The notes beneath the pieces were generated by a model, which was not told the origin of the DNA, ran no database searches, and was given only the letters and a program-made list of their open reading frames with translations. A stretch of 64,000 bases of DNA, from the NCBI GenBank assembly GCA_018402585.1, contig JAGYIO010000001.1, forward strand, positions 248,001-312,000. The letters are read 5' to 3'. The position numbers and the translations under genes are program-made. Below, piece by piece: positions 1 to 64,000 of the stretch. Each line of letters begins with the position of its first letter. Position 1 is the first letter of the stretch. The DNA is from Chthoniobacterales bacterium. GTDB lineage: Bacteria > Verrucomicrobiota > Verrucomicrobiia > Chthoniobacterales > JACTMZ01.

Positions 1-564
1 GATCACGTCGGTCCAGATCACCGTAGCCATCCCCCCCATGAGGGTCCACCCGATGGCGAAGACCCCGATGATCACGATGCACCATTCGAAGGCCAGGCCA
101 GTGACGGTCCACAAAATGAGCGCCGTGACGAGCAAGCGCACGCTTTGCCCGAGGATCGACCCGACGAAAAAGAGCGACGTGGTGAAGACCCGCGCCCCCG
201 CCCCGAGACGCGCCTGCATGTAGTCGTAAGGACTGAAGATGCCGCGCTGGTAGAAGACTTTGACAAACCAGATGCCCACGATGAACCGCGCCATAACCGA
301 ACCGATCCCCCACTGGAGGTAGGTAAAATCACCGCCTGCGGCGAAAACTATGCCTGGCACGCCGACGAAGGTGATCGCGCTGATTTCCGTGGCAACGATC
401 GAACCGGTCACCGCCGGCCAAGGCAGGGAACGGCCGGCCAGGAAAAAATCCTGCATGGTCGACTGCTTGCCGCGCAAGGCGTGACCGATCCAGGTGGTGA
501 GCAGCAGGTAGACCGCCAGCACGACCCAGTCGATCCAGAGGAAATGGGTATGGACACTTTCCAT
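1..564 (-). CDS. Sodium:solute symporter (SSS family), C-terminus cut by window edge
   Basis: Open frame of 188 codons that reads off the left edge, so only the N-terminal part is present. It would import a small solute (sugar, amino acid or similar) with sodium across the inner membrane; the substrate cannot be told from this part. Seen: an N-terminal hydrophobic segment after a short MESVHTHFLWIDWVVLAVYL start, then the family signature region with DFFLAGRSLPWPAV, ATEISAITFVGVPG and further hydrophobic segments. These match the first helices of SSS transporters. The ATG lies 10 bp after the argA stop on the same strand, so the two are probably co-transcribed. Confidence 0.85.
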   Translation of the reverse strand, partial: MESVHTHFLWIDWVVLAVYLLLTTWIGHALRGKQSTMQDFFLAGRSLPWPAVTGSIVATEISAITFVGVPGIVFAAGGDFTYLQWGIGSVMARFIVGIWFVKVFYQRGIFSPYDYMQARLGAGARVFTTSLFFVGSILGQSVRLLVTALILWTVTGLAFEWCIVIIGVFAIGWTLMGGMATVIWTDVI

Positions 565-574
565 GCCGCGCGCT

Positions 575-1855
575 TTAGACGAGGTCTTTAACCATTACCT
601 TGGACTGCCGTCCGCCGTCCTCGTATTCCTTCCGACGCACCGCGGGCATGATGTCCGGTGAGGACTCGCGGAAGCCACCTTTGATTTGCAAGTATTTGTA
701 AGCCTGTGTGCTGAGGGCGAACAATTGCCGGAGGCTTTTTTCCCTCGCGAGGTTGTCGACGAAAGCCATCAGCTTCTTTCCGTGCCCCTCGTTCTCGTGC
801 TCCTTCTGCACATAAAGGCAGGCAAGTTCGCCGCAACCCTCCGGCGCGTAAACGTGCAACGCAACGCACCCCATCACCTTGCCGTCAATTTCCAGCACCC
901 AAAAATCCTGCATTTGTTCGAGGACATCGGCCCGTGTCCGCCGCACAAGTTCTTCGCTCTCCATCGACTGCCGGATGAGCGACATGACCGCACGCACGTC
1001 CTTTTTGAAAATTTTCCGGATTTGCTGGTATTCGTTCGAGTAGATCATCGTCCCGATCCCCTCGTTGCTAAACACCTCGTCGAGCAAGGCTTCGTCGACC
1101 GTGCCATCTAAAATGTGAATCCGCGACACGCCCTGCCGGCAGGCCTTGGCACCGTAGTCGACCTTCGAGTAAAGATTCGGCGCCTCGCCATTTTTCCGTT
1201 TCTTCAACAAGTCCTCGGCCTCTGCGATACCCAACTGCCGCGGCAATGACCCGCCGCCGGGTAATTTGGTGTCCGCCGACAAATAGACCACTTTGGCGGC
1301 ATGCAAAGCCTCGGCCAGTTCCGCCGCCGCATGGTCCGAGTTGACCCGGTAAGTGTGTCCCTCCCCGTCGAAGCCGAGCGGCGGCACCACGGGAATGATC
1401 CCTTCGTGCAGTAGGGTGTGCAGACACTTGACGTCGACCCGCTCGATCCGTCCGGTCTGGCCCTGGTCGATACCGCCGAGAATGCCGGCCGGGTGGGCAA
1501 TGACCGCGTTGGCGTAAGCGGCCCGCAAATCGACCGAAGCCAAACCCTCGAGGATTTCGTGCGTCAAGCGGGTGGCTGCCCCGATGCTCAACTCAAGCGT
1601 GGCCTCGTCCGTGATGCCGGTGCCGTCCGTGTTGCTCGCTTTGGTCCCGGCGCGTTGGGCCGCCTCCTGCACTTGATGGCTCGCGCCGTGCACAAGCACG
1701 ACCCGGATGCTCAGCGAACGCAGCACGGCGAGATCGAGCAGAATGTTGGCAAAGTTGGATGAAGCAGCAATTTCCCCGTCGACCGAAACCACGAAGATTT
1801 TTTCGCGAAAACGCGGGATGTATTGCAGGATTTCCCTCAGATCGGAGACATTCAC
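575..1855 (-). CDS. argA: Amino-acid N-acetyltransferase (N-acetylglutamate synthase)
   Basis: Makes N-acetylglutamate from glutamate and acetyl-CoA, the first step of arginine synthesis, in the cytoplasm. The 426-residue protein has the classical two-domain layout: an amino-acid-kinase-like domain (about 1-275, with VLVHGASHQVQEAA near residues 53-66 and RVNSDHAAAELAEAL) followed by a GNAT acetyltransferase domain (about 285-426, with CLYVQKEHENEGHGKKLM as the acetyl-CoA binding segment). Length is close to ArgA of gamma-proteobacteria (about 440). In the family the kinase-like domain carries arginine feedback inhibition. Followed closely by the symporter gene on the same strand. Confident call. 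Confidence 0.93.
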   Translation of the reverse strand: MNVSDLREILQYIPRFREKIFVVSVDGEIAASSNFANILLDLAVLRSLSIRVVLVHGASHQVQEAAQRAGTKASNTDGTGITDEATLELSIGAATRLTHEILEGLASVDLRAAYANAVIAHPAGILGGIDQGQTGRIERVDVKCLHTLLHEGIIPVVPPLGFDGEGHTYRVNSDHAAAELAEALHAAKVVYLSADTKLPGGGSLPRQLGIAEAEDLLKKRKNGEAPNLYSKVDYGAKACRQGVSRIHILDGTVDEALLDEVFSNEGIGTMIYSNEYQQIRKIFKKDVRAVMSLIRQSMESEELVRRTRADVLEQMQDFWVLEIDGKVMGCVALHVYAPEGCGELACLYVQKEHENEGHGKKLMAFVDNLAREKSLRQLFALSTQAYKYLQIKGGFRESSPDIMPAVRRKEYEDGGRQSKVMVKDLV

Positions 1856-2021
1856 GGGTCGAGCATTAGGGCATTCCCCGGGGAAAGATCAACGCGGAAA
1901 CCCGTTCATGTATCCGCCAAAGCCCGGTCCGATCCGAACCAAGAGTCGAGAATACCGGGCCACGGCCAGCCACCGGGAAGATCTTTACATCCAAGCCGAC
2001 TCCTGCCAGTGTGCGCGCCGC

Positions 2022-2447
2022 ATGTCGGTTCTGATCCCCATCCTCATGACCTTCCACCTTTTGGTCTGCGTCCTCATGGTCGGAGCAGTGCTCATGCAGC
2101 GCCCGAAAAATGAAGGGCTCGGCGCCGCCTTCGGGGGGGGAATGACGGATAACATCTTTGGTGCGCAAACCACGCATGTGCTCCAAAAATTCACGGTTTG
2201 GCTCGGTATTGTCTTCTTCGCCCTCACCCTCGTCCTGGCGGTCATCTATGCCAAGCGCGGCACCGGCGAAACGAGCATCCAGAAAGAACTCCTCGGTCAG
2301 CCCGTGCCCCAAGCGGTCACCCCCGCCGCCCCGGCAACCTCCGCCACCGGCGCTGCTCCGGCCGTGGTGACCACCGAACCGGTCTCGATCGAAGAAGTGG
2401 TGACTGAGGCGAGTGAAGCGCCCGCGGCCGCGCCGGCCGGCAACTGA
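2022..2447 (+). CDS. secG: Preprotein translocase subunit SecG
   Basis: Small inner-membrane subunit that helps SecYE move proteins across the membrane. I start at the ATG giving MSVLIPILMTFHLLVCVLMV, because the open frame further upstream looks like antisense of argA. Seen: two transmembrane helices (about 3-24 and 54-74) with the conserved connecting region LMQRPKNEGLGAAFGGG and a phenylalanine/glycine-rich loop typical of SecG. The C-terminal half (about 85-141) is an Ala/Pro/Thr-rich low-complexity tail, longer than in E. coli SecG. The panC ATG follows 16 bp after the stop, so secG-panC-nadB probably form one transcript. Confidence 0.9.
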   Translation: MSVLIPILMTFHLLVCVLMVGAVLMQRPKNEGLGAAFGGGMTDNIFGAQTTHVLQKFTVWLGIVFFALTLVLAVIYAKRGTGETSIQKELLGQPVPQAVTPAAPATSATGAAPAVVTTEPVSIEEVVTEASEAPAAAPAGN

Positions 2448-2463
2448 CGACCAAGCGCAAGCC

Positions 2464-3309
2464 ATGCGCATCCTCGGCACGCTGGCGGAACTGGCCGCCT
2501 TTCGGGCTCTCGCCCCCTCGCCCATCGTCCTCGTTCCGACCATGGGCGCACTGCACGAGGGCCACGCCGCCTTGATCGCGGCCGCCCGCCACCAAGCCGG
2601 CCAAAACGGAACCGTGCTGGTCAGCATCTTTGTCAACCCGACCCAATTCGCCCCGCAGGAAGATCTAGCCGACTACCCGCGGCCGTTCGAGGCCGACCTG
2701 AGTCTCTGCGCCGCGCACCAGGTAGACGCCGTCTTCACGCCCTCCGTGCCGGAAATGTATCCGCCCGGCAACTCGACTTTCGTCGAGGAAACCAGACTCT
2801 CACGGGGTCTGTGCGGAGCCCGGCGCCCCGGCCACTTTCGCGGCGTCTGCACCGTGGTGGCCAAACTTTTCCTCCTGACCCGGCCGGACGCCGCCATCTT
2901 CGGGGAGAAAGATTTTCAGCAACTGGCCATCATTCGCCGCATGACCCGCGACCTCTTCCCCGGCCTCGAAATCATCGGCCATCCCACGGTGCGCGAGGCG
3001 GACGGCCTGGCCATCAGCTCACGCAACCGCTACCTGGCACCGGAGGAGCGTCGGCGTGCCACCATTTTCTCGGCCGCGCTTCGCGCCGCGGCAGAAGAGG
3101 CTTCGCCGCACCAAGTGGTTGCCAAAGCCACCGCGCTGATCACCCAAGGGACGGGGTCCGCGCCGGAGTATGTCGAGGTCGTCGACGCCGAAACGCTCGA
3201 GTCCCTCGAAACGCTCGACTCTGCCGCCGTGCTTGCCGCCGCGGTGAAAATCGGCGAAACACGCCTCATCGATAACGTGCGCCTCGCGGCGCGGCATGCA
3301 AAAATTTGA
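2464..3309 (+). CDS. panC: Pantothenate synthetase (pantoate--beta-alanine ligase)
   Basis: Joins pantoate and beta-alanine with ATP to make pantothenate, the precursor of coenzyme A. The 281-residue protein has all family landmarks: PTMGALHEGH at about 25-34 (HxGH nucleotide-binding motif), FVNPTQF, GEKDFQQLAII (KMSKS-like loop region) and SSRNRYL. Start chosen at the ATG that gives MRILGTLAELAAFRAL; the frame stays open a little upstream but that part overlaps secG. Its last 14 bases overlap the start of nadB, which suggests translational coupling. Confidence 0.95.
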   Translation: MRILGTLAELAAFRALAPSPIVLVPTMGALHEGHAALIAAARHQAGQNGTVLVSIFVNPTQFAPQEDLADYPRPFEADLSLCAAHQVDAVFTPSVPEMYPPGNSTFVEETRLSRGLCGARRPGHFRGVCTVVAKLFLLTRPDAAIFGEKDFQQLAIIRRMTRDLFPGLEIIGHPTVREADGLAISSRNRYLAPEERRRATIFSAALRAAAEEASPHQVVAKATALITQGTGSAPEYVEVVDAETLESLETLDSAAVLAAAVKIGETRLIDNVRLAARHAKI

Positions 3310-4885
3310 CCATATCGTCCTCGGCTCCGGCATCGCCGGTCTGACCTATGCCCTCAAAGCCGCCATCCACGGCACGGTGGCCGTGGTGACCAAGCGGGCC
3401 AAGGCCACGACCAATACGGCTTGGGCCCAAGGTGGCGTGGCCTGCGTGACCAGTCCGGAGGATTCCTTCGCGCTGCACATCAAAGACACCCTTGAGGCCG
3501 GCGCGGGCCTGTGTCACGAGGATATCGTCAACCTCGTGGTCCGGGAAGGTCCCGACCGCATCAAGGAGTTGATCGCGCTCGGCATGACCTTCGACCGGCG
3601 CGAAAAACCCGAGGGCGGCACCGAACTCGACCTCGGGCGCGAAGGCGGGCACTCCAAGCGCCGCATCTTGCACGCGCACGATTTCACCGGCCTGGAAATC
3701 GAGAAAACCCTGGTGGCCGCGATCGAAAGCCATCCCGCCATCACCATCTTCGAGGACCACATGGCCATCGACTTGATCACCACGGGCAAGCTCGGGTACG
3801 CCACCGAGGACCGCGTGGTCGGGGTCTACGTGCTTGCCGAAAAATCCGGCGAGGTTCTCACCCTACGCAGCGATCGCGTCGTCCTCGCCACCGGAGGCTG
3901 CGGCAAAGTCTACCTTTACACCACCAATCCGGCCATCGCCTCCGGCGACGGGGTGGCCATGGCCTGGCGGGCGGGCGCGACGGTGAGTAACATGGAATTT
4001 ATCCAGTTCCACCCGACCTGCCTCTTCCACCCAGAGGCCAAATCTTTCCTCATCAGCGAAGCCGTGCGCGGTGAAGGCGGCCGCCTGGTCGACCAGGAGG
4101 GCACGGCCTTCATGCCGCGTTACCACGTGTTGAAAGACCTCGCCCCGCGCGACATCGTGGCCCGGGCCATCGACGCCGAAATGAAGCGCACGGGCGCCCA
4201 GTGCGTCTACCTCGATATCACGCACCAACCGCGCGAATTTCTCCAAGAGCGCTTCCCCAAAATCTACGAAACCTGCGCCGACCTCGGGATCGACATCGCC
4301 AAGCAACCCATTCCCGTGGTGCCCGCTGCCCATTACCAATGCGGCGGGGTCAAGACCAATGACCAGGGCGAGACCACCCTGCGCGGACTCTTCGCCATCG
4401 GCGAGGTGGCCTGCACCGGGCTGCACGGGGCCAACCGCCTGGCCAGCAATTCACTCCTTGAAGCCCTCGTCTTTGCCCAACGCGCCTTTCTCAAAGCGAC
4501 GAAAAACCACCGCCAGACCGACGACCTCCAACTCCCCGAGTGGCGCCCCGGCAGCGTGATCGACGTGGACGAACTGGTCGTGATCTACCACAACTGGGAC
4601 GAAATCCGCCGCCTGATGTGGGACTACGTCGGCATTGTCCGCACCGACAAGCGCCTGCAACGCGCCGCCACCCGGTTGCGCAATCTGCAGAAAGAGGTCC
4701 AGGAATTCTACTGGAACTTCAAGGTGACCACCGACCTCCTCGAGTTGCGCAACCTCGTTACGGTCGCCGCCCTGATCGTCGACTGCGCCCTCAGCCGCAA
4801 GGAAAGCCGCGGCCTGCACTACACACTCGACCACCCCGAAACCGGCGACCTCTTCATCCGCGACACCGTAATGCGCCGGGCCTGA
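3296..4885 (+). CDS. nadB: L-aspartate oxidase
   Basis: FAD-dependent oxidase that turns aspartate into iminoaspartate, the first step of de novo NAD synthesis. The 529-residue protein shows the N-terminal FAD-binding GSGIAGL (10-16), the NTAWAQGGVA segment, FIQFHPTCLF and SEAVRGEGGRLV of the capping/active-site region, and the C-terminal helical domain of the succinate dehydrogenase/fumarate reductase flavoprotein family. Length is normal for NadB. It begins inside the last codons of panC. nadA and nadC are not in the window. Fumarate reductase is excluded by length and by the NadB-type C-terminus. Confidence 0.95.
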   Translation: MQKFDHIVLGSGIAGLTYALKAAIHGTVAVVTKRAKATTNTAWAQGGVACVTSPEDSFALHIKDTLEAGAGLCHEDIVNLVVREGPDRIKELIALGMTFDRREKPEGGTELDLGREGGHSKRRILHAHDFTGLEIEKTLVAAIESHPAITIFEDHMAIDLITTGKLGYATEDRVVGVYVLAEKSGEVLTLRSDRVVLATGGCGKVYLYTTNPAIASGDGVAMAWRAGATVSNMEFIQFHPTCLFHPEAKSFLISEAVRGEGGRLVDQEGTAFMPRYHVLKDLAPRDIVARAIDAEMKRTGAQCVYLDITHQPREFLQERFPKIYETCADLGIDIAKQPIPVVPAAHYQCGGVKTNDQGETTLRGLFAIGEVACTGLHGANRLASNSLLEALVFAQRAFLKATKNHRQTDDLQLPEWRPGSVIDVDELVVIYHNWDEIRRLMWDYVGIVRTDKRLQRAATRLRNLQKEVQEFYWNFKVTTDLLELRNLVTVAALIVDCALSRKESRGLHYTLDHPETGDLFIRDTVMRRA

Positions 4886-4974
4886 CCAGTGGTCCGGCGC
4901 AGTCGCCAAAGGGTCTTTACGCTGTTCGGGCCGGGCTGTTTCGGGTAGAAGCTGCGGTCGCTGTTTGGCTCCCG

Positions 4975-6504
4975 ATGTCCCTGCACCGCTCCATTTTACT
5001 CCTCACTGTTTTCTCTCTGGCGGCAGGGCTATGCCCTGCGCTGGCCGAAGAGGGCCAACCCGTATCCGAGAATGCCGCCTCGGAACTAGAAATGGAGACA
5101 CCGCGGTTCCGCATGAGCTATCCGGTTCGCGACTCCACCTCGGGCCAAAGCTTCACCGAGCAAGCACCTTCCACCTCGAAGCTGTTCGAGACCACCCTGG
5201 GCGAGGCTGGCAGCCCCGACTTGGCTTTGCCCGAACTGGGGGAATCAGCCTTTGGCCTTGAGGAACCGCCCCCGGCTTCCTCCCCGTCCGAGCCTCAAGT
5301 CATCACGGAGGCGGAGGCCGAGGCCGCTTTCGAAACAGTGGGCACGGCCGGGAGCGAAATTGAGGAGGTGGATGCCGGCGGGCGGTTCGCATCCGGCGGG
5401 ATCGAATTCCGCTACAGCTTCACCGTGGTTCAGGGCTACAACAGCAACGTGACCTACGCGACGGATAACGTGGTCGAAAGCCTTTACACCGATATCGGGG
5501 GCGGTGTCGATCTGGTCATCGGCGGCTCGCGCCTCGACCTGATCTTCGGTTTCGACCTGGGAGCCGCTTACTATTACAACAACAGCGAGCTACAGAACGA
5601 CGGTATCTATCCCAATGGAGCACTCAACCTCGACATCGACTACGCGGTCACGGAGCGACTCGACCTCTCCTTCAACAGCAACACGATCCTTTCCTCGCAA
5701 CCGAGCTTCACCATTGTCGGGGCCGCGGACACCTTCTTCGGGAACTATGTGATCAGCAACAACTCCTTCGCTGCTAGCTACCGCTGGCTGCCCAAGCTTG
5801 AGACCATCACGGGTTTTGAGACGCTGATCTTTTATTACACCGAGCCCTTGGGCGACGACTTCAGCCGGGTCGATCAGACCTTCGACCAGCAGTTTTTGTA
5901 TCTCTGGAAGCCGTCCACTTCGGTGGTCTACGAATACCGGTTTAACACCCGCACCTTTTGGGAGGTCGAGAATTATGACAGTGTCGGCAATTTTCTCCTC
6001 CTCGGCTTCAACCACACTCTCAACCCGCGGTCGGTGCTCAACTTCCGCGCCGGCGCCGAACAGCGGGTCAGCCAGGTGCCGGTCACGGGAGGAACCTCCA
6101 CTTATCTCGGTCCGTTCGGCCAGCTGGAGCTGAATTATTCCCTGCGCCCCCAAACCGTCCTGGCCTTCAATGCCCGCTATGGCACCACCGCGGCCAGCCA
6201 GGCGGGATACACCCAGGACCAGCAGTTCCTCGGCGGCCTCAGCTTACGCCACGCCTTCGGGCGCCGGCTCAACGGCAGCCTCTTCTTCAACTACCAGAAC
6301 AATTTTTACGACCAGCCCGACGGCGTGGTCCCCGATTACACCACGGAAGTCTTCAACACGGGCCTGAATTTGACCTTCGCCATCAACCAGGTCTGGTCAG
6401 TCAATCTCGGCGGCAGCCTCACTGGCCTTTACTCCTCCAACGAAAACCTGCGGGGCAACTACAACCAGAACGTGTTTTTCCTCGGCACGGTCTTCAGCTT
6501 CTGA
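4975..6504 (+). CDS. Predicted outer-membrane beta-barrel protein
   Basis: A 509-residue exported protein. The chosen ATG gives MSLHRSILLLTVFSLAAGL, a good signal peptide with likely cleavage after ALA at about 25. Residues 26-135 are acidic and low in complexity, while 140-509 are rich in alternating aromatic and polar residues (SVVYEYRFNTRTFW, LNFRAGAEQR, LELNYSLRPQTVLAFNARYG) as in transmembrane beta strands. It ends in phenylalanine (FLGTVFSF), the usual outer-membrane assembly signal. No enzyme motif seen. The frame upstream of this ATG is antisense-like overlap with nadB. The substrate or role is unknown; a porin-like or anchoring function is only inference. Confidence 0.75.
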   Translation: MSLHRSILLLTVFSLAAGLCPALAEEGQPVSENAASELEMETPRFRMSYPVRDSTSGQSFTEQAPSTSKLFETTLGEAGSPDLALPELGESAFGLEEPPPASSPSEPQVITEAEAEAAFETVGTAGSEIEEVDAGGRFASGGIEFRYSFTVVQGYNSNVTYATDNVVESLYTDIGGGVDLVIGGSRLDLIFGFDLGAAYYYNNSELQNDGIYPNGALNLDIDYAVTERLDLSFNSNTILSSQPSFTIVGAADTFFGNYVISNNSFAASYRWLPKLETITGFETLIFYYTEPLGDDFSRVDQTFDQQFLYLWKPSTSVVYEYRFNTRTFWEVENYDSVGNFLLLGFNHTLNPRSVLNFRAGAEQRVSQVPVTGGTSTYLGPFGQLELNYSLRPQTVLAFNARYGTTAASQAGYTQDQQFLGGLSLRHAFGRRLNGSLFFNYQNNFYDQPDGVVPDYTTEVFNTGLNLTFAINQVWSVNLGGSLTGLYSSNENLRGNYNQNVFFLGTVFSF

Positions 6505-6518
6505 CCGCCGCTCGCCTG

Positions 6519-6776
6519 TCAACCCGCCGCGCGCCGCAGATCGGCCGTGACGTCCTGGAACATTTGCCCGAGCCCCTCGCTCCAAGCATCCAGCGCGGCG
6601 GCCGGGGAAACGGTTTTCATCGGGACAGATCGGCGGGAGGTCTGCTCGAAAATCTCCCTGCGCCCACCCGTGCCGCGCTCGATCAGCACCAGCACCATGG
6701 CCGCCATGGCACTCGGACGCGACTCGTCACGGTAGTCGGCCTCGAGTTCGACCAAACGCGGTTGCTTTACCGCCAC
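6519..6776 (-). pseudogene. Fragment resembling the C-terminus of a PqiC/ABC transport auxiliary lipoprotein
   Basis: An 85-codon frame starting at GTG, with an in-frame TGA three codons upstream, so no signal peptide or full domain can be read. The sequence (RLVELEADYRDES, VLVLIER, then a helical end with AALDAWSEGLGQMFQDV) resembles the last third of the PqiC/YmbA family of periplasmic auxiliary lipoproteins of MCE-type lipid transport. No MCE, permease or ATPase gene is next to it. Most likely a decayed remnant; a short independent gene is possible. Confidence 0.3.
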
Positions 6777-6922
6777 CGCCGTTCATGAGAGGCAACGCCC
6801 CTTTCCTCAAGACAGCGACGAGCGGCCTCGCTCCGTCCGCCCCCCAATCATCGGCTGACTGTCCATGCCACGCCCTTCACTCAAACTCCCACCCAAGTCT
6901 CCGCTCTCCGCTTTCCCCCCTT

Positions 6923-9448
6923 TCACCGCCACTCGTGCTTCGGATACCGCCGTGCGTATTCCGGACGGATCTGCGGGTAGGTGTTTTTCCAAAAGCTGCC
7001 CAGGTCGTCGGTCACTTGGATCGGACGTTGGTTCGGGGCGAGAATTTCCACCCGCACCCGTTGACCTCCGCCCGCCACGGTGAGCGGGGCTTCCACCCCG
7101 TAGAGATCCTGCACGCGCGCCGCCATGACCGGTGCTTGCCCGGCCGCGTAGACCAGACGCGCCTGGCGGCCACCGGGGAGTTTGATTTTCTCCGGAGCGT
7201 AAGCGTCGAGCGCGGCGAGTTGCCCGGCGGAGAGCCAGCCCCGCAGCACCGGCCAGGGATCTTTGTCCTTCAACGCCCGGTAGTTCGTCACCCCCTGCGC
7301 CAACTGCTCGCAAAGAAAACGCCTTTCCTCCTCCCCGATGCGCGGTAATTCCAATTCCGGCCTCCACTCGGCGAGGCAGTTCAGCCGCGCGATCCATTGC
7401 TCGACCGCCTCATTCCAGAGCGGGAGCGACAAATCTCCCGCCACCACCTTGTCGGCAAAAATCTTCGCCGCCGCCGCCGGGTCAGGCTCGCCGCCCGGAC
7501 CGGAGCGCAGCACGAGATCGCGGAAACGCGTGACACGCCGTGCGGTCACCCCGCGGGTGATGGGATCAAACATCGTCGCGACCTCGTCCGAAAATTCCGC
7601 CGGAAACATTTCCTGCAGCCATTCCTCGCGCACGGGTGAGGCCAGGGTGAGCAAGGTCTGCACGTCGCCCTCCCTTCCCCCGATCTCGGTGATTTCGCCG
7701 GCGACCAAAAGTTCGTTGGTCACCACGCTCTCCCGCGCCAGCGTCCCGCGCCGCGCGTGAACCAGATCACAACGCAGGGTCCCCCGATCGAGACGCTTGG
7801 CCAGGTGATCGGGAAAAGCGGCCAGCATGCATTTTTCCATCGAATGCTCCGGCGGCGGAGTGTCCGAGACGTTTAATCCCTCGGCGCGGGCAATATCCTC
7901 GAATTTTTCGGCCAGCTGCGCGGCCTGCCGCGCCGATTGCATGTGGATGCCGAGCGCACGGCCCCGCGCCGGATCAAAGCCGGACTTACGGGCGACCGAA
8001 AAGGCACGCAGTTGGACCAAAACATCGGAATCCGCCCCGTCCCGGAGCATTTCGTCACGACGCTTGTCCATCTCGCGCGAAGTGCTTTTGACCAGCAACC
8101 CGCGTCCTTGGGTCAGGGAGGCCAACCAGCAGGCGGCTTTGACACAACCCAGCCTCTCCGCCTCGAGAAGCAGACGCGCGTAACGCGGATGCACCGGAAA
8201 GGCGATCATGCGACGTCCGAGGTCCGTGATTTGTCCTCCATGGTCGAGCGCCCCGAGGTCACCGAGCAATTCCACCGCCCGCGCCAAAGCCCGCGGTTCG
8301 GGCGGTTCGAGCCAGCGGAATCGGGTCAAATCCCCGACCCCCGCAGCTTTGAGCGAAAGCACCGCCTCGGCCAGATCCAGCCGCTTCACTTCGGGCAACT
8401 CGCTCTCCGCCCGTTGTTCGTGGTCCTTCATCATCCAGAGCCGCAGACAACACCCTGGCGCGGTGCGCCCCGCCCGCCCGGCGCGCTGGTCGGCGGATGC
8501 GCGGCTGATTTTTTCGACCAGCAAGGTATTGATCCCCCGCCGCGCATCATGACACGCCATGCGGGCCAAGCCGCTGTCGACCACCAGCGTCACGCCCTCG
8601 ATGGTCAGCGATGTCTCGGCCACATTGGTCGAGACGATGATCTTGCGTCCGCCGCCCGGCGCCACCGCCCCATCCTGCTCGCTCGGCGGCATTTCGCCGT
8701 GCAGGGCGAAGACCGCGAAGTCGTGCAGCGCGGAGGTCGCCCGGATCTCCGCGATGGTCCGCTGGATTTCGTAAGCCCCCGGCATAAAAACCAGGGCGTG
8801 GCCGGAGGCCGGGGCATGCGCCGCGAGAGCCTCCGCGGCCAGTTCCCACGGCGGCGTGTCGCCGGGCGAACGCTCAGCATGGCGGATTTCGACCGGAAAG
8901 GTCCGCCCCGCCGATTCGAGCACCTCGCAGGGCGCCAAATATTTTTCCAGGGCACCGACTTCCAAGGTGGCCGACATGACGACGAGCTTGAGCTCGGGCC
9001 GCGCGGACTCCTGCAAATCCAGCGCGCGGGCCAGAGTGATGTCGCCGTAAAGGTGCCGCTCGTGGAATTCGTCGAAGACCACAGCCGACACCCCGCGCAA
9101 CTCTGGGTCGCTGATCATGCGACGGAGAAGAATGCCTTCCGTTATGTAAAGGATGCGCGTTTGGGCGGAGCTTTTGCCCTCCATGCGCACTTGATAGCCG
9201 ACCGTCTGGCCGAGGGCCTCCCCCCGCTCGTGGGCCACGCGCGCGGCGAGCATCCGTGCCGCCATGCGGCGCGGTTGCAAGACGATAATCTGTCCGGCAC
9301 CGGACAACACCCGGTCGAGCAGCATCTGCGGCACCTGGGTTGATTTGCCCGAGCCGGTCGGGGCACGCAGAATCAACCGCGCTTGCGCCTTCGCCGCCTC
9401 GACGATGCGGTCCTCAATCTCGTAAATGGGCAGTTGTCGCGGATTCAC
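6923..9448 (-). CDS. hrpB: ATP-dependent RNA helicase HrpB
   Basis: DEAH-box helicase of the HrpB type. The domain order is helicase core, helicase-associated domain and the HrpB-specific C-terminus. With the GTG start giving VNPRQLPIYEIEDRIVEA, Walker A is APTGSGKST (29-37), the DEAH-type box is DEFHER (126-131), then SATLEVGALE (motif III), and QRAGRAGRTAPG (motif VI). The protein is then 841 residues, close to the usual 800-850. An in-frame ATG at 9562 would add 38 residues but overlaps the divergent phd gene by 33 bp, so I prefer the GTG. Cellular role of HrpB is poorly defined in most bacteria. Confidence 0.88.
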   Translation of the reverse strand: MNPRQLPIYEIEDRIVEAAKAQARLILRAPTGSGKSTQVPQMLLDRVLSGAGQIIVLQPRRMAARMLAARVAHERGEALGQTVGYQVRMEGKSSAQTRILYITEGILLRRMISDPELRGVSAVVFDEFHERHLYGDITLARALDLQESARPELKLVVMSATLEVGALEKYLAPCEVLESAGRTFPVEIRHAERSPGDTPPWELAAEALAAHAPASGHALVFMPGAYEIQRTIAEIRATSALHDFAVFALHGEMPPSEQDGAVAPGGGRKIIVSTNVAETSLTIEGVTLVVDSGLARMACHDARRGINTLLVEKISRASADQRAGRAGRTAPGCCLRLWMMKDHEQRAESELPEVKRLDLAEAVLSLKAAGVGDLTRFRWLEPPEPRALARAVELLGDLGALDHGGQITDLGRRMIAFPVHPRYARLLLEAERLGCVKAACWLASLTQGRGLLVKSTSREMDKRRDEMLRDGADSDVLVQLRAFSVARKSGFDPARGRALGIHMQSARQAAQLAEKFEDIARAEGLNVSDTPPPEHSMEKCMLAAFPDHLAKRLDRGTLRCDLVHARRGTLARESVVTNELLVAGEITEIGGREGDVQTLLTLASPVREEWLQEMFPAEFSDEVATMFDPITRGVTARRVTRFRDLVLRSGPGGEPDPAAAAKIFADKVVAGDLSLPLWNEAVEQWIARLNCLAEWRPELELPRIGEEERRFLCEQLAQGVTNYRALKDKDPWPVLRGWLSAGQLAALDAYAPEKIKLPGGRQARLVYAAGQAPVMAARVQDLYGVEAPLTVAGGGQRVRVEILAPNQRPIQVTDDLGSFWKNTYPQIRPEYARRYPKHEWR

Positions 9449-9529
9449 CGCGCCAATCTGCCCGCACGGAAGAGATGGGGCAATGCAGACGAATTTGCCA
9501 TCTTCAGCCGCGACGGCTAAACTGATGGC

Positions 9530-9775
9530 ATGCAAGTCGACATGAAGAAAGCGAAAGCCCATCTTTCCGCCCTGCTAAAACGGGTCGAGCGCGGCGGCAC
9601 GGTGATCGTCGCCCGGCGCGGTCTCCCTGTTGCCCTCTTGGCTCCTTTGACCAAGGCGCACCAGCGCACCCGCATCGGCGGTCTCTCCGGGCGTCCTTAC
9701 CGCATGGGCAGCAGCTTCGATGGCAAGGCCTTGAGCAAGCATTTTGCCGAAATGTTCGGCGTGGCGCGCGGTTGA
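9530..9775 (+). CDS. Phd/YefM-family antitoxin, no adjacent toxin
   Basis: An 81-residue protein with the Phd/YefM N-terminal DNA-binding fold: MQVDMKKAKAHLSALLKRVE, then VIVARRGLPVALLAPL. Such antitoxins bind their own promoter and neutralise a toxin, usually encoded directly downstream. Here the next gene is a methyltransferase 9 bp on, so no RelE, Doc or PIN toxin partner is seen. It may be an orphan left after toxin loss, or act with a distant toxin. It is divergent from hrpB with a gap of about 80 bp that must hold both promoters. Confidence 0.8.
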   Translation: MQVDMKKAKAHLSALLKRVERGGTVIVARRGLPVALLAPLTKAHQRTRIGGLSGRPYRMGSSFDGKALSKHFAEMFGVARG

Positions 9776-9784
9776 TAGTCGGCG

Positions 9785-10750
9785 ATGTCCACCGTCCGCC
9801 AAGCTTTGCAATCTGCGCTCGATGAAAACGGCGGGACGATTCCGTTCGATACCTTCATGGGAATCGCCCTGCACCATCCGCAGGATGGCTATTACCCGCG
9901 GAATGTCCGGACGATCGGGAGTCGCGGGGATTTTACCACGGTTCCGCAACTGACCCCGTCATTGGGCGAAGCGATTGGACAATGGTTGCGTGAGGAGGCC
10001 GGGCGGCGCGGTTGGAAGCGGTTGAACGTGATCGAATGCGGTCCGGGTTCCGGCGCCTTGGCTTCGGCGGTGATAAAAAGCTTCGGATGGTTCGGGAAGC
10101 GGAAGGTCGATCTGCATTTGGTCGAGACGTCGGAGCCTCTGCGCGCAGAGCAGCAGAAAAGCGTGCGCGGCACCTGGCACACCACAATCGAAGAGGCGCT
10201 GGCCGCGTGCGAAGGCCACGCGCTGGTTTATCACAATGAGTTTTTTGATGCCTTTCCCTGCCGCGTATTTCGCAAAGAGGCCGAGGGCTGGAGCGAACTG
10301 CAGCTCAAAGTGATCGAGGGAAAACTGCAGGAAGTTTTCCTCCCGCCCGCGCGCCCCCTGCCCGCTTCAACCGTTTTTGCGCACGACTGGACCACCGGCC
10401 AAAGAGTGGAAGTCTTCGAGTCGGTCCGTAATTGGATGCGCGGCATGGCGGGGTCATGGAAGCAGGGAGCGATGCTCGTCGTGGACTACGGCGGCAGCGC
10501 TGATCAGATCTACCAGCGCCGCCCGGCCGGAACTCTGCGCGCTTACCGCGGACAACAACGCCTGGCCGGCGACGCGGTCTCCGAAATACCCGGACGCCAA
10601 GACATCACCGCCGATGTAAATTTCGACGATCTGGCCATGTGGGCGCGGGAGCTTGGATGGGACGCTGACCGAAGCCAATTGCTCGGCGCCATCGCTCCGC
10701 ACGCACCCGGAGCAGAGGAGTTCCATTGCCTGGCTGTGGCCCAAGGTTGA
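9785..10750 (+). CDS. SAM-dependent methyltransferase, MidA/NDUFAF7 family
   Basis: 321 residues with the Methyltransf_28 (MidA/NDUFAF7) pattern: an N-terminal PFDTFMGIALHHPQDGYY, then GDFTTVPQLTPSLGEAIG, the SAM-binding NVIECGPGSGALA at about 79-91, and YHNEFFDAFP matching the conserved NE-DA-P segment. In eukaryotes the homologue methylates an arginine of a complex I subunit; in bacteria the substrate is not settled. It lies 9 bp after the phd antitoxin and may share its transcript. Family assignment is firm, substrate unknown. Confidence 0.85.
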   Translation: MSTVRQALQSALDENGGTIPFDTFMGIALHHPQDGYYPRNVRTIGSRGDFTTVPQLTPSLGEAIGQWLREEAGRRGWKRLNVIECGPGSGALASAVIKSFGWFGKRKVDLHLVETSEPLRAEQQKSVRGTWHTTIEEALAACEGHALVYHNEFFDAFPCRVFRKEAEGWSELQLKVIEGKLQEVFLPPARPLPASTVFAHDWTTGQRVEVFESVRNWMRGMAGSWKQGAMLVVDYGGSADQIYQRRPAGTLRAYRGQQRLAGDAVSEIPGRQDITADVNFDDLAMWARELGWDADRSQLLGAIAPHAPGAEEFHCLAVAQG

Positions 10751-10759
10751 GCAGACCAC

Positions 10760-10788
10760 TTGACCTGGATCGTGCACCCGTGTATAAT
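10760..10788 (+). promoter_or_regulatory. Near-consensus sigma-70 promoter of vapBC, leaderless
   Basis: TTGACC (10760-10765) and TATAAT (10783-10788) with a 17-bp spacer. Only six bases separate the -10 box from the vapB ATG at 10795, so transcription should start at or next to the A of the start codon and give a leaderless mRNA. A small inverted repeat TGTA/TACA (10781-10784 and 10792-10795, 7 bp between) overlaps the -10 box and the start codon and is a candidate operator for the VapB-VapC complex. Confidence 0.75.
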
Positions 10789-10794
10789 GCGTAC

Positions 10795-11058
10795 ATGAAG
10801 ACGATAACACTGTCGGAAGAGGCCTATCAGCGGCTGAAATCCTGGAAAACGGATGCCTCGGAGTCCTTCTCCAAGGTGGTGTTGAAGACCGTGTCGAAGA
10901 GGGGTACGGCGGGGGACATGGACGAGGCTTTTGCTCAGCTACCCAAATTGACCGGCCGCCAAGCGGAGGCCATCGAAGCGGAAGCCGGATGGGCCAATGA
11001 CTGGCGCAGCTCTCCCGATCCGTGGGCCAGGCCCTCGGTCAACGAAAGCGCCCCATGA
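10795..11058 (+). CDS. vapB: VapB-type antitoxin
   Basis: 87 residues beginning MKTITLSEEAYQRLKSWK, the pattern of the VapB antitoxin family (DUF217 type), followed by ESFSKVVLKTV and a charged toxin-binding tail. It should bind and inhibit the VapC nuclease and repress the operon. Start at the ATG 6 bp after the -10 box; the open frame further upstream has no coding character. Its stop codon overlaps the vapC start in the arrangement ATGA, so the pair is translationally coupled. Confidence 0.85.
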   Translation: MKTITLSEEAYQRLKSWKTDASESFSKVVLKTVSKRGTAGDMDEAFAQLPKLTGRQAEAIEAEAGWANDWRSSPDPWARPSVNESAP

Positions 11059-11453
11059 TCGCGGTCGACCGCCTCCTCGACACCAACTTCCTCATTTCGC
11101 GCTGGCGCGAGGGCCGGAATTCTCCGGCGGCCACATGGTTGCGCGACAACGCGGACCTCGCCGTCGGTCTGCCCTGGATCGTCAAAGGTGAATTCCTCCG
11201 CGGTGCGGCGGTGGCCGGCCATCAACCCGGCGCGGTACGCACCTTCCTCGACCGCTTTCCCGCGATCTGGCCGGACAACACCACGCTCGAAATCTACGCC
11301 TCGCAGTTCGCCCGTTTGCGCGCCGCCAACACTCTGCCCGGACCGCACGACTTGTGGATTGCGGCCACCGCGCTCCAATTCAACCTTCCCCTGGTCACAC
11401 GCAACACCGCCCAGTTTGCCCGCATCGAAGGAATCCGTTTGGAGAGTTACTAG
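11055..11453 (+). CDS. vapC: VapC-type PIN-domain ribonuclease toxin
   Basis: 132-residue PIN-domain protein. Acidic active-site residues are visible: D in LLDTNFLI near the N-terminus, E in IVKGEFLRG, D in PHDLWIAATAL, and the final LVTRNTAQFARI segment where the family has a fourth polar residue. VapC proteins cut RNA, commonly tRNA or rRNA, when released from VapB. The ATG is chosen because it overlaps the vapB stop by four bases and gives MIAVDRLLDTNF; the frame upstream is antisense-like. Complete and probably functional. Confidence 0.88.
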   Translation: MIAVDRLLDTNFLISRWREGRNSPAATWLRDNADLAVGLPWIVKGEFLRGAAVAGHQPGAVRTFLDRFPAIWPDNTTLEIYASQFARLRAANTLPGPHDLWIAATALQFNLPLVTRNTAQFARIEGIRLESY

Positions 11454-11480
11454 AGCGGTCCGGCGCCGCCGCTACTGGAA

Positions 11481-11544
11481 GGTAGGGACACGCGGCCCGC
11501 GTGTCCGCCCGATCCAAACGGACGAGCCGCCGCTCGTCCCTACC
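11481..11544. repeat. REPIN-like element, GGTAGGG family, copy 1
   Basis: Outer arms GGTAGGG and CCCTACC enclose two strong hairpins (GGACACGCGG/CCGCGTGTCC and one with CGAGC/GCTCG). Each hairpin is preceded on its own strand by GTAG, the mark of REP sequences. Lies between vapC and leuA and close to the leuA stop. Confidence 0.75.
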
Positions 11545-11583
11545 CCAAACCCTCAACCCTCAACTCTCAACCCTCAACTCCCC

Positions 11584-13128
11584 TCAAACCCCCTGCGCCG
11601 GCTCGCCCAACTCCCGCCGGATGAACGTCCGGTTGATCGCATTCAAGTAAGCGCGCGCGCTGGCCTCGATCACATCGGTGCTCGCACCTTTGCCGGTAAT
11701 AAGGCGTCCGTCGCCGAAATCGATCTTCAGCGTCACTTCCCCCAAGGCATCGTGGCCCTGCGTGACGGCCTGCACGTTGTATTCAAGCAGATTGCCCGAG
11801 CGACCAACCACCGCATCGATGGCACGCATGGCCGCATCGACGGCGCCGTTGCCGTCGGCATTGCCTTCGCTGCTTTCCTGGTCGCGGCTGAGCACCACGC
11901 CGGCCCGCGGCGGTTGGCCGGTGGCGACTGAAACATCCAATTTCTGGAGCTGCCAGCCCTCGTCCTGCGGCATCATCGAATCATCGACCAAGGCCGACAA
12001 ATCGTCGTCATAGACGAATTTCTTTTTGTCCCCAATTTCCTTGAAGCGGACAAAAACCGCGCCGATTTCCGCCTCGCTCAGCTTGAAGCCGAGATGCTCG
12101 AGGCGCACGGCCATGGCGTGGCGTCCACTGTGCTTGGTCAGGGGCAACTCGGTGCCGCCCCAGCCGACTTCGACCGGGTCCATAATCTCGTAGGTCTCGC
12201 GCATCTTGAGCATGCCGTCCTGGTGGATCCCCGAACTATGGGCGAAGGCGTTCTCGCCCACGATGGCCTTGCTGCGCTGCACGTGCAGTCCGCTCATCCG
12301 GCTGACAATGCGCGAGGTTTTCAAAATTTCTTTGGTGTGCACGTCGGTGTGCAGCTTGCCGAAAACATCGGCCCGCGTTTTCATGGCCATAACCACTTCC
12401 TCCAGTGCGACATTGCCGGCCCGCTCGCCGATCCCGTTGATCGTGCCCTCGATCTGACGCGCCCCGTTCTGCACCGCGGCCAGCGAGTTGGCCACGGCCA
12501 GACCAAGGTCGTTGTGGCAGTGCACGCTGATGATGGCGTCGTCGATATTGCGCACATTGTCCTTCAGGTATTTGATCAACGCGCCGAATTGCTCCGGCAC
12601 GGCAAAGCCCACGGTGTCCGGGATATTGACGGTGGTCGCGCCCGCGGCAATGACCGTTTCAACAACCTGGGCGAGAAATTCCGGCTCGGTCCGCGAGGCA
12701 TCCTCGGGCGAGAACTCGACATCTTTGTTGTGCGACTTGGCCAGCCTCACCCCCTCGGCGGCGAGACGCAGGATTTCCTCGTGCGCCTTCCTCAATTTGT
12801 GCTCGCGGTGGATTTTCGAAGTGGCGAGGAAAACATGGATACGTCCGCGTTCCCCGGCCGGCTTGACCGCCGCGGCGGCCGCTTCGATGTCCTTGGTCAC
12901 GCAACGGGCCAGTCCGGCGATGATCGGTCCCCTCACCTCGGTGGCGATGCGCTGCACCGCCTCGAAGTCACCCTCGCTGGTCACGGGGAAACCCGCCTCG
13001 ATGACATCGACATTGAGCCGCTCGAGTTGACGGGCGACCTCCATCTTTTCACGCAAATTCATCGAAGCGCCAGGGCATTGCTCCCCGTCGCGCAGCGTGG
13101 TGTCGAAAATGATGACTTTGTCGGACAT
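11584..13128 (-). CDS. leuA: 2-isopropylmalate synthase
   Basis: Condenses acetyl-CoA with 2-oxoisovalerate, the first committed step of leucine synthesis. The 514-residue protein has an N-terminal TIM barrel (FDTTLRDGEQCPGASM near the start with the catalytic Arg and metal ligand Asp; SVHCHNDLG with the HxH metal ligands at about 200; GTINGIGERAGN), a linker, and a C-terminal LeuA regulatory domain (about 380-505) that senses leucine in the family. Length and domain order match LeuA rather than homocitrate or citramalate synthase, though close relatives are hard to separate by eye. It is monocistronic here. Confidence 0.92.
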   Translation of the reverse strand: MSDKVIIFDTTLRDGEQCPGASMNLREKMEVARQLERLNVDVIEAGFPVTSEGDFEAVQRIATEVRGPIIAGLARCVTKDIEAAAAAVKPAGERGRIHVFLATSKIHREHKLRKAHEEILRLAAEGVRLAKSHNKDVEFSPEDASRTEPEFLAQVVETVIAAGATTVNIPDTVGFAVPEQFGALIKYLKDNVRNIDDAIISVHCHNDLGLAVANSLAAVQNGARQIEGTINGIGERAGNVALEEVVMAMKTRADVFGKLHTDVHTKEILKTSRIVSRMSGLHVQRSKAIVGENAFAHSSGIHQDGMLKMRETYEIMDPVEVGWGGTELPLTKHSGRHAMAVRLEHLGFKLSEAEIGAVFVRFKEIGDKKKFVYDDDLSALVDDSMMPQDEGWQLQKLDVSVATGQPPRAGVVLSRDQESSEGNADGNGAVDAAMRAIDAVVGRSGNLLEYNVQAVTQGHDALGEVTLKIDFGDGRLITGKGASTDVIEASARAYLNAINRTFIRRELGEPAQGV

Positions 13129-13157
13129 CGGAAAAAGAACTCTACCACACTGCTTTC

Positions 13158-13184
13158 TGGAGGGCGAGCGTCCCCGCGAGCCGC
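13158..13184. repeat. REP-like half element, GGAGGGCGAGC family
   Basis: Sequence TGGAGGGCGAGCGTCCCCG followed by CGAGCC. Related copies lie at about 35915, 37063, 46198 and 60848. The 13129-13511 gap holds this, the next repeat, and otherwise no coding signal that I can support. Confidence 0.5.
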
Positions 13185-13333
13185 ATCTGTCCCCGCGGCG
13201 GCCGCAGCCGAGGCTTGGCGAGACAGCCCCTCGGCAAAGTGGCGCGGCTACACCAAGCGGCTACGACTTTTCCGAAACTACTCTGGTAATACCAATCCTC
13301 AAAAAGACCCGGGCTCACGAATGACGATCGTCG

Positions 13334-13398
13334 GGTAGGGACACGCGGCCCGCGTGTCCGCCCGATCCAAACGGACGAGCGGGCCGCTCGTCCCCACC
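13334..13398. repeat. REPIN-like element, GGTAGGG family, copy 2
   Basis: Nearly identical to the copy at 11481-11544 through the first hairpin and spacer, with one T-to-C change in the last outer arm (CCCCACC instead of CCCTACC). Confidence 0.75.
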
Positions 13399-13511
13399 TT
13401 AAGAGGCAAAGTCCACAACCTTTTCGGAGTTGGTATAACGCGTCGCCAAGCGATACTCGGCGGCGCACTTAGGCGTCCGACCACGCTGACCAATCAAACC
13501 ACCAAGTATCC

Positions 13512-13925
13512 ATGCCAATTCAGTCGAAAACGGAACCCGCAAAAATTGCCGCCAGTGAATGGCTCACTCCGGGGCGGGCGCTGCGCGGTCTGCTTGAAGG
13601 AAAGACTTTGCATACCGGCGTTACGCTGATTCGTTACGTTACCGACGTGATCGGCGAGGGCCCGACCCTCCACGTTCATCCATACGACGAAATTTTCACA
13701 ATTACCGAGGGCCGTGCTCGATTCACGGTCGGCGAGAGCACAATCGATGCTGAAGCCGGAGACGTGGTCTTGGGTCCAGCGAACATCCCGCACGGCTATC
13801 AGAATCTGGGGCCGGGACGGCTTGATACGTTGGATATCCATCTCAGTCCCGAGTGGATTCAGTTCAATCTGGCCGGAGCGTGGGATAAGGCGAGCGTTCT
13901 CATTTCCGCGGAGTCAAAAGTTTAA
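13512..13925 (+). CDS. Cupin-domain protein
   Basis: 137 residues forming one cupin barrel. Motif 1 is seen as LHVHPYDEIFTITEGRARF (histidines and glutamate that usually bind a metal) at about 55-73, and motif 2 as GDVVLGPANIPHGYQNLG at about 83-100. Such small cupins are isomerases, dioxygenases or sugar-binding sensors; nothing here selects one. No operon partner. Start at the ATG giving MPIQSKTEPAKIAA. Confidence 0.8.
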   Translation: MPIQSKTEPAKIAASEWLTPGRALRGLLEGKTLHTGVTLIRYVTDVIGEGPTLHVHPYDEIFTITEGRARFTVGESTIDAEAGDVVLGPANIPHGYQNLGPGRLDTLDIHLSPEWIQFNLAGAWDKASVLISAESKV

Positions 13926-13927
13926 AG

Positions 13928-14140
13928 TGGCGCGAAGGCGTCCAAATAGATTCGACCGCGACGCTTAACCAGGGCGGCGCAATCGATGGTCATCCTGACG
14001 CGTGCAGCTACCGGCGGCGGTTCGGCCTGCTCATCCACACCACGATGGAGAGCGAGCTTTGGAACGTCCTGGTGCAAAACCGCGAGACCGGATTCACAGC
14101 CCCGGTCCTGCCCGCCGGCCGCCTCTTACGGGAGTTTTGA
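13928..14140 (+). pseudogene. 3' remnant of an unidentified gene
   Basis: A stretch with clear coding character and a stop at 14138-14140 but no start or upstream domain. It reads WREGVQIDSTATLNQGGAI, then RRRFGLLIHTTMESELW, then VLVQNRETGFTAPVLPAGRL. The frame runs back into the cupin gene, so the 5' part is missing. A short gene from the ATG at 14045 is possible but would give only 31 residues. I do not recognise the family. Confidence 0.3.
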
Positions 14141-14178
14141 TTTCTCTCCGGGAGAAACCTCCGGCAATATAGACCGGT

Positions 14179-14646
14179 ATGAAAAACACCCTCCTCACCG
14201 CGGCAATCGCGGCGGCACTCGCCACCACCGCACCCCAATCACCGGCCGCCGACAGCCCGGCCGACCAGCTCGCCACCGTCACCACCGCGATGAATTCCCT
14301 CCCGGACGTCATCTTCTACAAGGACATGGACGGCGTGTACCGCGGCGGCAATACGGCGTGGGCCTCCTTGGTCGGGCGCCCGTTCGCCGAGCTGGTCGGA
14401 AAAACGGACGCTGAGATCTTCCCGGCCGAACTCGCCGAGGCCTACCGCGCCGATGACCAGAAGACCATTGACGGCGGAAAGCCGCGGCAATTCCAGGAAT
14501 GGCTCGTCTACCCCGACGGCCGCAAAGTTTACGCCGACACCTTGAAGGCGCCCTGGATCGGCGAGGACGGCAAGGTCTTGGGCGTGGTCGGGATCTGCCG
14601 CGAGGTGGCGGCACCCGCCGGGGAAAAACCCGCGCTGGAAAAGTAG
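14179..14646 (+). CDS. Exported PAS-domain protein
   Basis: 155 residues. MKNTLLTAAIAAALATTA with cleavage near AAD (about residue 24) is a signal peptide. The rest is a single PAS fold: MNSLPDVIFYKDMDGVYRGG, ASLVGRPFAELVGKTDAEIF, then FQEWLVYPDGRKVYADTLKA and the closing strand GVVGICREV. It has no kinase, cyclase or other output domain, so it is a free periplasmic sensor domain. It may work with another protein; none is evident. Not part of an obvious operon. Confidence 0.75.
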   Translation: MKNTLLTAAIAAALATTAPQSPAADSPADQLATVTTAMNSLPDVIFYKDMDGVYRGGNTAWASLVGRPFAELVGKTDAEIFPAELAEAYRADDQKTIDGGKPRQFQEWLVYPDGRKVYADTLKAPWIGEDGKVLGVVGICREVAAPAGEKPALEK

Positions 14647-14870
14647 GAAACCCTCTTGAGCCGAAGCAGTTCAGAAGCTTTTGACCACGGATGGCACGGA
14701 TGACACGAATAAAAGAGAAGGCGGCAGGAAGAGAGCTAGGCCACATCGCTTCACCATTTGGTAAACTCGCGCCTCGCAGCCACAACTCCGCCGACCTTTC
14801 TGGCAACCATCGGTGAAATCAGTGTAATCCGTGGTTCGATTGCTTAGGTCCGGCTACGTCCCGAAATTTT

Positions 14871-16025
14871 ATGAACATCGCCACCGAAAAAGCCGGCGAC
14901 AAGCTCACGGTTAAACTCGACGGACGCCTCGACGCCGTCACAGCCCCGCCGCTCGATGCCAAGCTCGCCTTGGACGGCGTGCGCGAACTCATCCTCGACT
15001 TCGCAAAATGCCATTACATTTCCAGCGCCGGGATCCGCAGCATACTCAAAGCGCACCAGGCCATGGCCAGAGCGCAGGGCAAGATGGTGGTGACCAATGT
15101 CTCGCCCCACGTGCGCGAGGTTTTCGATCTCACCGGCTTGTCCGACATGATCACCATCGGGAAAAAGACGCGTGAGATTTCGTTCGAGGGCTTGGAGTTT
15201 CTTTCGGCCGGGGTCTGCGGCGAGTGCTACCGGATCGACCATGAGACCGTGGTTAAACTCTACCACGAAGGCGTTGAACCCGGCGTGGCCGAGCGGGAGA
15301 AGCAATACTCCAAGGCGGCGTTCGTCATGGGCGTTCCCACCGCCATTTCCTACGACGTCGTCTCCTGCGGCACGCGCTCGGGAGTGGTTTACGAACTGCT
15401 CGACGCGCAACTCTTCAGCGCGGTGATCCGCGAGGACGCCGCCAATCTGGACCGCTACGCGAAGATGTTGTCCGACACGGCCAAGACCCTGCACGCGGCC
15501 AAGGGTGACAAAAACGTCCTGCCGGACCTGAAGGACCGCTTGCGCGGCTACATCCGCGACGTCGGTTACCTGTTCACGCCCGAGGAGAGCGAATACCTCA
15601 TGGAGAAGCTCGAGGCCATGCCCGACGCGGACACCTGCGTCCATTTCGACCTGCACTCAAGCAACATCATGATGCAGAACGGCGAGCTGGTCATCATCGA
15701 CATGGGAGACTTCTCCACGGGCAGCTACCTCTTTGATCTCGGTCTGATCTACATGATCTACGGCGTGCCCGAACTGGGGCTCAGCATGCTCGCCACGAAA
15801 ATCCCGACCGAGCACGGCCTGGAATTCTGGAACCACTTCGAGCAGCACTACTTCGCCGGCATGAGCGCCGAAGAACGCGCGTTCTTCGACGAGAACAAAT
15901 ACTTCCTCGCCTCGCTGCGCCTCATCTACTCAGTCACCTTCCTCACGCACCTTCGCGGTGTTCTCGAAAACTGGATTAAGGACATCCTGCTCCCGAAGAT
16001 CATGGCCACGCGCCGCGCGGCCTGA
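14871..16025 (+). CDS. STAS domain fused to an APH-like kinase
   Basis: 384 residues in two parts. Residues 1-103 form a STAS domain (anti-sigma-factor antagonist type): LDGRLDAVTAPPLDAKL, LILDFAKCHYISSAGIRSIL with the usual phospho-serine position in ISSAG. Residues 110-384 resemble aminoglycoside-phosphotransferase/small-molecule kinases: LSAGVCGECYRIDHETVVKL (nucleotide loop and lysine), VHFDLHSSNIM (HxDxxxxN catalytic loop), IIDMGDFS (DxD metal site). The kinase part resembles the TIGR02172 family first described in Fibrobacter. A role in partner-switch signalling is inference; the substrate is unknown. Confidence 0.75.
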   Translation: MNIATEKAGDKLTVKLDGRLDAVTAPPLDAKLALDGVRELILDFAKCHYISSAGIRSILKAHQAMARAQGKMVVTNVSPHVREVFDLTGLSDMITIGKKTREISFEGLEFLSAGVCGECYRIDHETVVKLYHEGVEPGVAEREKQYSKAAFVMGVPTAISYDVVSCGTRSGVVYELLDAQLFSAVIREDAANLDRYAKMLSDTAKTLHAAKGDKNVLPDLKDRLRGYIRDVGYLFTPEESEYLMEKLEAMPDADTCVHFDLHSSNIMMQNGELVIIDMGDFSTGSYLFDLGLIYMIYGVPELGLSMLATKIPTEHGLEFWNHFEQHYFAGMSAEERAFFDENKYFLASLRLIYSVTFLTHLRGVLENWIKDILLPKIMATRRAA

Positions 16026-16045
16026 TCAGGAGCCCCGTTGCCGAG

Positions 16046-16762
16046 ATGAAGACCAGTTCCGCCAAGGCTCCGCGCCCCGCGCCCGTGGCGATTCTGGTCA
16101 ACGGACCGAGTTCCTCCGGAAAATCGACCCTTTGCCGCGCCTTGCAGGACCGTCTTGCCGATTTGGCCGATGGCAATCCCGACGCCGCCTTCGCCCGCGT
16201 CGCTTTCGACGATGTCGGTGGCTTGATGTCGAACAAACTTTATCCGGTCAGCTTCGTGCAACTGCAAGGTGGCGACCTGACCCGTCTGGTTTCCCGCGCA
16301 CCGCACGACGGACGCGCCGCATGGGAATACACCGATGAAAGCCATGTGTCCGGCCCGCACGGCGGAAGTCCGCGGCTGAGACTGGTCCTCAATCCGCACG
16401 GCCGCAAATTGCTGGCCGGAATCCACCGGAGTTGGGGCCAACATCTCGCGCTCGGCACGAATCTCGTCATCGACCACTTCCTGCAGGACGAAGAATGGAA
16501 AGACGAAGTTCTCGGCATTCTCCGCGATTCCGGCGCCCGCATTTTCTTCGTCGGCGTTTTCTGCTCCGTGACGGAATTGGAGCGGCGAGAGGCCATCCGT
16601 GGCGATGGCGCTTTCGAAGGGCGGCCCCTCGGCCTCGCCCGCCGCAGCGACGAACTGTGTCACGCACACGATCTCGACTACGACGTCACCGTGCGCACCG
16701 AGGAGCAGACCACGGCCGAATCGGTCGAGACGATCATCGCCACCATGCGCGAGGCCGGATGA
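16046..16762 (+). CDS. P-loop phosphotransferase, chloramphenicol phosphotransferase-like
   Basis: 238 residues with Walker A LVNGPSSSGKSTLCRAL at about 15-31, followed by RVAFDDVGGLM and NLVIDHFLQDEEWKDEVLGI and the GVFCSVTELERREAIRGD region characteristic of the CPT-like family. The family includes chloramphenicol 3-O-phosphotransferase of Streptomyces, but most members are of unknown substrate, so antibiotic resistance should not be assumed. It starts 20 bp after the STAS-kinase gene, suggesting one transcript. Confidence 0.7.
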   Translation: MKTSSAKAPRPAPVAILVNGPSSSGKSTLCRALQDRLADLADGNPDAAFARVAFDDVGGLMSNKLYPVSFVQLQGGDLTRLVSRAPHDGRAAWEYTDESHVSGPHGGSPRLRLVLNPHGRKLLAGIHRSWGQHLALGTNLVIDHFLQDEEWKDEVLGILRDSGARIFFVGVFCSVTELERREAIRGDGAFEGRPLGLARRSDELCHAHDLDYDVTVRTEEQTTAESVETIIATMREAG

Positions 16763-16899
16763 TAAGCGCCTCGACGGGATGATGACCGGTAAAAATCCCG
16801 GCCCCGCCTTCGCGTTGCTCCGGCCGGGCTTTCCTGACACCATGCCGTCACGGCGTGGACCAAACAGCGGTTCCCTCCCCCTCGCCGGCACAACTCTCC

Positions 16900-17502
16900 A
16901 TGCGCATCGCCATCTCCGGTTCCCATTCGCTCGGCAAATCGACCGTGGTCAACGACTGGGTCGCCTCCCGCGCCGGCTACACGCGCGAGGAGGAGCCCTA
17001 CCGGGCCCTAAGTCTGCACGGACCCTACAAAATCCTTTTCCGCGATGCCTCGACGCGCCTGCACAATGGGATCCAGCTCTACTACAACATCAGCCGGCTC
17101 CACCGCTACGCTTCGAGTTCGGAAGACGTCATCTTCGACCGCGCGCCGGTCGATTATCTCGCCTATTCGCAATACACCGCGGACTGCGGCACGACCGACA
17201 TCGATGATGCCTTCGTGCAATCGATGGTTCCCGCCGTGCGCGAGTCCCTCGATCACCTCGATATCCTCGCCTTCGTGCCTTGCTCGGAACAGTGGCCGGT
17301 GGCCATGGAGGAGGACGGCATCCGTCCGGTCGACCACGCCTACCGCGACGCGGTCGACGCCATTTTCAAGCAGATCTACCGCGAGGGCCGGTTTGGCGTG
17401 ATGCCCGGACAAAACGCGCCCCGCCTGATCGAGCTTTGCGGTTCGCGCGAGCAGCGGCTGGAGCAGCTGGCCTCGGCCATCGCGGACCTCGGCGCGGCCT
17501 GA
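16900..17502 (+). CDS. AAA/P-loop ATPase, nucleotide kinase-like
   Basis: 200 residues from the ATG giving MRIAISGSHSLGKSTVVNDW, whose GSHSLGKST is a Walker A. VIFDRAPVDYLAYSQY provides the D-R-P lid/acceptor region seen in AAA_28 (NadR/Ttd14-like) P-loop kinases. It lies 137 bp after the CPT-like gene on the same strand. The in-frame ATG 45 bp upstream would add a Pro/Ser-rich stretch with no counterpart in the family. Substrate unknown. Confidence 0.65.
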   Translation: MRIAISGSHSLGKSTVVNDWVASRAGYTREEEPYRALSLHGPYKILFRDASTRLHNGIQLYYNISRLHRYASSSEDVIFDRAPVDYLAYSQYTADCGTTDIDDAFVQSMVPAVRESLDHLDILAFVPCSEQWPVAMEEDGIRPVDHAYRDAVDAIFKQIYREGRFGVMPGQNAPRLIELCGSREQRLEQLASAIADLGAA

Positions 17503-17660
17503 GGCGTAGCGATGCAGTCAAAGGCAAAAAGTAAAAGTGGCGTCACCGCCGCTTCCACTCTTCTGATCCGCCAATTCCAGCGTCAAAACTCGCCTCCATC
17601 CCGCCGCTCTGCTAAACAACCGGAATGGCATGCTGCCGGACCGACCATGACGCCCCGCAA

Positions 17661-18764
17661 ATGATTTCCCGCCTGCTCCGAATCTTCCGTGGCTTTACCC
17701 ATCCGCCGGTCTGGGTTGCCGGGTTGATTTTTCTGGTCGCCTCCCTGGGTGGGGCGCGCGCCATTGACGCCGGGATGCCGAATCCACCGGCCTCGCCGAC
17801 CGTGGTCAAAGTGGGGGTCTTCCTCGCCGATATCCTCGATCTGGACGAAGTGAATGAAACTTTCCAAATCGAACTCGTCACGGTGGCGGAGTGGGAGGAC
17901 CCGCGGCTGGCCTTCGACCCGGCGGCGGAAGGAACGGAGATGAAACTTTTCCAGGGACAATTCCAATTCAACGAAGTCTTCGCCGGTTGGTGGCCGCAAT
18001 TGGTGATCATCAACGAAATCGGTGCGGGCGACATCAGCGCCATCCAGATCGAGGTTCGGCCGGACGGGCATGTCCGTTTCTTGGAGGCGCGCAACGTCAC
18101 GCTGGAGACCCCCATGAAACTGCAACCATTCCCCTTCGACACGCAAACGCTGGAGGCCCGGATGGTGGCGTTCGGCACCGACAGCCGGGAGGTGCTCCTG
18201 GAGGTGAACGAACAAATGATGGGCGCCACCGAAGAACACGTCATGGAAAACGGCCGGGTCAATATCGCGCAATGGCGCCTGCTCAACCTCGACATGGTCT
18301 CCGGGCTGTCGAGCCAACGCTACTACGGCGAAGCGAGGCCGGTCTCCGAGCTTCTTTTCACCATCACCCTGCAGCGCGAGTCGGCGAGCGTTGTTTGGAA
18401 GGTCATCCTGCCGCTGATCATCCTCGTTCTGCTCATGTGGGCCATTTTCTGGATGGAGGTGGACAACCTCTCGGACCGCCTCAATGTCGCCTTCATCGGC
18501 ATCCTGACCATCGTCGCCTACCAGTTTCTCATCGAGGGTTCCATGCCGCGCATTTCCTACTTCACCTTTACCGACACGGTCCTGCTCTATTCCTTCTTGG
18601 TGATGTGCCTCTCCGTGCTCGAGAGTCTCGTCCTGACCACCATGTGCAAGGCGGGGCACAAAGCCGCGGCGGTGCGGGTGGACCATGTGGCCCGGTGGGC
18701 CTTCCCCCTCGTTTACTTCGCCGGCCTCGCGGTGAGTTACCTCTACTACGTGAGCCGTTATTAG
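17661..18764 (+). CDS. Pentameric ligand-gated ion channel (prokaryotic Cys-loop family)
   Basis: 367 residues. A signal sequence (MISRLLRIFRGFTHPPVW to about 37) leads to an extracellular beta-sandwich ligand-binding domain (about 48-245) carrying the family hallmark FPFDTQTL. No cysteine pair of the eukaryotic Cys-loop is present, as in GLIC and ELIC. Four membrane helices follow: VVWKVILPLIILVLLMWAIF (M1), LNVAFIGILTIVAYQFLIEG (M2, pore), TDTVLLYSFLVMCLSVLESL (M3) and FPLVYFAGLAVSYLYYV (M4). The M2-M3 loop has PRISYFTFTD, close to ELIC. Ligand and ion selectivity cannot be read. No neighbours of related function. Confidence 0.88.
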   Translation: MISRLLRIFRGFTHPPVWVAGLIFLVASLGGARAIDAGMPNPPASPTVVKVGVFLADILDLDEVNETFQIELVTVAEWEDPRLAFDPAAEGTEMKLFQGQFQFNEVFAGWWPQLVIINEIGAGDISAIQIEVRPDGHVRFLEARNVTLETPMKLQPFPFDTQTLEARMVAFGTDSREVLLEVNEQMMGATEEHVMENGRVNIAQWRLLNLDMVSGLSSQRYYGEARPVSELLFTITLQRESASVVWKVILPLIILVLLMWAIFWMEVDNLSDRLNVAFIGILTIVAYQFLIEGSMPRISYFTFTDTVLLYSFLVMCLSVLESLVLTTMCKAGHKAAAVRVDHVARWAFPLVYFAGLAVSYLYYVSRY

Positions 18765-18862
18765 CGCAGTTTCGGTCCACGCCGTATACCAACGTCTCCT
18801 GGCCCGCAGACTAGGGGCGCGGGCCGCACTGACCTCCGGCGGCACTTACTCCGGAGCCGTGG

Positions 18863-19060
18863 TCAGTGCCTGCCCTCGGCGTCCGCCTTCGGGCCGTAGA
18901 GTCGGATGAAGCTCTCGAATTCCGGGGCAGTCAGCCCGACCGCCAACGCCGTGGGATCTCGATGCGCGAATACCTCACCAAGAAATCGCGCCATCTCGTC
19001 CGCCTCAGCCTTGGTGAAGAGATGGTAAGTGATCGGCGTGCTCGTCATCGTGTTATTCAT
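18863..19060 (-). pseudogene. N-terminal fragment of a GNAT-like acetyltransferase
   Basis: 65 codons from MNNTMTSTPITYHLFTKAEA to EGRH. ITYHLFTKAEADEMARFLGE and the following FAHRDPTALAVGL look like the first strand and helices of a GNAT protein, but the acetyl-CoA site is absent because a stop comes early. Probably a truncated remnant. The rest of the 18765-19269 gap holds only the start of the 144-bp duplicated segment. Confidence 0.35.
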
Positions 19061-19215
19061 CCCGGTGTTCCCTTGTTCGTGCGGCGTGAAGGCGCGGCAG
19101 CGTCTGCCGGGAGAGATCACGGGTGATAGGATCCAGGGCCGTCGTCAATAGTGTTGCGGACGCCTGGCCTCCTGCTCGGAGAGGCCGCTCATCCCGAGGA
19201 AGGAGAGATAGCGCA

Positions 19216-19359
19216 TCCGGGGCAACCTGCCCTCGCCTTCTCCTCCGCAAAGGGTCAAAGCCCCAAAGCTCAAAGGGTAACTTTCCGGCGCCGCCAGAGC
19301 AGCCACCCCGCTCCGGCCACGGCCAGCAGCGCGTAGGTCGATGGCTCGGGGACGGTGGC
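19216..19359. repeat. 144-bp duplicated 3' segment, copy 1
   Basis: Matches 24839-24982 with four mismatches. It spans the downstream flank, stop codon and PEP-CTERM-coding end of two SUMF1-like genes and stops just where the variable-repeat-like region begins. Confidence 0.8.
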
Positions 19360-20250
19360 AACACGGAATCCCACGTAGCCGTCCTCGACCGTGGGGTCAA
19401 CGCCGTTGCGGTGGGAAGACGGAAGGAAGGTCGCGTTGAAGTTCCAAGAGCCCCCGCGGGTGACCCGGTTGGAACCGGTCACCGCGTCATTCCATTCGAT
19501 CACGTTGCCGCCTTGGTCGAAGGTGGCATAAGCACTGTCGCTCGCGCTGAAGGCGCCGGCATCGGTCAGGTAATTCTGCGTGCCGGAGTAGGTCGACGAC
19601 TGCGTGACGGAATAAACTCCATTGTTGTAGTTGGCCTGATTGGCCGCCCCGCCGACCGCGTTGCCCGGGGCACTGTCGCTCTGGGTCGGATAATCCCAGT
19701 AACCGGCATTGGTGCCGCCACCCTTGTAGTAGGCGGCCTTATACCACTCGTCCTCGCTGGGCATCCACCAAGTCGCCCCGGCGTTCTTGGTGAAGCTGAC
19801 CCCGCTGGTCGCCCCGTTGAGGGTGTAAGCACCCGTCTCCGTGCTTGCCCCATTGGTCGCGCCATTGTTCATCCAGTTGGCAAAACGGGCCGCATCAAAC
19901 CAACTCACATAAGTAATTGGCCGGGTGCCACTGCCCGACACCGAATAAGAATAACTCCCACTGCTTCCGGTCCGCGTAATTCCAGCAATGTTCAGACTCG
20001 TCGCCATACCCGAGTTGTAAAGCGAGTAAGTGTCTGTCGCCGCCACGGCATTGAGAAAGGTGGTGTATTGCCCGATGGTCACCTCGTATTTGCCGAGGGC
20101 GAAGACATCGGCCACCGCACCGTAGGTGGTGGTGTCGGCCGCGTTGCCCGCATCGCCCACCGTGACCGTGTCGATCGTGAGCAGCGCCGCCTGGAGGTTG
20201 AAGTTAAGGGTCAAGGCGGCGAGCGCCAAGAGCAGGCTGGTTTTTTTCAT
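19270..20250 (-). CDS. SUMF1/FGE-fold PEP-CTERM protein; probable older DGR target
   Basis: 326 residues. Signal peptide MKKTSLLLALAALTLNFNLQ; SUMF1/formylglycine-generating-enzyme fold (a C-type-lectin-like fold) from about 30 to 300 with TYGAVADVFALGKYEVTIGQ, YVSWFDAARFANWMN and MPSEDEWYKAAYYKGG; then PEP-CTERM tail VPEPSTYALLAVAGAG with RRR. Catalytic cysteines of true sulfatase-modifying enzymes were not seen, so a binding role is likelier. The last part of the fold (W to GFRVA) aligns without gaps to the template repeat of the DGR at 54.5 kb, with 19 of 25 differences at template adenines. Upstream is the 1384-residue secreted protein, 86 bp away on the same strand. The long in-frame extension upstream of this ATG is not coding. 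Confidence 0.85.
   Translation of the reverse strand: MKKTSLLLALAALTLNFNLQAALLTIDTVTVGDAGNAADTTTYGAVADVFALGKYEVTIGQYTTFLNAVAATDTYSLYNSGMATSLNIAGITRTGSSGSYSYSVSGSGTRPITYVSWFDAARFANWMNNGATNGASTETGAYTLNGATSGVSFTKNAGATWWMPSEDEWYKAAYYKGGGTNAGYWDYPTQSDSAPGNAVGGAANQANYNNGVYSVTQSSTYSGTQNYLTDAGAFSASDSAYATFDQGGNVIEWNDAVTGSNRVTRGGSWNFNATFLPSSHRNGVDPTVEDGYVGFRVATVPEPSTYALLAVAGAGWLLWRRRKVTL
19357..19458 (-). repeat. Variable-repeat-like segment, drifted
   Basis: Ungapped alignment to template repeat 54500-54601. Of 25 mismatches, 19 are at template adenines (coding strand) and 6 at other bases. The match decays beyond the SSR-like flank, where this gene reads VTRGGSW instead of GLRGGSW. Confidence 0.65.
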
Positions 20251-20336
20251 GATCTGGTTTTCTTGATACGGCCCACCCTCACGGTGTGGCTCCGTGCTCC
20301 GGGGATGATCAAAGGGACCGTCATCGCGGGTGTCAG

Positions 20337-23300
20337 CTATTCCACCATCGTCATTGCCAAGATGCCAACCTTCACATTGTTCGGGAGGGTGATGGAAGCG
20401 AGCGTCTTGCCCGCCGGGATCTGGTAGGCGTAGCCGTAGACGTAGTTCCACTTGGAACGGACATTGCCGACCTCGTTCACCCACTTGGACTGCGTCTGGA
20501 TGATTGTCTCGCCCGCGTAGAGTTCGACAGCCCCTGTACCATTCGACAAAATCCAGGAGTTGAACGACTGTGTCCACGTGGCCGTCGAGCCGTCGGTGAA
20601 GGTCAGCGTGAACTGCTGGTTAGGCTGGTTGCCAGAGCCCGAGGCGCCGGCGAGATAGAGCCAGCTGTAGTCGCCCTGCGGCAGATCGATCGTCTGCCCC
20701 TTGGCTTGGACGAAGTTGTTCTCCCCGTCCCTGGAGTTTGGCACCGGTCCGAACTGGAAGGTCGTCCCGCTCCAAATGATCGTCGACCCGAGTTCCCCAG
20801 AGTAATAGTAATGGCCTTCCGGAGTCTCGTTGACCATGCCCCCAAAGCCCTGATTATTATCCGTTTGATGTTCCCCGTTGGCGATGCCCCACCAGTTGTA
20901 GGCGCCCGAGAGGTCGACCGGGGTTGAGTTCGACATCTGGAGGTCGAGGAGGCGAACGTTCGGGTTCTCAGGCAGCGTGACGCTGGCCAGCGTCTTGCCG
21001 GCCGGGATCGCGTAGCTGTAACCGTAGATGTAGTTGGTGAACTGATCCGTGCCGCCCGACGCCGTGTTGCGGTAGGACTGCGTGGAGACGGTCGCCTCGT
21101 GGCCGTAGTTCTGCGGGCTACCCCAGTCGCTGAACGACTGCGTCCAGACCACGCTCGAGCCGTCGGTGAAGGTCAGCGTGATTTGCTGGTTCTGCTGGGA
21201 CCCGTTGACCGCCGCGCCGGCCAGATTCAGCGTGTTGTAGTCGCCTTGCGGCACCCCGATCGTCTGCCCGGCGGCCCAGGTGAAGTTCGGCTGATTGGGG
21301 CTGCCCAGGTCGAAGGTCACCCCATTCCAGGCCAGCGTGCTGCCGACCCGCATCCCGCCCAACATTGCTGTGTTACCACTTGGAAGTGTGACCGAAAACG
21401 CATCGGCGTCCCCCATCGCCTCCCACGAGTAAGCGTAGCCATCGCTATCAAACCCACCGCCGAAGAATGGCGTGCCGTCGGTGGCCAGCCCGATAGCATA
21501 CGGTTGCTGCGGAATTGTGTTTCCCAATATCGTCATCCCCAAGATGCCAACATTCTGGTTGTTCGGGAGTGTGATGGAAGCGAGCGTCTTGCCCGCCGGG
21601 ACCTGGTAGGCGTAGCCGTAGACATAGTTGGCCTGGGGATGGACGTTGCCGACCTGGTTCACCCAATTGGGCTGCTGCTGGATGATCACCTCGCCTGCGT
21701 AGTTCTGCGGCCCAGTCCAGTCGCTGAACGATTGCGTCCACGTGGCCGTCGAGCCATCGGTGAAGGTCAGCGTGATCGGCTGGTTCTGCTGGTTGCCATT
21801 GGCCGCGGCGCCGGCGAGGTAGAGCCAGCCGTAGTCGCCCTGCGGCAGATCGATCGACTGCCCCTTGGCCTGGACGAAGTTGTTCTGCCCGTTGCTGGAG
21901 TTTGGCACCGGTCCGAACTGGAAGGTCGCCCCGCTCCAGGTGATCGTCGACTGGAGATTCCCGGAGTAGTAGTAATAGCCGCCGCCATCGAAGCCCTGAT
22001 GGTTGGCCACTTGATGTGCCCCGTTGGCGATGCCCCACGAGGTGTAGGCGCCCGAGAGGTTCACCGACGTGGCCGCCGACATCTCGATGTCGAGCAGGCG
22101 AACGTTCGGGTTCTGGGGCAGCGTGATGCTGGCCAGCGTCTTGCCAACTGGGATCGTGTAGCTGTAACCGTAGATGTGGTTGGTGGTCTGATCCGTGCCG
22201 CCTGACGCGGTGTCGCGGTAGGACTGCGTGGAGACGATCGCTTCGTGGCCGTAGTTCTGCGGGCTGCACCAGTCGCTGAACGACTGCGTCCAGACCACGC
22301 TCGAGCCGTCGGTGAAGGTCAGCGTGATTTGCTGGTTCTGCTGGGACCCGTTGACCGCGGCACCGGCGAGGTTCAGCGTGTTGAAATCGCCCTGTGCGAC
22401 ATCGATCGTCTGCCCGGCGGCCCAGGTGACGTTTGGTTGATTGGGGCCGGCAAGGTCGAAGGTCACCCCATTCCAGGCCAGCGTGCTGCCGACCCGCATC
22501 CCACCCGACGCAGCGCTCCCCATCGCCTCCCAGGAGTAAGCATTGCCGTCGCCATCAAAGCCACCGCCGGGAAATGGCGTGCCGTCAATGGCCAAACCGG
22601 AGGCCGTGTATGGTTGCGGCGGAATCGTGTTTCCGGCGGCATCGATTTGATGGCTGACCGTAGCGCCCGCCCCCGCAAAGTTCGCAGCCGTGACGGTGAA
22701 ATAGGTCGTGCCACTACCAAGGGTGAGCCCGTCGAACACGACCGACGTCGAGCTCGTTGTGATGGTCTGGAAAGAATCGCCCTGCGCTACCGTCGCGGTG
22801 TAGGAAACCGCCGGAGAGCCACCGTCCGCCGGCGGCGGCTGCCAGGCCAGGGTCATTTGCCCGGCAGCAGGGCCGAAGACAGCGGCCAGATTGGTTGGCC
22901 CGCTCTGGGGAGGAACCACAATTTGCTGGACAGTGAAGTCATTGACGTTCGCCACCCAGATCGACCCGTCCAGGCCCGTGGTGAGGGGGATAGGGCCGTT
23001 GCCAACACCAATTGCCGGCTGGGCTATCCAAGCCCCGTTGGTGCTCACAATCTGCTGGACGGTGGCGCTGTCGGAGTTCGCCACCCAGATCGACCCATCC
23101 AAGCCAGTGGTGAGGCGCTTGGGGCCTTGGCCGACACCTATCATTGGTTGGAGCGTCCAGACACCGCCGTCGTTCACAATCTGCTGCACGGCTTGGCCGG
23201 CGTTTCCCGGAATCGCCACCCAAATCGACCCATCCAAGCCAGCCGTGAGGCCGTGGGCTGACCCGCCTTCATACCCCTGTGTGGTGCTACCAGAAAGGGT

Positions 23301-24491
23301 CTCAATCGCCGGTTGGACCTCCCAGACGCCGTTGTTTTCCACGACCTGCACGACGGAGATACCGGTCGTCACCCAGATCGAACCGTCGAGGGCCGTGGTC
23401 AAGCTCCTGGGCTCGGGAATCAATCCGACCCCAACGGTAATGGCTGGCTGGGCCGTCCAGATGCCGCTTTCGTTCACGATCTGCTGGACGGTGCCTTTCT
23501 GATTTGGTCCTACCGCCATGAAGTTTGCCACCCAGATCGATCCGTCCCGCCCGGTGGTGAGAGCTACGGGAAATCCGACGAGACCAATCGCTGGCTGGGC
23601 CGTCCAAACTCCGTTCACATTCACGATCTGCTGGATGGTCTCGCTGCCGAGGTTCGCCACCCAGATCGACCCGTCCAGGCCCGTGGTGAGGGCGGCTGGC
23701 GCTACGCCGACACCAATCGCTGGCTGGGCCGCCGTCCAGACGCCGTTGTTGTTCACGATCTGCTGCACAGCGCCGGGCAGCATGTCCTCGACGAGCCCTG
23801 TGTCGATGCCGTCAATAAAGCCGCTGTCTTGCGTCACCCAGACCGACCCGTCCAGGCCCGTGGTGAGCGCACTGGGACCGAGAGGAAACAGAAACGGCGC
23901 TTGCCCGAAGCTGGTTTGGGCCGCGATGCCCGTCCCTGCCGCATTCGAGGCCGTGACCGAAAACGCAAAGGAATTCGCCGGCGAAAGCCCCGTGTAGGTG
24001 ACCGATGGATTTGTGGTGACCTGCGTCTGGGTCGACGACCCGGTGCCCCCCATCGTCGTCATCGTGACGGTGTAGCTGGTGGCAGCGCCCGTAGCCGGGG
24101 CCTCCCAGGAGACGGTGAGTTCGCCCACGCCAGTCGTTGTCGCAGCAAGCTCTTGCACAGCTGCCGGGGCCTGTGGGGGGACGGACGTGACGGGCCTCAA
24201 TCGGTAGAATCCTTTCGTCGCATTGACCAACGCGTGCTGAAAACTGCCATCGGTATTCCCTTGGGAAAGGGCAATCCAACTCGACGGGTCCGTCAGATCC
24301 GTGCTGTGCTCGACGTCCACCGCACCCGTAAGTGTCTTGTCCCACGAGATGACGACGTCGCCGTTGGTCAGCTGAAGAGAGACGCCTGGTGACGAAGACG
24401 TCGGAAAATACCAATCCGCGCGGACCTCACTCCCCGTGGGCAAGGTCAGAAGGAGAGCGGCGGCAAGAGAAAGGAGTGTATGACGTTTCAA
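20337..24491 (-). CDS. Large secreted multidomain protein: Fn3, seven-bladed propeller, Fn3, ABAB repeat domains
   Basis: 1384 residues with signal peptide MKRHTLLSLAAALLLTLPTG. Domains in order: a small N-terminal region; fibronectin type III-like domain (about 105-200, VQELAATTTGVGELTVSWEA); seven copies of a blade motif of the form LTTGLDGSIWVAN..VQQIV (about 205-535), as in Vgb/streptogramin-lyase-like propellers; a second Fn3-like domain (about 545-625); then two tandem copies of a 382-residue AB unit (SWEAMG..GSTLAWNGVTFDLG, then YYYSG..FQFGPVPNS), each half rich in LPQGDY and TLTFTDGS. No PEP-CTERM tail, no enzyme motif. Probably a surface or matrix protein. The AB copies are very similar in DNA (period 1146 bp), indicating recent duplication. 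Confidence 0.8.
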   Translation of the reverse strand: MKRHTLLSLAAALLLTLPTGSEVRADWYFPTSSSPGVSLQLTNGDVVISWDKTLTGAVDVEHSTDLTDPSSWIALSQGNTDGSFQHALVNATKGFYRLRPVTSVPPQAPAAVQELAATTTGVGELTVSWEAPATGAATSYTVTMTTMGGTGSSTQTQVTTNPSVTYTGLSPANSFAFSVTASNAAGTGIAAQTSFGQAPFLFPLGPSALTTGLDGSVWVTQDSGFIDGIDTGLVEDMLPGAVQQIVNNNGVWTAAQPAIGVGVAPAALTTGLDGSIWVANLGSETIQQIVNVNGVWTAQPAIGLVGFPVALTTGRDGSIWVANFMAVGPNQKGTVQQIVNESGIWTAQPAITVGVGLIPEPRSLTTALDGSIWVTTGISVVQVVENNGVWEVQPAIETLSGSTTQGYEGGSAHGLTAGLDGSIWVAIPGNAGQAVQQIVNDGGVWTLQPMIGVGQGPKRLTTGLDGSIWVANSDSATVQQIVSTNGAWIAQPAIGVGNGPIPLTTGLDGSIWVANVNDFTVQQIVVPPQSGPTNLAAVFGPAAGQMTLAWQPPPADGGSPAVSYTATVAQGDSFQTITTSSTSVVFDGLTLGSGTTYFTVTAANFAGAGATVSHQIDAAGNTIPPQPYTASGLAIDGTPFPGGGFDGDGNAYSWEAMGSAASGGMRVGSTLAWNGVTFDLAGPNQPNVTWAAGQTIDVAQGDFNTLNLAGAAVNGSQQNQQITLTFTDGSSVVWTQSFSDWCSPQNYGHEAIVSTQSYRDTASGGTDQTTNHIYGYSYTIPVGKTLASITLPQNPNVRLLDIEMSAATSVNLSGAYTSWGIANGAHQVANHQGFDGGGYYYYSGNLQSTITWSGATFQFGPVPNSSNGQNNFVQAKGQSIDLPQGDYGWLYLAGAAANGNQQNQPITLTFTDGSTATWTQSFSDWTGPQNYAGEVIIQQQPNWVNQVGNVHPQANYVYGYAYQVPAGKTLASITLPNNQNVGILGMTILGNTIPQQPYAIGLATDGTPFFGGGFDSDGYAYSWEAMGDADAFSVTLPSGNTAMLGGMRVGSTLAWNGVTFDLGSPNQPNFTWAAGQTIGVPQGDYNTLNLAGAAVNGSQQNQQITLTFTDGSSVVWTQSFSDWGSPQNYGHEATVSTQSYRNTASGGTDQFTNYIYGYSYAIPAGKTLASVTLPENPNVRLLDLQMSNSTPVDLSGAYNWWGIANGEHQTDNNQGFGGMVNETPEGHYYYSGELGSTIIWSGTTFQFGPVPNSRDGENNFVQAKGQTIDLPQGDYSWLYLAGASGSGNQPNQQFTLTFTDGSTATWTQSFNSWILSNGTGAVELYAGETIIQTQSKWVNEVGNVRSKWNYVYGYAYQIPAGKTLASITLPNNVKVGILAMTMVE

Positions 24492-24699
24492 AGATGTGTT
24501 TTTCTAAGCCGCGACCGCGACGAATTGTATTCAACCAACGTCTCATTAGAGCAGAGATGCGGGCGTCTTTTACAACAAACTCTAAAAAAACTATGCAGCC
24601 CGGCCGCGAAGTCAAATTGAACCTCGAAAAATCCAACGAAATGATCACTGGCCCGGGTGGCGACGCGGACAGCCTGGTCTAAAATTTGCTGTCGGCGCG

Positions 24700-24822
24700 G
24701 TGACCTCCGCTACCTCCTTGGCGGTCCACGCGATGGAAAACCGCGCCACCCTCTGCACCCACGACAGCGACTTCGCGAGTTTCCCCGGCTTCGATTGGAA
24801 AAATCCTCTGCAGGCCGAATGA
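24700..24822 (+). pseudogene. C-terminal remnant of a VapC/PIN toxin
   Basis: 41 codons ending at TGA 24820-24822. They read AVHAMENRATLCTHDSDFAS then FPGFDWKNPLQAE, the typical end of a PIN toxin with the last acidic residue pair in HDSDF. The rest of the domain is absent and no antitoxin was recognised. The remainder of the 24492-24892 gap shows no supported gene. Confidence 0.5.
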
Positions 24823-24838
24823 GCGCGGCCCCGCGCGG

Positions 24839-24982
24839 TCCGGGGCAACCTGCCCTCGCCTTCTCCTTCGCAAAGGGTCAAAGCCCCAAAGTTCAAAGGG
24901 AAACTTTCCGGCGCCGCCAGAGCAGCCACCCCGCTCCGGCCATGGCCAGCAGCGCGTAGGTCGATGGCTCGGGGACGGTGGC
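24839..24982. repeat. 144-bp duplicated 3' segment, copy 2
   Basis: Partner of 19216-19359, four mismatches. Confidence 0.8.
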
Positions 24983-25904
24983 GAGACGAAAACCGATGAA
25001 GCTGTTCTCGTCCGACGGGGCGGCCGTGGTCCTGAAGGAGGACGACAAGAAGAACGCGTCGAAGAGCCAGTTGCCGCCCCGAAGCCCACGAGACGAGCCG
25101 GCAGCACCCGTGAGATCGTTCCATTCATGTAAGTTGCCGCTCATGTCAAAGGCACCGTAGGCACTCGCTCCGCCATTTGCGCCCACCGTCGTCACGTTGC
25201 CGTCTTGGCTATTCCAATCGGCTCCCTTGTTGTAGTTCGCGAAATTGCCCGTGTTCCCGGCCGAGCCGATTCCGGTCGCTTCCCGCCGTCACCGTTCTCG
25301 GAGCCGTGTCGCTCTGTGTGGCGTAGTCCCAGTAGCCCGCGTTCGTGCCGCCGCCCTTGTAGTACGCCGCCTTGTACCACTGATCTTCCGTCGGCAGAAA
25401 ATATAACGCTCCCGGGTTCACGGCCACGGCATTGCCGGTCGTCGCCCCGTTGAGCGTGTACGCCCCCGTCTCCGTGTCTCCCGAGCCCTGACCGTTCTGG
25501 AGCCAGTTGGCCACCCGCGCCGCGTCGAACCAACTCACGTAGTTCACCGGCTTGTCGCCCATGTTCGCCTTGACTGCGTAGGTATACGACCCCGACGAAC
25601 CGCTTCGCGTGATGCCGCCACGGGCGTTGCTGCCCATGGCCCCGCTGTAGAGCGAGTAGGGGTCGGTCGCCGCCACGGCGTTCAGGAAGGCCGCATACTG
25701 CGAGTTTTGGAACTCAAACTTCATGATCTGGAACGAGTCGGCCACGGCACCGTATCCGGTGGTATCAGCCGCATTCCCCGGATCACCCACCGTCACCCAG
25801 TCGATGGTGATCAGCGCCGCCTGCACGGTGCCGGCAGAGGAGAGAAGGCCCGCCGCGATAAGCATCGCGAGAAAGCCGGTGAGGAATGAGGATGTTTTTT
25901 TCAT
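24893..25904 (-). pseudogene. Frameshifted SUMF1/FGE-fold PEP-CTERM gene
   Basis: Two frames together form one SUMF1-like PEP-CTERM protein. The 5' frame (25209-25904) has signal peptide MKKTSSFLTGFLAMLIAAGL and the fold up to YWDYATQSDTAPRTVTAG; the 3' part continues in another frame with GSAGNTGNFANYNKG, MSGNLHEWNDL, the variable-repeat-like end and VPEPSTYALLAMAGAG. The shift lies near 25275-25282, equal to one extra base or two missing. It could be a true mutation or a sequencing error. Its variable region aligns to the DGR template without gaps but with many non-adenine changes (about 15 of 38), so it has long been out of the diversification cycle. Confidence 0.75.
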
Positions 25905-25916
25905 GGTTCGGATGTT

Positions 25917-25991
25917 TTGGCCGTGGGGTTCGCCGACAAAACTGCAGTGTCACCAATAAGAAAGGCTCACGGCCGTGGAACCTGAAAAAGT
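25917..25991 (-). promoter_or_regulatory. Conserved leader upstream of SUMF1-like PEP-CTERM gene, copy 1
   Basis: 75 bp that closely match 57167-57241, in the same place upstream of a homologous gene. On the transcribed strand it contains CCACGGCCGTGAG and a second CCACGGCC, so GGCCGTG can pair with CACGGCC, and GGTTC with GAACC. Candidate structured 5' leader or regulator-binding region. The rest of 25992-26198 shows nothing I can name. Confidence 0.5.
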
Positions 25992-26198
25992 GATAACTGG
26001 GGCGTTCTATCCCCGCCCCGGAAATTGACAAGAGCAAATTACGGGAAAAATCAGCCTCGCTTGGAGAGTGCGATCAAGGAAGACCCCTAGGTTTGCCAAC
26101 ACTTGAATTGATGCTACTTATTTCAAAGTGCGCATCCTTCTGGGCGATGCGAACAAGCAGAGCCTGAGGGACCGCGGACTCCACAAAATCTACCACCC

Positions 26199-26513
26199 AT
26201 GAAATACAACGTGAAAAAATCCCTGCGCGTGCCGCTCGACGCCGACGAACGGAAAATCGAAGACGCCCTGCCCGCGACCCCCGCCCGCGCCAAAGCCAAG
26301 CAACTCGCCGCCATCCGTAAGGCCGCCGGCGAGACACTGCTCTCGATGCGCGGCGGCCGACGCTCGGGCGCCGGCCGCAAGCCGCGTCCCCACGTGCGGA
26401 CAACTCTGCTTCTGGCGCCCGAGGTGCGCGACAAGCTCGAGCGCCTCGCCGACCGCCATGGCAACATGAGCCTTGCCGCGGAAGCCGCCATTCGCCACGC
26501 GAAGGTGGCCTGA
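26199..26513 (+). CDS. Small basic protein, possible ribbon-helix-helix DNA-binding protein
   Basis: 104 residues. N-terminal MKYNVKKSLRVPLDADERKI, a basic glycine/arginine stretch GGRRSGAGRKPRPH, then TTLLLAPEVRDKLERLADRH, which fits a ribbon-helix-helix strand followed by two helices as in antitoxins. No toxin partner follows; only repeats do. Family not recognised with certainty. Confidence 0.5.
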   Translation: MKYNVKKSLRVPLDADERKIEDALPATPARAKAKQLAAIRKAAGETLLSMRGGRRSGAGRKPRPHVRTTLLLAPEVRDKLERLADRHGNMSLAAEAAIRHAKVA

Positions 26514-26587
26514 TACCAATCGCCCGAAGCTTTCGGACTGTTGTCTTCCAATCGGTAAGGTTGGCTGGCCTCAGCCGAGCGGAGCGA

Positions 26588-26735
26588 ACCGAGGCTTGGC
26601 GAACCGGAGGCGAAGCCGGAGATAGCCCACGGCAAATAGGTCGCCGTGGCGATCAACTGATACCGAGGCTTGGCGAACCGGAGGCGAAGCCGGAGATAGC
26701 CCACGGCAAATAGGTCGCCGTGGCGATCAACTGAT
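26588..26735. repeat. Two tandem copies of a 74-bp repeat
   Basis: Units 26588-26661 and 26662-26735 are identical as far as I can read. Each contains CCGAGGCTTGGCG and TAGGTCGCCGTGGCGATC. No coding role seen. Confidence 0.85.
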
Positions 26736-26838
26736 ACCGTAACGCAGTGGAGATAGGTCGCCGCGGCGACCAAACAGCCGCCGACAAAAAGGCGAGCCAC
26801 AGATTAAAGAGGATTAACACGGATGACAGAACCAGATT

Positions 26839-26868
26839 GTTTTTTGCCGTGTGACCCCGGCAAAAAAC
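26839..26868. repeat. Inverted repeat, 11-bp stem
   Basis: GTTTTTTGCCG pairs with CGGCAAAAAAC across an 8-base loop. Could serve as a two-way terminator for flanking genes. Confidence 0.45.
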
Positions 26869-26916
26869 AGACGTCCGTAAAAGGCATTGCGATCGAAGCC
26901 GGTCTTCGAGGCCATT

Positions 26917-26946
26917 GATTTTGCCCGATGTCAGTCGGGCAAAATC
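26917..26946. repeat. Inverted repeat, 12-bp stem
   Basis: GATTTTGCCCGA pairs with TCGGGCAAAATC across the 6-base loop TGTCAG. Lies 49 bp after the previous hairpin; the gap 26514-27061 otherwise holds only repeats. Confidence 0.5.
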
Positions 26947-27061
26947 TTATCCTGCCTTTTATCTTCTTCTATTTGCCTGCGGCTGTCTCGCAGACTCGGC
27001 TGTGGCTAAGTGCCTTTCCTCTTTTCGGATCGAGCTGTCCCCCCCTCAAGGACTTCCGAAA

Positions 27062-27250
27062 TCACGCCTTGCCGGCCAGGCGGTCGCGCAGCGGGGCGCG
27101 CAGGCCGAGGATGCTTTTGGCGTCCTTGATCAACCGGTGGCGGAGGGGCCAGAGCATCAGGGCGAGCAGGCCGAGCGCGGCGACGTAGGTCGAGGGTTCG
27201 GGGATGGCGGTGATGGTGAAGGTACTCGCCGTGCGGACCGCCGTGTTGTC
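27062..27250 (-). pseudogene. 3' remnant of a PEP-CTERM protein gene
   Basis: The frame ends with FTITAIPEPSTYVAALGLLA then a basic tail, a PEP-CTERM sorting signal with a longer than usual basic end (LRAPLRDRLAGKA). Upstream of about 27250 it runs into antisense of the brnT gene and no signal peptide can be found. So only the tail of a former exported protein is left. Confidence 0.5.
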
Positions 27251-27290
27251 TTCGGGCGGCCTTGACGAATGATGCCAAAAGGCACACATT

Positions 27291-27584
27291 GTGTGCGTGC
27301 GGTTGGCATTCGATCCGGACAAGGAGGCGTCCAACCTCACCAAGCACGGCATCGACTTTTCCGCCGTGCGGAAAGTTTTCCAGGACGCGCAGCGCATGAT
27401 TGTCCCGAACGATACACACAGCTCCGACGAACCGCGGTCCTATGCCGTCAGCCATGATGGCCATGGCGTGCTCAACGTGCGGTTCACCTTGCGAGGCGAT
27501 GCCATTCGTGTGATCGGCGCCGGATATTGGCGCAAACAGAAGAAAGCCTATGAAGACCAAAAAAAAGAAAACGAGCTACGCTGA
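27291..27584 (+). CDS. brnT: BrnT-family ribonuclease toxin
   Basis: 97 residues. LAFDPDKEASNLTKHGIDFS is the BrnT N-terminal signature, followed by AVRKVFQDAQRM and LNVRFTLRGDAIRVIGAGYW. BrnT is an RNase of RelE-like fold, inhibited by BrnA. A second in-frame ATG is not needed because the first motif begins near residue 5. Its 3' end overlaps the next gene by 35 bp, the usual brnT-brnA order. Confidence 0.85.
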   Translation: MCVRLAFDPDKEASNLTKHGIDFSAVRKVFQDAQRMIVPNDTHSSDEPRSYAVSHDGHGVLNVRFTLRGDAIRVIGAGYWRKQKKAYEDQKKENELR

Positions 27585-27864
27585 GGAACCGGTCGGTCAA
27601 TGTTGGCGCTTTGACCAAAGCAAAGAGCTCACCCGCGCGCAACAGCGCGCCTTGGGCCTGCCTTCGCCGACAACCGCGGCGAAAATGACCATCACCCGCA
27701 AGCCGGCCCGCCCGGCGCGAATCAACATCCGCACCACGCACGAAACCATCGCCGGTTTACGTGCCCGGGCCGAGGAAGCCGGACTTCCTTACCAGACGCT
27801 CGCCGCCAGTGTGCTGCACATGGTGGCCAAGGGAGACATCAAGCTCGCGCTCGCCGCGCGATAA
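27550..27864 (+). CDS. brnA: BrnA-like antitoxin
   Basis: 104 residues. A lysine-rich start, WRFDQSKELTRAQQRALGLP, then ARPARINIRTTHETIAGLRA and LPYQTLAASVLHMVAKGDI, which is the ribbon-helix-helix C-terminal part of BrnA-like antitoxins. It should neutralise BrnT and repress the pair. Overlaps brnT by 35 bp. Confidence 0.75.
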   Translation: MKTKKKKTSYAEEPVGQCWRFDQSKELTRAQQRALGLPSPTTAAKMTITRKPARPARINIRTTHETIAGLRARAEEAGLPYQTLAASVLHMVAKGDIKLALAAR

Positions 27865-27883
27865 CGCATCAGCGAAAACATTC

Positions 27884-28162
27884 GTGAATCCAGCAATCAT
27901 CAACATCACGAGTGCCGAGAATGTGGGTGGTTATGGCCTGCGTTTGCAGTTCGACGACGCCTCCGAGCAAATCGTCGACTTCGGGCCGTTCCTGCGTGAT
28001 GCCCAGCATCCTGACACCCGGGCTTTTCTCGATCAGGAAAAATTCTTCGCCTACCGCCTCGAAGACGGAAATCTGACCTGGGGCGACTACGATCTATGCT
28101 TCCCCGTCACCGATCTGCACACCAACGCACTTTGGTCCCCGTCGCGAAGGGCAGCGGCCTAG
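27884..28162 (+). CDS. DUF2442 protein
   Basis: 92 residues from a GTG start, 19 bp after brnA: VNPAIINITSAENVGGYGLR, LQFDDASEQIVDFGPFLRDA, then LDQEKFFAYRLEDGNLTWGD. This is the DUF2442 pattern (beta-rich, VDF.PFL, W..D). DUF2442 genes often sit beside toxin-antitoxin-like genes. Function unknown. Confidence 0.7.
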   Translation: MNPAIINITSAENVGGYGLRLQFDDASEQIVDFGPFLRDAQHPDTRAFLDQEKFFAYRLEDGNLTWGDYDLCFPVTDLHTNALWSPSRRAAA

Positions 28163-28184
28163 TTGCTGGTGAGCGGCGATGGAA

Positions 28185-28440
28185 AAAACAGGAAAATTTC
28201 GCACGTTTGCGCCAGCGCATGAAGGCGGCGCCACCGGCAAGCATCACCCGCCGCCCGGCCGCGGCAGGTAGGCTTGGAGGTGCGGGAGGAGTTGCTTCAC
28301 GGCATCCAATGGATCGGATCTCTGGCCGGTCCCTCCTTCAAGCAGCCGCTGCACCGCTTGCTGGAGGGTTTCGACGCGGCAGACCTCTACAGCGCCCGGG
28401 CCCGAACCTGATCTGGTCGAACTTTTCGCCGGCCGCGAAA
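28185..28440. repeat. Duplicated flank of the histidine kinase region, segments in swapped order
   Basis: Contains one block (TTTGCGCCAGCGCATGAAGG onward to the poly-proline-coding CACCCGCCGCCCGG) and a second block (CGCTTGCTGGAGGGTTTCGA onward to GATCTGGTCGAACTTTTC). Both blocks are also at 31640-31860 but in the opposite order. The GATCTGGTCG block recurs again near 29518. Probably fragments of an old gene moved by recombination. Confidence 0.65.
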
Positions 28441-28453
28441 ACTTGTGCGCGCC

Positions 28454-29446
28454 TTATGGGCGCCGGCGGCGCAGGACGAAGCCAACCAAGCCGGCAGTCG
28501 AGATGGCGAGTAGCGCGTAGGTGCTCGGTTCGGGGACGGTCATGGCCACGGCGACCGTGAGGTAGGCGCCCGCCAGTCCGTAGTCGCTCCCGACACCGCC
28601 TGAGAGACCGCCCCAAACATTGGTTCCTTGATATTGGCTGTAGGCCAACTCCAGAGTGTTGTAGACAACCGCCGAGTTCGTGGGATCGGGGATCTCAACC
28701 TCCCAGATTCTACCCGTGGTGAACTTGGCGCCCCCGATCGGATACGGATCCGTGCCTCGCGTGGGATCCAAGGGATCCACGAAATGAAGCTGGGCATTCT
28801 CGTCGAAATCAATGCGACCATTCCCATTCGAGTCGATCCAATCGAACCCTCCGAGCGAAACGGCATGCCCCGCTTTGAGGCTCGTATAGGTCAATCCGAG
28901 AACGGTGCCGCTGCCGGAGGTCAGCGAGTCGTAGAGGAATCGCCAAGTGGGGAGGTTGTCGGCGATGGTGGCAGGGCGGAGCTCGGGAGCGGGCGGGTTC
29001 AGAGGACTATCCCAGGCAGCACTCGGGATCATTCCAGAGAAATGCACATTAGTGAAACCCAAGTCCTGCACGACGTATTTGTTCAGCCCGAAGTGCAGAC
29101 GGTTGTAGGGGGTTCCTAAAGTCGGCGAGGTGTTCATGTATCCGGGCGCACTGAGCGTGGTGTCTACGTCGATCCAATTCGTATACGTCGTGCCGGTCAG
29201 ATTCGTCCCGAAGTAGTCGGGCGCGGCCTTCTGCAGATACGTCATCACGTTGACGCTGGAGGTGGGGACACAGGCATTATGGCCTACGAAGTTGAAATTC
29301 GGTGTGTTGAGGCTGAATTGATCCAGCCATCCGAAAGAGGAGACATCGAGGATCGAAGTGTAGTTCGTCTGGGCCCTGGCTGGAGTGGACAAGAGCAGGA
29401 GTAAGAGAACCCCGGACAGAAGGCGAAGGTCGTGTCTGGCAAGCAT
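28454..29446 (-). CDS. C39-like (papain-fold) PEP-CTERM protein 1
   Basis: 330 residues. Signal peptide MLARHDLRLLSGVLLLLLLS with cleavage after ARA; GHNACVPTSSVNVMTYLQ with a candidate catalytic cysteine near residue 59; KAGHAVSLGGFDWID with a candidate histidine near 200; LHFVDPLDPTRG with an acidic residue after it. This C-H-D order fits the peptidase C39-like fold, though activity is not proven. PEP-CTERM tail VPEPSTYALLAISTAGLVGF with RRRR. A paralogue lies directly upstream on the same strand (115 bp apart). Confidence 0.8.
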   Translation of the reverse strand: MLARHDLRLLSGVLLLLLLSTPARAQTNYTSILDVSSFGWLDQFSLNTPNFNFVGHNACVPTSSVNVMTYLQKAAPDYFGTNLTGTTYTNWIDVDTTLSAPGYMNTSPTLGTPYNRLHFGLNKYVVQDLGFTNVHFSGMIPSAAWDSPLNPPAPELRPATIADNLPTWRFLYDSLTSGSGTVLGLTYTSLKAGHAVSLGGFDWIDSNGNGRIDFDENAQLHFVDPLDPTRGTDPYPIGGAKFTTGRIWEVEIPDPTNSAVVYNTLELAYSQYQGTNVWGGLSGGVGSDYGLAGAYLTVAVAMTVPEPSTYALLAISTAGLVGFVLRRRRP

Positions 29447-29561
29447 GCGGGGTGGAATATCGTGCCTGGCGGATGAATGTCAAGTCGTCCGCCGGCGGAA
29501 TAGCTCGTGCCCGAACCTGATCTGGTCGCACTTTTCGCCGGACGCCAAAACTTCGCGCGCC

Positions 29562-30545
29562 TTATGGGCGCCGGCGGCGCAGGACGAAGCCAACCAAGCC
29601 GGCAGTCGAGATGGCGAGTAGCGCATAGGTGCTCGGTTCGGGGACGGTCATGGCCACGGCGGCCGTGAGGTAGGCGCCCGCCCAGCCGCCGCGCCCGCCA
29701 CCGCCTGAGAGACCGCCCCAGAGATTCGTCCCAACATACGGCTCATACGCCAACACCAGCGTGTTGTAGACAACCGCCGAGTTCGTGGGATCGGGGACCT
29801 CCGCCTCCCAGATTCTGCCCGAGGTGAATTGGGCACCTCCGCTGGGATCCGTGCCTCGCGTGGGGTCCGAGGGATCCACGAAATAGAGCTGGGCATTCTC
29901 GTCAAAATCAACGCGACCATTTCCATTCAGGTCAGTCCAATCGAAACCCCCGAGCGAGACGGCATGCCCAGCGCTGGAGTCTATCCAACGCATCGTGAGA
30001 ACGGTGCCGCTTCCGGAGGTCAGCGAGTCGTAGAGGAATTGCCAAGTGGGGAGGCTGTCGGCGATGGTGGCAGGGCGGGGCTCGGGAGCGGGATTGGCCT
30101 GATTTTCCCAGGGACTCGGGATCATTCCCGAGAACTGCACCTCGGTGAAACCCTTGTTCTGCACGACGTATTTGTTCAGCCCGAAGTGCAGGTGGTTATT
30201 TAAGGTTCCAATAGTTTGGGTAGTGTTCATGTAATCGGGTGAAATAAGCGTGGCATCCACACCGATCCAATCCGCATACGTCGAGCCGGTCAGGTTCGTC
30301 CCGAAGTAACCGGGAGCGATGTTCTGCAGATACGTCATCGTGTTGACACTGGAGGTGGGGACACAGGCATCATGGCCGATGAAGTTGAAATCCGGCGTGT
30401 TGAGGCTGTATTGATCCAGCCATCCATAAGAGCTGACATCTTGGATCGCCGTGTAGGTGGTCTGAGCCTTGGACGGCGGGGCCAAGAGCACGAGGGTAAG
30501 GATGCCGAACAAGAGACGGCAAACGCGTTGGTTGGCTGAGGTCAA
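29562..30545 (-). CDS. C39-like (papain-fold) PEP-CTERM protein 2
   Basis: 327 residues, paralogue of the gene just downstream. It keeps the candidate catalytic residues (GHDACVPTSSVNTMTYLQ; AGHAVSLGGFDWTD; LYFVDPSDPTRG) and an identical C-terminal PEP-CTERM tail. The 3' coding ends and downstream flanks of the two genes are nearly identical in DNA, so they arose by tandem duplication or are kept alike by gene conversion. The first possible start is a TTG, which gives TSANQRVCRLLFGILTLVLL as signal peptide; no ATG fits, so start confidence is modest. Confidence 0.78.
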   Translation of the reverse strand: MTSANQRVCRLLFGILTLVLLAPPSKAQTTYTAIQDVSSYGWLDQYSLNTPDFNFIGHDACVPTSSVNTMTYLQNIAPGYFGTNLTGSTYADWIGVDATLISPDYMNTTQTIGTLNNHLHFGLNKYVVQNKGFTEVQFSGMIPSPWENQANPAPEPRPATIADSLPTWQFLYDSLTSGSGTVLTMRWIDSSAGHAVSLGGFDWTDLNGNGRVDFDENAQLYFVDPSDPTRGTDPSGGAQFTSGRIWEAEVPDPTNSAVVYNTLVLAYEPYVGTNLWGGLSGGGGRGGWAGAYLTAAVAMTVPEPSTYALLAISTAGLVGFVLRRRRP

Positions 30546-30684
30546 AGGATAAAATTTAGCACCTGTTCGAGGAGTGTCAACGTGCTGCCGGTCCGAGCGG
30601 GATCAATTGGGGCCATGCCGTGCCGACCTTCTGCACCGCACCCCGGCGGGCTTCACGTCCGATCCCTACCCAAAGAGGCAAAGT

Positions 30685-31188
30685 CTACGTGCTTGGCGGA
30701 GTAGCTATGACAAACCTCTGCCGCGTAACCATCCCCCAATAAGAATCGTCATACCGGTCCTCTTGGAACTCCATCGGCGGGAAGGCACCGATGGTCTTGC
30801 GCCAGAATTCGGCCGCATACTCCGCGCCGGCGATTTGTTTGATTTCCCATTTCCCGGGCATGGCCCGCCAGACCGCATGGGCAAATTTCTGTCCCCATGC
30901 TTGTTTGCGGAAAGAAGGAACGACGTAGAATTCGGCCACCTCGAATGATCCGCCGTCCTTGAGGCGGACCGCGATGAGTCCCGCCGGCACTCCCGCAACC
31001 GACAGGACGAATCCCCGGACGTCGTTCCCCATCTTCGTATCAAGCTCGAAGACCCCTTGCGCATCGGGCTCTTTCCCGGTGGTGGCCAAGAACTCCGCCT
31101 CATAGCCCTGTGCGAGATTGTTATAAACATCCCGGTTGGCGGCGCCGACCGGGATGACCTCCATGGTTGGCGGCTTGGTTTCGCTCAT
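30685..31188 (-). CDS. GNAT-family N-acetyltransferase
   Basis: 167 residues from the ATG giving MSETKPPTMEVIPVGAANRD; GAGG 6-9 bases upstream supports this start over an in-frame ATG at 31239 that would overlap the next gene. GNAT features: FVLSVAGVPAGLIAVRLKDG, VAEFYVVPSFRKQAWGQKFA (acetyl-CoA loop) and the closing AEFWRKTIGAF. Acceptor unknown. Runs with the small membrane protein gene upstream, 31 bp apart. Confidence 0.8.
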   Translation of the reverse strand: MSETKPPTMEVIPVGAANRDVYNNLAQGYEAEFLATTGKEPDAQGVFELDTKMGNDVRGFVLSVAGVPAGLIAVRLKDGGSFEVAEFYVVPSFRKQAWGQKFAHAVWRAMPGKWEIKQIAGAEYAAEFWRKTIGAFPPMEFQEDRYDDSYWGMVTRQRFVIATPPST

Positions 31189-31219
31189 GAGTCCCTCGGC
31201 TTCTTCTTTCGGTCCAAGA

Positions 31220-31588
31220 TCAGTGGGCGTGACCTCCACTGGCTTGGTGCGAGTTGAAGGCGGTCAGCAGGACGATGCCAGTCACGGCCATGGCCATGCC
31301 GGCCAATTCCACCGCCGAGAGTTGTCGAAGTTCCCCGCGGAAGAAGATGCCGACGAGGATCGGACCGATGACCACCAGTGTGTTGGTCAGGCTGGAGGCC
31401 TTGGCCAGGCCGAAGTGCGAACCGACATAACCGAACGCCAGAAAGACGAAAGGGGCGATGCCGATGACGGCCACCAGCACCCACATCTTTTTTTGTTCCC
31501 ACCACACGGTGCCGAGGGTGTCCGCCAGGGTGCTGAGGGCGGCGCAAAGTAAAACCATCAACCACGGGGAGAAGAGCAAACTTTTCAT
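31220..31588 (-). CDS. Small four-helix membrane protein, DMT/EamA-like
   Basis: 122 residues with four hydrophobic helices (LMVLLCAALSTLADTLGTVW, WVLVAVIGIAPFVFLAFGYV, SSLTNTLVVIGPILVGIFFR, LAGMAMAVTGIVLLTAF) and a His-rich end. Size and layout match half-sized drug/metabolite transporters (one EamA repeat) that work as dimers. The ATG giving MKSLLFSPWLMVLL is chosen over an in-frame ATG upstream that has no membrane character. Substrate unknown. Confidence 0.7.
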   Translation of the reverse strand: MKSLLFSPWLMVLLCAALSTLADTLGTVWWEQKKMWVLVAVIGIAPFVFLAFGYVGSHFGLAKASSLTNTLVVIGPILVGIFFRGELRQLSAVELAGMAMAVTGIVLLTAFNSHQASGGHAH

Positions 31589-31639
31589 GTTCCGCAGCCT
31601 ACAGGCCCAAATCGGAAACTGGAAACCTGAACCGGCGGC

Positions 31640-31805
31640 CGGTCTCGCCTTCAAGGAATCGCTGCGCCGCTTGCTGGAGGGTTTCGACGCGGCAGACCTC
31701 TACAGCGCCCGTGCCCGAACCTGATCTGGTCGAACTTTTCACCGGCCGGATCGGAAACCTTCGCCCGTTTGCGCCAGCGCATGAAGGCGGCGCCGCCGGC
31801 AAGCA
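31640..31805. repeat. Flank of the histidine kinase gene shared with 28185-28440
   Basis: Holds the same two blocks in the other order; the second block runs into the kinase stop and its last codons (to about 31855). The plus-strand reading EGFDAADLYSARART looks like a gene fragment, family not recognised. Confidence 0.55.
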
Positions 31806-34547
31806 TCACCCGCCGCCCGGCCGCGGCAGGTAGGCTTGGAGTTGCGGGAGGAGTTTTTTCACGATGGAGCCGTCTTTGGTGATGAGCGAATGGACGCGGC
31901 CGCTGAGGCGCCCGCGGTCTTCTTCGGTCAGGTCTTTCGCCGTGACGACGATCACCGGGGTATGGACGTAGCGCGGATCGCGGCGGAAGTGGTCGAGGAA
32001 TTCAAAGCCGTCCATCCGCGGCATCATGAGGTCGAGGAGGACGAGCGACGGTACGGTCTCGCGCACCGCCTCGAGCGCGGCCACGCCGTCGCCGGCGAGA
32101 AGGACTTTCCAACCCTGCTTGACCATGGTGCGTTGGAGTTGGTCGCGCGAAGCTTCGTCGTCTTCAACGACGAGCACGGTGCGGGCCTGCGCACCGAGAT
32201 CGAGACGTTCGAGGGTACCGCGCAACCGCGTCCAATCAACCGGCTTGGCCAGGTAATCGAAGACCCCGAGGGCAACGCCCATTTCGCGGCTGTCGGTGAT
32301 GGTGACGAGAATGATCGGGATGTGCGCGGTGGCGGGATCGGCTTTGAGCGCGTTGATGACCGACCAGCCGTCCATGCCGGGCATCATCACATCGGTCGTG
32401 ATGGCCACGGGATGCTTCGTCTTGGCCAACTCGAGACCGTCGCGGCCGTTGCTCGCGGTGTGCACGTCGAAACCTTCCTTGGTCAGGAAACGGCTCATCA
32501 GGTCGAGCACGGTGGGATCGTCGTCGATCACCACGACGGAGGGACGTGCGGATGTTCCGGTCGTGCCGGCCGGCGCGGCCGCGGCGGGTGCGGCCGGCAG
32601 TTCCTCCTGCGGGGCCGCGGCCGGCAAGGCAACGGTGAAGGTCGAGCCTTCGCCCGGAACGCTCTGCACGGTGATGTCGCCGCCGAGCAGCCGGCAAAAA
32701 TCGCGGCTGATGGCCAAGCCGAGCCCCGTGCCGCCGAATTTGCGCGTGGTCGAAGCGTCGGCTTGGCTGAAGGCCTGGAAGAGGCGGCCCATCTGCTCGG
32801 GTGTCATGCCGATGCCGCTGTCGCTCACCGCGAAGCGCAGCCAATCGGCGCCGTTTTCCACGCTGCGCGTGACAACGAGCCGGAGCTTTCCTTTCTCGGT
32901 GAACTTGCTCGCGTTGCTCAGGAGGTTGAAGAGCATCTGCCGGATCTTGGTCAGATCGCTGTGCATCGTGCCGGAGTCGGCAGGAAGTTCGACTTCGAGG
33001 TGGTTGTCGTTTTTTTTGACCAGCGGGAGCACGGTCGATTCCACCTCGCGCACCATGGTGGCCACCTCAATTGTCTCGCAATAGACGGTCATCTTGCCGG
33101 CCTCGATCTTCGAAAGGTCGAGCACGTCGTTGATCAAGCCGAGGAGGTGCTTGCCCGCGCTGTGGATTTTTTTCAGGTCAGGGATGAATTCGTCCTGCCC
33201 GAGATCCTGCATCTCCTCGGTGAGCATTTCGCTGTAGCCGATGATGGCGTTCATCGGGGTGCGCAGTTCGTGGCTCATATTGGCCAAAAAAGAGCTCTTC
33301 GTGCGGTTGGCTTCCTCGGCCTGGTCCCGGGCCTCGGCCAGCTCCGCGGTGCGCAGGCGCACTTTTTCGTCCATTGTCTCGATCATCTCGCGCAGCTGGC
33401 CGGTCATGTGGTTGAAGTCGCCGGCCAGCTCGCCGATCTCGTTGTTGCTACGTACCTCGGCCCGGCGGTGCAGGTTGCCCGAAGCGACTTGGTGGGCCGC
33501 TGCGGTCAGTTCCTCGATGGGACGGGAGAAAGAGCGCGCCACCAGCCAGGCGGCCAGTGCGGCAAGGAGGCCGCTGACCAAGGCGATGCCCACGGACAAT
33601 TGACGCAAAAGCGAGACCGGGGCAAAGGCTTCCTCGTCGTCGATTTTCACCACCACGCCCCAGCGCAGGGCGGGCAGGTATTGCCAAACGGCGAGCACGG
33701 ACTTGCCGCGGTAATCGGTATCCGGCCCGAAGCCGGGCAACCCCTTCATGCTCTCGCGCAAGGCGGCGGAAGGTCCCTCGGCCGGCACGCGCAGACGGAA
33801 AGCCGCTTGCGGGTCATGGCGGGTCGGGGCCACAGCCATCAGCCCGCCCGCACTTTCGGCCACGACAACCATCTCACCCGTCGCGCCGAGACCGGAGGTG
33901 TCGCTGATCACGCGGTTGATCTCCGCCGCACCAATCTGCAACACGGCGAGCCCGCGATACTTCCCGCCGGCCAGCACGGGCACGGCAATAAAAGTGGCGG
34001 GCAACCCGTCGGGTGCGTAGAAATCGAAATCCGATTGCTCGAGCCCGAGGGTGAAACGGGCGGACTGCGCGGTGCGGCCCAACGTGGTGCCGGCCACGGG
34101 GGACTCGTCGATCTTCACGCCGAAATCGGGTCCGCGCGTGGTGGAAAAAACCACGCGGCCCTCCGGATCGATGAGGTAGATGTCGTCGGTGCCGATCGAT
34201 TCCGCGGCGCGGCGCAGGAACGGGGCGAAGCGCGCGGCGGCCGCAGCGTGGAGGTTTTCCTCGAGCACCCCATTCTTCCAGGCGGCGGAAAATGCGCCGA
34301 TGGCCTCGGCCGTGCCAGGGTTCACCGCGAGGACAAGCAAGTCGCGTTCCTGCCCCCGCAAAAACGTTTCGACCTGCCGGCCGAGATTGTTGGCCATGGC
34401 CCGGAGGTTGTTCTCGATCTGGTCGGTCAGAAGTTGCCGCGCAGTGCGCGTGGTAAGAAAAGCCGCGGCGATGAGCGGCACCAGGGTCAGAAGCAAAAAC
34501 CAGACGAGCAATTGCCTCGCGATGCGGGAGCGGCGGGATTTTTTCAT
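31806..34547 (-). CDS. Hybrid sensor histidine kinase with two receiver domains
   Basis: 913 residues. Domains: TM helix near the start ([20 protein letters not shown]); periplasmic dCache-like sensor (about 30-310); TM (about 320-340); HAMP ([20 protein letters not shown]); coiled coil; HisKA with [20 protein letters not shown]; HATPase with [14 protein letters not shown] and [12 protein letters not shown]; receiver 1 ([14 protein letters not shown], phospho-acceptor D in [11 protein letters not shown]); receiver 2 ([15 protein letters not shown] in [11 protein letters not shown]). No DNA-binding output domain. It starts in ATGA overlap with the upstream binding lipoprotein, so the two are co-translated and the lipoprotein probably feeds it a ligand. 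The upstream extension of the frame overlaps that gene and is rejected. Confidence 0.88.
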
Positions 34548-35818
34548 GGCACGGGCACATCCTCTTCGCGCGGGCTGACCCATTTTCCACCCCACGAGGC
34601 GGAGAGATCTTTCTGCCAGCTCTCCCAGTCGGCACGCGTGCGGAAGAGCGGGAAGGGCATGGGGCGCACCGGTTTGTCCGAGGACCACACGATGTCAAAC
34701 TGCCCGTCGGGGCGGATGCGGCCGAGGCGCGCGTATTTCCAGGCGTGGTGGGTGGGGCCGTCAATGTAAGCGAGGCCGCCCGGCGCGCGCATGCCCTGAC
34801 CGCCGATTTTGGCCAGCACGGCGGCGGGTTCGGCCGAATCGGCGGCGCGCACGGCCTGCGCCCAGAGCATGACGCCGAAGTAAGCCGCCTCGAGCGGATC
34901 GGAGACCACGCGGTCCGCGCCGAAACGTGCGCGGAATTTCTCCAGAAAGGTGCGGTTCTCCGGCGTGTCGACGCTCTGGAAATAATTCCACGCGGCATAA
35001 TTCCCCGCCATGGCCTCGGCCCCGAGTTCGGGCAATTCGGTTTCGCTGATGCTGAACGAAATGACGGGCAGACGATCCGGCGTGAAGCCCGCTTCGCGCA
35101 GGGCACGGAAGAAGGCGACATTGGAATCGCCGTTGATCGTGTTGAGGATCACCTCGGGTTTGGACTCGACGATAGCCTCGATCATCGGGGCGACATTTTT
35201 CCCGCCGAGCGGGAGATACAATTCGCCGACCACCTCGCCGCCCAGCGCGGCGACCTGGTCGCGGATGATTTCGTTGGCCGTGCGCGGGAAAACGTAATCC
35301 GACCCGACAAGGAGAACACGCGGTCCGAAGTTGGCCAGGGCATAGCTCACCGCCGGCATGACCTGCTGATTCGGCGTGGCGCCGGTGTAAACGATGTTGG
35401 GGGATTGCTCGAGACCCTCGTATTGCACCGGATAAAAAAGCAGGTGGTGGTGTTTCTCGAAGACCGGACCCGCCGCCTTGCGGCTCGAAGAGGTCCAACA
35501 CCCGAAGACCACACTGACCTTCTCCTCGGTGATCAACCGCTCGGCCTCGACCGCGAAGTTGCCGGAGTCGGAAGTGCCGTCGGCAATGACCGGCTCGACC
35601 ATCCGCCCGAGGAGTCCGCCTTGGGCGTTGATCTCCTCGATGGCCAACAGGGTGGCATCGACCACCGGCCGCGCGCTGATCGCCAAAGTCCCGGTCAGAG
35701 AATGCAAAATGCCCACCCGAATCGGCGACTCCTCGGGCCGCGAGCAGGAAGCCAGCGTCGCCGCGGTGAGGAGGCAGACCAGCAGGCGCGGGAGGGATGA
35801 TTTGATCTGGCGAAACAT
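34544..35818 (-). CDS. Urea/short-chain amide-type substrate-binding lipoprotein
   Basis: 424 residues with a lipoprotein signal ([15 protein letters not shown], lipobox Cys about 25). The rest is a type I periplasmic binding protein of the UrtA/AmiC/FmdD group: [80 protein letters not shown]. No ABC permease or ATPase follows; instead the gene overlaps a hybrid histidine kinase. So it is more likely the sensory partner of that kinase than a transport component. Ligand (urea, amide or similar) is inferred from family only. Confidence 0.85.
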
Positions 35819-35914
35819 CGGCGGACGGGCTTAATAACGGATCGAAGGAGAATAGTGGCAGTGGATAGCACTCCTAGCCAGACGCTTTGCGCGGCTCAAA
35901 ACAAACAACACCCC

Positions 35915-35997
35915 TGGAGGGCGAGCAGCCTGTCCGCCGCGGCGGATCCCCGCGAGCCGCGCCAACTCCCGCGGCGGCCGGGGCCGGCCGCCCTCCA
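35915..35997. repeat. REPIN-like element, GGAGGGCGAGC family
   Basis: Outer arms TGGAGGGCG and CGCCCTCCA, with inner GC-rich hairpins including TCCGCCGCGGCGGA. Lies between the binding-protein gene and the nucleotidyltransferase. Confidence 0.6.
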
Positions 35998-36012
35998 CCG
36001 GAACGGCAACGC

Positions 36013-36813
36013 CTAATGCACGACCGGCCAGCATCCGCGCAAGCTCGGATGATGCACGCGCAGCGTGGGGTCGCGCCGGATCCAACCGGGCTCGCCCTTG
36101 GCATCGACAAAAGCCACACCGATCGGCATGTAGGGTTGTTCGTCGGCCAGCGCGGTCATTTCTTCCCGCGCCTGATCGCTCGCCGCGATCCATTCCTGCT
36201 TGAGCACGACGGGATCGAGCTGGCGGGCTTTGATTTTGTCCAGATCGACGGGATCGATGCGCGCAAATCGCATAACCATCTGAAAGAGTGACAATGGATT
36301 GAAACCCGGGTCTTTGCCGCAGGATGCCCAGATGATGGCCTCGAGCGGATAAATCCTGCTGAGTTCGACGATATCGACATAGTCGCGCGTCTCGATGCGG
36401 GAGGCCAAAGCTAGCGCTTTGTTCGTCGCCATGTCGAACAAGTGGAGACGCCAGCCGAGATGGTCATCCTGGACGATGGGAAAAAACCTGAATGCCGAGT
36501 CATGGGCCCAATCGACATCGACGCAGCCATCAACCTTGCTCACGCGTGCCTTGCGGAAAGAAACGGGCTTGGACCACTCGCCGTCGCGTTCAAGTTTGCG
36601 AACATCAAAGCCGGCATTCTCGAGGACACGCACATCGCGTTCGCTGGCCTCCACGAGATCCTCCACCGAGTCGTGGAAAATATCGAAGTCGCGGGAAAAA
36701 CGGGCCGAGTCATCCGACGCATTGAGCACAAGACCACCGGCCATGTGGCTGGCCTCATGGCGTTCAGCCGCCAGCACGGACATCACTTCTTTTTGGAACG
36801 GAGTTAAAGGCAT
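36013..36813 (-). CDS. Nucleotidyltransferase, AbiEii/AbiGii toxin-like
   Basis: 266 residues from MPLTPFQKEVMSVLAAERHE. HMAGGLVLNASDDSARFSRD then FDIFHD matches the AbiEii/AbiGii pattern (GG..L, R.S.D.D), and a helical C-terminal half follows. In true AbiEii toxins the motif reads RFSxDLDLF; here it is RFSRDFDIFHD, so the acidic pair is kept. Its start overlaps the small upstream gene by 10 bp, which suggests a toxin-antitoxin-like pair. Upstream in-frame extension covers the other gene and is rejected. Confidence 0.65.
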   Translation of the reverse strand: MPLTPFQKEVMSVLAAERHEASHMAGGLVLNASDDSARFSRDFDIFHDSVEDLVEASERDVRVLENAGFDVRKLERDGEWSKPVSFRKARVSKVDGCVDVDWAHDSAFRFFPIVQDDHLGWRLHLFDMATNKALALASRIETRDYVDIVELSRIYPLEAIIWASCGKDPGFNPLSLFQMVMRFARIDPVDLDKIKARQLDPVVLKQEWIAASDQAREEMTALADEQPYMPIGVAFVDAKGEPGWIRRDPTLRVHHPSLRGCWPVVH

Positions 36814-37055
36814 CGGCGCAACTCCTTGGCCGCGTCCCACGCGGATTTGTCTCCGTAATTGCGAAGATTGCGGATCACGGCCTCCACATCGTCGCGAAAA
36901 CAAAGGGAGGGTTCCTCTTTCCAGAACCAAAAACACCCGGGAAACTTGCGCACGAAATCCATGGCCCGCCGGGCCACTTCGGGCGCAACCGGGATGCGGG
37001 CCGGATATCCGGCGGCTGGTTCCTCGACTTTCACGATGTGGGGAGAATAAACCAC
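36804..37055 (-). CDS. Small protein upstream of nucleotidyltransferase, possible antitoxin
   Basis: 83 residues from a GTG (VVYSPHIVKVEEPAAGYPAR); another GTG 21 bp in is possible. MDFVRKFPGCFWFWKEEPSL and VEAVIRNLRNYGDKSAWDAA show it is a compact alpha/beta protein. The frame continues upstream through a REP-like element, which I exclude. Overlaps the nucleotidyltransferase start. Family not recognised; pairing suggests an antitoxin or accessory role. Confidence 0.5.
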   Translation of the reverse strand: MVYSPHIVKVEEPAAGYPARIPVAPEVARRAMDFVRKFPGCFWFWKEEPSLCFRDDVEAVIRNLRNYGDKSAWDAAKELRRCL

Positions 37056-37062
37056 ATCCCCC

Positions 37063-37099
37063 GTGGAGGGCGAGCAGCCTGTCCGCCGTGTGCGGACCC
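37063..37099. repeat. REP-like half element, GTGGAGGGCGAGC family
   Basis: GTGGAGGGCGAGC followed by the hairpin TCCGCCGTGTGCGGA. It sits directly upstream of the small gene at 36804-37055. Confidence 0.5.
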
Positions 37100-37176
37100 C
37101 CGCCGCTTTTACTTTTCCGCACAGCCGGGGCTCACGCCCGTGACCAGCGCGACTTGGCCAGCCGACCTCTTCATGC

Positions 37177-37452
37177 CTAATGGCCGGCTGCTTTGCCCGC
37201 GCGGCCAATTTTGGCCAAGACATCCCCGACCAGCACGGCAGGATGCTTGCCCCAGCCCAAAGGCCGCGCGAATCCCCTCGACCGGAAAAATTCCTCTGCC
37301 GCTTCGCCGCGGGTTTCGTTGGGGCCAGGGGTGGAGTTGGTCATGAAATTCGCCGTTCCAGCAGCAGCCTCAAAGACCAAAATATAGCCACTGGAAACAG
37401 ACAAGAAAAGCGTAGCGCAAAACACAACGGCCACGGACAGAGATTGGTTCAT
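37177..37452 (-). CDS. Hypothetical protein with N-terminal membrane segment
   Basis: 91 residues. MNQSLSVAVVFCATLFLSVS is a signal peptide or anchor; then TANFMTNSTPGPNETRGEAA, EEFFRSRGFARPLGWG and a basic end. No family recognised. Isolated gene; 37453-37689 upstream shows no supported feature. Could be a small exported protein. Confidence 0.45.
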   Translation of the reverse strand: MNQSLSVAVVFCATLFLSVSSGYILVFEAAAGTANFMTNSTPGPNETRGEAAEEFFRSRGFARPLGWGKHPAVLVGDVLAKIGRAGKAAGH

Positions 37453-37689
37453 CGTTTTGCAAGGATGCAGAGAGGGCGAAGACTTGAAACCTAAGTGAAA
37501 TGCGGCGATCGAAGGTCGACGGCAGTCCCACCCCCTTCGTTCACTTCGTGACCTTTTGCTCAAAAAATTCCGGCCATTCCCGCTCCGTGACCTTCGTGTC
37601 TTGGTGAGAGAAATCTGCGGCTCCTCGCCTTGCCCGGAGGATAGAGAAAAAGCGCCCTCAGGCCGGCACGCCGAAAAGACCCGCAGCTC

Positions 37690-38769
37690 TTACCCGATCT
37701 CGGCGAACACCGCGCCACCCAGAAGACGTGATCCTTCGTAAAGGGCGCAGATCTGACCGGGCGCGAGGGCACGTTGCGGCGCGGCGAAAACGATCTCCGC
37801 CGTGCCGTCGTCGCGGCGGGTTAAATCGATGGCGACACGGGGGGCGCGGTAACGCGGACGCGCTTCGATGCGGGCTTGCGCGGGCAACTCGGGGCCGGCC
37901 GCGCTTAAATTGCTGAGGATGGCGCGGCTGGCATAGAGGCCCTCGGTGTCTGGTCGGTCGTAGCCGATGATGAGTTCGTTCGTCGCGGTGCGTTTCTCGA
38001 TTACGACATAGGCCGTCTCCGGCTCGGCCGAGGGCACGCAAATGCCGCGGCGTTGTCCCAACGTGTAATTGTGCAGTCCGCGGTGCTGCCCGAGGACGCG
38101 GCCGGCCAGATCGACGATCGGACCGGGATTTTCCGGCAGGTATTCTTTCAAGAAGTCCTGCATGCGCACCTTGCCGATGAAGCAGATGCCTTGGCTGTCT
38201 TTTTTTCCCGCGGTAACCAAGCCGGCCGCCTCGGCCTTGGCCCGCACTTCGCTTTTGAGCAGATCACCGACCGGAAACCAGGCGCGCGTGATCTGCTCCG
38301 GACGGAGCATGGCGAGAAAATACGATTGGTCTTTGCCGGGATCGGCACCTTCGTAGATGCAGCGTGCAGCATCCGGGCCCCCGGCGATGCGCGCGTAATG
38401 TCCGGTGCCCATGCCGTCGAAGCCTTCCCGCCGCGCGAGGTCCAAGAAGACGCCGAACTTTATCTCACGGTTGCAATAGACATCCGGGTTCGGCGTGACG
38501 CCTTCGGCGTAGCCTTTGAGCAAATAATCCACCACGCGCTCGCGGTAATCCTCGATAAGGTTGACCACGCGGAACGGGATTCCGAGTTTTTCCGCCACGG
38601 AGCGTGCGTCGGCCACGTCCTTTTCCCACGGGCACTGACCGAGCGGATCCCACTCGGCCATCCAGTTCTTCATGTAGGCGCCCTCGACCTCGTGGCCTTG
38701 CTCGCGAAGCAAAAGCGCGGCCACCGAGCTGTCCACCCCGCCGGACATCGCGACAAGAATCCGGGCCAT
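37690..38769 (-). CDS. mnmA: tRNA-specific 2-thiouridylase MnmA
   Basis: 359 residues. Puts sulfur on uridine 34 of tRNAs for Lys, Glu and Gln, using ATP. Seen: PP-loop SGGVDSSVAALLL (9-21), the first catalytic cysteine in PNPDVYCNREIKFG (about 99), TGHYARI, the second catalytic cysteine in KKDSQGICFIGK (about 197), and the C-terminal beta-barrel region. All key residues are present and length is normal. The next gene upstream on the strand starts 7 bp away, so a small operon with the BtpA-like gene is likely. Confidence 0.94.
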   Translation of the reverse strand: MARILVAMSGGVDSSVAALLLREQGHEVEGAYMKNWMAEWDPLGQCPWEKDVADARSVAEKLGIPFRVVNLIEDYRERVVDYLLKGYAEGVTPNPDVYCNREIKFGVFLDLARREGFDGMGTGHYARIAGGPDAARCIYEGADPGKDQSYFLAMLRPEQITRAWFPVGDLLKSEVRAKAEAAGLVTAGKKDSQGICFIGKVRMQDFLKEYLPENPGPIVDLAGRVLGQHRGLHNYTLGQRRGICVPSAEPETAYVVIEKRTATNELIIGYDRPDTEGLYASRAILSNLSAAGPELPAQARIEARPRYRAPRVAIDLTRRDDGTAEIVFAAPQRALAPGQICALYEGSRLLGGAVFAEIG

Positions 38770-38776
38770 GAGGCAA

Positions 38777-39574
38777 TCAGCGTGCGGCGCGCACCGCGGC
38801 GGCGACCGCTTTGACGCGATCGAGGTCGACGGGAGCGGTCCAATGGCCGTCCTTCTTCAACGCGGATCCGACAATGACCGCATCGGCATGCTGCAACATA
38901 GCCGCGGCGTTTTCCGCGGTGACCCCGGAGCCGACAATAACGGGCAGCTTGGTCGCGCCGCGCGCGGACGAAAGATCGGCCGTCGATGTTTCACGTCCGG
39001 TCGCTTCGCCGGTGACGATGACCGCGTCCGCCCCGAAAAATTCCGCGGCCTTGACCGTTTCGGCGAGACTGACATCGGCCGTCATGGCGTGCGCGGCATG
39101 CTTCTTTTTCAGATCGGCCCACACCGGGATGTGCTCCGCGCCGATTTGCTTGCGGTAGCGCAACAAAGGACCCGCGCAGGCATCCATCCATCCCTCGTCG
39201 GCCACGTGACCGAAGACAAAGCACTCGGCGCGGACGAAATCCATCCCCGCCGCCAAGGCGACGGCAAGCGCGGCCTCATTGGCGCCAGCCAGCACCTGCA
39301 CGCCGCAGGGCAGATCGGTGGCCTCATTGATCGCACGGCAAACAGCCGTCATGGAGGCGACGACTTCGGGCCCGACCTCGCGTTTGAGGTAGGGAATGTC
39401 GTGCATGTTCTCCACGAGGATGGCATCGCACCCGCCCTCGGCCAGCGCCCACACTTCCTGCACAGCGGCGCGAACCAATTCGTCGACCGTTTGCGACGCG
39501 CGCGGCGTGCCGGGCAAGGCGCCGACATGAACCATGCCGATGAGGGCTTTGGGTGGGAGTGCGACGGATATCAT
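38777..39574 (-). CDS. BtpA/SgcQ-family TIM-barrel protein
   Basis: 265 residues. LIGMVHVGALPGTPR at the start, CDAILVENMHDIPYLK, and the end VIVGSGVTAENAAAMLQHAD with DAVIVGSALKKDG are the BtpA/SgcQ signature (a TIM barrel with a phosphate-binding-like C-terminal site). BtpA affects photosystem I in cyanobacteria and SgcQ is in a sugar operon, but the reaction is unknown. It is 7 bp upstream of mnmA. Confidence 0.82.
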   Translation of the reverse strand: MISVALPPKALIGMVHVGALPGTPRASQTVDELVRAAVQEVWALAEGGCDAILVENMHDIPYLKREVGPEVVASMTAVCRAINEATDLPCGVQVLAGANEAALAVALAAGMDFVRAECFVFGHVADEGWMDACAGPLLRYRKQIGAEHIPVWADLKKKHAAHAMTADVSLAETVKAAEFFGADAVIVTGEATGRETSTADLSSARGATKLPVIVGSGVTAENAAAMLQHADAVIVGSALKKDGHWTAPVDLDRVKAVAAAVRAAR

Positions 39575-39589
39575 AAGATGGTGGTGCTT

Positions 39590-40114
39590 TTATTCCGGCG
39601 GTTGTCGTCCCTCGGCCGCAAATAACTCGCGCAGGAAATAAAGATCTCCTTGGTCCTTGGGACGGAGTGAGCGGCTTTTCATGCGCCAAAGCAGGTCGGG
39701 ATTGGCAAAAGGGATTTTCACCCCGTCGAATTCGCGCAAATGGATAAAGCCTTTGGCTTCTTCATAACTGATGCCGCTCGCTTTGGCCATCAGATCGACG
39801 AGAACCTCATCGGCAACACGAACCACGGTGAACTTCGCCACATCACCCGCATCAAGTTCCCTCGCGGCGCCATCCGGAAGCGTGGCCAGGGCAGCAAACA
39901 CCTTCGTTTCATTTTCCGGCGCCGGATCAACAAGCAGGTCGATATCCATCGTGGTGCGCGAATAACCGGCCTGCCTGATGGCAAAACCTCCGACAACGAT
40001 ATACCGAGCCCCGCGAGCGTTGAGCTCACGGCAGATATGGACGACGTCTTCGACGGAGGGTTCGCGGGAGACTAGTCCCTCCGGCGCCCCGTCGTCATGG
40101 CTTTCATCATCCAC
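39590..40114 (-). CDS. Nucleotidyltransferase, MNT/AbiEii-like
   Basis: 174 residues from a GTG start. ARYIVVGGFAIRQAGYSRTT then MDIDLLVD is the nucleotidyltransferase core (GG, then DxD). A second acidic residue in EVLVDLMAKASG fits the third metal ligand. Such single-domain proteins act as toxins or as modifiers of toxins (MNT). It overlaps the small gene upstream by 43 bp. No ATG fits the frame before the domain. Confidence 0.65.
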   Translation of the reverse strand: MDDESHDDGAPEGLVSREPSVEDVVHICRELNARGARYIVVGGFAIRQAGYSRTTMDIDLLVDPAPENETKVFAALATLPDGAARELDAGDVAKFTVVRVADEVLVDLMAKASGISYEEAKGFIHLREFDGVKIPFANPDLLWRMKSRSLRPKDQGDLYFLRELFAAEGRQPPE

Positions 40115-40296
40115 TGGTCAGCCTCCTCGAAAGTCTTGAACCGATACACACCTTTGGGAAAGTGCGGAAAAAAGCCCGCTTTCTGCATCTCTCGCTTCCG
40201 GGCCCGATCGCCCGGGGCGACCAACAGGGGGTCACCGGGTTGCCGCCGCCCCACGGTCTTGCCGATCTTCTCGTCGATGTTGACCACCGGGTGCAT
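40072..40296 (-). CDS. Small basic protein paired with nucleotidyltransferase
   Basis: 74 residues: MHPVVNIDEKIGKTVGRRQP, then REMQKAGFFPHFPKGVYRFK and TFEEADQWMMKAM. The PKGVYRFKTFEEADQW segment resembles partners of AbiEii-type nucleotidyltransferases. Overlap of 43 bp with the next gene indicates coupling. Antitoxin or accessory role is inference. Confidence 0.55.
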   Translation of the reverse strand: MHPVVNIDEKIGKTVGRRQPGDPLLVAPGDRARKREMQKAGFFPHFPKGVYRFKTFEEADQWMMKAMTTGRRRD

Positions 40297-40375
40297 GGCT
40301 TTAGCCTAGGCTCGGGCCTTCGCGCTGGCAACCCCGCGACCGGCGGAAAGGGCGGCCGAAGCTTCGTGCGCCTGG

Positions 40376-41365
40376 CTACCCTCTGGGCAGACTTCTCCGT
40401 CGCCCCCAAGCATAGACCGCTCCTGCTCCCAACAAGACCAGAGCGTAAGTGGAGGGTTCGGGGACCACAGAGGCAACAAACCCGTTGGAATAATTGTTGT
40501 AGGTTCCGGCGATTTGGCCTTGGTCGTTGATCTGCCAGAGAAATGTCCCCGTCTCTCCGGGAACCACCGGGGAAAGTCCGGGATCATCGGGATAATCAAC
40601 GGTGAGGTAAGTCGAGCCGTCGTAAACAAAGCCGTGACCAATGTTGTCGGAATCCTCGTAGAATCCGGCGATGTCACCGAAATTATTGATCGAAAGCGGC
40701 CAAGTGCCCGCAGCGCCCGGAAAATTGACCTCGACCGGCGTGCTGGCCAATCCTGTCGGAAGCAAGAAGCCGAAACTGCCACCCTGGGCGTCGAAATAGT
40801 TGCCGACGATCGCCCCCGAGTCGTTGATCCCGAGCAGTCCCGTCGAGACCGAACCGGGATAGACGTAGGACGTGTAGACCCCGGCGACGAGTTCAAATCC
40901 GCTGAACGGCACGAACGAGGCATCGGAAGAGGTGACGCCCACGATCCGGCCTGTATTGTTGATGCCGTAGGCGGCGGTCTCCGTCACGCCGGTGCCGGGA
41001 AAATCGGGCAAGAAGGTGATGTTGCTACCGTCGTAGGTGAAGGAATGAATCGTGTTGCCGACCGCCTCGTAGGTCCCCAGGGCAAGACCCGCCCCGTTGA
41101 TCGCTCCGAGGCTCGTGCTCAACGCCGACGGCACAGCCACGCTGGTGTAAGCCCCTTCGGCATAGACAAATCCGGTGACCAAGCCCGTGCCTGGGTCGAG
41201 GTAGTTGCCGGTGACCACCCCGGTGTTGTTGATTCCGAAAGCGGAGGTGGTATTGCCGGAGTTGGGATAGTCGATCGGCGAAAATGAATATTGGGCGAAG
41301 GCCGGGGTCAGCGCGGTCAACAAAAAGGCGGCAAGCTGGGCGGCGACAAGGTGGGATGTTTTCAT
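40376..41365 (-). CDS. HAF-repeat PEP-CTERM protein
   Basis: 329 residues. Signal peptide MKTSHLVAAQLAAFLLTALT; then about six HAF-type repeats of the form FGINNTGVVTGNYLD, AAYGINNTGRIVGVTSS, LGINDSGAIVGNYFD, SINNFGDIAGFYED and WQINDQGQIAGTYNN, which build a beta-propeller-like exported domain; PEP-CTERM tail VPEPSTYALVLLGAGAVY with RRR. Function unknown; exported and sorted by an exosortase that is not in the window. Single gene. Confidence 0.85.
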   Translation of the reverse strand: MKTSHLVAAQLAAFLLTALTPAFAQYSFSPIDYPNSGNTTSAFGINNTGVVTGNYLDPGTGLVTGFVYAEGAYTSVAVPSALSTSLGAINGAGLALGTYEAVGNTIHSFTYDGSNITFLPDFPGTGVTETAAYGINNTGRIVGVTSSDASFVPFSGFELVAGVYTSYVYPGSVSTGLLGINDSGAIVGNYFDAQGGSFGFLLPTGLASTPVEVNFPGAAGTWPLSINNFGDIAGFYEDSDNIGHGFVYDGSTYLTVDYPDDPGLSPVVPGETGTFLWQINDQGQIAGTYNNYSNGFVASVVPEPSTYALVLLGAGAVYAWGRRRSLPRG

Positions 41366-41552
41366 GGTTTTTTATGGTTACAGATGTGGATTAGGCTGAT
41401 GCGACTAAATGTCGGGGGCGGAGAAGGAGACGACCAACGGACTGGGAGTGCGATGACAAGAGGTGTGTGTTGGTGGCCTCCGCCAAATCAGCGGAATCCG
41501 CACGGGAAATGAAGCGCCGCAGCACGGGGATCAATCTTTGGCCGGCCGCGGC

Positions 41553-42017
41553 TTACTTGGCGGGGAGATCAAAATTCGCCTGCGAGGTCATGAACCAGCG
41601 CCCACCACGATGGATGAAGGACGCCAGATACGGCGCGGGGGTGCCCTTATACCGGCTGCCCTTGATGGTGTAGTCGGCGGCGGCCATATACCGGACAACG
41701 AGGGACGACTCGTGGCGGGTGATTTTCATCGAGCCGAGCTTGAAAGCGTCGAGCTCGATTTGGCCATTACCGACCTTGACCAAGAATTCCGCTCTGTCCA
41801 TGAAGCTGCCGTCGGCCCTGGCCACCTGCCAACTGGGATCAAGGCTGGCCTCCAGCCCCTTGGTATCGGCATCTTTGACCTGATTCCAGAAGGTCATGAG
41901 CAACTCCTTGGCCTGCGGGCCGGGTCTTTTGCCGGCCGCCGCGCCGTCGCTGGCCGGAGAGTTTGCGCTGCCGGCGATCAGCGCGAAGAGTGCTGCGAGG
42001 CAAAAGATCCGCGGCAT
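41553..42017 (-). CDS. Exported NTF2/SnoaL-like protein
   Basis: 154 residues from MPRIFCLAALFALIAGSANS (signal peptide); an in-frame ATG at 42089 would lengthen the N-terminus. The rest (LLMTFWNQVKDADTKGLEAS, VARADGSFMDRAEFLVKVGN, SSLVVRYMAAADYT, ASFIHRGGRWFMTSQANF) has the cone-shaped NTF2-like pattern seen in DUF4440/SnoaL-type proteins. Ligand unknown. Next gene rpsO is divergent. Confidence 0.65.
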   Translation of the reverse strand: MPRIFCLAALFALIAGSANSPASDGAAAGKRPGPQAKELLMTFWNQVKDADTKGLEASLDPSWQVARADGSFMDRAEFLVKVGNGQIELDAFKLGSMKITRHESSLVVRYMAAADYTIKGSRYKGTPAPYLASFIHRGGRWFMTSQANFDLPAK

Positions 42018-42281
42018 GCGGAGACTGACGGAAAATGGCTTTTGCTTCCGGGCGGCGGCGGCGAGTTGACCTTGAGGACTTGTTTGCATCGTTGGCCAAC
42101 TTGGCAGCCCGGTCTTCCAAAGGCAAGCGCCCGCCATTACGGGCTTGGAAACCGTCCAAAACCTCGGCTCCGGCCGCCGCACCTTTCCACTCAGCCCGCC
42201 AGTTTCCGCCTTCCGCCCTCCCTTCCCAAACTTCCCCCTTGCCCCGGACCGCTTTCCCGCTAATATCCTAATTTCGCATTT

Positions 42282-42533
42282 ATGACCAAGGAAGCCGTGA
42301 GCAGCGTGGCGCTGCATGATCAAGACACCGGGAGCGCGGACGTGCAAGTCGCGCGCCTCACCCAGCGCATCAACCATTTGACCGAGCACCTGAAGGGAAA
42401 CGCCAAGGACCATTCGTCCCGCCGCGGCCTCCTCAAAATGGTGGCCCGCCGCCGCAGTTTGCTCGACTACCTGAAGGACACGGCCGTCGAGCGTTACACC
42501 AAGCTCCTCGAGAGCCTTAATCTTCGCAAATAA
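42282..42533 (+). CDS. rpsO: 30S ribosomal protein S15
   Basis: 83 residues: [40 protein letters not shown] and [19 protein letters not shown] are the S15 core that binds 16S rRNA in the central domain. Slightly shorter N-terminus than E. coli S15 (89). Followed by a terminator hairpin and then pnp, the common rpsO-pnp order. Confidence 0.95.
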
Positions 42534-42538
42534 ACCAG

Positions 42539-42564
42539 GCCGCCGCGCTCGCGGCGGTTCTTTT
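42539..42564 (+). terminator. Terminator after rpsO
   Basis: Stem GCCGCCGC/GCGGCGGT with loop GCTC, followed by TCTTTT. Likely attenuates rather than blocks transcription into pnp. Confidence 0.65.
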
Positions 42565-42700
42565 GCCAGCCATCAGAACGCACGTCCCCGTCCTTCAGAC
42601 CCCAGCCTGGGCTCCAGGTCTCCCTTGTGGAGCCTTGCATCCTGTGCTTTGGGATGAAACGGGGCCGGTGTTCACCAACCAACAACCGTAAATACACCCT

Positions 42701-44836
42701 ATGTCACACACCATCATCTCGGGCCCCGTCGGCCACAACGAGATCACCATCGAAACCGGCAAAATCGCCAAACTTGCCGACGGCGCCGTCACGGTGCGCT
42801 GCGGCGACACCATCGTCCTCGTCACCGCCGTCTCCGCGACCAAACTGCGCGAAGGGCAGGACTTCTTCCCGCTAACCGTCGACTACAAGGAAAAGGCGGC
42901 CGCAGCCGGGCAATTCCCCGGCGGCTATTTCAAACGCGAGGGTCGCCCGACCGAGAAAGAAATCCTCACCGCGCGGATGACCGACCGGCCACTGCGCCCG
43001 CTCTTCCCGAAGGACTACTTCTTCGAGACGCAGATCATCACCATCATGCTCAGCGCCGACGGCGAGAACGACCCCGACATGCTCAGCATCAACGGCGCCT
43101 CCGCCGCGCTGACCGTTTCGGACATTCCGTTTGACGGCCCGATCGGCGCCGTCCGCATCGGCCGGGTCAATGGCGAATTCGTCATCAATCCGACCCACGC
43201 CCAGCGTGAACAGAGCGACCTCGACCTGGTTTACGTCGGCAAAGAAAACGAAGTCATCATGATCGAAGGCGCCTGTGACGAACTGCCCGAAGCCGATTTC
43301 AAAGCCGCCCTCGATTTCGCCCAGGAACCGGTGCGCAAACTCATTGCCATGCAACGCGAGTTGGCCGCCAAATCCGGCAAGCCCAAGCGCGACTACCCGC
43401 CGCTTGCAGTGGACAACGGCATGCTCGAAATCGCCTACGCCGTGGCCGGCGACCGCATCGAAGCCGCCCTCTACACGTCGGGCAAAGTCGCCCGTTCCAA
43501 AGCGGTCGGCGCCCTGCGCGGCGAAGTCGAAGCCGCGATCAAGGCGAAATTCCCCGAGGCAACCCCTTTCGCCATCGGCCAAGCCTTCGACTACCTGCAG
43601 AAAAAAGCCTTCCGCATCAGCATCCTTGATCGCAAGGAACGCTGCGACGGACGCGGTCTGCACGACCTGCGCCAACTCGAAGCCGAAGTCGGCATGCTGC
43701 CCCGCGCCCACGGGTCCGCCCTCTTCCAGCGCGGTGAGACCCAGGCCATGGCCCTCGCGACCCTCGCCCCGGCCGACGAGGCGCAAAACCTCGACACCTA
43801 CGCCGGCGGCGAAGCGACCAAGCGCTTCATTCTGCACTACAACTTCCCGCCCTTCAGCGTCGGTGAAGCCGGCCGCTTCGGCGGTATGAACCGCCGCGAA
43901 ATCGGCCACGGCGCCCTCGCCGAGCGCTCCGTGCGGCCGGTCATCCCGCCGGAAAACGAATTCCCCTACGCCATCCGCATCACCAGCGAAGTGATGGAAT
44001 CCAACGGTTCCACTTCGATGGCCAGCGTCTGCTCCGGCGTGCTCGCCCTCATGGACGCCGGTGTGCCGATCAAGCGCCCGGTGGCCGGCATTTCCGTCGG
44101 TCTGGTCAGCGAACACGACGAAAGCGGCGCAATGAAGCGTTACACCACGCTGACCGACATCCTCGGCTCCGAGGATCACTTCGGCGACATGGACTTCAAA
44201 CTCTGCGGCACCTCACAAGGCGTCACCGGCTTCCAACTCGACCTCAAGTTGCCCGGTCTGCCCCTCGACATCCTCAAGCAGGCGATCGACGAGGCAACCG
44301 AGGCCCGCGGCAAAATCCTCGAGGTCATGAATGCGGCCCTCGCTTCACACCGCACGGAAATGAGCCCCTATGCCCCGCGCATCGAAACGGTGAAGATCCC
44401 GGCCGACAAAATCGGCCTCCTCATCGGCCCCGGCGGCAAAACGATCAAGGGAATCGTCGCGGAGACCGGCGCAGAGATCAACATCGAGGACGACGGTTCG
44501 GTCCACATCTACTCGAGCAATGGCGACAGCCTGCGCCGGGCCAAGGAAATCATCACCGGCATGATCAAGGAGATCGAAGTCGGCGAAATGTATCAAGGCA
44601 CGGTGGTCACGATCAAAGAGTTCGGCTGCTTCGTTGAAGTCATGCCCGGTAAGGACGGCCTCGTCCACATTTCCGAACTGGCCGACTTCCGCGTGAACAA
44701 AGTGGATGACGTGGTCAAGGTCGGCGACCAAATCTGGGTCAAATGCCTCGGGGTCGACGACCGCGGCAAAGTCAAACTCAGCCGCCGCGCCGCGATGAAA
44801 GAGCGCGACCAAGAAGCCGTTCCGGCCGACGCGTAA
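42701..44836 (+). CDS. pnp: Polyribonucleotide nucleotidyltransferase (PNPase)
   Basis: 711 residues. Degrades RNA 3' to 5' with phosphate, as part of the RNA degradosome. Domains: RNase PH 1 (about 12-145, with [20 protein letters not shown]), helical linker, RNase PH 2 (about 310-545, [32 protein letters not shown], and the active-site [15 protein letters not shown]), KH domain ([15 protein letters not shown] about 567-581) and S1 domain ([20 protein letters not shown]). All expected parts are present. Preceded by rpsO and its attenuator-like hairpin. Confidence 0.96.
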
Positions 44837-44871
44837 CGCCAAAATGTAGCGGCGCCGGTCATTCATTCAGC

Positions 44872-44900
44872 AAGGGCGTCCCGCAAGGGACGCCCTTTTT
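44872..44900 (+). terminator. Strong rho-independent terminator after pnp
   Basis: Perfect 11-bp stem AAGGGCGTCCC/GGGACGCCCTT with a GCAA tetraloop and a T tract. Confidence 0.9.
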
Positions 44901-44959
44901 GCTTTCTTCCGCACGCCTGTTCGGGCATTGCTGCAGGGTCTCCCCCGGACGCCCTCGCC

Positions 44960-45202
44960 ATGCCCGATCCGAACCAAGCGCCGGACAAGCCGAAGCACGC
45001 CCTCGAAACTGAAGTCATCTGGGCGGTGATCGGACTGTATCTCTTCATCGCCGGCGTTTTGCTCCTCATCCATCACCTGCAGCCCGAAGGACAAGAGACC
45101 CAAACCTCCTCGCCATCCCCCAGCCACGCGGCCCGCTACGGCCTGCCCGGCGGCGAACCGCACAGCGTGCGCCCCGAAACCGCGCCCCAACCCGTACCAT
45201 GA
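44960..45202 (+). CDS. Small single-pass membrane protein upstream of corA
   Basis: 80 residues with one helix (TEVIWAVIGLYLFIAGVLLL) between a polar N-terminus MPDPNQAPDKPKH and a Pro/Ser-rich tail. Its stop overlaps the corA start (ATGA), so they are co-translated. No family recognised; a small regulator or partner of CorA is inference. Confidence 0.6.
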   Translation: MPDPNQAPDKPKHALETEVIWAVIGLYLFIAGVLLLIHHLQPEGQETQTSSPSPSHAARYGLPGGEPHSVRPETAPQPVP

Positions 45203-46164
45203 TCACCGCGTTTTTTAAGGACGGCGAGACCTTCCGTTTTGTCCGCGAAGTGCAGACCGTCGAAGGACTCAAAGACGCGGTCTGGATCGACGTGCTCCGC
45301 CCCACCCCGGAGGAAAAAGACATCCTGCGCGGTGCCCTCAACATCGAACTCACCCTGCAGCATCCGACCATTTACCACGAAGACGACACACTCTTTATGA
45401 CCATGGGCCTGGTCAGTAAGGACGAGGAAAACGAAACGCGGGTCAACAAACTCACCTTTATCCTCCACGAGGACTGTGTGGTCACCCTGCACGAGATCGA
45501 GCTGATGCCCGTGGCCATCTTCGCCCAGCGCATCCGCCGCAAAGCGCACCTCTACGACAACCCGCAAAAAATCCTCTGGGGCCTCCTCTTCGCTCTGAGC
45601 GAGACCGTGGCCGACCGGGTCGAAGCCGTCGGCACCGACCTTGAGCAGTTGTCCAAGACCATTGCCGAAATGCCGACCGAACTCGGCACCGGTAAAACCG
45701 GCACCATGACCGAGATCAGCGAGTTGCTCGCCGAACTCTCGCGCTACGAAGACTTCATCTCGCAGAGTGGCGAGAGCGTGCTGCAACTGGCGCGCGTGGT
45801 CCGCTACTTCAACGCCGAAGTCGACGGCTTCACCGACGCCGAGTTGCAGGCCCGGGTCAACGAATTGGCCGCGGACGTTGCCGGGATCAAAGACCATCTC
45901 GCTTTCGAGCACGACAAAGTCCGCTACCTGCAGCAGGCCTCCATGGGCATCCTGAACATGCAGCAGAACCAGATCGTCAAAGTATTCACCATCCTCACCG
46001 CCGTTTTCCTCCCGCCCACTCTGGTCGGCACCATGTATGGGATGAACTTCGCCTACATGCCCGAGCTGTCTTGGAAGTGGGGCTTTCCCGTGACGATTCT
46101 TTTGACCTTCCTCTCCGCCATCCTTCCCCTCGTCTACATCAAAAAGAAGCGCTGGCTGCGCTGA
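45199..46164 (+). CDS. corA: CorA-family magnesium/divalent cation transporter
   Basis: 321 residues. Cytoplasmic alpha/beta domain and long stalk helix (about 120-260), then two membrane helices: IVKVFTILTAVFLPPTLVGT followed by the family signature MYGMNF (the GMN motif), and FPVTILLTFLSAILPLVYI with a basic end KKKRWLR. Pumps or channels Mg2+ (or Co2+/Ni2+) as a pentamer. Standard length and topology. Confidence 0.92.
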   Translation: MITAFFKDGETFRFVREVQTVEGLKDAVWIDVLRPTPEEKDILRGALNIELTLQHPTIYHEDDTLFMTMGLVSKDEENETRVNKLTFILHEDCVVTLHEIELMPVAIFAQRIRRKAHLYDNPQKILWGLLFALSETVADRVEAVGTDLEQLSKTIAEMPTELGTGKTGTMTEISELLAELSRYEDFISQSGESVLQLARVVRYFNAEVDGFTDAELQARVNELAADVAGIKDHLAFEHDKVRYLQQASMGILNMQQNQIVKVFTILTAVFLPPTLVGTMYGMNFAYMPELSWKWGFPVTILLTFLSAILPLVYIKKKRWLR

Positions 46165-46197
46165 CCCGCACCCATGGGAACGAAGCCAAGCGACTCG

Positions 46198-46258
46198 CGA
46201 GGACGTTCGCCCTCCAGCGCATTTCTCATGGGAGGGCGGCCGTCCTCGGCCGCCGCCC
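46198..46258. repeat. REP-like inverted pair, GGAGGGCG family
   Basis: CGAGGACGTTCGCCCTCCAG on one side and GGGAGGGCGGCCGTCCTCGG on the other form an inverted pair. Located between corA and the SUI1-type gene. Confidence 0.5.
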
Positions 46259-46277
46259 ACCGCCCGCACTGAAACGC

Positions 46278-46694
46278 ATGCCCCGCGAAAAGAAACAACG
46301 CATCGCGACCGAAGCGGCGCCCGCCGCGTTCGCCAGTCCCTTCGCGACCCTCGACCTCCCGGGCCGCGAGCTTCCCCCAGAAGGTAGGGACCCGCGGCCC
46401 GCGGGTCCGCCTCAAGACCAACGGCCGAGCGAGCCGCTCGGCCCTACCTTCCAAGAACGCCTCCTCCTCCGCCGCTCCACCGCCCACCGCGGCGGCAAAA
46501 CCGTCCTCGTCCTCGAAGGCTTCTCCCCCGCCTGGTCTGAGGCAAAGTTGGAATCGCTCCTCCACGATCTGAAAACCTCCCTCGGCTGCGGCGGCCAAAT
46601 CGAAAGCCGCACCCTCGCGCTCCAAGGCGAACTTACCGACCGCCTCATCCCCCTCCTCAAATCCCGCGGCTTCGCCGTGAAGCGCGGTTGGTAG
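46278..46694 (+). CDS. SUI1/YciH-type translation factor with in-frame REPIN insertion
   Basis: 138 residues. The C-terminal 75 residues (GGKTVLVLEGFSPAWSEAKL, TSLGCGGQIESRTLALQG, LIPLLKSRGFAVKRG) are a SUI1/eIF1 domain as in YciH, a protein that binds the small ribosomal subunit. The N-terminal part is disordered-looking, and about 22 residues (GRDPRPAGPPQDQRPSEPLG) are encoded by a 66-bp REPIN-like repeat that keeps the frame open. The repeat lies in the linker before the domain, so the domain itself is intact. Start at MPREKKQRIA. Confidence 0.8.
   Translation: MPREKKQRIATEAAPAAFASPFATLDLPGRELPPEGRDPRPAGPPQDQRPSEPLGPTFQERLLLRRSTAHRGGKTVLVLEGFSPAWSEAKLESLLHDLKTSLGCGGQIESRTLALQGELTDRLIPLLKSRGFAVKRGW
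46383..46448. repeat. REPIN-like element, GGTAGGG family, copy 3, inside a gene
   Basis: 66 bp (22 codons). Against copies 1 and 2 both hairpins keep pairing through paired changes: ACACGCG/CGCGTGT became ACCCGCG/CGCGGGT and GACGAGC/GCTCGTC became GCCGAGC/GCTCGGC. Confidence 0.78.
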
Positions 46695-46808
46695 AATGTC
46701 GCGTCGAGAGCTTGTCCGCCCGCGTGCGGATCCCCGGCGACATTCACTCGCGCGTTTTCGATCCTCGTCTTCACGCTCTCTCGTTTGTTCCATCGGGGTT
46801 TTGACTAC

Positions 46809-46864
46809 GTGGCATCGGCATCTTGCCGATGATGTCCAGTCATCACGGGCAAGATGCCTGCCAC
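46809..46864. repeat. REPIN-like element, GTGGCATCGGCA family, copy 1
   Basis: Starts GTGGCA and ends TGCCAC; hairpins ATCGGCA-TCT-TGCCGAT and GGCA-AGA-TGCC. Part of a 511-bp gene-free stretch (46695-47205) that otherwise holds only the next repeat. Confidence 0.7.
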
Positions 46865-47082
46865 TTTTCGGCAAAACTGATGCAAGGCCTGTCAAGAGCT
46901 TCGCCGAAAACGCTCTAGCGCCAACGCCCGGCGGCGGAGCCGAGTCTGCGAGACGGCCCTTGGGCAAACCCGCCGCGACATATGTCTCCACTCCGCATTC
47001 TTCACGTCCTCTGCGGTTTAAAAAACACCTCCGCCTGCTCGCCAGACGTGAGGACGGGGCGCACCTTCATCTTTTCCGAAAA

Positions 47083-47148
47083 GGTGGATCGCGATGTCCC
47101 TATCGCGATTACCTACTGAACCATCGCGCCGGGACGGCGCGATCCATC
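47083..47148. repeat. REPIN-like element, GTGGATCGCG family, copy 1
   Basis: Left half GGTGGATCGCGATGTCCCTA then TCGCGAT; right half ATCGCGCCGGGACGGCGCGA then TCCATC. Each half is a hairpin; together they form an inverted pair. Confidence 0.7.
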
Positions 47149-47205
47149 TTCCAAGTGCTCAGCGCTCTCCGCGCCCGCTGCGCTTGCAAAAAAATCCGCC
47201 GCCAG

Positions 47206-48735
47206 TCACGACGACTTGGCCAAACACTTCGTCCCCCACCCGCAAGGCCCGTAGCAGTCCGGCTTGGAGAAGCTGTGCATCTGCGGGGCTGGCGGCACGT
47301 CGCCCGGCTCGAGCTTCACACTCTTCAGCGTGTCCTCCAGACGGTTGAGCGTCTCGTCGAGCAGTTCCTGCGGCACATTGAGCGCCGGCTCGATCCGGAT
47401 ACTCTCCGCACTGATCAAGGTCCCCGCGGTCAAGACGCGGCGATGGAACATGCCCTGCGCGACCTTGTAGCCGACAGATGAAGAGGGGAACTTCAGGCCA
47501 ATGAGCAGACCCTGCCCCGTGACCTCTTTCAAAACATCCGGGTAGCGCGCCTTCAACTCGTTTAGCTTGGCCATCATGTAGTGACCCTTGCGCGCGGCCT
47601 GCCCCGGGGTGTCTTCCTCGAGCATGACTTCGATCGCGGCCAGCGCCGCCGCACAGGCCAGCGGGTTACCGCCCGTTGTCGTGGTGTGCATGAAGGGATT
47701 CGGCTCCATCACGCTCCAAATTTTCGCGCTGGAGAAAAAGCCGCTGCAAGCCACCACGCCGCCGCCCAAGGCTTTGCCGAAACACATGATGTCTGGCGTG
47801 ATACCCGAGTGATCGACGCCGAAAAGTTTGCCCGTGCGGCCGAAACCGGTCTGCACCTCGTCGGCGATGAGCAGAACTTCGTAATGGTCACAGATCGCGC
47901 GGAGGCGCGGCAGGAAGTCCGGTGGCGGCACAATGGCCCCCGCTTCGCCCTGCACCGGTTCGATGATCACCGCAGCCATGCTGTCACCCACCATGTGGGC
48001 TGCTTCGAGCTCCTTCTCCACCGCGCAGGCGCAGCCGTAGGGGACAAAGCGCACGCCTTCGAGCAGGGGGAGGAGCGGCTGGCGGAAGACCGCTTTGCCG
48101 GTCACGGACAATGACCCGAGCGTCTTCCCGTGGAAACCTTTCTGCATCGAAATGATGCCCTTCTTACCGGTGTAGAGCTTGGCCAGTTTCAATGCGCCTT
48201 CGATCGCTTCCGTCCCGCTGTTGGCGAAGAAACCTTTTTGAATCTCACCCGGAGTGATATGGGCGATGACCCGGCCGAGTTGCGCCCGGAGCGGATCGAG
48301 CATCTCCTGCGAGTATTGCGGTGAGCGGTCGAGTTGCGCTTTGACCGCGGCGATGATTTTCGGATGACGCAGCCCGTAGCTGTAGAGCCCGAAGCCGCCA
48401 AGCATGTCGATGAACTCACGCCCGAGGGCGTCACGGATCAGCGAGCCCTCGCCCTCCCACTCGGTGAAGGCGAACTCACCGCCGAGGGTGGCCGACTTGC
48501 GGTGCTCGAGGAACCCGGCATTGATGTGCTGGGCGAAATTTTCCACCGTCTGCTCGGCAATCCGCTGCCGCGCCTCAAGCGCGATTTCCTGGTCCGGCTT
48601 CTTGACCAGATCGAGCATCCACCGCGCTTCCTCCAAAGCATATTCGTGGTCGCGCAAATGCGGGGACTCCACCTGCTTGGAGGAAATATCAGCCGCTGTC
48701 GCGGCGCGGGAAGGAGGTGTTTCCGACAAGGACAT
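47206..48735 (-). CDS. Class III aminotransferase, putrescine aminotransferase-like
   Basis: 509 residues, fold type I PLP enzyme. GIISMQKGFHGKTLGSLSVT (phosphate/ring region), LLIADEVQTGFGRTGKLFGV, and the PLP lysine in MCFGKALGGG. The long N-terminal helical part (LEEARWMLDLVKKPDQEIAL, GGEFAFTEWEGEGS) matches putrescine--2-oxoglutarate aminotransferase (PatA) rather than acetylornithine aminotransferase. The C-terminus has a small Cys-rich tail (DCYGPCGWGTKCLAKSS) not usual for the family. Likely degrades putrescine to 4-aminobutanal. Single gene. Confidence 0.82.
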   Translation of the reverse strand: MSLSETPPSRAATAADISSKQVESPHLRDHEYALEEARWMLDLVKKPDQEIALEARQRIAEQTVENFAQHINAGFLEHRKSATLGGEFAFTEWEGEGSLIRDALGREFIDMLGGFGLYSYGLRHPKIIAAVKAQLDRSPQYSQEMLDPLRAQLGRVIAHITPGEIQKGFFANSGTEAIEGALKLAKLYTGKKGIISMQKGFHGKTLGSLSVTGKAVFRQPLLPLLEGVRFVPYGCACAVEKELEAAHMVGDSMAAVIIEPVQGEAGAIVPPPDFLPRLRAICDHYEVLLIADEVQTGFGRTGKLFGVDHSGITPDIMCFGKALGGGVVACSGFFSSAKIWSVMEPNPFMHTTTTGGNPLACAAALAAIEVMLEEDTPGQAARKGHYMMAKLNELKARYPDVLKEVTGQGLLIGLKFPSSSVGYKVAQGMFHRRVLTAGTLISAESIRIEPALNVPQELLDETLNRLEDTLKSVKLEPGDVPPAPQMHSFSKPDCYGPCGWGTKCLAKSS

Positions 48736-48788
48736 GATGGATCAATAAACAACGGCCCGCGCAGTCCCGCAAGGCGATTCCCGACTGG

Positions 48789-50171
48789 TCAGAGGACGGA
48801 TTCCCCGGCCTCCACTGATTGAGGACAACGTTTGGCGTGCACACTGACCACCCGGCGCCCGTCGGTCTGGCTCACCGTGAACTCGTATCCGTCGATGCGT
48901 ACGGTTTCGCCTTTCTTCGGCAAATGGCCGAGTTCGTGGGTCAAATACCCGCCGATCGTGCTCACCTCGGTGCTCTCGACTTCGACCCCGATCATTTCCC
49001 CGAGATCGTGCAAGGCCACGCCGCCCTCAAGGACGAATTCGTCCTCTCCAACTTTGCGGTATTCCTCCTCGTCGGTGTCAAACTCATCTTGGATTTCGCC
49101 GACCAGTTCGGCCAGCACGTTGTCCAGCGTGACCACCCCGACCGCGCCGCCGTATTCATCGACCACCACGGCCAAATGCGCACCCTTGCCGAGAAACAGT
49201 TTGAGCAAGCGCTCGAGCGGCATCAATTCCGGCACGTGCAGGAGATCACGCTGGATCGAAGCAAGGTCGCTCCTGTCCGCCTGGACCAAGGCCAACAAAT
49301 CTTTGATGTGAACCAAACCTGTGCTCTCATCAAAGCGCCCGCGGCAGAGCGGAAAACGCGTATGTCGCGATTCGAGGGCGGTGCCGATGTTGTCGTCGAA
49401 ACTTTCCTCCAAATCGAGAAAGACCACCTCGCCACGCGGGGTCATGATATCGCGCACCACGCGTTTGCGCAGGTCGAGTGCATTGATCAGGATTTCCCGA
49501 CCCAGCGTACTCACTGTTCCGCCATTGCCTTCCGCCGTGTTGCGCAAAAGCGAGCGTAGTTCGTCCTCCGTATCCTCACCGGGTAACCGCGGGTCGGGCG
49601 GGGTGCGCAGAACAGTCCGCAGGATCCAGCCGGAGACAAAGTCGACCACCCGAACCAGCGGGCGCAGCATGAAGTGGAACAGGCGCATCGGCCCCGCCGT
49701 CCAGAGCATGATTTCCCGCGCACGGCGGATGGCCAGCAGCTTCGGCACCTGTTCGCCCAAGACAACATGGAGGAAGGAGAGCAAGGAAAAAACCACCACG
49801 AAGGCGATGACCGCCACCGCGGTCTCGTTGCCGATGCCGGCCCAGCGCAGCCACGGCTCAAGGAGGCGCGCGACGAACGGCGCCCCGACCCAACCCAGCC
49901 CGAGGCTGGTCAAGGTGATGCCCAGCTGCGCCGCCGACAAGTAAGGTTGCGTATTCTGAAGCATCTTGCGCACCCGCGCACCATTGCGCCGTCCGCCGAA
50001 ATCATCCTCCTCGTCGCCACCACCGGCGCGCAATTTCACCATGGCGAACTCGGCCGCGACGAAGAAGCCGTTGAGCAGAAGGAGCGCCATTACGGCAAGC
50101 AAAGGCAGGCCGGCACCATCAGCCGCTTCCGGTAAAGCGGCAGCTAGGCTTTGGAATGGGGGAAGAGACAT
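48789..50171 (-). CDS. CNNM/CorC-type (hemolysin family) membrane protein
   Basis: 460 residues from MSLPPFQSLAAALPEA. DUF21/CNNM membrane domain with helices (LLAVMALLLLNGFFVAAEFA; AVAVIAFVVVFSLLSFLHVV; LGEQVPKLLAIRRA), two CBS domains (VRDIMTPRGEVVFLDLEES, VHIKDLLALV; VVDEYGGAVGVVTLDNVLAE) and the C-terminal CorC_HlyC domain. This family is linked to Mg2+/Co2+ efflux and ion balance, not to lysis of red cells. The in-frame upstream ATG would add a non-membrane leader and is rejected. Confidence 0.88.
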   Translation of the reverse strand: MSLPPFQSLAAALPEAADGAGLPLLAVMALLLLNGFFVAAEFAMVKLRAGGGDEEDDFGGRRNGARVRKMLQNTQPYLSAAQLGITLTSLGLGWVGAPFVARLLEPWLRWAGIGNETAVAVIAFVVVFSLLSFLHVVLGEQVPKLLAIRRAREIMLWTAGPMRLFHFMLRPLVRVVDFVSGWILRTVLRTPPDPRLPGEDTEDELRSLLRNTAEGNGGTVSTLGREILINALDLRKRVVRDIMTPRGEVVFLDLEESFDDNIGTALESRHTRFPLCRGRFDESTGLVHIKDLLALVQADRSDLASIQRDLLHVPELMPLERLLKLFLGKGAHLAVVVDEYGGAVGVVTLDNVLAELVGEIQDEFDTDEEEYRKVGEDEFVLEGGVALHDLGEMIGVEVESTEVSTIGGYLTHELGHLPKKGETVRIDGYEFTVSQTDGRRVVSVHAKRCPQSVEAGESVL

Positions 50172-50271
50172 TATCTGATCAATCGCGCTTTGGAAAAAAA
50201 GGCCGGAGCATCGGCTCCGGAGCGCGATCGATGTGATCGGCGGCACCGGGCGGCGCCGCGTGGGGCACCTG

Positions 50272-50541
50272 CTACCAGCTTGCTTTTGTTATGCCCGGGA
50301 TCAACCCCGCGCAGGCCAGTTCACGAAAGGTCAAGCGCGACATCTGGAACTCGCGGATGAAAGCACGCTTGCGGCCCGAGACACGGCAACGATTCGAGAG
50401 GCGCACCGGGCTGGCATTGCGGGGCAATTGGGCCAAAGCGAGGTAGTCACCCTTCTTTTTCAGATCGGCGCGCAATTCGGCGTGTTTGGCCACCGTTTTG
50501 CGTTTGCGCTTTTCGCGCTCTGTCCATGCTTTTTTTGCCAT
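50272..50541 (-). CDS. rpsN: 30S ribosomal protein S14, zinc-free type
   Basis: 89 residues. MAKKAWTEREKRKRKTVAKH, ASPVRLSNRCRVSGRKRAFI, then LTFRELACAGLIPGITKASW. It lacks the CxxC pairs of the zinc-binding S14. It is away from the S10-spc ribosomal operon, which suggests the alternative copy often expressed when zinc is scarce, but no regulator site is visible and this is inference. Confidence 0.93.
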   Translation of the reverse strand: MAKKAWTEREKRKRKTVAKHAELRADLKKKGDYLALAQLPRNASPVRLSNRCRVSGRKRAFIREFQMSRLTFRELACAGLIPGITKASW

Positions 50542-50728
50542 ATCGTCCGGAAATTAGTACGAAATAATGCCTCGGTTGCCGCCCGGGGGCAAGTTCTAAA
50601 TCAAAGCTGCCCAGAAAAATTCCTCTGTCCGAGTGAAATATTTGACACCCCTGGGCGAACCGATAATTATTCAAAGCCGACCGCGGAGAAAACCTCGAGC
50701 CGACCCGCCAGCAGTTGCAGCACCCACC

Positions 50729-51625
50729 ATGAACGAGCCTAAAAAAGAAACAGTCCGCATTGTCCTTCCGCCCCTTCGCGACGGCAACCCCGGCGCTGCC
50801 AACCCCCGCGAAGCAGCCATGATCAATCTACCGCCCAAACCCCTCCCCACCGCGGCCGGTGCTCCAGCCACCATGCCCGCTCCGCCCCAAGCTGGTGTTC
50901 CCTTCGCCCCTTCGACCTTCCCCGCCATGCCGCGGCCACCCGGCGCCCCCGCGGCATCGTCCACGCCGCCCATGCCCCCCAGACCAATGGGCAGCGCACC
51001 TCCGGCCGTGCCCAAACCACCGGGCCTCGCCGCCGCGCCGCCTGCACCGAGACCGATGGCAGTCGCACCCGTCGCCGCCCCGCGGCCACCAAGTGCCGGA
51101 AATGCCGGCGCACCCACCATGGCACCGAGGCCCCCCATGCCACCCGCACCCCTTGGCGCGCCTGCTGCAAAACCTGCCGCACCATCCGGCTTTCCGGCCA
51201 CGGCATCTTCGCCTGCACCAGTCTCTGCCTTCCCCAAACCACCGGCTCCGGGTGGATTCCCCCTCCCGCCCAAACCCACCGCACCCTCGCTCTTGGGTGG
51301 CGCGGTGCCACCCATCCCGGTCTCCGCTCTGCCCAGGCCTGCCATGGCTGCACCTGCGGCAATCAAGCCCGCCTCTCCCGCCGAGTTGAAAAAAGGCACT
51401 GCGAAAATCGCCACCGGCCCCACACCCCGCCCCGCCCCGCAAGCCACGGTGAAGATTGCCCCGGCCAGCGCTGCGGCTACGCCCGCCCCCGCAGTCAAGA
51501 CTGCCGCGCCGGATGATGTTGCCTCGGTCGACCCCACCCCCGATGCGCTCACCGGCACCCTCGCTCTTGCCGCAACCCTTGTCGCCCTAGCCGCCCTCGG
51601 CATCCAGATCTGGATGTACCTTTAA
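50729..51625 (+). CDS. Proline/alanine-rich tail-anchored protein
   Basis: 298 residues. After a short charged start (MNEPKKETVRIVLPPLRDG) most of the protein is Pro/Ala-rich low complexity with repeated PPMPP, PRPM and PKPPA. The last 22 residues are hydrophobic (LTGTLALAATLVALAALGIQ ending WMYL), a C-terminal membrane anchor. Similar proteins in this phylum precede trxA, as here (30 bp). A TTGACA at 50642-50647 could be its -35 box; no good -10 is seen. Function unknown, probably a spacer or envelope protein. Confidence 0.6.
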   Translation: MNEPKKETVRIVLPPLRDGNPGAANPREAAMINLPPKPLPTAAGAPATMPAPPQAGVPFAPSTFPAMPRPPGAPAASSTPPMPPRPMGSAPPAVPKPPGLAAAPPAPRPMAVAPVAAPRPPSAGNAGAPTMAPRPPMPPAPLGAPAAKPAAPSGFPATASSPAPVSAFPKPPAPGGFPLPPKPTAPSLLGGAVPPIPVSALPRPAMAAPAAIKPASPAELKKGTAKIATGPTPRPAPQATVKIAPASAAATPAPAVKTAAPDDVASVDPTPDALTGTLALAATLVALAALGIQIWMYL

Positions 51626-51655
51626 AAAACCACCATCCAAAAAACCAGACAAACC

Positions 51656-51985
51656 ATGGCCAGCACCAACGTCCTGCAACTCAACGACAGCAATTTCGAC
51701 AGCGAAATCAACAAAGGCGCCCTCCCCGTCCTGGTCGATTTCTGGGCTCCTTGGTGCGGACCCTGCCGCATGATTGCCCCCGTGCTCGAGAAAATTGCCG
51801 ATGCCATGGCCGGCAAAGCGGTGGTCGCCAAGGTGAACGTTGACGAAGCCCCTGGAGTGGCCAGCCGCTTCGGCGTCTCCTCGATCCCGACCCTCCTTTT
51901 CTTCAAAAATGGCGAGGTGAACGGCCAGGTCGTCGGGTTGCAAAGCGAAGCCGATCTGACCGCAAGGCTCCATGCCTTGATCTAG
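51656..51985 (+). CDS. trxA: Thioredoxin
   Basis: 109 residues with the active site FWAPWCGPCRM at about 28-38, cis-proline in VSSIPTLLFF, and normal length. Reduces protein disulfides in the cytoplasm. 30 bp after the proline-rich gene. Confidence 0.95.
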   Translation: MASTNVLQLNDSNFDSEINKGALPVLVDFWAPWCGPCRMIAPVLEKIADAMAGKAVVAKVNVDEAPGVASRFGVSSIPTLLFFKNGEVNGQVVGLQSEADLTARLHALI

Positions 51986-52029
51986 TTGATAGCCGTAGCG
52001 AAGCAGAGACGGCCGCAGGCAATTGAGCG

Positions 52030-53034
52030 ATGAGCGTTGAGGGAAAATCCAGCCCTCCAAGCTCCGATCTCTCAACCCTCAACTTTCAACCTTCAACTTC
52101 CCGCGCGCTCCCCAAGGCACTCGCCCAAGAAACATCTTTCCTCGCGCGCGAGAAAAACCTCTACCTCGGCACCTCCTCGTGGAAATACGAGGGCTGGCTC
52201 GGGCAAATCTACGAGGCAGAGCGCTACCTCACGCGCGGTAAACTCTCCACCCGCCGCTTCGAGACCGAGTGCCTCGAGGAATACGCCGGCACCTTTCCGA
52301 CCGTCTGCGTCGACGCCGGCTACTACCGGTTCCCCTCCGAAAAGTATCTAGCCGGACTCTGCGCGCAGGTCCCCGACCACTTCCGTCTGAGTTACAAAGT
52401 GACCGACGAAATCACGGTGAAAAAATTTCCCCGGCTCGACCGCTTCGGCCGCCGGGCCGGAGCGGAGAACGAAAACTTCCTCCAGGCCGGACTTTTCCGC
52501 GACGCCTTCCTCGGACCGCTCTCACCCCACCGCGCGAAAACCGGCGTGCTCATCTTCGAGTTCTCCGCGTTTTATCCGACCCACTTCGCCCGCCTCCGCG
52601 ATTTTATTGCCGCGCTTGATCTCTTCCTCGGGCAGCTCCCCGCCGACTGGCAATACGGCGTTGAGGTGCGCAACGCCAAACTGCTCCGCACGGAATACTT
52701 CGACGTCCTCCGCGCGCACCAGGTGGCCCACGTCTTCAACAGTTGGACGAAAATGCCGCCAGTCGAAGAACAAATGGCCATGCCGGGCGCTTTCACGGCC
52801 GACTTCTACGCCGCCCGCTTCCTCCTCCGCCCCGGCCGCGCCTACCAGCAAGCCGTCGCAAACTTCCAACCCTACGCCGAGACCAAAGAGACCAACAAAG
52901 AAGCCCGCGCCGCACTCCGCTCCCTCATCCAACGCAGCATCGCCCATCCCACCGCGCGCCCCTCCTACGCCTTCGTCAACAACCGCCTCGAAGGCAACTC
53001 CCCCAACACCCTCGCCGCCGCCCTGAATCTCTGA
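52030..53034 (+). CDS. DUF72 family protein
   Basis: 334 residues. YLGTSSWKYEGWLGQIYEAE, CVDAGYYRFPSEKYLAGLCA, FRLSYKVTDEITVKKFPRLD, FEFSAFYPTHFARL and YGVEVRNAKLL are the DUF72 TIM-barrel pattern. Function unknown. The first 30 residues (SSDLSTLNFQPSTSRALP) are encoded by a tract rich in TCAACCTTCAACT-type repeats also seen near 11550, so the true start may be nearer residue 34, but no ATG is there. Confidence 0.8.
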   Translation: MSVEGKSSPPSSDLSTLNFQPSTSRALPKALAQETSFLAREKNLYLGTSSWKYEGWLGQIYEAERYLTRGKLSTRRFETECLEEYAGTFPTVCVDAGYYRFPSEKYLAGLCAQVPDHFRLSYKVTDEITVKKFPRLDRFGRRAGAENENFLQAGLFRDAFLGPLSPHRAKTGVLIFEFSAFYPTHFARLRDFIAALDLFLGQLPADWQYGVEVRNAKLLRTEYFDVLRAHQVAHVFNSWTKMPPVEEQMAMPGAFTADFYAARFLLRPGRAYQQAVANFQPYAETKETNKEARAALRSLIQRSIAHPTARPSYAFVNNRLEGNSPNTLAAALNL

Positions 53035-53048
53035 GGTAAATCCTCCGA

Positions 53049-53114
53049 GGTGGATCGCGCCGTCCCGGCGCGATTTTCCAGTCCGCAAATCGCGCTCGGA
53101 GAGCGCGATCCACC
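53049..53114. repeat. REPIN-like element, GTGGATCGCG family, copy 2
   Basis: Starts GGTGGATCGCGCC, ends GCGCGATCCACC; hairpins ATCGCGCC/GGCGCGAT and ATCGCGCTC/GAGCGCGAT. Confidence 0.7.
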
Positions 53115-53118
53115 TTTT

Positions 53119-53142
53119 GTAGCGTCGCCGTCCCCGGCGACG
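53119..53142. repeat. REP-like single hairpin, GTAGCGTCGCCG family, copy 1
   Basis: GTAG followed by CGTCGCCG/CGGCGACG hairpin. Second copy at 54128. Confidence 0.65.
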
Positions 53143-53180
53143 ACCGTTAGAACGTTTTCAATTCAACTCATTACAGTTCC

Positions 53181-53245
53181 TGTAGCCGCGGCACTCTGTG
53201 CCGCTCTGGGCTTACAGATGTGCGGCACAGAGTGCCGCGGCTACA
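53181..53245. repeat. REPIN-like element, GTAGCCGCGGCAC family
   Basis: Two 24-base arms in perfect inverted orientation (begin TGTAGCCGCGGCAC, end GTGCCGCGGCTACA). Each arm is also a hairpin, GCGGCAC-TCT-GTGCCGC. Confidence 0.8.
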
Positions 53246-53288
53246 ATTCAATCGAATTCGCTCTAATCCCCGGTAGGGCCCGCTGGCC

Positions 53289-54173
53289 TCAGCGGGCCGC
53301 CGCCTTCTCCCTCGCCAGCAAAAACCGCAACGCCACCGGCAACCTCTTCGCCCATGCCTTCTCGTTGTGCTCGTCGCCTTCTCCTGGATTCCACAAAAAA
53401 TCTTTCCCCTCAACGTATCCCTGCCCCAGCAGTGCCTCACGCACCGCGAGCGCATCCTGCCAATAGTCGCCGGTCAGATTCCCTTTTTCCCCGGTCCCCA
53501 TGTCCATGTAGATGCGCAGATTGTCTTTCTTCGTTCCCTCCATCACCGACTTCATGAAATTCGGACTCGTCCAAAACGCCGGGGAGAAAACGCCCACGGC
53601 GCCGAATGCATCCGTATTCAGTCCAAGCCAGAGCGAAACGAGTCCGCCCATCGACGATCCGGCCACCGCGGTGCATTCTTTTTCCGGAAGCGTGCGGTAT
53701 TTCGCATCGATCGCCGGCTTCACTTTTTCCAGAAGGAACTTTGCATAGCGGTCACAAATCCCGTTGCCGCGCGGCGGGTCGCGCGGGTTCGCATCGGACG
53801 GCGGTTGGTATTCGGTCATGCGCGCCTTGCCGCCATTGGCTTCGTTGTTCGGCACGGCCACGATGATCGCCTCGCGCATCCGCCCCGCCGCGATCTCCGT
53901 TGCCGCTGCATCCTCCGCAAACCAACACCCGAACGACCCACCCGGACGGAACACATTCTGCCCATCATGAAAATAAACCACCGGATACCGCCGCTCCCCC
54001 TCGTTATAGCCCGCCGGCAGCCAAACCCGCACCTCACGCGAAGGAATGAGAGCATCATCCGACTCCACCATCACCGTCTCGATCCGCCCATCCGCCCAAG
54101 CATTCACCACCACCAGCATCAAGACCTGTAGCGTCGCCGTCCCCGGCGACGGCCGTTTCCTTCCGATCTTCAT
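53289..54173 (-). CDS. Exported esterase, enterochelin-esterase/esterase D-like
   Basis: 294 residues. After an N-terminal export signal come IETVMVESDDALIPSREVRV, YPVVYFHDGQNVF, the nucleophile elbow in VAGSSMGGLVSLWL (Ser), and EGDEHNEKAW with the His; this is the alpha/beta-hydrolase esterase PF00756 group. The start is uncertain: MKIGRKRPSPGTATLQVLML gives a proper signal peptide whose n-region is coded by a REP repeat; the next ATG at 54119 gives a shorter hydrophobic start. The longer frame up to 54590 runs through the DGR template repeat and is rejected. Substrate unknown. Confidence 0.75.
   Translation of the reverse strand: MKIGRKRPSPGTATLQVLMLVVVNAWADGRIETVMVESDDALIPSREVRVWLPAGYNEGERRYPVVYFHDGQNVFRPGGSFGCWFAEDAAATEIAAGRMREAIIVAVPNNEANGGKARMTEYQPPSDANPRDPPRGNGICDRYAKFLLEKVKPAIDAKYRTLPEKECTAVAGSSMGGLVSLWLGLNTDAFGAVGVFSPAFWTSPNFMKSVMEGTKKDNLRIYMDMGTGEKGNLTGDYWQDALAVREALLGQGYVEGKDFLWNPGEGDEHNEKAWAKRLPVALRFLLAREKAAAR
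54128..54150. repeat. REP-like single hairpin, GTAGCGTCGCCG family, copy 2
   Basis: Same sequence as 53119-53142 through the hairpin; lies in the 5' codons of the esterase gene. 54174-54497 otherwise shows no gene. Confidence 0.6.
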
Positions 54174-54497
54174 CCACCCCTCTGTGCCCTCCGCGCCCTC
54201 TGCGGTCAATCTCCCGAAGCAAAAACACCCGCTCCATGTGGCGCGGGTGTCAAGGCAAGCTGATCGACCTCTGATCACAAGACTTCCTGCCCAATGCCGC
54301 GCGCGCACTAGGGCGGCTCCGGCGACGGCTTTCGGAACCCTACTGGCCGCCGCCGACGCCTCTGTCTTATTCGACCCGTCGGGATTTCTCCCGTCGGCTC
54401 GGGATGGCGGGCTGGTCCCCGAGACGGCGCTGCTGCGGAAGCTTTGTCCCACCCCCGCCGATCGGGCCGTGTGGACCGGCATCATGTTTTCAGGGGC

Positions 54498-54620
54498 CTG
54501 GCAACGCGGAACCCAATGTTGTTGTTCTCGTTCGTGGGGTCGTTGTTGTTGCGGTTGGAAGACTGCAGGTTGTTGTCGTTGTTGTTCCAAGAGCCCCCGC
54601 GGAGGCCCCGGGAGGAACCG
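54498..54620 (-). repeat. DGR template repeat (TR)
   Basis: 123 bp, 33 bp after the RT stop. Read in the coding strand it has 13 AAC codons (for example SWNNNDNN and NRNNNDP), the adenine-rich pattern of DGR templates. It aligns without gaps to 56251-56373: 23 differences, all at the 33 template adenines, none among the other 90 bases. The 21 bases at the 3' side (ending GTTCCGCGTTGCCAG) and 34 at the 5' side are identical, fitting the homing anchors. Confidence 0.95.
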
Positions 54621-54653
54621 GCAGTTTTGCCGCCCGCCACCCTTGGAAGTTAT

Positions 54654-55688
54654 TCAAGCGGCAAACAACTGCCGGCGCAAGCGCCAGCTTTGGGCATGCG
54701 CGGCATGGCCGATCCACGCCTGCACCGTCGCCCGCACATCCGAGGCCATGCACTCGCCCCGCTGCCATTGCCATCTGCGGTGGCGGAATTTTCGCTCAAA
54801 CCGCCGCACGCTCGCCCGGCGAATGCGAATCCTCCCGTCCGAGCGGACGACAAACCCGCAGAAATCCACGCCCTGCCCGGAGTGGCACAGGCGGTATTTG
54901 TCGGGATGGATCTCCAGGCGCAGCCCGCGCAAATAATCCCGCGCCGCCTCGCCCCACGCCCGCACGGTCCTGCGATCCGGTCCGAAAATCAGAAAGTCGT
55001 CCACATAACGCACGTAACCTTTCACCCGGAGTTCCTGCTTCACAAAGTGGTCAAATCCGTCGAGGTGGATGTTGGCAAAGAATTGGCTGGTCAGGTTGCC
55101 GATCGGCAGGCCGCAGCCCGTGTCGCGGACATCGAAGAGCGATTCTCCATAGACCCGCCGCGTGCTGTCGGCGTGGCTGGCCAGGATGGTGCCGACCAGA
55201 CCGAGCACGGCGGGATCGGCAATCGCCCGACCGATCCGCTGCAGGAGGATGGCGTGATCGATGCTCGGAAAATACCGGCGGATATCGCACTTCATCGCAC
55301 AGGGGAAACGGCGCGCGTATTCCGCCGCCCGGCGCATCCCCGCATGCGTGCCCTTGCCCGGCCGGCAGGCAAAGCTGTCCTCGATGAACCGCGGCTCGAA
55401 GATCGGTTGGAGCACCCGCACCAGCGCATGGTGCACCACCCGGTCCCGGAATGGTGCCGCCGCCACCACCCGCTCCTTGGGCTCGTAGATTTTGAAATAG
55501 GTGTAGGCACCGGGACGGTATTCGCCACTCACCAACTCATCGTGCAGCCGCCACACCTCCGTCTCCCAGCGAGCAAAGAACCTCGCCGCCGAACTCCGGC
55601 CCCGCTTGCCCCGCATGGACTCCCTCGCCGCAGCCATCAGGTTTTCCGAGGCGACGACCTGCTCCCAGAGATGGCGGCGGGTTTTCAT
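54654..55688 (-). CDS. DGR reverse transcriptase
   Basis: 344 residues from the ATG giving MKTRRHLWEQVVASENLMAA. Reverse-transcribes TR RNA with errors opposite adenine. RT domain: AMKCDIRRYFPSIDHAILL (motif A aspartate), GCGLPIGNLTSQFFANIHLD with the DGR-type IGNxTSQ in place of the QGxxxSP of other RTs, and the catalytic YVRYVDDFLIFG (YVDD, about 222-225). No maturase or endonuclease domain. The N-terminal 100 residues of the longer frame are antisense-frame reading of the avd gene. Its ATG overlaps the avd stop (ATGA). Confidence 0.93.
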   Translation of the reverse strand: MKTRRHLWEQVVASENLMAAARESMRGKRGRSSAARFFARWETEVWRLHDELVSGEYRPGAYTYFKIYEPKERVVAAAPFRDRVVHHALVRVLQPIFEPRFIEDSFACRPGKGTHAGMRRAAEYARRFPCAMKCDIRRYFPSIDHAILLQRIGRAIADPAVLGLVGTILASHADSTRRVYGESLFDVRDTGCGLPIGNLTSQFFANIHLDGFDHFVKQELRVKGYVRYVDDFLIFGPDRRTVRAWGEAARDYLRGLRLEIHPDKYRLCHSGQGVDFCGFVVRSDGRIRIRRASVRRFERKFRHRRWQWQRGECMASDVRATVQAWIGHAAHAQSWRLRRQLFAA

Positions 55689-56050
55689 GGCGCCTTTGTC
55701 TTTGCTTCCGCCTTCCACCAGCCGCCGACCATTTTGCCGCACTCGGTGAGGCAGCGGGCACTGTGCGCGAATTGCGCGGACGAGAGCAGGTTGCGGTCCT
55801 TGCACATCCGCACCGTCCAGCGCACCACCTCCATTTTCCGGTTCGCCGTGGCCAGCAGGGCGCGCTTCTCCCGGCTGTAGGCGGCCTCGACCAGCAACTC
55901 GAGCACCTCCATCACCTGCTGGCTCAACCGCTGGCCGAGCACGTATCGTTGGTTCTTGGGAAAACTCTCCACCCGCTCCAGCACCCACTTGGCGTAATCA
56001 TACCACTTGACCAGAACCACCGGCGCTTCGGGCTTGGTCGATGCGGCCAT
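55685..56050 (-). CDS. avd: DGR accessory protein, bAvd-like four-helix bundle
   Basis: 121 residues from MAASTKPEAPVVLVKWYDYA; a TTG one codon earlier is possible. Mostly helical: LVKWYDYAKWVLERVESFPK, QRYVLGQRLSQQVMEVLELL, VEAAYSREKRALLATANRKM, and SSAQFAHSARCLTECGKMVG, basic overall. This matches the Avd/23S-rRNA-IVP four-helix-bundle family, whose members form a pentamer that binds the RT and the template RNA. Position between target and RT, and ATGA overlap with the RT, are typical. Confidence 0.88.
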   Translation of the reverse strand: MAASTKPEAPVVLVKWYDYAKWVLERVESFPKNQRYVLGQRLSQQVMEVLELLVEAAYSREKRALLATANRKMEVVRWTVRMCKDRNLLSSAQFAHSARCLTECGKMVGGWWKAEAKTKAP

Positions 56051-56165
56051 CAAATCCAGAGGAAAATTTTCTCCGCCGCTTCGCGGCGATGACCTGCGTC
56101 CTCTCAGGCTTACCCGCCCTTGGTCATGCCCTCACTTTCCCAGCAAAGGGTAAAAGGACCAAAGA

Positions 56166-57152
56166 TCACAGGGTAGCCCTCCGCCGCTTCCAGAAATACA
56201 ACGCTCCAGCTCCCATCAACACCAACACCGCTGTGGAGGGCTCGGGGACGCTGGCAACGCGGAACCCAATGAAGGCGCTCCCGTCCGAGGGGACGAGGCT
56301 GAAGCGGAAGGAAGACTGCAGGATGAAGTCGGAGTTGGCCCAAGAGCCCCCGCGGAGGCCCCGGGAGGAACCGATCACCCCATCGTTCCACTCCCACACG
56401 TTGCCACCTTGATCGAAGGTGTCATAAGCACTGGCGCTGTTGCTGAAGGTACCGGCAGCGGTCAAATAGTTTAGCGTGCTGTCGAGAGTGTTTGACTGCG
56501 TGACGGAATAAACGCCGTTGTTGTAGTTGGCCTGATTGGTCGCCCCGCCGATGAGGTTGCCCGGCGTACTGTCGCTCTGGGTCGGATAATCCCAGTAGCC
56601 GGCATTGGTGCCGCCACCCATGGAGTAAGCGGCCTTATACCATTCATCTTCGCTGGGAATCCACCAATCCGCCCCGGGGTTTTTCGTGATGATCCCCGTC
56701 GTCGCCCCGTTCAGCGTGTAAGCCCCCGTCTCCGTGCTCGCCCCGACGGTCGCACCATTGTTCATCCAATTGGCAAAACGGGCCGCGTCGAACCAACTCA
56801 CGTAAGAAATGGGGCGGTTGCCGCTGCCGAGCGCCGAGTAGGAAAAACTCCCACTGCTCCCCGCTTGGGTGATTCCCGCCATGTTCAGATTCGTTGCCAT
56901 GTTCGGGTTGTAGAGCGAGTAGGTGTCCGTCGCGGCCACGGCATTGAGAAACGTGGTGTATTGCCCGATGGTCACCTCATACTTCCCAAGGTTGAACTCG
57001 TAGCCAACCGCGCCGTAGCCGGTGGTGTCGGCCGCATTGCCCGCATCGCCCACCGTCACCGTCTCAATGTTGACCAGCGCCTGGGCTTGGAGGTTGAAGA
57101 CGAGGGTGAACGCGGCAAACAACACCGCGAGGAGGAGTGTGCATTTTTTCAT
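56166..57152 (-). CDS. DGR target: SUMF1/C-type-lectin-fold PEP-CTERM protein
   Basis: 328 residues. Signal peptide MKKCTLLLAVLFAAFTLVFN; SUMF1/FGE-like fold (about 28-301) with YEFNLGKYEVTIGQYTTFLN, YVSWFDAARFANWMNNGA, IPSEDEWYKAAYSMGGGTNA; variable repeat at residues about 260-301; then PEP-CTERM tail VPEPSTAVLVLMGAGALYF with KRRR. So the diversified loop is displayed on an exported protein that should be processed by an exosortase and left at or outside the outer membrane. Binding target unknown. avd and RT follow, 115 bp downstream. A 75-bp conserved leader lies upstream. Confidence 0.93.
   Translation of the reverse strand: MKKCTLLLAVLFAAFTLVFNLQAQALVNIETVTVGDAGNAADTTGYGAVGYEFNLGKYEVTIGQYTTFLNAVAATDTYSLYNPNMATNLNMAGITQAGSSGSFSYSALGSGNRPISYVSWFDAARFANWMNNGATVGASTETGAYTLNGATTGIITKNPGADWWIPSEDEWYKAAYSMGGGTNAGYWDYPTQSDSTPGNLIGGATNQANYNNGVYSVTQSNTLDSTLNYLTAAGTFSNSASAYDTFDQGGNVWEWNDGVIGSSRGLRGGSWANSDFILQSSFRFSLVPSDGSAFIGFRVASVPEPSTAVLVLMGAGALYFWKRRRATL
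56251..56373 (-). repeat. DGR variable repeat (VR)
   Basis: 123 bp at the 3' end of the lectin-fold domain, followed by about 85 bp encoding the PEP-CTERM tail. Differs from TR only at template adenines (23 of 33). Replaces TR asparagine codons with Ala, Ser, Phe, Ile, Leu, Val, Asp and Gly codons. Confidence 0.95.
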
Positions 57153-57166
57153 GGTTGTGGGGTGGA

Positions 57167-57241
57167 TTGGCCGTGGGGTTCACTGCGGAAACTACAGCGT
57201 CACCAAAAAGAAAGACTCACGGCCGTGGAACCTGAAAAAGT
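57167..57241 (-). promoter_or_regulatory. Conserved leader upstream of DGR target gene
   Basis: 75 bp closely matching 25917-25991. Contains complementary segments GGCCGTG/CACGGCC and GGTTC/GAACC. Gap 57242-57457 shows nothing else. Confidence 0.5.
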
Positions 57242-57457
57242 AGCAACAGCTGAAAAATACGGCCCCAGCACTCGCGTGTAAACGAAAAGTTAAGAATTGT
57301 GGTATTATTACACAAAGTCGCGAACTGCGCATGATCCTTTATTCCAAAACCCTGCAACCAACGGGCTCCTGAGAGACCGGAGGCCGGCGATCCGCACCAA
57401 CGAGGCTTAATTCGGAATATTTGTCATGACACCCATTCTGTGGTCTCGACTCTCCAG

Positions 57458-57685
57458 ATGAGCGCCGCCGAAGTCATGAATCTCGCCAAGCAGCTCCCCG
57501 AGAGGGAGGTGCTCGACCTGGCGCGCCTGCTCGACACCTGGACTGCCACGATGGTTGATCAAAAATTCGAAGCTGCCGTCAAATCCGGCGCTTTCGACCA
57601 AATGGCGGCCGATGCCCTGCAAGAGTTGGAGGCCGGGAAGACCATTCCTCTCGATGAAGTCCTCCACGACCCGCGCCTTTCGTAA
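57458..57685 (+). CDS. RelB/addiction-module antitoxin
   Basis: 75 residues from MSAAEVMNLAKQLPEREVLD; a GTG 18 bp upstream is possible. LARLLDTWTATMVDQKFEAA and the C-terminal LEAGKTIPLDEVLHDPRLS are like antitoxins of RelBE-type pairs (the PLDEVL ending is common). The toxin gene overlaps by 32 bp but is truncated, so this antitoxin now lacks a working partner. Confidence 0.6.
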   Translation: MSAAEVMNLAKQLPEREVLDLARLLDTWTATMVDQKFEAAVKSGAFDQMAADALQELEAGKTIPLDEVLHDPRLS

Positions 57686-57815
57686 GGAGCTTTCCGAGTT
57701 GCCGTCGTCCGTTCGCAAGCAAGCCAGGAAGCAATTTCGCTTGTGGCTCGGGAATCCACAGCACCCTTCGGTGCATGACAAACCCGTCGGACAATATTGG
57801 TCGGCGCGGGTAAAC
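57654..57815 (+). pseudogene. Truncated RelE/HigB-like toxin
   Basis: Starts MKSSTTRAFRKELSELPSSV and continues RKQARKQFRLWLGNPQHPSV and QYWSARV, the first two thirds of a RelE-family toxin. After about 57813 the frame continues to 57944 as nonsense that is antisense to an esterase fragment, so the active-site end of the toxin is missing. Confidence 0.6.
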
Positions 57816-57819
57816 GCGA

Positions 57820-57957
57820 CGGCAACCAAACCTGCACCTTGCGCGCCGGAATCGCTTCGTCACCGGACTCGACGAAGATCATCTCGATGCGGCCGTGGGC
57901 CAAAACGCTGGCCGCCGTCGCGATTGTCAGAGCTGCAGCAATAATCCTTCGCGCATC
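57820..57957 (-). pseudogene. 5' fragment of an esterase, paralogue of 53289-54173
   Basis: Reads IIAAALTIATAASVLAHG, then RIEMIFVESGDEAIPARKVQ and VWLP, matching the start of the esterase gene (RIETVMVESDDALIPSREVR, VWLP). Homology ends at WLP where the toxin fragment begins. The bases just upstream (CCTCTGTGCCCTCCGCGCCC) are also shared with the esterase upstream region. Confidence 0.55.
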
Positions 57958-58044
57958 TCCTCTGTGCCCTCCGCGCCCTCCGCGGTCAATCACTTCACCG
58001 CAAAAGATTGACCTTCCTTTCCCATCCACGTGCCATCACGGGCG

Positions 58045-58914
58045 ATGAATCCATGGATCCTCGCCGCCAGACCCCGCACACTCGGCGCCGCCGTCGTTCC
58101 CGTGCTGGCCGGTGCCGCGCTGGCCTTTGGCGCAGGGAGCTTCGATCCCCTCGCCACGCTGCTGATCGTCATCTGCGCGGTCCTCATGCAAATCGCCACG
58201 AATTATTTCAACGATGCCATTGACCACGCCAAGGGCGCAGACACCGCGGAGCGTCTCGGCCCAACCCGTGTGACCAGCTCGGGACTGCTCGCACCGCGCA
58301 CCGTGATGCGCGGCGGCGGCGTCTGCCTCGCGGTCGCCGTGGTGCTCTCCATCCCGCTCGTCCTGCACGGCGGATGGCCGATCCTTGTCATCGGCGTCCT
58401 CTCACTCTTCTTCGCTTACGCCTACACCGGCGGACCCTTCCCGCTGGCCTATCTCGGGCTCGGGGAAATCTTCGTCGTGCTTTTCTTCGGCCTCATCGCG
58501 GTGGCCGGAACATTTTATCTGAACACGCTTGCATGGTCAGCCGAGGCCTTGCTCGCCGGACTGCAAATCGGCCTCCACTCCAGCGTGCTGCTGGCGGTGA
58601 ATAATCTGCGCGACATCGAGTCCGACCGCGCGGCGAACAAACGCACGCTGGCGGCTCGGTTCGGTCTGACTTTTGCCCGGCGGGAAAATGCCGCCCTGAT
58701 CATGACACCTTTCATTTTCGGCATCGCATGGTTACCGCTCGGATACCTCTGGGCCTTCCTCCTTCCCGTTATGACACTCCCCCTCGCCTGGTGGCTGGCC
58801 CGCGCCTGCCTCGCCGCCTCGCCCGATCGTAGCGTCAACCAACTCCTGGCCCAAGCCGCCGCATTGCACGCCGCCTTCGGACTCCTCCTCGCCCTCGCCT
58901 TCTTGTTGCCGTGA
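58045..58914 (+). CDS. menA: 1,4-dihydroxy-2-naphthoate polyprenyltransferase
   Basis: 289 residues, UbiA-family integral membrane enzyme that attaches the prenyl tail in menaquinone synthesis. First Asp-rich motif NYFNDAIDHAKGADTAERLG (about 58-77), second NNLRDIESDRAANKRTLAAR, and about eight hydrophobic helices. NKRTLAARFG after the second motif is typical of MenA. The GTG of menC overlaps its stop, so menA-menC form an operon. Confidence 0.9.
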   Translation: MNPWILAARPRTLGAAVVPVLAGAALAFGAGSFDPLATLLIVICAVLMQIATNYFNDAIDHAKGADTAERLGPTRVTSSGLLAPRTVMRGGGVCLAVAVVLSIPLVLHGGWPILVIGVLSLFFAYAYTGGPFPLAYLGLGEIFVVLFFGLIAVAGTFYLNTLAWSAEALLAGLQIGLHSSVLLAVNNLRDIESDRAANKRTLAARFGLTFARRENAALIMTPFIFGIAWLPLGYLWAFLLPVMTLPLAWWLARACLAASPDRSVNQLLAQAAALHAAFGLLLALAFLLP

Positions 58915-59897
58915 AAATTCGCACCCACAATTACGAACTCCGCCCCGGACCCGACCCCGCCCGCGCCGCCCGCGAACCCCGCCACGGCGCGCTGCTCCAA
59001 GTCAGCTTCGACGACACCACCCTCGGCTATGCCGATCTCCACCCGTGGGAGCCATTCGGCCACGCCCCACTTGCCGAACAACTCACTTCGTTGACCACCG
59101 AACACCCCACACCCCTCGCCGCCATCGCCCTCCGCCACGCCCGCACCGACGCCGCCGCCCGCCGTGCGGGTGTCTCGCTTTTCGACGCACTCCCCGAAGT
59201 CCGCAGCCACGCCCTCTTCACCGATTGGACCGCCGCGCCGCGCCGTGCCTTCGAACAATGCGTCGCCGAAGGCTACGCCGCCGCCAAACTCAAGATCGGA
59301 CATGATCCCGAACGCGAATCCGCCGCGCTCAACGCCCTCGCCGATCTGCCGCTCCGCTGGCGCCTCGATGCCAATGCTAGTTTAACGACCGGCGGCGGGG
59401 AATCGATCGACACCTTCCTCACCAACCTCCATCCCAACCTTCGCCGCAACCTCGAATTCCTCGAAGACCCCACACCATACAATGACTCCGCATGGTCCAA
59501 TCTGGCCGAGCGCGAAAATATTCCCCTCGCGCTCGACTGGGAATTGCCAGACACACCGCCACCCTGGCCCGGCGCGCGGATCGTCGTTCTAAAACCCGCA
59601 TCGCAAAATGCCTTCCCCCTCGCCCTGACTGCGGCGCAGGCCGGCTTGGCAATCGTGGTCACCCACAGCATGGACCATCCCCTCGGCCAAGCCGTCGCCC
59701 TCTGGACCGCCATGAGGCTGCGCCAACGCCACGGGGGTCTGGTCCGCCACGGCGGCCTCCAAGCGATCGGCCTTTACCAGCCGGACGAATTCAGCGCCCA
59801 AATCAAATCAAACGGCCCCGTCACCGCGCCCCCACCCGGCACGGGCTTCGGGTTCGACAACCTGCTGACCCAACTTCCTTGGCAGCCGCCCCCATGA
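58911..59897 (+). CDS. menC: o-succinylbenzoate synthase-like enolase-superfamily enzyme
   Basis: 328 residues from a GTG overlapping the menA stop. Enolase-superfamily features: AAKLKIGHD with the catalytic KxK, RLDANAS with the first metal Asp, LEFLEDP with the second metal Glu, LDWELPD with the third acidic ligand, and IVVLKPAS with the second catalytic Lys. Context after menA supports MenC, which dehydrates SHCHC to o-succinylbenzoate in menaquinone synthesis. Divergent in sequence, so Ala-Glu epimerase is a remote alternative. Confidence 0.85.
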   Translation: MKIRTHNYELRPGPDPARAAREPRHGALLQVSFDDTTLGYADLHPWEPFGHAPLAEQLTSLTTEHPTPLAAIALRHARTDAAARRAGVSLFDALPEVRSHALFTDWTAAPRRAFEQCVAEGYAAAKLKIGHDPERESAALNALADLPLRWRLDANASLTTGGGESIDTFLTNLHPNLRRNLEFLEDPTPYNDSAWSNLAERENIPLALDWELPDTPPPWPGARIVVLKPASQNAFPLALTAAQAGLAIVVTHSMDHPLGQAVALWTAMRLRQRHGGLVRHGGLQAIGLYQPDEFSAQIKSNGPVTAPPPGTGFGFDNLLTQLPWQPPP

Positions 59898-60250
59898 ACA
59901 AGCAAGCACCCGCACGTCCTGTCTGGTGGCTCATCTGGGCAACCATCACCGCAGCTTTTTTTATCGCCATCGGCATTTTCGAAACCGCCGCCACCCCAAC
60001 CGGCACGCCGCCCTGGATCGCCCTCGTTGCCCTACCGCCCCTCGTCGCCTCCGCGGTCATCCGCTTCGGTCTGCTCCCCCGTGTCACCGCACCGCCGAAA
60101 AAATTCGTCTTCTTCCTCCTCGGCCTCGCCCTTGCGGAATCCGGCGGCTTCCTCGCCCTTATCCTCGGCTCACCATGGAAAACACCCTTGGCTGCAGCCG
60201 CCATCGTCCTCATTATTGTCCATATCCCGGCCTTCATCCGGCGCGACTAA
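59894..60250 (+). CDS. Hypothetical four-helix membrane protein
   Basis: 118 residues, ATG overlaps the menC stop. Four hydrophobic segments: VWWLIWATITAAFFIAIGIF, WIALVALPPLVASAVIRFGL, FVFFLLGLALAESGGFLALI, and AAAAIVLIIVHIPAF. Family not recognised. Its coupling to menAC suggests expression with menaquinone synthesis, no more. Confidence 0.65.
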   Translation: MNKQAPARPVWWLIWATITAAFFIAIGIFETAATPTGTPPWIALVALPPLVASAVIRFGLLPRVTAPPKKFVFFLLGLALAESGGFLALILGSPWKTPLAAAAIVLIIVHIPAFIRRD

Positions 60251-60269
60251 GCGCAAAACCGCATCCGTT

Positions 60270-60830
60270 ATGACCTGTTCCCCTCAAACCCTCCTTGCTC
60301 TCCTCACCGTTCTCGGCGTACTCCCCATCATGGCCGCCGGACCCGAAAAAGTCCTCTTCGACTTCGCCGACCCCGCGGCGATGCGCGGATGGCGGGTCCA
60401 GGATGACGGAGTCATGGGCGGACTCTCCAAAAGCAAAATAGCCCTCGACCCCGCCGGCTACGCCGTCTTCAGCGGCAAAGTGTCCCTCGAAAACAACGGC
60501 GGATTTTCCTCCGTGCAAAATAACTTCGACCCGATCGACGTCGCGCCCTACCGCACCGCGGTCATCCGGTTGAAGGGCGACGGCAAAAATTACCGCTTCC
60601 TGGTCGAAGCGGAAAAAAATGCCCGCCATTACTACTCCGCGGAATTCCCCACGACCGGCGCTTGGGAAGAAATCAAAATCCCCCTCCGCACCATGGTTCC
60701 CGTCCGCCGCGGCGACCGCCTCGACTTGCCCGATTACCCCGGCGAAACCCTCTCCCAAGCCCGCTTCATGATCGCCAACGGACGGGCCGAATCCTTCCAA
60801 CTCGAAATCGCGAGCATCGCCCTCGAGTAA
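60270..60830 (+). CDS. CIA30 (NDUFAF1-like) family protein, exported
   Basis: 186 residues. Signal peptide MTCSPQTLLALLTVLGVLPI, then the CIA30 pattern: WRVQDDGVMGGLSKSKIALD, FSGKVSLENNGGFSSVQNNF, then IRLKGDGKNYRFLVEA and the closing FMIANGRAESFQLEIASI. In eukaryotes CIA30 helps complex I assembly; bacterial members are galactose-binding-like beta-sandwich proteins of unknown role. Last gene of the likely menA operon (19 bp after the previous gene). Confidence 0.82.
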   Translation: MTCSPQTLLALLTVLGVLPIMAAGPEKVLFDFADPAAMRGWRVQDDGVMGGLSKSKIALDPAGYAVFSGKVSLENNGGFSSVQNNFDPIDVAPYRTAVIRLKGDGKNYRFLVEAEKNARHYYSAEFPTTGAWEEIKIPLRTMVPVRRGDRLDLPDYPGETLSQARFMIANGRAESFQLEIASIALE

Positions 60831-60847
60831 GCCGCAACTATCCCCTT

Positions 60848-60940
60848 TGGAGGGCGAGCGTCCCCGCCGCCGTCCTTCATCTGGCCTGGTTATCCCTGCC
60901 CATGACGATCCCGACATCATCGGCAGGATGCCGATGCCAC
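60848..60940. repeat. REP-like elements between CIA30 gene and vapC
   Basis: A GGAGGGCGAGCG half element (60848-60875) and a right-hand GTGGCATCGGCA half (60919-60940, hairpin ATCGGCA-GGA-TGCCGAT) whose left partner is decayed. Confidence 0.5.
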
Positions 60941-60979
60941 TTCCTCGGGCCACTTCCATGCCTCTGCGCCCCTTGCGGT

Positions 60980-61369
60980 TCACCAAAAAACATCCACCCC
61001 CGGATACCGTGCGAAACACGAGTCCCCGCCAACAATCGTCAGTCTTTCCGTCAAAGCCTGCACCACCAACATCCGATCGAACGGATCCCGATGCACAAAC
61101 GGCAAATCGACCAACCGGCGCGTGTGACGCCACTCCACCGGCAACGACTCCGCCACCCCGCGCCCGATCCACTCCTCGCGCAGACTCTCCACGCCGCCAA
61201 GCAGCTCCAATTTCTTAAGCGACAACTTCACGCAGATCTCCCACCACGTCGCCTCGCTGATGAACAATTCATTCCCCTCGTCCGCGAGCGCATGACGCAC
61301 CTTCTCCGGCAAACGCGGATCCCCCGCGCGATGCCAAATCAAAGGCTGCGCATCAACCAGCAGCCTCAT
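60980..61369 (-). CDS. vapC: VapC-type PIN-domain toxin
   Basis: 129 residues. MRLLVDAQPLIWHRAG (first Asp), FISEATWWEICVKLSLKKLE (Glu), HRDPFDRMLVVQALTE (Asp) and IVGGDSCFARYPGV; the PIN active site is complete. Begins in ATGA overlap with the antitoxin upstream. RNase toxin by family. Confidence 0.88.
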   Translation of the reverse strand: MRLLVDAQPLIWHRAGDPRLPEKVRHALADEGNELFISEATWWEICVKLSLKKLELLGGVESLREEWIGRGVAESLPVEWRHTRRLVDLPFVHRDPFDRMLVVQALTERLTIVGGDSCFARYPGVDVFW

Positions 61370-61611
61370 TCCATGTAGTCCCGCATGTCGTCTAGTGGCG
61401 CATCAAAATCCGGCGCCAGGTAGGGCACCGTCCCCGCACCATAACCAAACGGCAACCGCACCTTCGCCCGCTCCCCGCCAATCGGCCGCAACTCCGCAAC
61501 CGGCACCCCCCGCCGCGTGATCCGATAAACCGCCCCCTCCCGCTCCACCTTCGCAACAATTTCCGAAAAATGCGTCTTCGCCTCAAACAACCCCGCTTCC
61601 TGAACCTTCAT
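61366..61611 (-). CDS. Phd-type antitoxin of the PIN toxin
   Basis: 81 residues: MKVQEAGLFEAKTHFSEIVA, YRITRRGVPVAELRPI, then an acidic toxin-binding tail ending DDMRDYME. Phd/YefM fold, DNA-binding N-terminus. Four-base overlap with vapC. Paired ACTAGT sites lie just upstream. Confidence 0.88.
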   Translation of the reverse strand: MKVQEAGLFEAKTHFSEIVAKVEREGAVYRITRRGVPVAELRPIGGERAKVRLPFGYGAGTVPYLAPDFDAPLDDMRDYME

Positions 61612-61615
61612 ACCT

Positions 61616-61646
61616 ACTAGTTTTCATACTAGTTTAATTAGGTCAA
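61616..61646 (-). promoter_or_regulatory. Candidate operator and -35 box of phd-vapC
   Basis: Two ACTAGT palindromes at 61616-61621 and 61628-61633, 12 bp apart (about one helical turn), just upstream of the antitoxin ATG. TTGACC on the minus strand at 61641-61646 is a possible -35; no well-spaced -10 was found. Confidence 0.4.
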
Positions 61647-61672
61647 CCCATTTTGACACAAATTCACCCCCA

Positions 61673-61714
61673 AGCTCACACATGGACTTTCTGCAGAAAG
61701 TCCATGTGTGAGCT
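61673..61714. repeat. 42-bp perfect palindrome
   Basis: AGCTCACACATGGACTTTCT on the left reads back exactly as AGAAAGTCCATGTGTGAGCT on the right with CTGCAG-type centre and no loop. Flanks are not symmetric beyond it. Function unknown. Confidence 0.85.
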
Positions 61715-61796
61715 CAACAGGCAGTCTGCCACGCAGGGCGAGCGTTCCCGCAAGCCTCTTGGCAACCACACGGCGGTCACTCGCCAGCGCTTCCCC

Positions 61797-61858
61797 GTGG
61801 CATGGGCATCCTTGCCCATGAAGACCCCCCAAGACCATCGGCAGGATGCCGATGCCAC
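61797..61858. repeat. REPIN-like element, GTGGCATSGGCA family, copy 2
   Basis: Starts GTGGCATGGGCA, ends TGCCGATGCCAC; hairpins ATGGGCA/TGCCCAT and ATCGGCA/TGCCGAT. In the gene-free stretch 61612-62320. Confidence 0.7.
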
Positions 61859-61926
61859 TTTTCTCTCCCTCCACACCAACAGCCTCTTATACCAACGTCC
61901 TTTTGTTTTTCGACTATTACTCGAGT

Positions 61927-62003
61927 GGTAGGGCTGGGCCTCCGGACCAGCCGTGTCGAATCCCAAAGAAGGTTGGCGGTCGGCCCGGAGGTCCGACCCT
62001 ACC
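61927..62003. repeat. REPIN-like element, GGTAGGG family, divergent copy
   Basis: Outer arms GGTAGGG and CCCTACC as in the other copies, but inner hairpins are GGCTGG/CCAGCC and GGTCGG/CCGACC. Loops GCCTCCGGA and CCCGGAGGT are complementary to each other. Confidence 0.7.
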
Positions 62004-62150
62004 CCGGGGCCGAAGGACAAAATCTGAAAGCGATGGGCCCTTGGTATTAGCCGTAACGATGCAGAGGCTGTCGTGTTTTCTCTGCACTGGCCGAGGTAAA
62101 CGCTTGTTCAGGGCGAATCAACTTTTGGTGAACAATGTCGCGCCTGACCA

Positions 62151-62232
62151 AGGGGCACGGGCAGCCTGCCCGCCGTGCGCGGGTCCCGCCCGTCACGACC
62201 TGACAACACAGCCGGGGACGGCTGTGCCCCCT
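62151..62232. repeat. REPIN-like element, AGGGGCACG family
   Basis: Outer arms GGGGCAC and GTGCCCC; inner GGGCA-GCC-TGCCC and an ACAGCCG/CGGCTGT hairpin. Between the phd-vapC region and priA. Confidence 0.55.
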
Positions 62233-62320
62233 GGAAAACCGAGCCATGCCGTGTTTTTATTGCTCCTCCGACTGCATCGATGCGGCTTAGTTCCCTTCGT
62301 TACCTTCTGTTCAAAAACTC

Positions 62321-64000
62321 CTAGAGCAACGCCACCGGATCCACATCCACGGCGACATGCACATCCTTCGGCAGCTTGATCGCCCCCAAACTCTCCTTGA
62401 TCGCCTTGGTCAGGGCCCGGATCTGCTTCCCCCGCGCCACGACCTGATACCGGTACATCCCGCGAACCCGCGCCAAGGGGGCTGGCGCAGCCGGACTGAC
62501 CATCACGGTGTGCGGCACGGCCGCGGTTAGTTTCTGGGCCAAGGTGCGCGCCGCGAACTCCGCTTTTTGCGCGGTATCCGCCCGCGCGGTGAGCAGAACC
62601 AGATGCGAATAGGGGGGGTGCCCGAAATTGTGCCGCATCTCCAGTTCGTGCGCGGCAAAGCCGTCGAAGTCATGCGACTTGGCAAACTGGAGTGACGGAT
62701 GCGCCGGGGAAAAAGTCTGCACGATCACCTCGCCCTCCGCATCCCCGCGACCCGCGCGCCCCGCAACCTGCACGAGGAGCTGGAACGTCCGCTCCCCCGC
62801 GCGGAAGTCCGGCAGATGCAACGCCGAATCCGCACTGATGATCCCGACCAAAGTAACCCCCGGAAAATGCAGTCCCTTGGCGATCATCTGCGTGCCGACC
62901 AGGATGTCGATTTTCCGGCTGCGGAACGCCCCGAGCGTTTCGTGGTACGCGCCCTTGCGCGTCATGGTGTCCGAATCCATCCGCGCCACCCGGGCCGAGG
63001 GAAACATCTTCTTTACCACCGCCTCGACCTTTTCCGTGCCGACGCCGCTGAAAGCAATTTGCGGGTCGTGGCAATCCGGACACCGCCGCGGTGGCTTTTG
63101 CGCGTAACCGCAGACATGACAACGCGCCAGGTCCACCTTTTTGTGCAAGGCGAGCGAGACGCTGCAGTGCGGACACTCCACGTTCTTCCCGCAGGACTTG
63201 CAGGCCAGCACGGTGAAAAATCCGCGGCGGTTGAGAAAAAGAATGGTCTGCTCCCCCTTGGCCAAGCGCGACTCAATGGCCAGTCCCAGCTTCGGCGAAA
63301 TAAACTGGTCATTGCGCTCACCGTCCTTACTCCGCAAACGCATGTCGACCACCCGAAAGACCGGGAGCACGCAGCCGTCATGACGGTGACTCAGCTCGAG
63401 CAAAGCGTATTTCCCCTTCCGGCAATTCTCGAAACTTTCGAGTGACGGGGTGGCCGATCCGAGCAGCACCGCGCACGGCTCCATCTTCCCGCGCACCACG
63501 GCGAGATCGCGCGCCTGGTAACGCGGTCCCTCGTCCTGCTTGTAGGAATTGTCATGCTCCTCGTCGATCACGATGAGCCCGAGATTTTCCAAGGGCGCGA
63601 AAACCGCCCCGCGCGCGCCGATAACAATGCGCGCCTGACCACTCCGCACCCGGTGCCATTCGTCGTGACGTTCCCCCTCGCTCAAATGGCTGTGCAGCAC
63701 CGCGACCGCAATCCCTTGCGGCGTAAAGCGCGAGGAGAAGCGCTCGACGGTCTGCGGGGTCAGGGCAATTTCCGGGACCAGCACAAGTGCCGTTTTTCCC
63801 GCTTGGAGCACCTCGTCGATGGCGCGGAGGTAAACCTCCGTCTTCCCGCTGCCCGTAATCCCTTTCAAAACGATCGGCTGGTGCGCGGCCGGATCATGCA
63901 AGGCCGGACGTATCCCTTCCAAGGCGTGCTCCTGCTCGGCACTCAAGACCGGCGGCTGCGAGGCCACAAATTCCTCCGATCCGAGCGGGGCGCGCCGCAC
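62321..64000 (-). CDS. priA: Primosomal replication protein N' (PriA), N-terminus beyond window
   Basis: 559 codons seen, 5' end beyond the right edge, so the N-terminal DNA-binding part is missing. Restart helicase for stalled replication forks. Seen: Walker A KGITGSGKTEVYLRAI, DEAH-type box VIDEEHDNSYKQDEGPRYQA, zinc-binding cysteines CKSCGKNVECPHCSVSLALH with ARCHVCGY and RRCPDCHDP, motif QMIAKGLHFPGVTLVG, and motif VI VQVAGRAGRGDAEG. The frame is intact. Confidence 0.95.
   Translation of the reverse strand: MRRAPLGSEEFVASQPPVLSAEQEHALEGIRPALHDPAAHQPIVLKGITGSGKTEVYLRAIDEVLQAGKTALVLVPEIALTPQTVERFSSRFTPQGIAVAVLHSHLSEGERHDEWHRVRSGQARIVIGARGAVFAPLENLGLIVIDEEHDNSYKQDEGPRYQARDLAVVRGKMEPCAVLLGSATPSLESFENCRKGKYALLELSHRHDGCVLPVFRVVDMRLRSKDGERNDQFISPKLGLAIESRLAKGEQTILFLNRRGFFTVLACKSCGKNVECPHCSVSLALHKKVDLARCHVCGYAQKPPRRCPDCHDPQIAFSGVGTEKVEAVVKKMFPSARVARMDSDTMTRKGAYHETLGAFRSRKIDILVGTQMIAKGLHFPGVTLVGIISADSALHLPDFRAGERTFQLLVQVAGRAGRGDAEGEVIVQTFSPAHPSLQFAKSHDFDGFAAHELEMRHNFGHPPYSHLVLLTARADTAQKAEFAARTLAQKLTAAVPHTVMVSPAAPAPLARVRGMYRYQVVARGKQIRALTKAIKESLGAIKLPKDVHVAVDVDPVALL

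Follow-up and report, generated by a model that had tools for sequence, protein, structure and literature searches.

A chromosomal diversity-generating retroelement of a Chthoniobacterales bacterium and its probable PEP-CTERM target protein

The diversity-generating retroelement (DGR) of BPP-1 has its genes in the order mtd-avd-TR-brt and requires a hairpin or cruciform behind its variable region (VR), a feature that is called near-universal in the available portion of the source (PMC3240598). Another order, with TR downstream of the reverse transcriptase (RT), defines a group already published in DiGReF, as far as its accessible text goes (PMC3521204), and is present also in a DGR on a plasmid of the cyanobacterium Fischerella. 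Remote variable proteins have been described in cyanobacteria as well, according to the extract of PMC7517822. Here we compare with these systems a locus in the window, namely the whole stretch of 64,000 nucleotides analyzed from a Chthoniobacterales bacterium. The locus has RT, Avd, TR, VR and adenine-specific differences in common with BPP-1 and is ordered target-avd-RT-TR, with TR behind the RT. The earlier note on this DNA had pointed out that this order departs from the classical phage one, which is true with respect to BPP-1; since such a group is contained in DiGReF, in the text available of it, and the Fischerella element shares the arrangement, we rejected the order as a novelty.

All cassette features lie on the minus strand. 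The target gene T1 (56166..57152) encodes a protein of 328 aa that is composed of an N-terminal hydrophobic helix, an FGE/CLec domain, the VR (56251..56373, delimited by its alignment with TR) and a PEP-CTERM tail. The accessory gene avd (55685..56053) matches the models NF033474 DivGenRetAVD (96.2 bits, cut-off 80) and bAvd PF22296 (61.2 bits, cut-off 40), whereas its product matched no solved structure by sequence. The RT gene (54654..55688, 344 aa) carries the motifs IGNLTSQ and YVDD and matches RVT_1 with 66.4 bits and PHROG 1423 with 384.6 bits. Its start codon ATG (55688-55686) overlaps the avd stop codon TGA (55687-55685) to form ATGA, while TR (54498..54620, 123 bp with 33 adenines) starts at 54620, 33 bp beyond the RT stop codon (54654-54656). 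All three genes are open and intact. The overlap, the TR spacing, the IGNxTSQ and YVDD motifs and the Avd-like gene had been recognized before and are borne out by these coordinates and by the NF033474 score; the span then assigned, 54498-57152, does enclose the genes, TR and VR but leaves outside the conserved spacer RNA at 54290-54497, and the PEP-CTERM tail after VR, the remote VRs and the insertion site had likewise gone unnoticed. Promoter and terminator scans were uninformative, the sigma-70-like scan returning one site versus 0.5 in shuffles.

The lineage of the RT was evaluated in a tree of 29 rows that included the DGR RTs of BPP-1, ANMV-1 and VP58.5 together with four group II intron RTs and no retron row. 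The window RT falls with the three known DGR RTs and away from the group II intron RTs (support 100/100), which places it on the DGR side. Among solved sequences, its closest match is 8ub7 (1.3e-46, the best group II RT reaching 2.2e-25), which we take to be the BPP-1 DGR complex and for which our literature search found no paper. A group II intron or retron RT was rejected on the basis of this tree, devoid of a retron row, together with model scores under their cut-offs, namely 139.6 bits against 300 for the group II intron model and 41.8 against 235 for retron St85, the sole retron model matched. The RT of BPP-1 is 33% identical to that of the window; beyond the group, the nearest one in the collections that were searched belongs to the Fischerella plasmid DGR (42.7-43.5% identity), the position of which as sister in the tree has weak support (83/88). 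The element, which is chromosomal, is a genuine DGR: its adenine-only differences, Avd model and RT placement all agree with the complete DGR proposed previously.

Directly behind TR, on the same strand, lies a putative spacer RNA (54290..54497) with six predicted helices. In alignment A2 of the window sequence with seven relatives, 20 of the 38 pairs are changed at both sides and the covariation score is 0.419 versus 0.189 in shuffles (0 of 500 as high), which argues for a structured RNA conserved next to TR. It is the alignment that supports the structure, for the window spacer, folded by itself, performs no better than shuffles (z -0.84). Nothing in Rfam exceeded the gathering score, with three matches at chance level; the spacer model has matches outside its training set, one of them directly behind a TR, and weak matches in genomes G142, G138 and G120 (18.5-21.0 bits). 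A structured spacer is likewise found behind TR in BPP-1, according to the accessible part of PMC12875486, and offers a comparison for the covarying spacer of the window. Two 33-bp direct repeats with one mismatch (54179..54211 and 57959..57991, plus strand) lie on either side of the inserted segment, and a sibling species presents an empty site.

The region behind the VR of T1 has a different character. No stem of at least 5 bp occurs within 60 bp of it (z 0.23), and a hairpin after VR is absent in six of the seven loci of the group as well as in the outgroup DGRs L014 and L015. We did not treat the hairpin as defining a DGR because it has been shown to be necessary only in BPP-1 and because L014 and L015 also lack one; without a hairpin behind VR, efficient retrohoming is not assured. 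Across the loci of the group, the VR ends 70-85 bp ahead of the stop codon because a PEP-CTERM-like tail comes after it, the distance being 17 bp in L015 and 14 bp in L057 among the comparison DGRs, while the VR of L014 runs to the gene end. If the reading given below is right, the locus allows a test of DGR requirements in target recognition, because the region behind VR has to encode a sorting tail and is devoid of a hairpin.

Recounted by script, TR (54498-54620) and VR (56251-56373) align over 123 bp without gaps and differ at 23 positions, every one a TR adenine (23 of 33 adenines, 0 of the 90 other bases), with sharp boundaries at either side of the repeat. The recount is identical to the earlier figures, and the computer tally by TR base that had been proposed as a check thus returned zero mismatches outside adenine. 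The substitutions are 13 A>T, 6 A>G and 4 A>C, the chance of all 23 landing on adenine is P=1.8e-17, and residues counted by eye are altered in 15 of 40 codons. The same script applied to the BPP-1 DGR, used as control, gave 18/25 for A and 4/109 for other bases. Six relatives show differences that are adenine-only or nearly so, with values for A and other bases of 15/33 and 0/95 (L047), 19/29 and 0/96 (L048), 22/35 and 0/91 (L049), 24/35 and 6/102 (L050), 22/33 and 3/92 (L053), and 23/32 and 1/91 (L054). Of these, L049 comes from a genome recorded as Verrucomicrobiaceae bacterium E54, a strain name, so that this bacterium may be culturable.

Ordinary divergence between paralogues, a thought invited by the large size of the FGE family in the host genus, has a practically negligible chance of accounting for these differences: all 23 mismatches fall on adenine and the relatives are equally one-sided, so that the base counts rule out drift in favor of retrohoming. 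Drift is visible elsewhere in the genome, where three intact paralogues, T2, T3 and T4, have older VRs with 18-20 of 33 adenines changed together with 9, 12 and 14 of 90 other bases; taken jointly, these VRs show variation at 32 of the 33 TR-A columns versus 21 of 90 others. T4 (19270..20250, minus strand; FGE and PEP-CTERM) lies 35 kb from the cassette, with its older VR at about 19356-19477 (A 19/33, other 12/90), and a decayed paralogue split over two frames (24896..25874, minus strand) retains a VR-like end (A 23/33, other 26/90). The paralogue L066 was left out for poor alignment (score 0), and L064, L065 and L068 were not counted as VRs, their adenine excess being weak (p 0.03, 0.013 and 0.024). 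It is improbable that the window cassette still writes T2-T4 in trans, as could be argued from their changed adenines and from a proposal of such writing for Thiohalocapsa in the available text of PMC10907252, because a fresh copy would erase their differences outside adenine, which extend to the 3' end needed for cDNA pairing. These paralogues rather seem to have arisen earlier in the same way and to have been retained as a repertoire once TR had changed; if so, a single RT is able to generate a whole set of variants that then stay fixed. Since the cassette VR has 0 of 90 such differences against 9, 12 and 14 in the three remote VRs, the window DGR has very probably been active recently, and the previous judgment that it is active or was so until recently appears fair. 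The less likely case, though one with some weight, is a DGR that has lately stopped, its RT or target site being defunct and the perfect identity outside adenine dating the last event only. The missing hairpin would fit this, as would the frequency of RT-less or broken relics (C30 in the same genome; G002; C80 and C7 in G041; G093; the frame break in the RT of L050), RT-less remnants being present in the order; the three intact genes, as well as the contrast with the remote VRs, favor recent activity instead.

The protein so diversified can be recognized from its profile matches. T1 matches FGE-sulfatase with 80.8 bits over residues 52-300, a model that covers the VR and suggests, from sequence, a C-type-lectin/FGE-type domain, and PEP-CTERM over residues 301-325 (PF07589, 25.1 bits, cut-off 20.7; TIGR02595, 21.9, cut-off 16); its N-terminal hydrophobic helix is signal-peptide-like as judged by eye. 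The sorting tail corresponds to the coding stretch behind VR (56166..56250, minus strand), with 82 bp from VR to stop. Structure prediction with six sequences gave a mean pLDDT of 36.5, and no solved structure was matched by the target sequence. One could regard the tail as a spurious hydrophobic end and T1 as a lipoprotein or free exoprotein, given that the motif is short and that two of the five relatives scanned, L049 and L054, remain under the Pfam cut-off with 13.5 bits. We consider this quite unlikely, for T1 itself exceeds the cut-off, VR is followed by a VPEP tail in 7/7 loci of one Verrucomicrobiota group (the window locus and six relatives), and the exosortase EpsH (PF09721) is encoded elsewhere in the genome (166.6 bits, cut-off 25.7). 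Moreover, 33 of 38 PEP-CTERM matches in this genome are over the cut-off versus none in 14 control genomes. We thus assign a probability of roughly 0.88 to the reading that the DGR diversifies a secreted, exosortase-sorted FGE/C-type-lectin-like protein, which may function as an adhesin. DGRs themselves are well known; their coupling to exosortase sorting appears to be an unreported pairing within the literature that we searched, where no paper linking DGRs to PEP-CTERM or to an exosortase was found.

If the model of BPP-1 applies, a common transcript would comprise target, avd, RT, TR and spacer, and the spacer fold behind TR would recruit the RT-Avd complex and prime cDNA. Error-prone copying of TR adenines would then yield a cDNA that replaces the VR in T1, with the AAC-rich template giving codons presumably unable to turn into stops at those places. 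The tail suggests that each new T1 variant, once exported, would undergo cleavage at PEP by the exosortase and become anchored on the surface or in the extracellular matrix; changing ligands could there be bound by its variable face. More tentatively, and with the odds against the whole combination, a Verrucomicrobiota lineage may have coupled a DGR to exosortase sorting, with the VR moved inside the gene and recognition relying on an element of the coding sequence or VR instead of a hairpin; the outcome would be a dispersed, matrix-anchored repertoire of variable lectin-like proteins. Part of this repertoire would come from units with avd, TR and spacer but no RT that work in trans with an RT at another place in the genome, as G041 would allow with its RT-less unit on C80 alongside an intact cassette on C47. 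If T1 is indeed diversified and sorted as proposed, bacteria of the group have a means of continually testing novel binding surfaces on proteins that are anchored to the cell surface or matrix.

Compared with known systems, the window DGR differs in what follows its VR. The VR of BPP-1 ends 2 bp before the stop codon, with an 8-bp hairpin at +4, and both VRs of the Fischerella plasmid DGR extend to within a few bp of the respective gene ends, without a sorting tail, whereas in T1 82 coding bp without a hairpin follow. The sorting described for PEP-CTERM and EpsH in the accessible portion of PMC1569441 has the same features as seen here, namely a C-terminal PEP motif, helix and basic end, with an exosortase in the genome. 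The cellular membrane-bound targets of Roux et al. (2021), as presented in the available part of PMC8144416, likewise carry a VR domain of C-type-lectin type on an exported protein; in those targets, however, the VR is C-terminal and any anchor or signal peptide is located at the N-terminus, while T1 bears a C-terminal sorting tail after its VR.

Recounting by script bears out the earlier note, which had called a diversity-generating retroelement (DGR) on the minus strand from the sequence alone. The template repeat (TR, 54498-54620) and the variable region (VR, 56251-56373) lie where it had placed them and align over 123 bp without gaps, and 23/23 mismatches fall on TR adenines, comprising 13 changes of A to T, 6 of A to G and 4 of A to C. 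Changed bases amount to 23/33 for adenines versus 0/90 for the others, the probability of all 23 mismatches falling on A by chance being 1.8e-17; the same script, applied as a control to the DGR of Bordetella phage BPP-1, returned 18/25 and 4/109, respectively. The target gene (T1, 56166-57152), avd (55685-56053) and the reverse transcriptase gene (RT, 54654-55688) are open frames in the order first described, with the ATGA overlap present, and 33 bp separate the RT stop from the TR behind it. The avd product matches NF033474 (96.2 bits, cut-off 80) and bAvd (61.2 bits, cut-off 40). The RT scores 66.4 bits with RVT_1 and 384.6 bits with PHROG 1423; with the group II intron model it reaches 139.6 bits, below the cut-off of 300, and the retron and DRT models shown are also below cut-off. 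A tree of 29 RTs agrees with the proposed identity: 18 rows, among them the window RT and those of BPP-1, ANMV-1 and VP58.5, are separated from the other 11, which include four plasmid group II RTs (split 100/100). The window cassette is a real DGR.

Within this tree the window forms a six-member set (100/100) with L047, L048, L049 (Verrucomicrobiaceae bacterium E54), L053 and L054, the last two being putatively viral loci taken from a viral collection. A seventh locus, L050, has an RT 85% identical to that of the window, which was excluded from the tree because it is broken into two frames. The gene avd is present in six of these seven loci; none was found within 21 kb in L049, whose target and RT are separated by frames that were named GIY-YIG-like and HicBA-like by eye (L049:9242-10004). 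The hicA-like frame of this locus, likewise named by eye, overlaps the RT start. In the L048 cassette the parts run RT, TR, target, avd. Among 97 relatives, an RT match of some sort occurs in 26, and stretches of at least 77% identity are found only in G041 and G021, besides the own genome; of the ten genomes of the same genus, G010 alone has an RT match, a weak one (best 1.6e-18).

Residues 52-300 of T1 match FGE-sulfatase (80.8 bits), a domain that includes the VR, and residues 301-325 match PEP-CTERM (25.1 bits against a cut-off of 20.7). In all seven loci of the group the VR gives way to V-P-E-P and a C-terminus that is hydrophobic and basic; when five relatives were scanned with Pfam, L047, L050 and L053 exceeded the PEP-CTERM cut-off, which L049 and L054 (13.5 bits) did not reach, L048 having been left out of the scan, with its target split between two frames. 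The VR of other DGRs lies near the stop, at 2 bp in BPP-1, 10 in L055 and L056, 14 in L057 and 17 in L015, while that of L014 reaches the gene end and both Fischerella plasmid VRs stop within a few bp of theirs (L013 is at a contig edge in this comparison), whereas all seven loci of the window group have 70-85 coding bp behind the VR. A single exosortase match (166.6 bits, cut-off 25.7) and 38 PEP-CTERM matches, 33 of them above cut-off, are present in the own genome; 13 of 14 control genomes show PEP-CTERM matches at a lax limit, and 0/14 above cut-off. Two tandem, similar PEP-CTERM proteins of another kind (330 aa) are encoded at 28454-30545.

In BPP-1, retrohoming is reported to need a hairpin behind the VR (PMC3240598). 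Scanning 60 bp behind the VR for stems of at least 5 bp recovered the 8-bp hairpin of BPP-1, at offset 4, and also yielded stems in L055, L056 and L057. Six of the seven loci of the window group had none, the exception being L050 with stems of 7 and 5 bp. DNA folding z values behind the VR are 0.23 for the window, -1.71 for L047, 0.33 for L048, 1.28 for L049, -3.57 for L050, 1.56 for L053 and 0.66 for L054, compared with -5.36 for BPP-1, -3.25 for L055 and -0.89 for L057. A particular tie between the missing hairpin and the tail is made less likely by L014 and L015, which are without a sorting tail and also have no stem in the 60-bp scan, and the stem of L057 is unremarkable by folding energy. 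The missing hairpin is therefore a lead rather than a difference that has been proven. Roux et al. relate the C-terminal position of VRs to cis-elements that must be intergenic (PMC8144416); such elements in the window group, if any, would sit within coding sequence.

Behind the TR lies a spacer, which we aligned from eight loci without structure, RNAalifold then giving a consensus of 38 pairs. Cells able to pair amount to 91.1% (77.1% in shuffles), changes on both sides occur in 20 pairs (10.6 in shuffles) and covariation is 0.419 (0.189 in shuffles), with 0/500 shuffles as high in each case, and pairing is at most 48% when the partners are displaced by 1-3 columns; the structure is somewhat favoured here, being derived from the same alignment that tested it. 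A covariance model matched 8 of 147 genomes of the order. Its stronger matches outside the training loci are at G041 C7 (116.9 bits), where the spacer adjoins a broken RT, at G093 C38 (44.5 bits), close to a piece of avd, and at G002 C2 (43.5 bits), directly behind a TR independently located by BLAST. L015 gave a weak match at the expected place behind the TR (20.7 bits), and for the TRs of the BPP-1, Fischerella, BalMu-1, ANMV-1 and VP58.5 loci none was reported. According to PMC12875486, the BPP-1 spacer recruits the RT-Avd complex and primes cDNA.

At an E limit of 10, BLAST of the TR against the own genome gave 13 matches, of which five are strong: the TR, the VR and the ends of three intact FGE/PEP-CTERM paralogues. 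These differ from the TR at 20/33 adenines and 9/90 other bases (T2), 18/33 and 14/90 (T3) and 19/33 and 12/90 (T4, in the window at 19270-20250), and columns variable among them comprise 32/33 TR adenines versus 21/90 others (p 2.4e-14). The most plausible reading of the three ends is that they are old VRs for which an earlier TR served as template; the assembly, 89.6% complete, showed no second TR. PEP-CTERM scores of T2 and T3 are just below cut-off when the whole proteins are scanned (16.6 and 20.5), but the search of the genome puts them above it (21.5 and 24.3). A further paralogue of this family, at 24896-25904, is split over two frames, and its end resembles a VR (A 23/33, other 26/90).

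Between the mature start and the VR, T1 and T2 share 672/705 positions (95.3% identity), including blocks of 100/100 and 99/100 identical bp, and they differ in the signal region, the tail (48/84 identical) and the VRs. To judge from this near-identical tract (L040:6408-7303 versus window 56254-57131), the bodies look like products of gene conversion.

Incomplete units also occur. A relic on contig C30 of the own genome (L041:3043-4710) comprises a PEP-CTERM target, a split avd, the first 64 RT residues and a spacer hairpin trace (16.4 bits, weak, at the expected place behind the RT piece). G002 (L106/L112) retains a target, 39 avd residues, TR and spacer, with TR/VR differences at A 23/33 and other 4/82, and G041 C80 (L052) an avd, an RT start, TR and spacer; the spacer is likewise kept without intact RT in G041 C7 (L044) and G093 (L105), so that the TR persists too in two of these four. 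The G002 and G041 C80 loci may have arisen by decay or may be units that an RT elsewhere serves in trans. In G007 (L083:4038-7252), a target-like gene has a longer C-terminal part fused behind its VR end, and an orphan T1-tail copy, 95% identical, lies 2 kb further on without avd, RT or TR. The FGE/PEP-CTERM family has 20 matching stretches in G002 and 19 in G006, both of the same genus, and RT was found in neither.

Eight sibling genomes besides the own one have the UbiA neighbour, and in the five examined (G003, G008 and G009 were left out) esterase and UbiA share a contig, with no T1, avd or RT match between them. The gap is about 90 bp in G006 and holds a 33-bp sequence, the single exact copy in that stretch, an imperfect partial copy lying at another place within it. 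The window has two copies (54179-54211 and 57959-57991), flanking a 3.8-kb segment with the DGR. The repeats may stem from a target-site duplication, but the segment also contains a diverged fragment from the beginning of the esterase gene (57817-57900), which makes import by recombination equally likely. An antitoxin-like small gene at 57377-57686 is 92.9% identical to G007, its neighbours about 80%, and short palindromic and dispersed repeats lie close to the cassette (53048-53245, 54127-54157).

Several of these features have precedents. Tens of thousands of DGRs are known (PMC8144416), their cassette order is described as variable (PMC3521204), more than one VR is reported in 271/948 (PMC6642488), and accounts exist of remote variable proteins (PMC7517822) and of trans activity and FGE-type targets (PMC10907252). 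A search of a collection of open-licence papers, subscription papers and preprints aside, yielded none on a DGR with PEP-CTERM or an exosortase. What marks this DGR as a variant deserving study is its sorting tail behind the VR, together with a conserved spacer RNA and the pattern formed by remote copies and by those lacking an RT.
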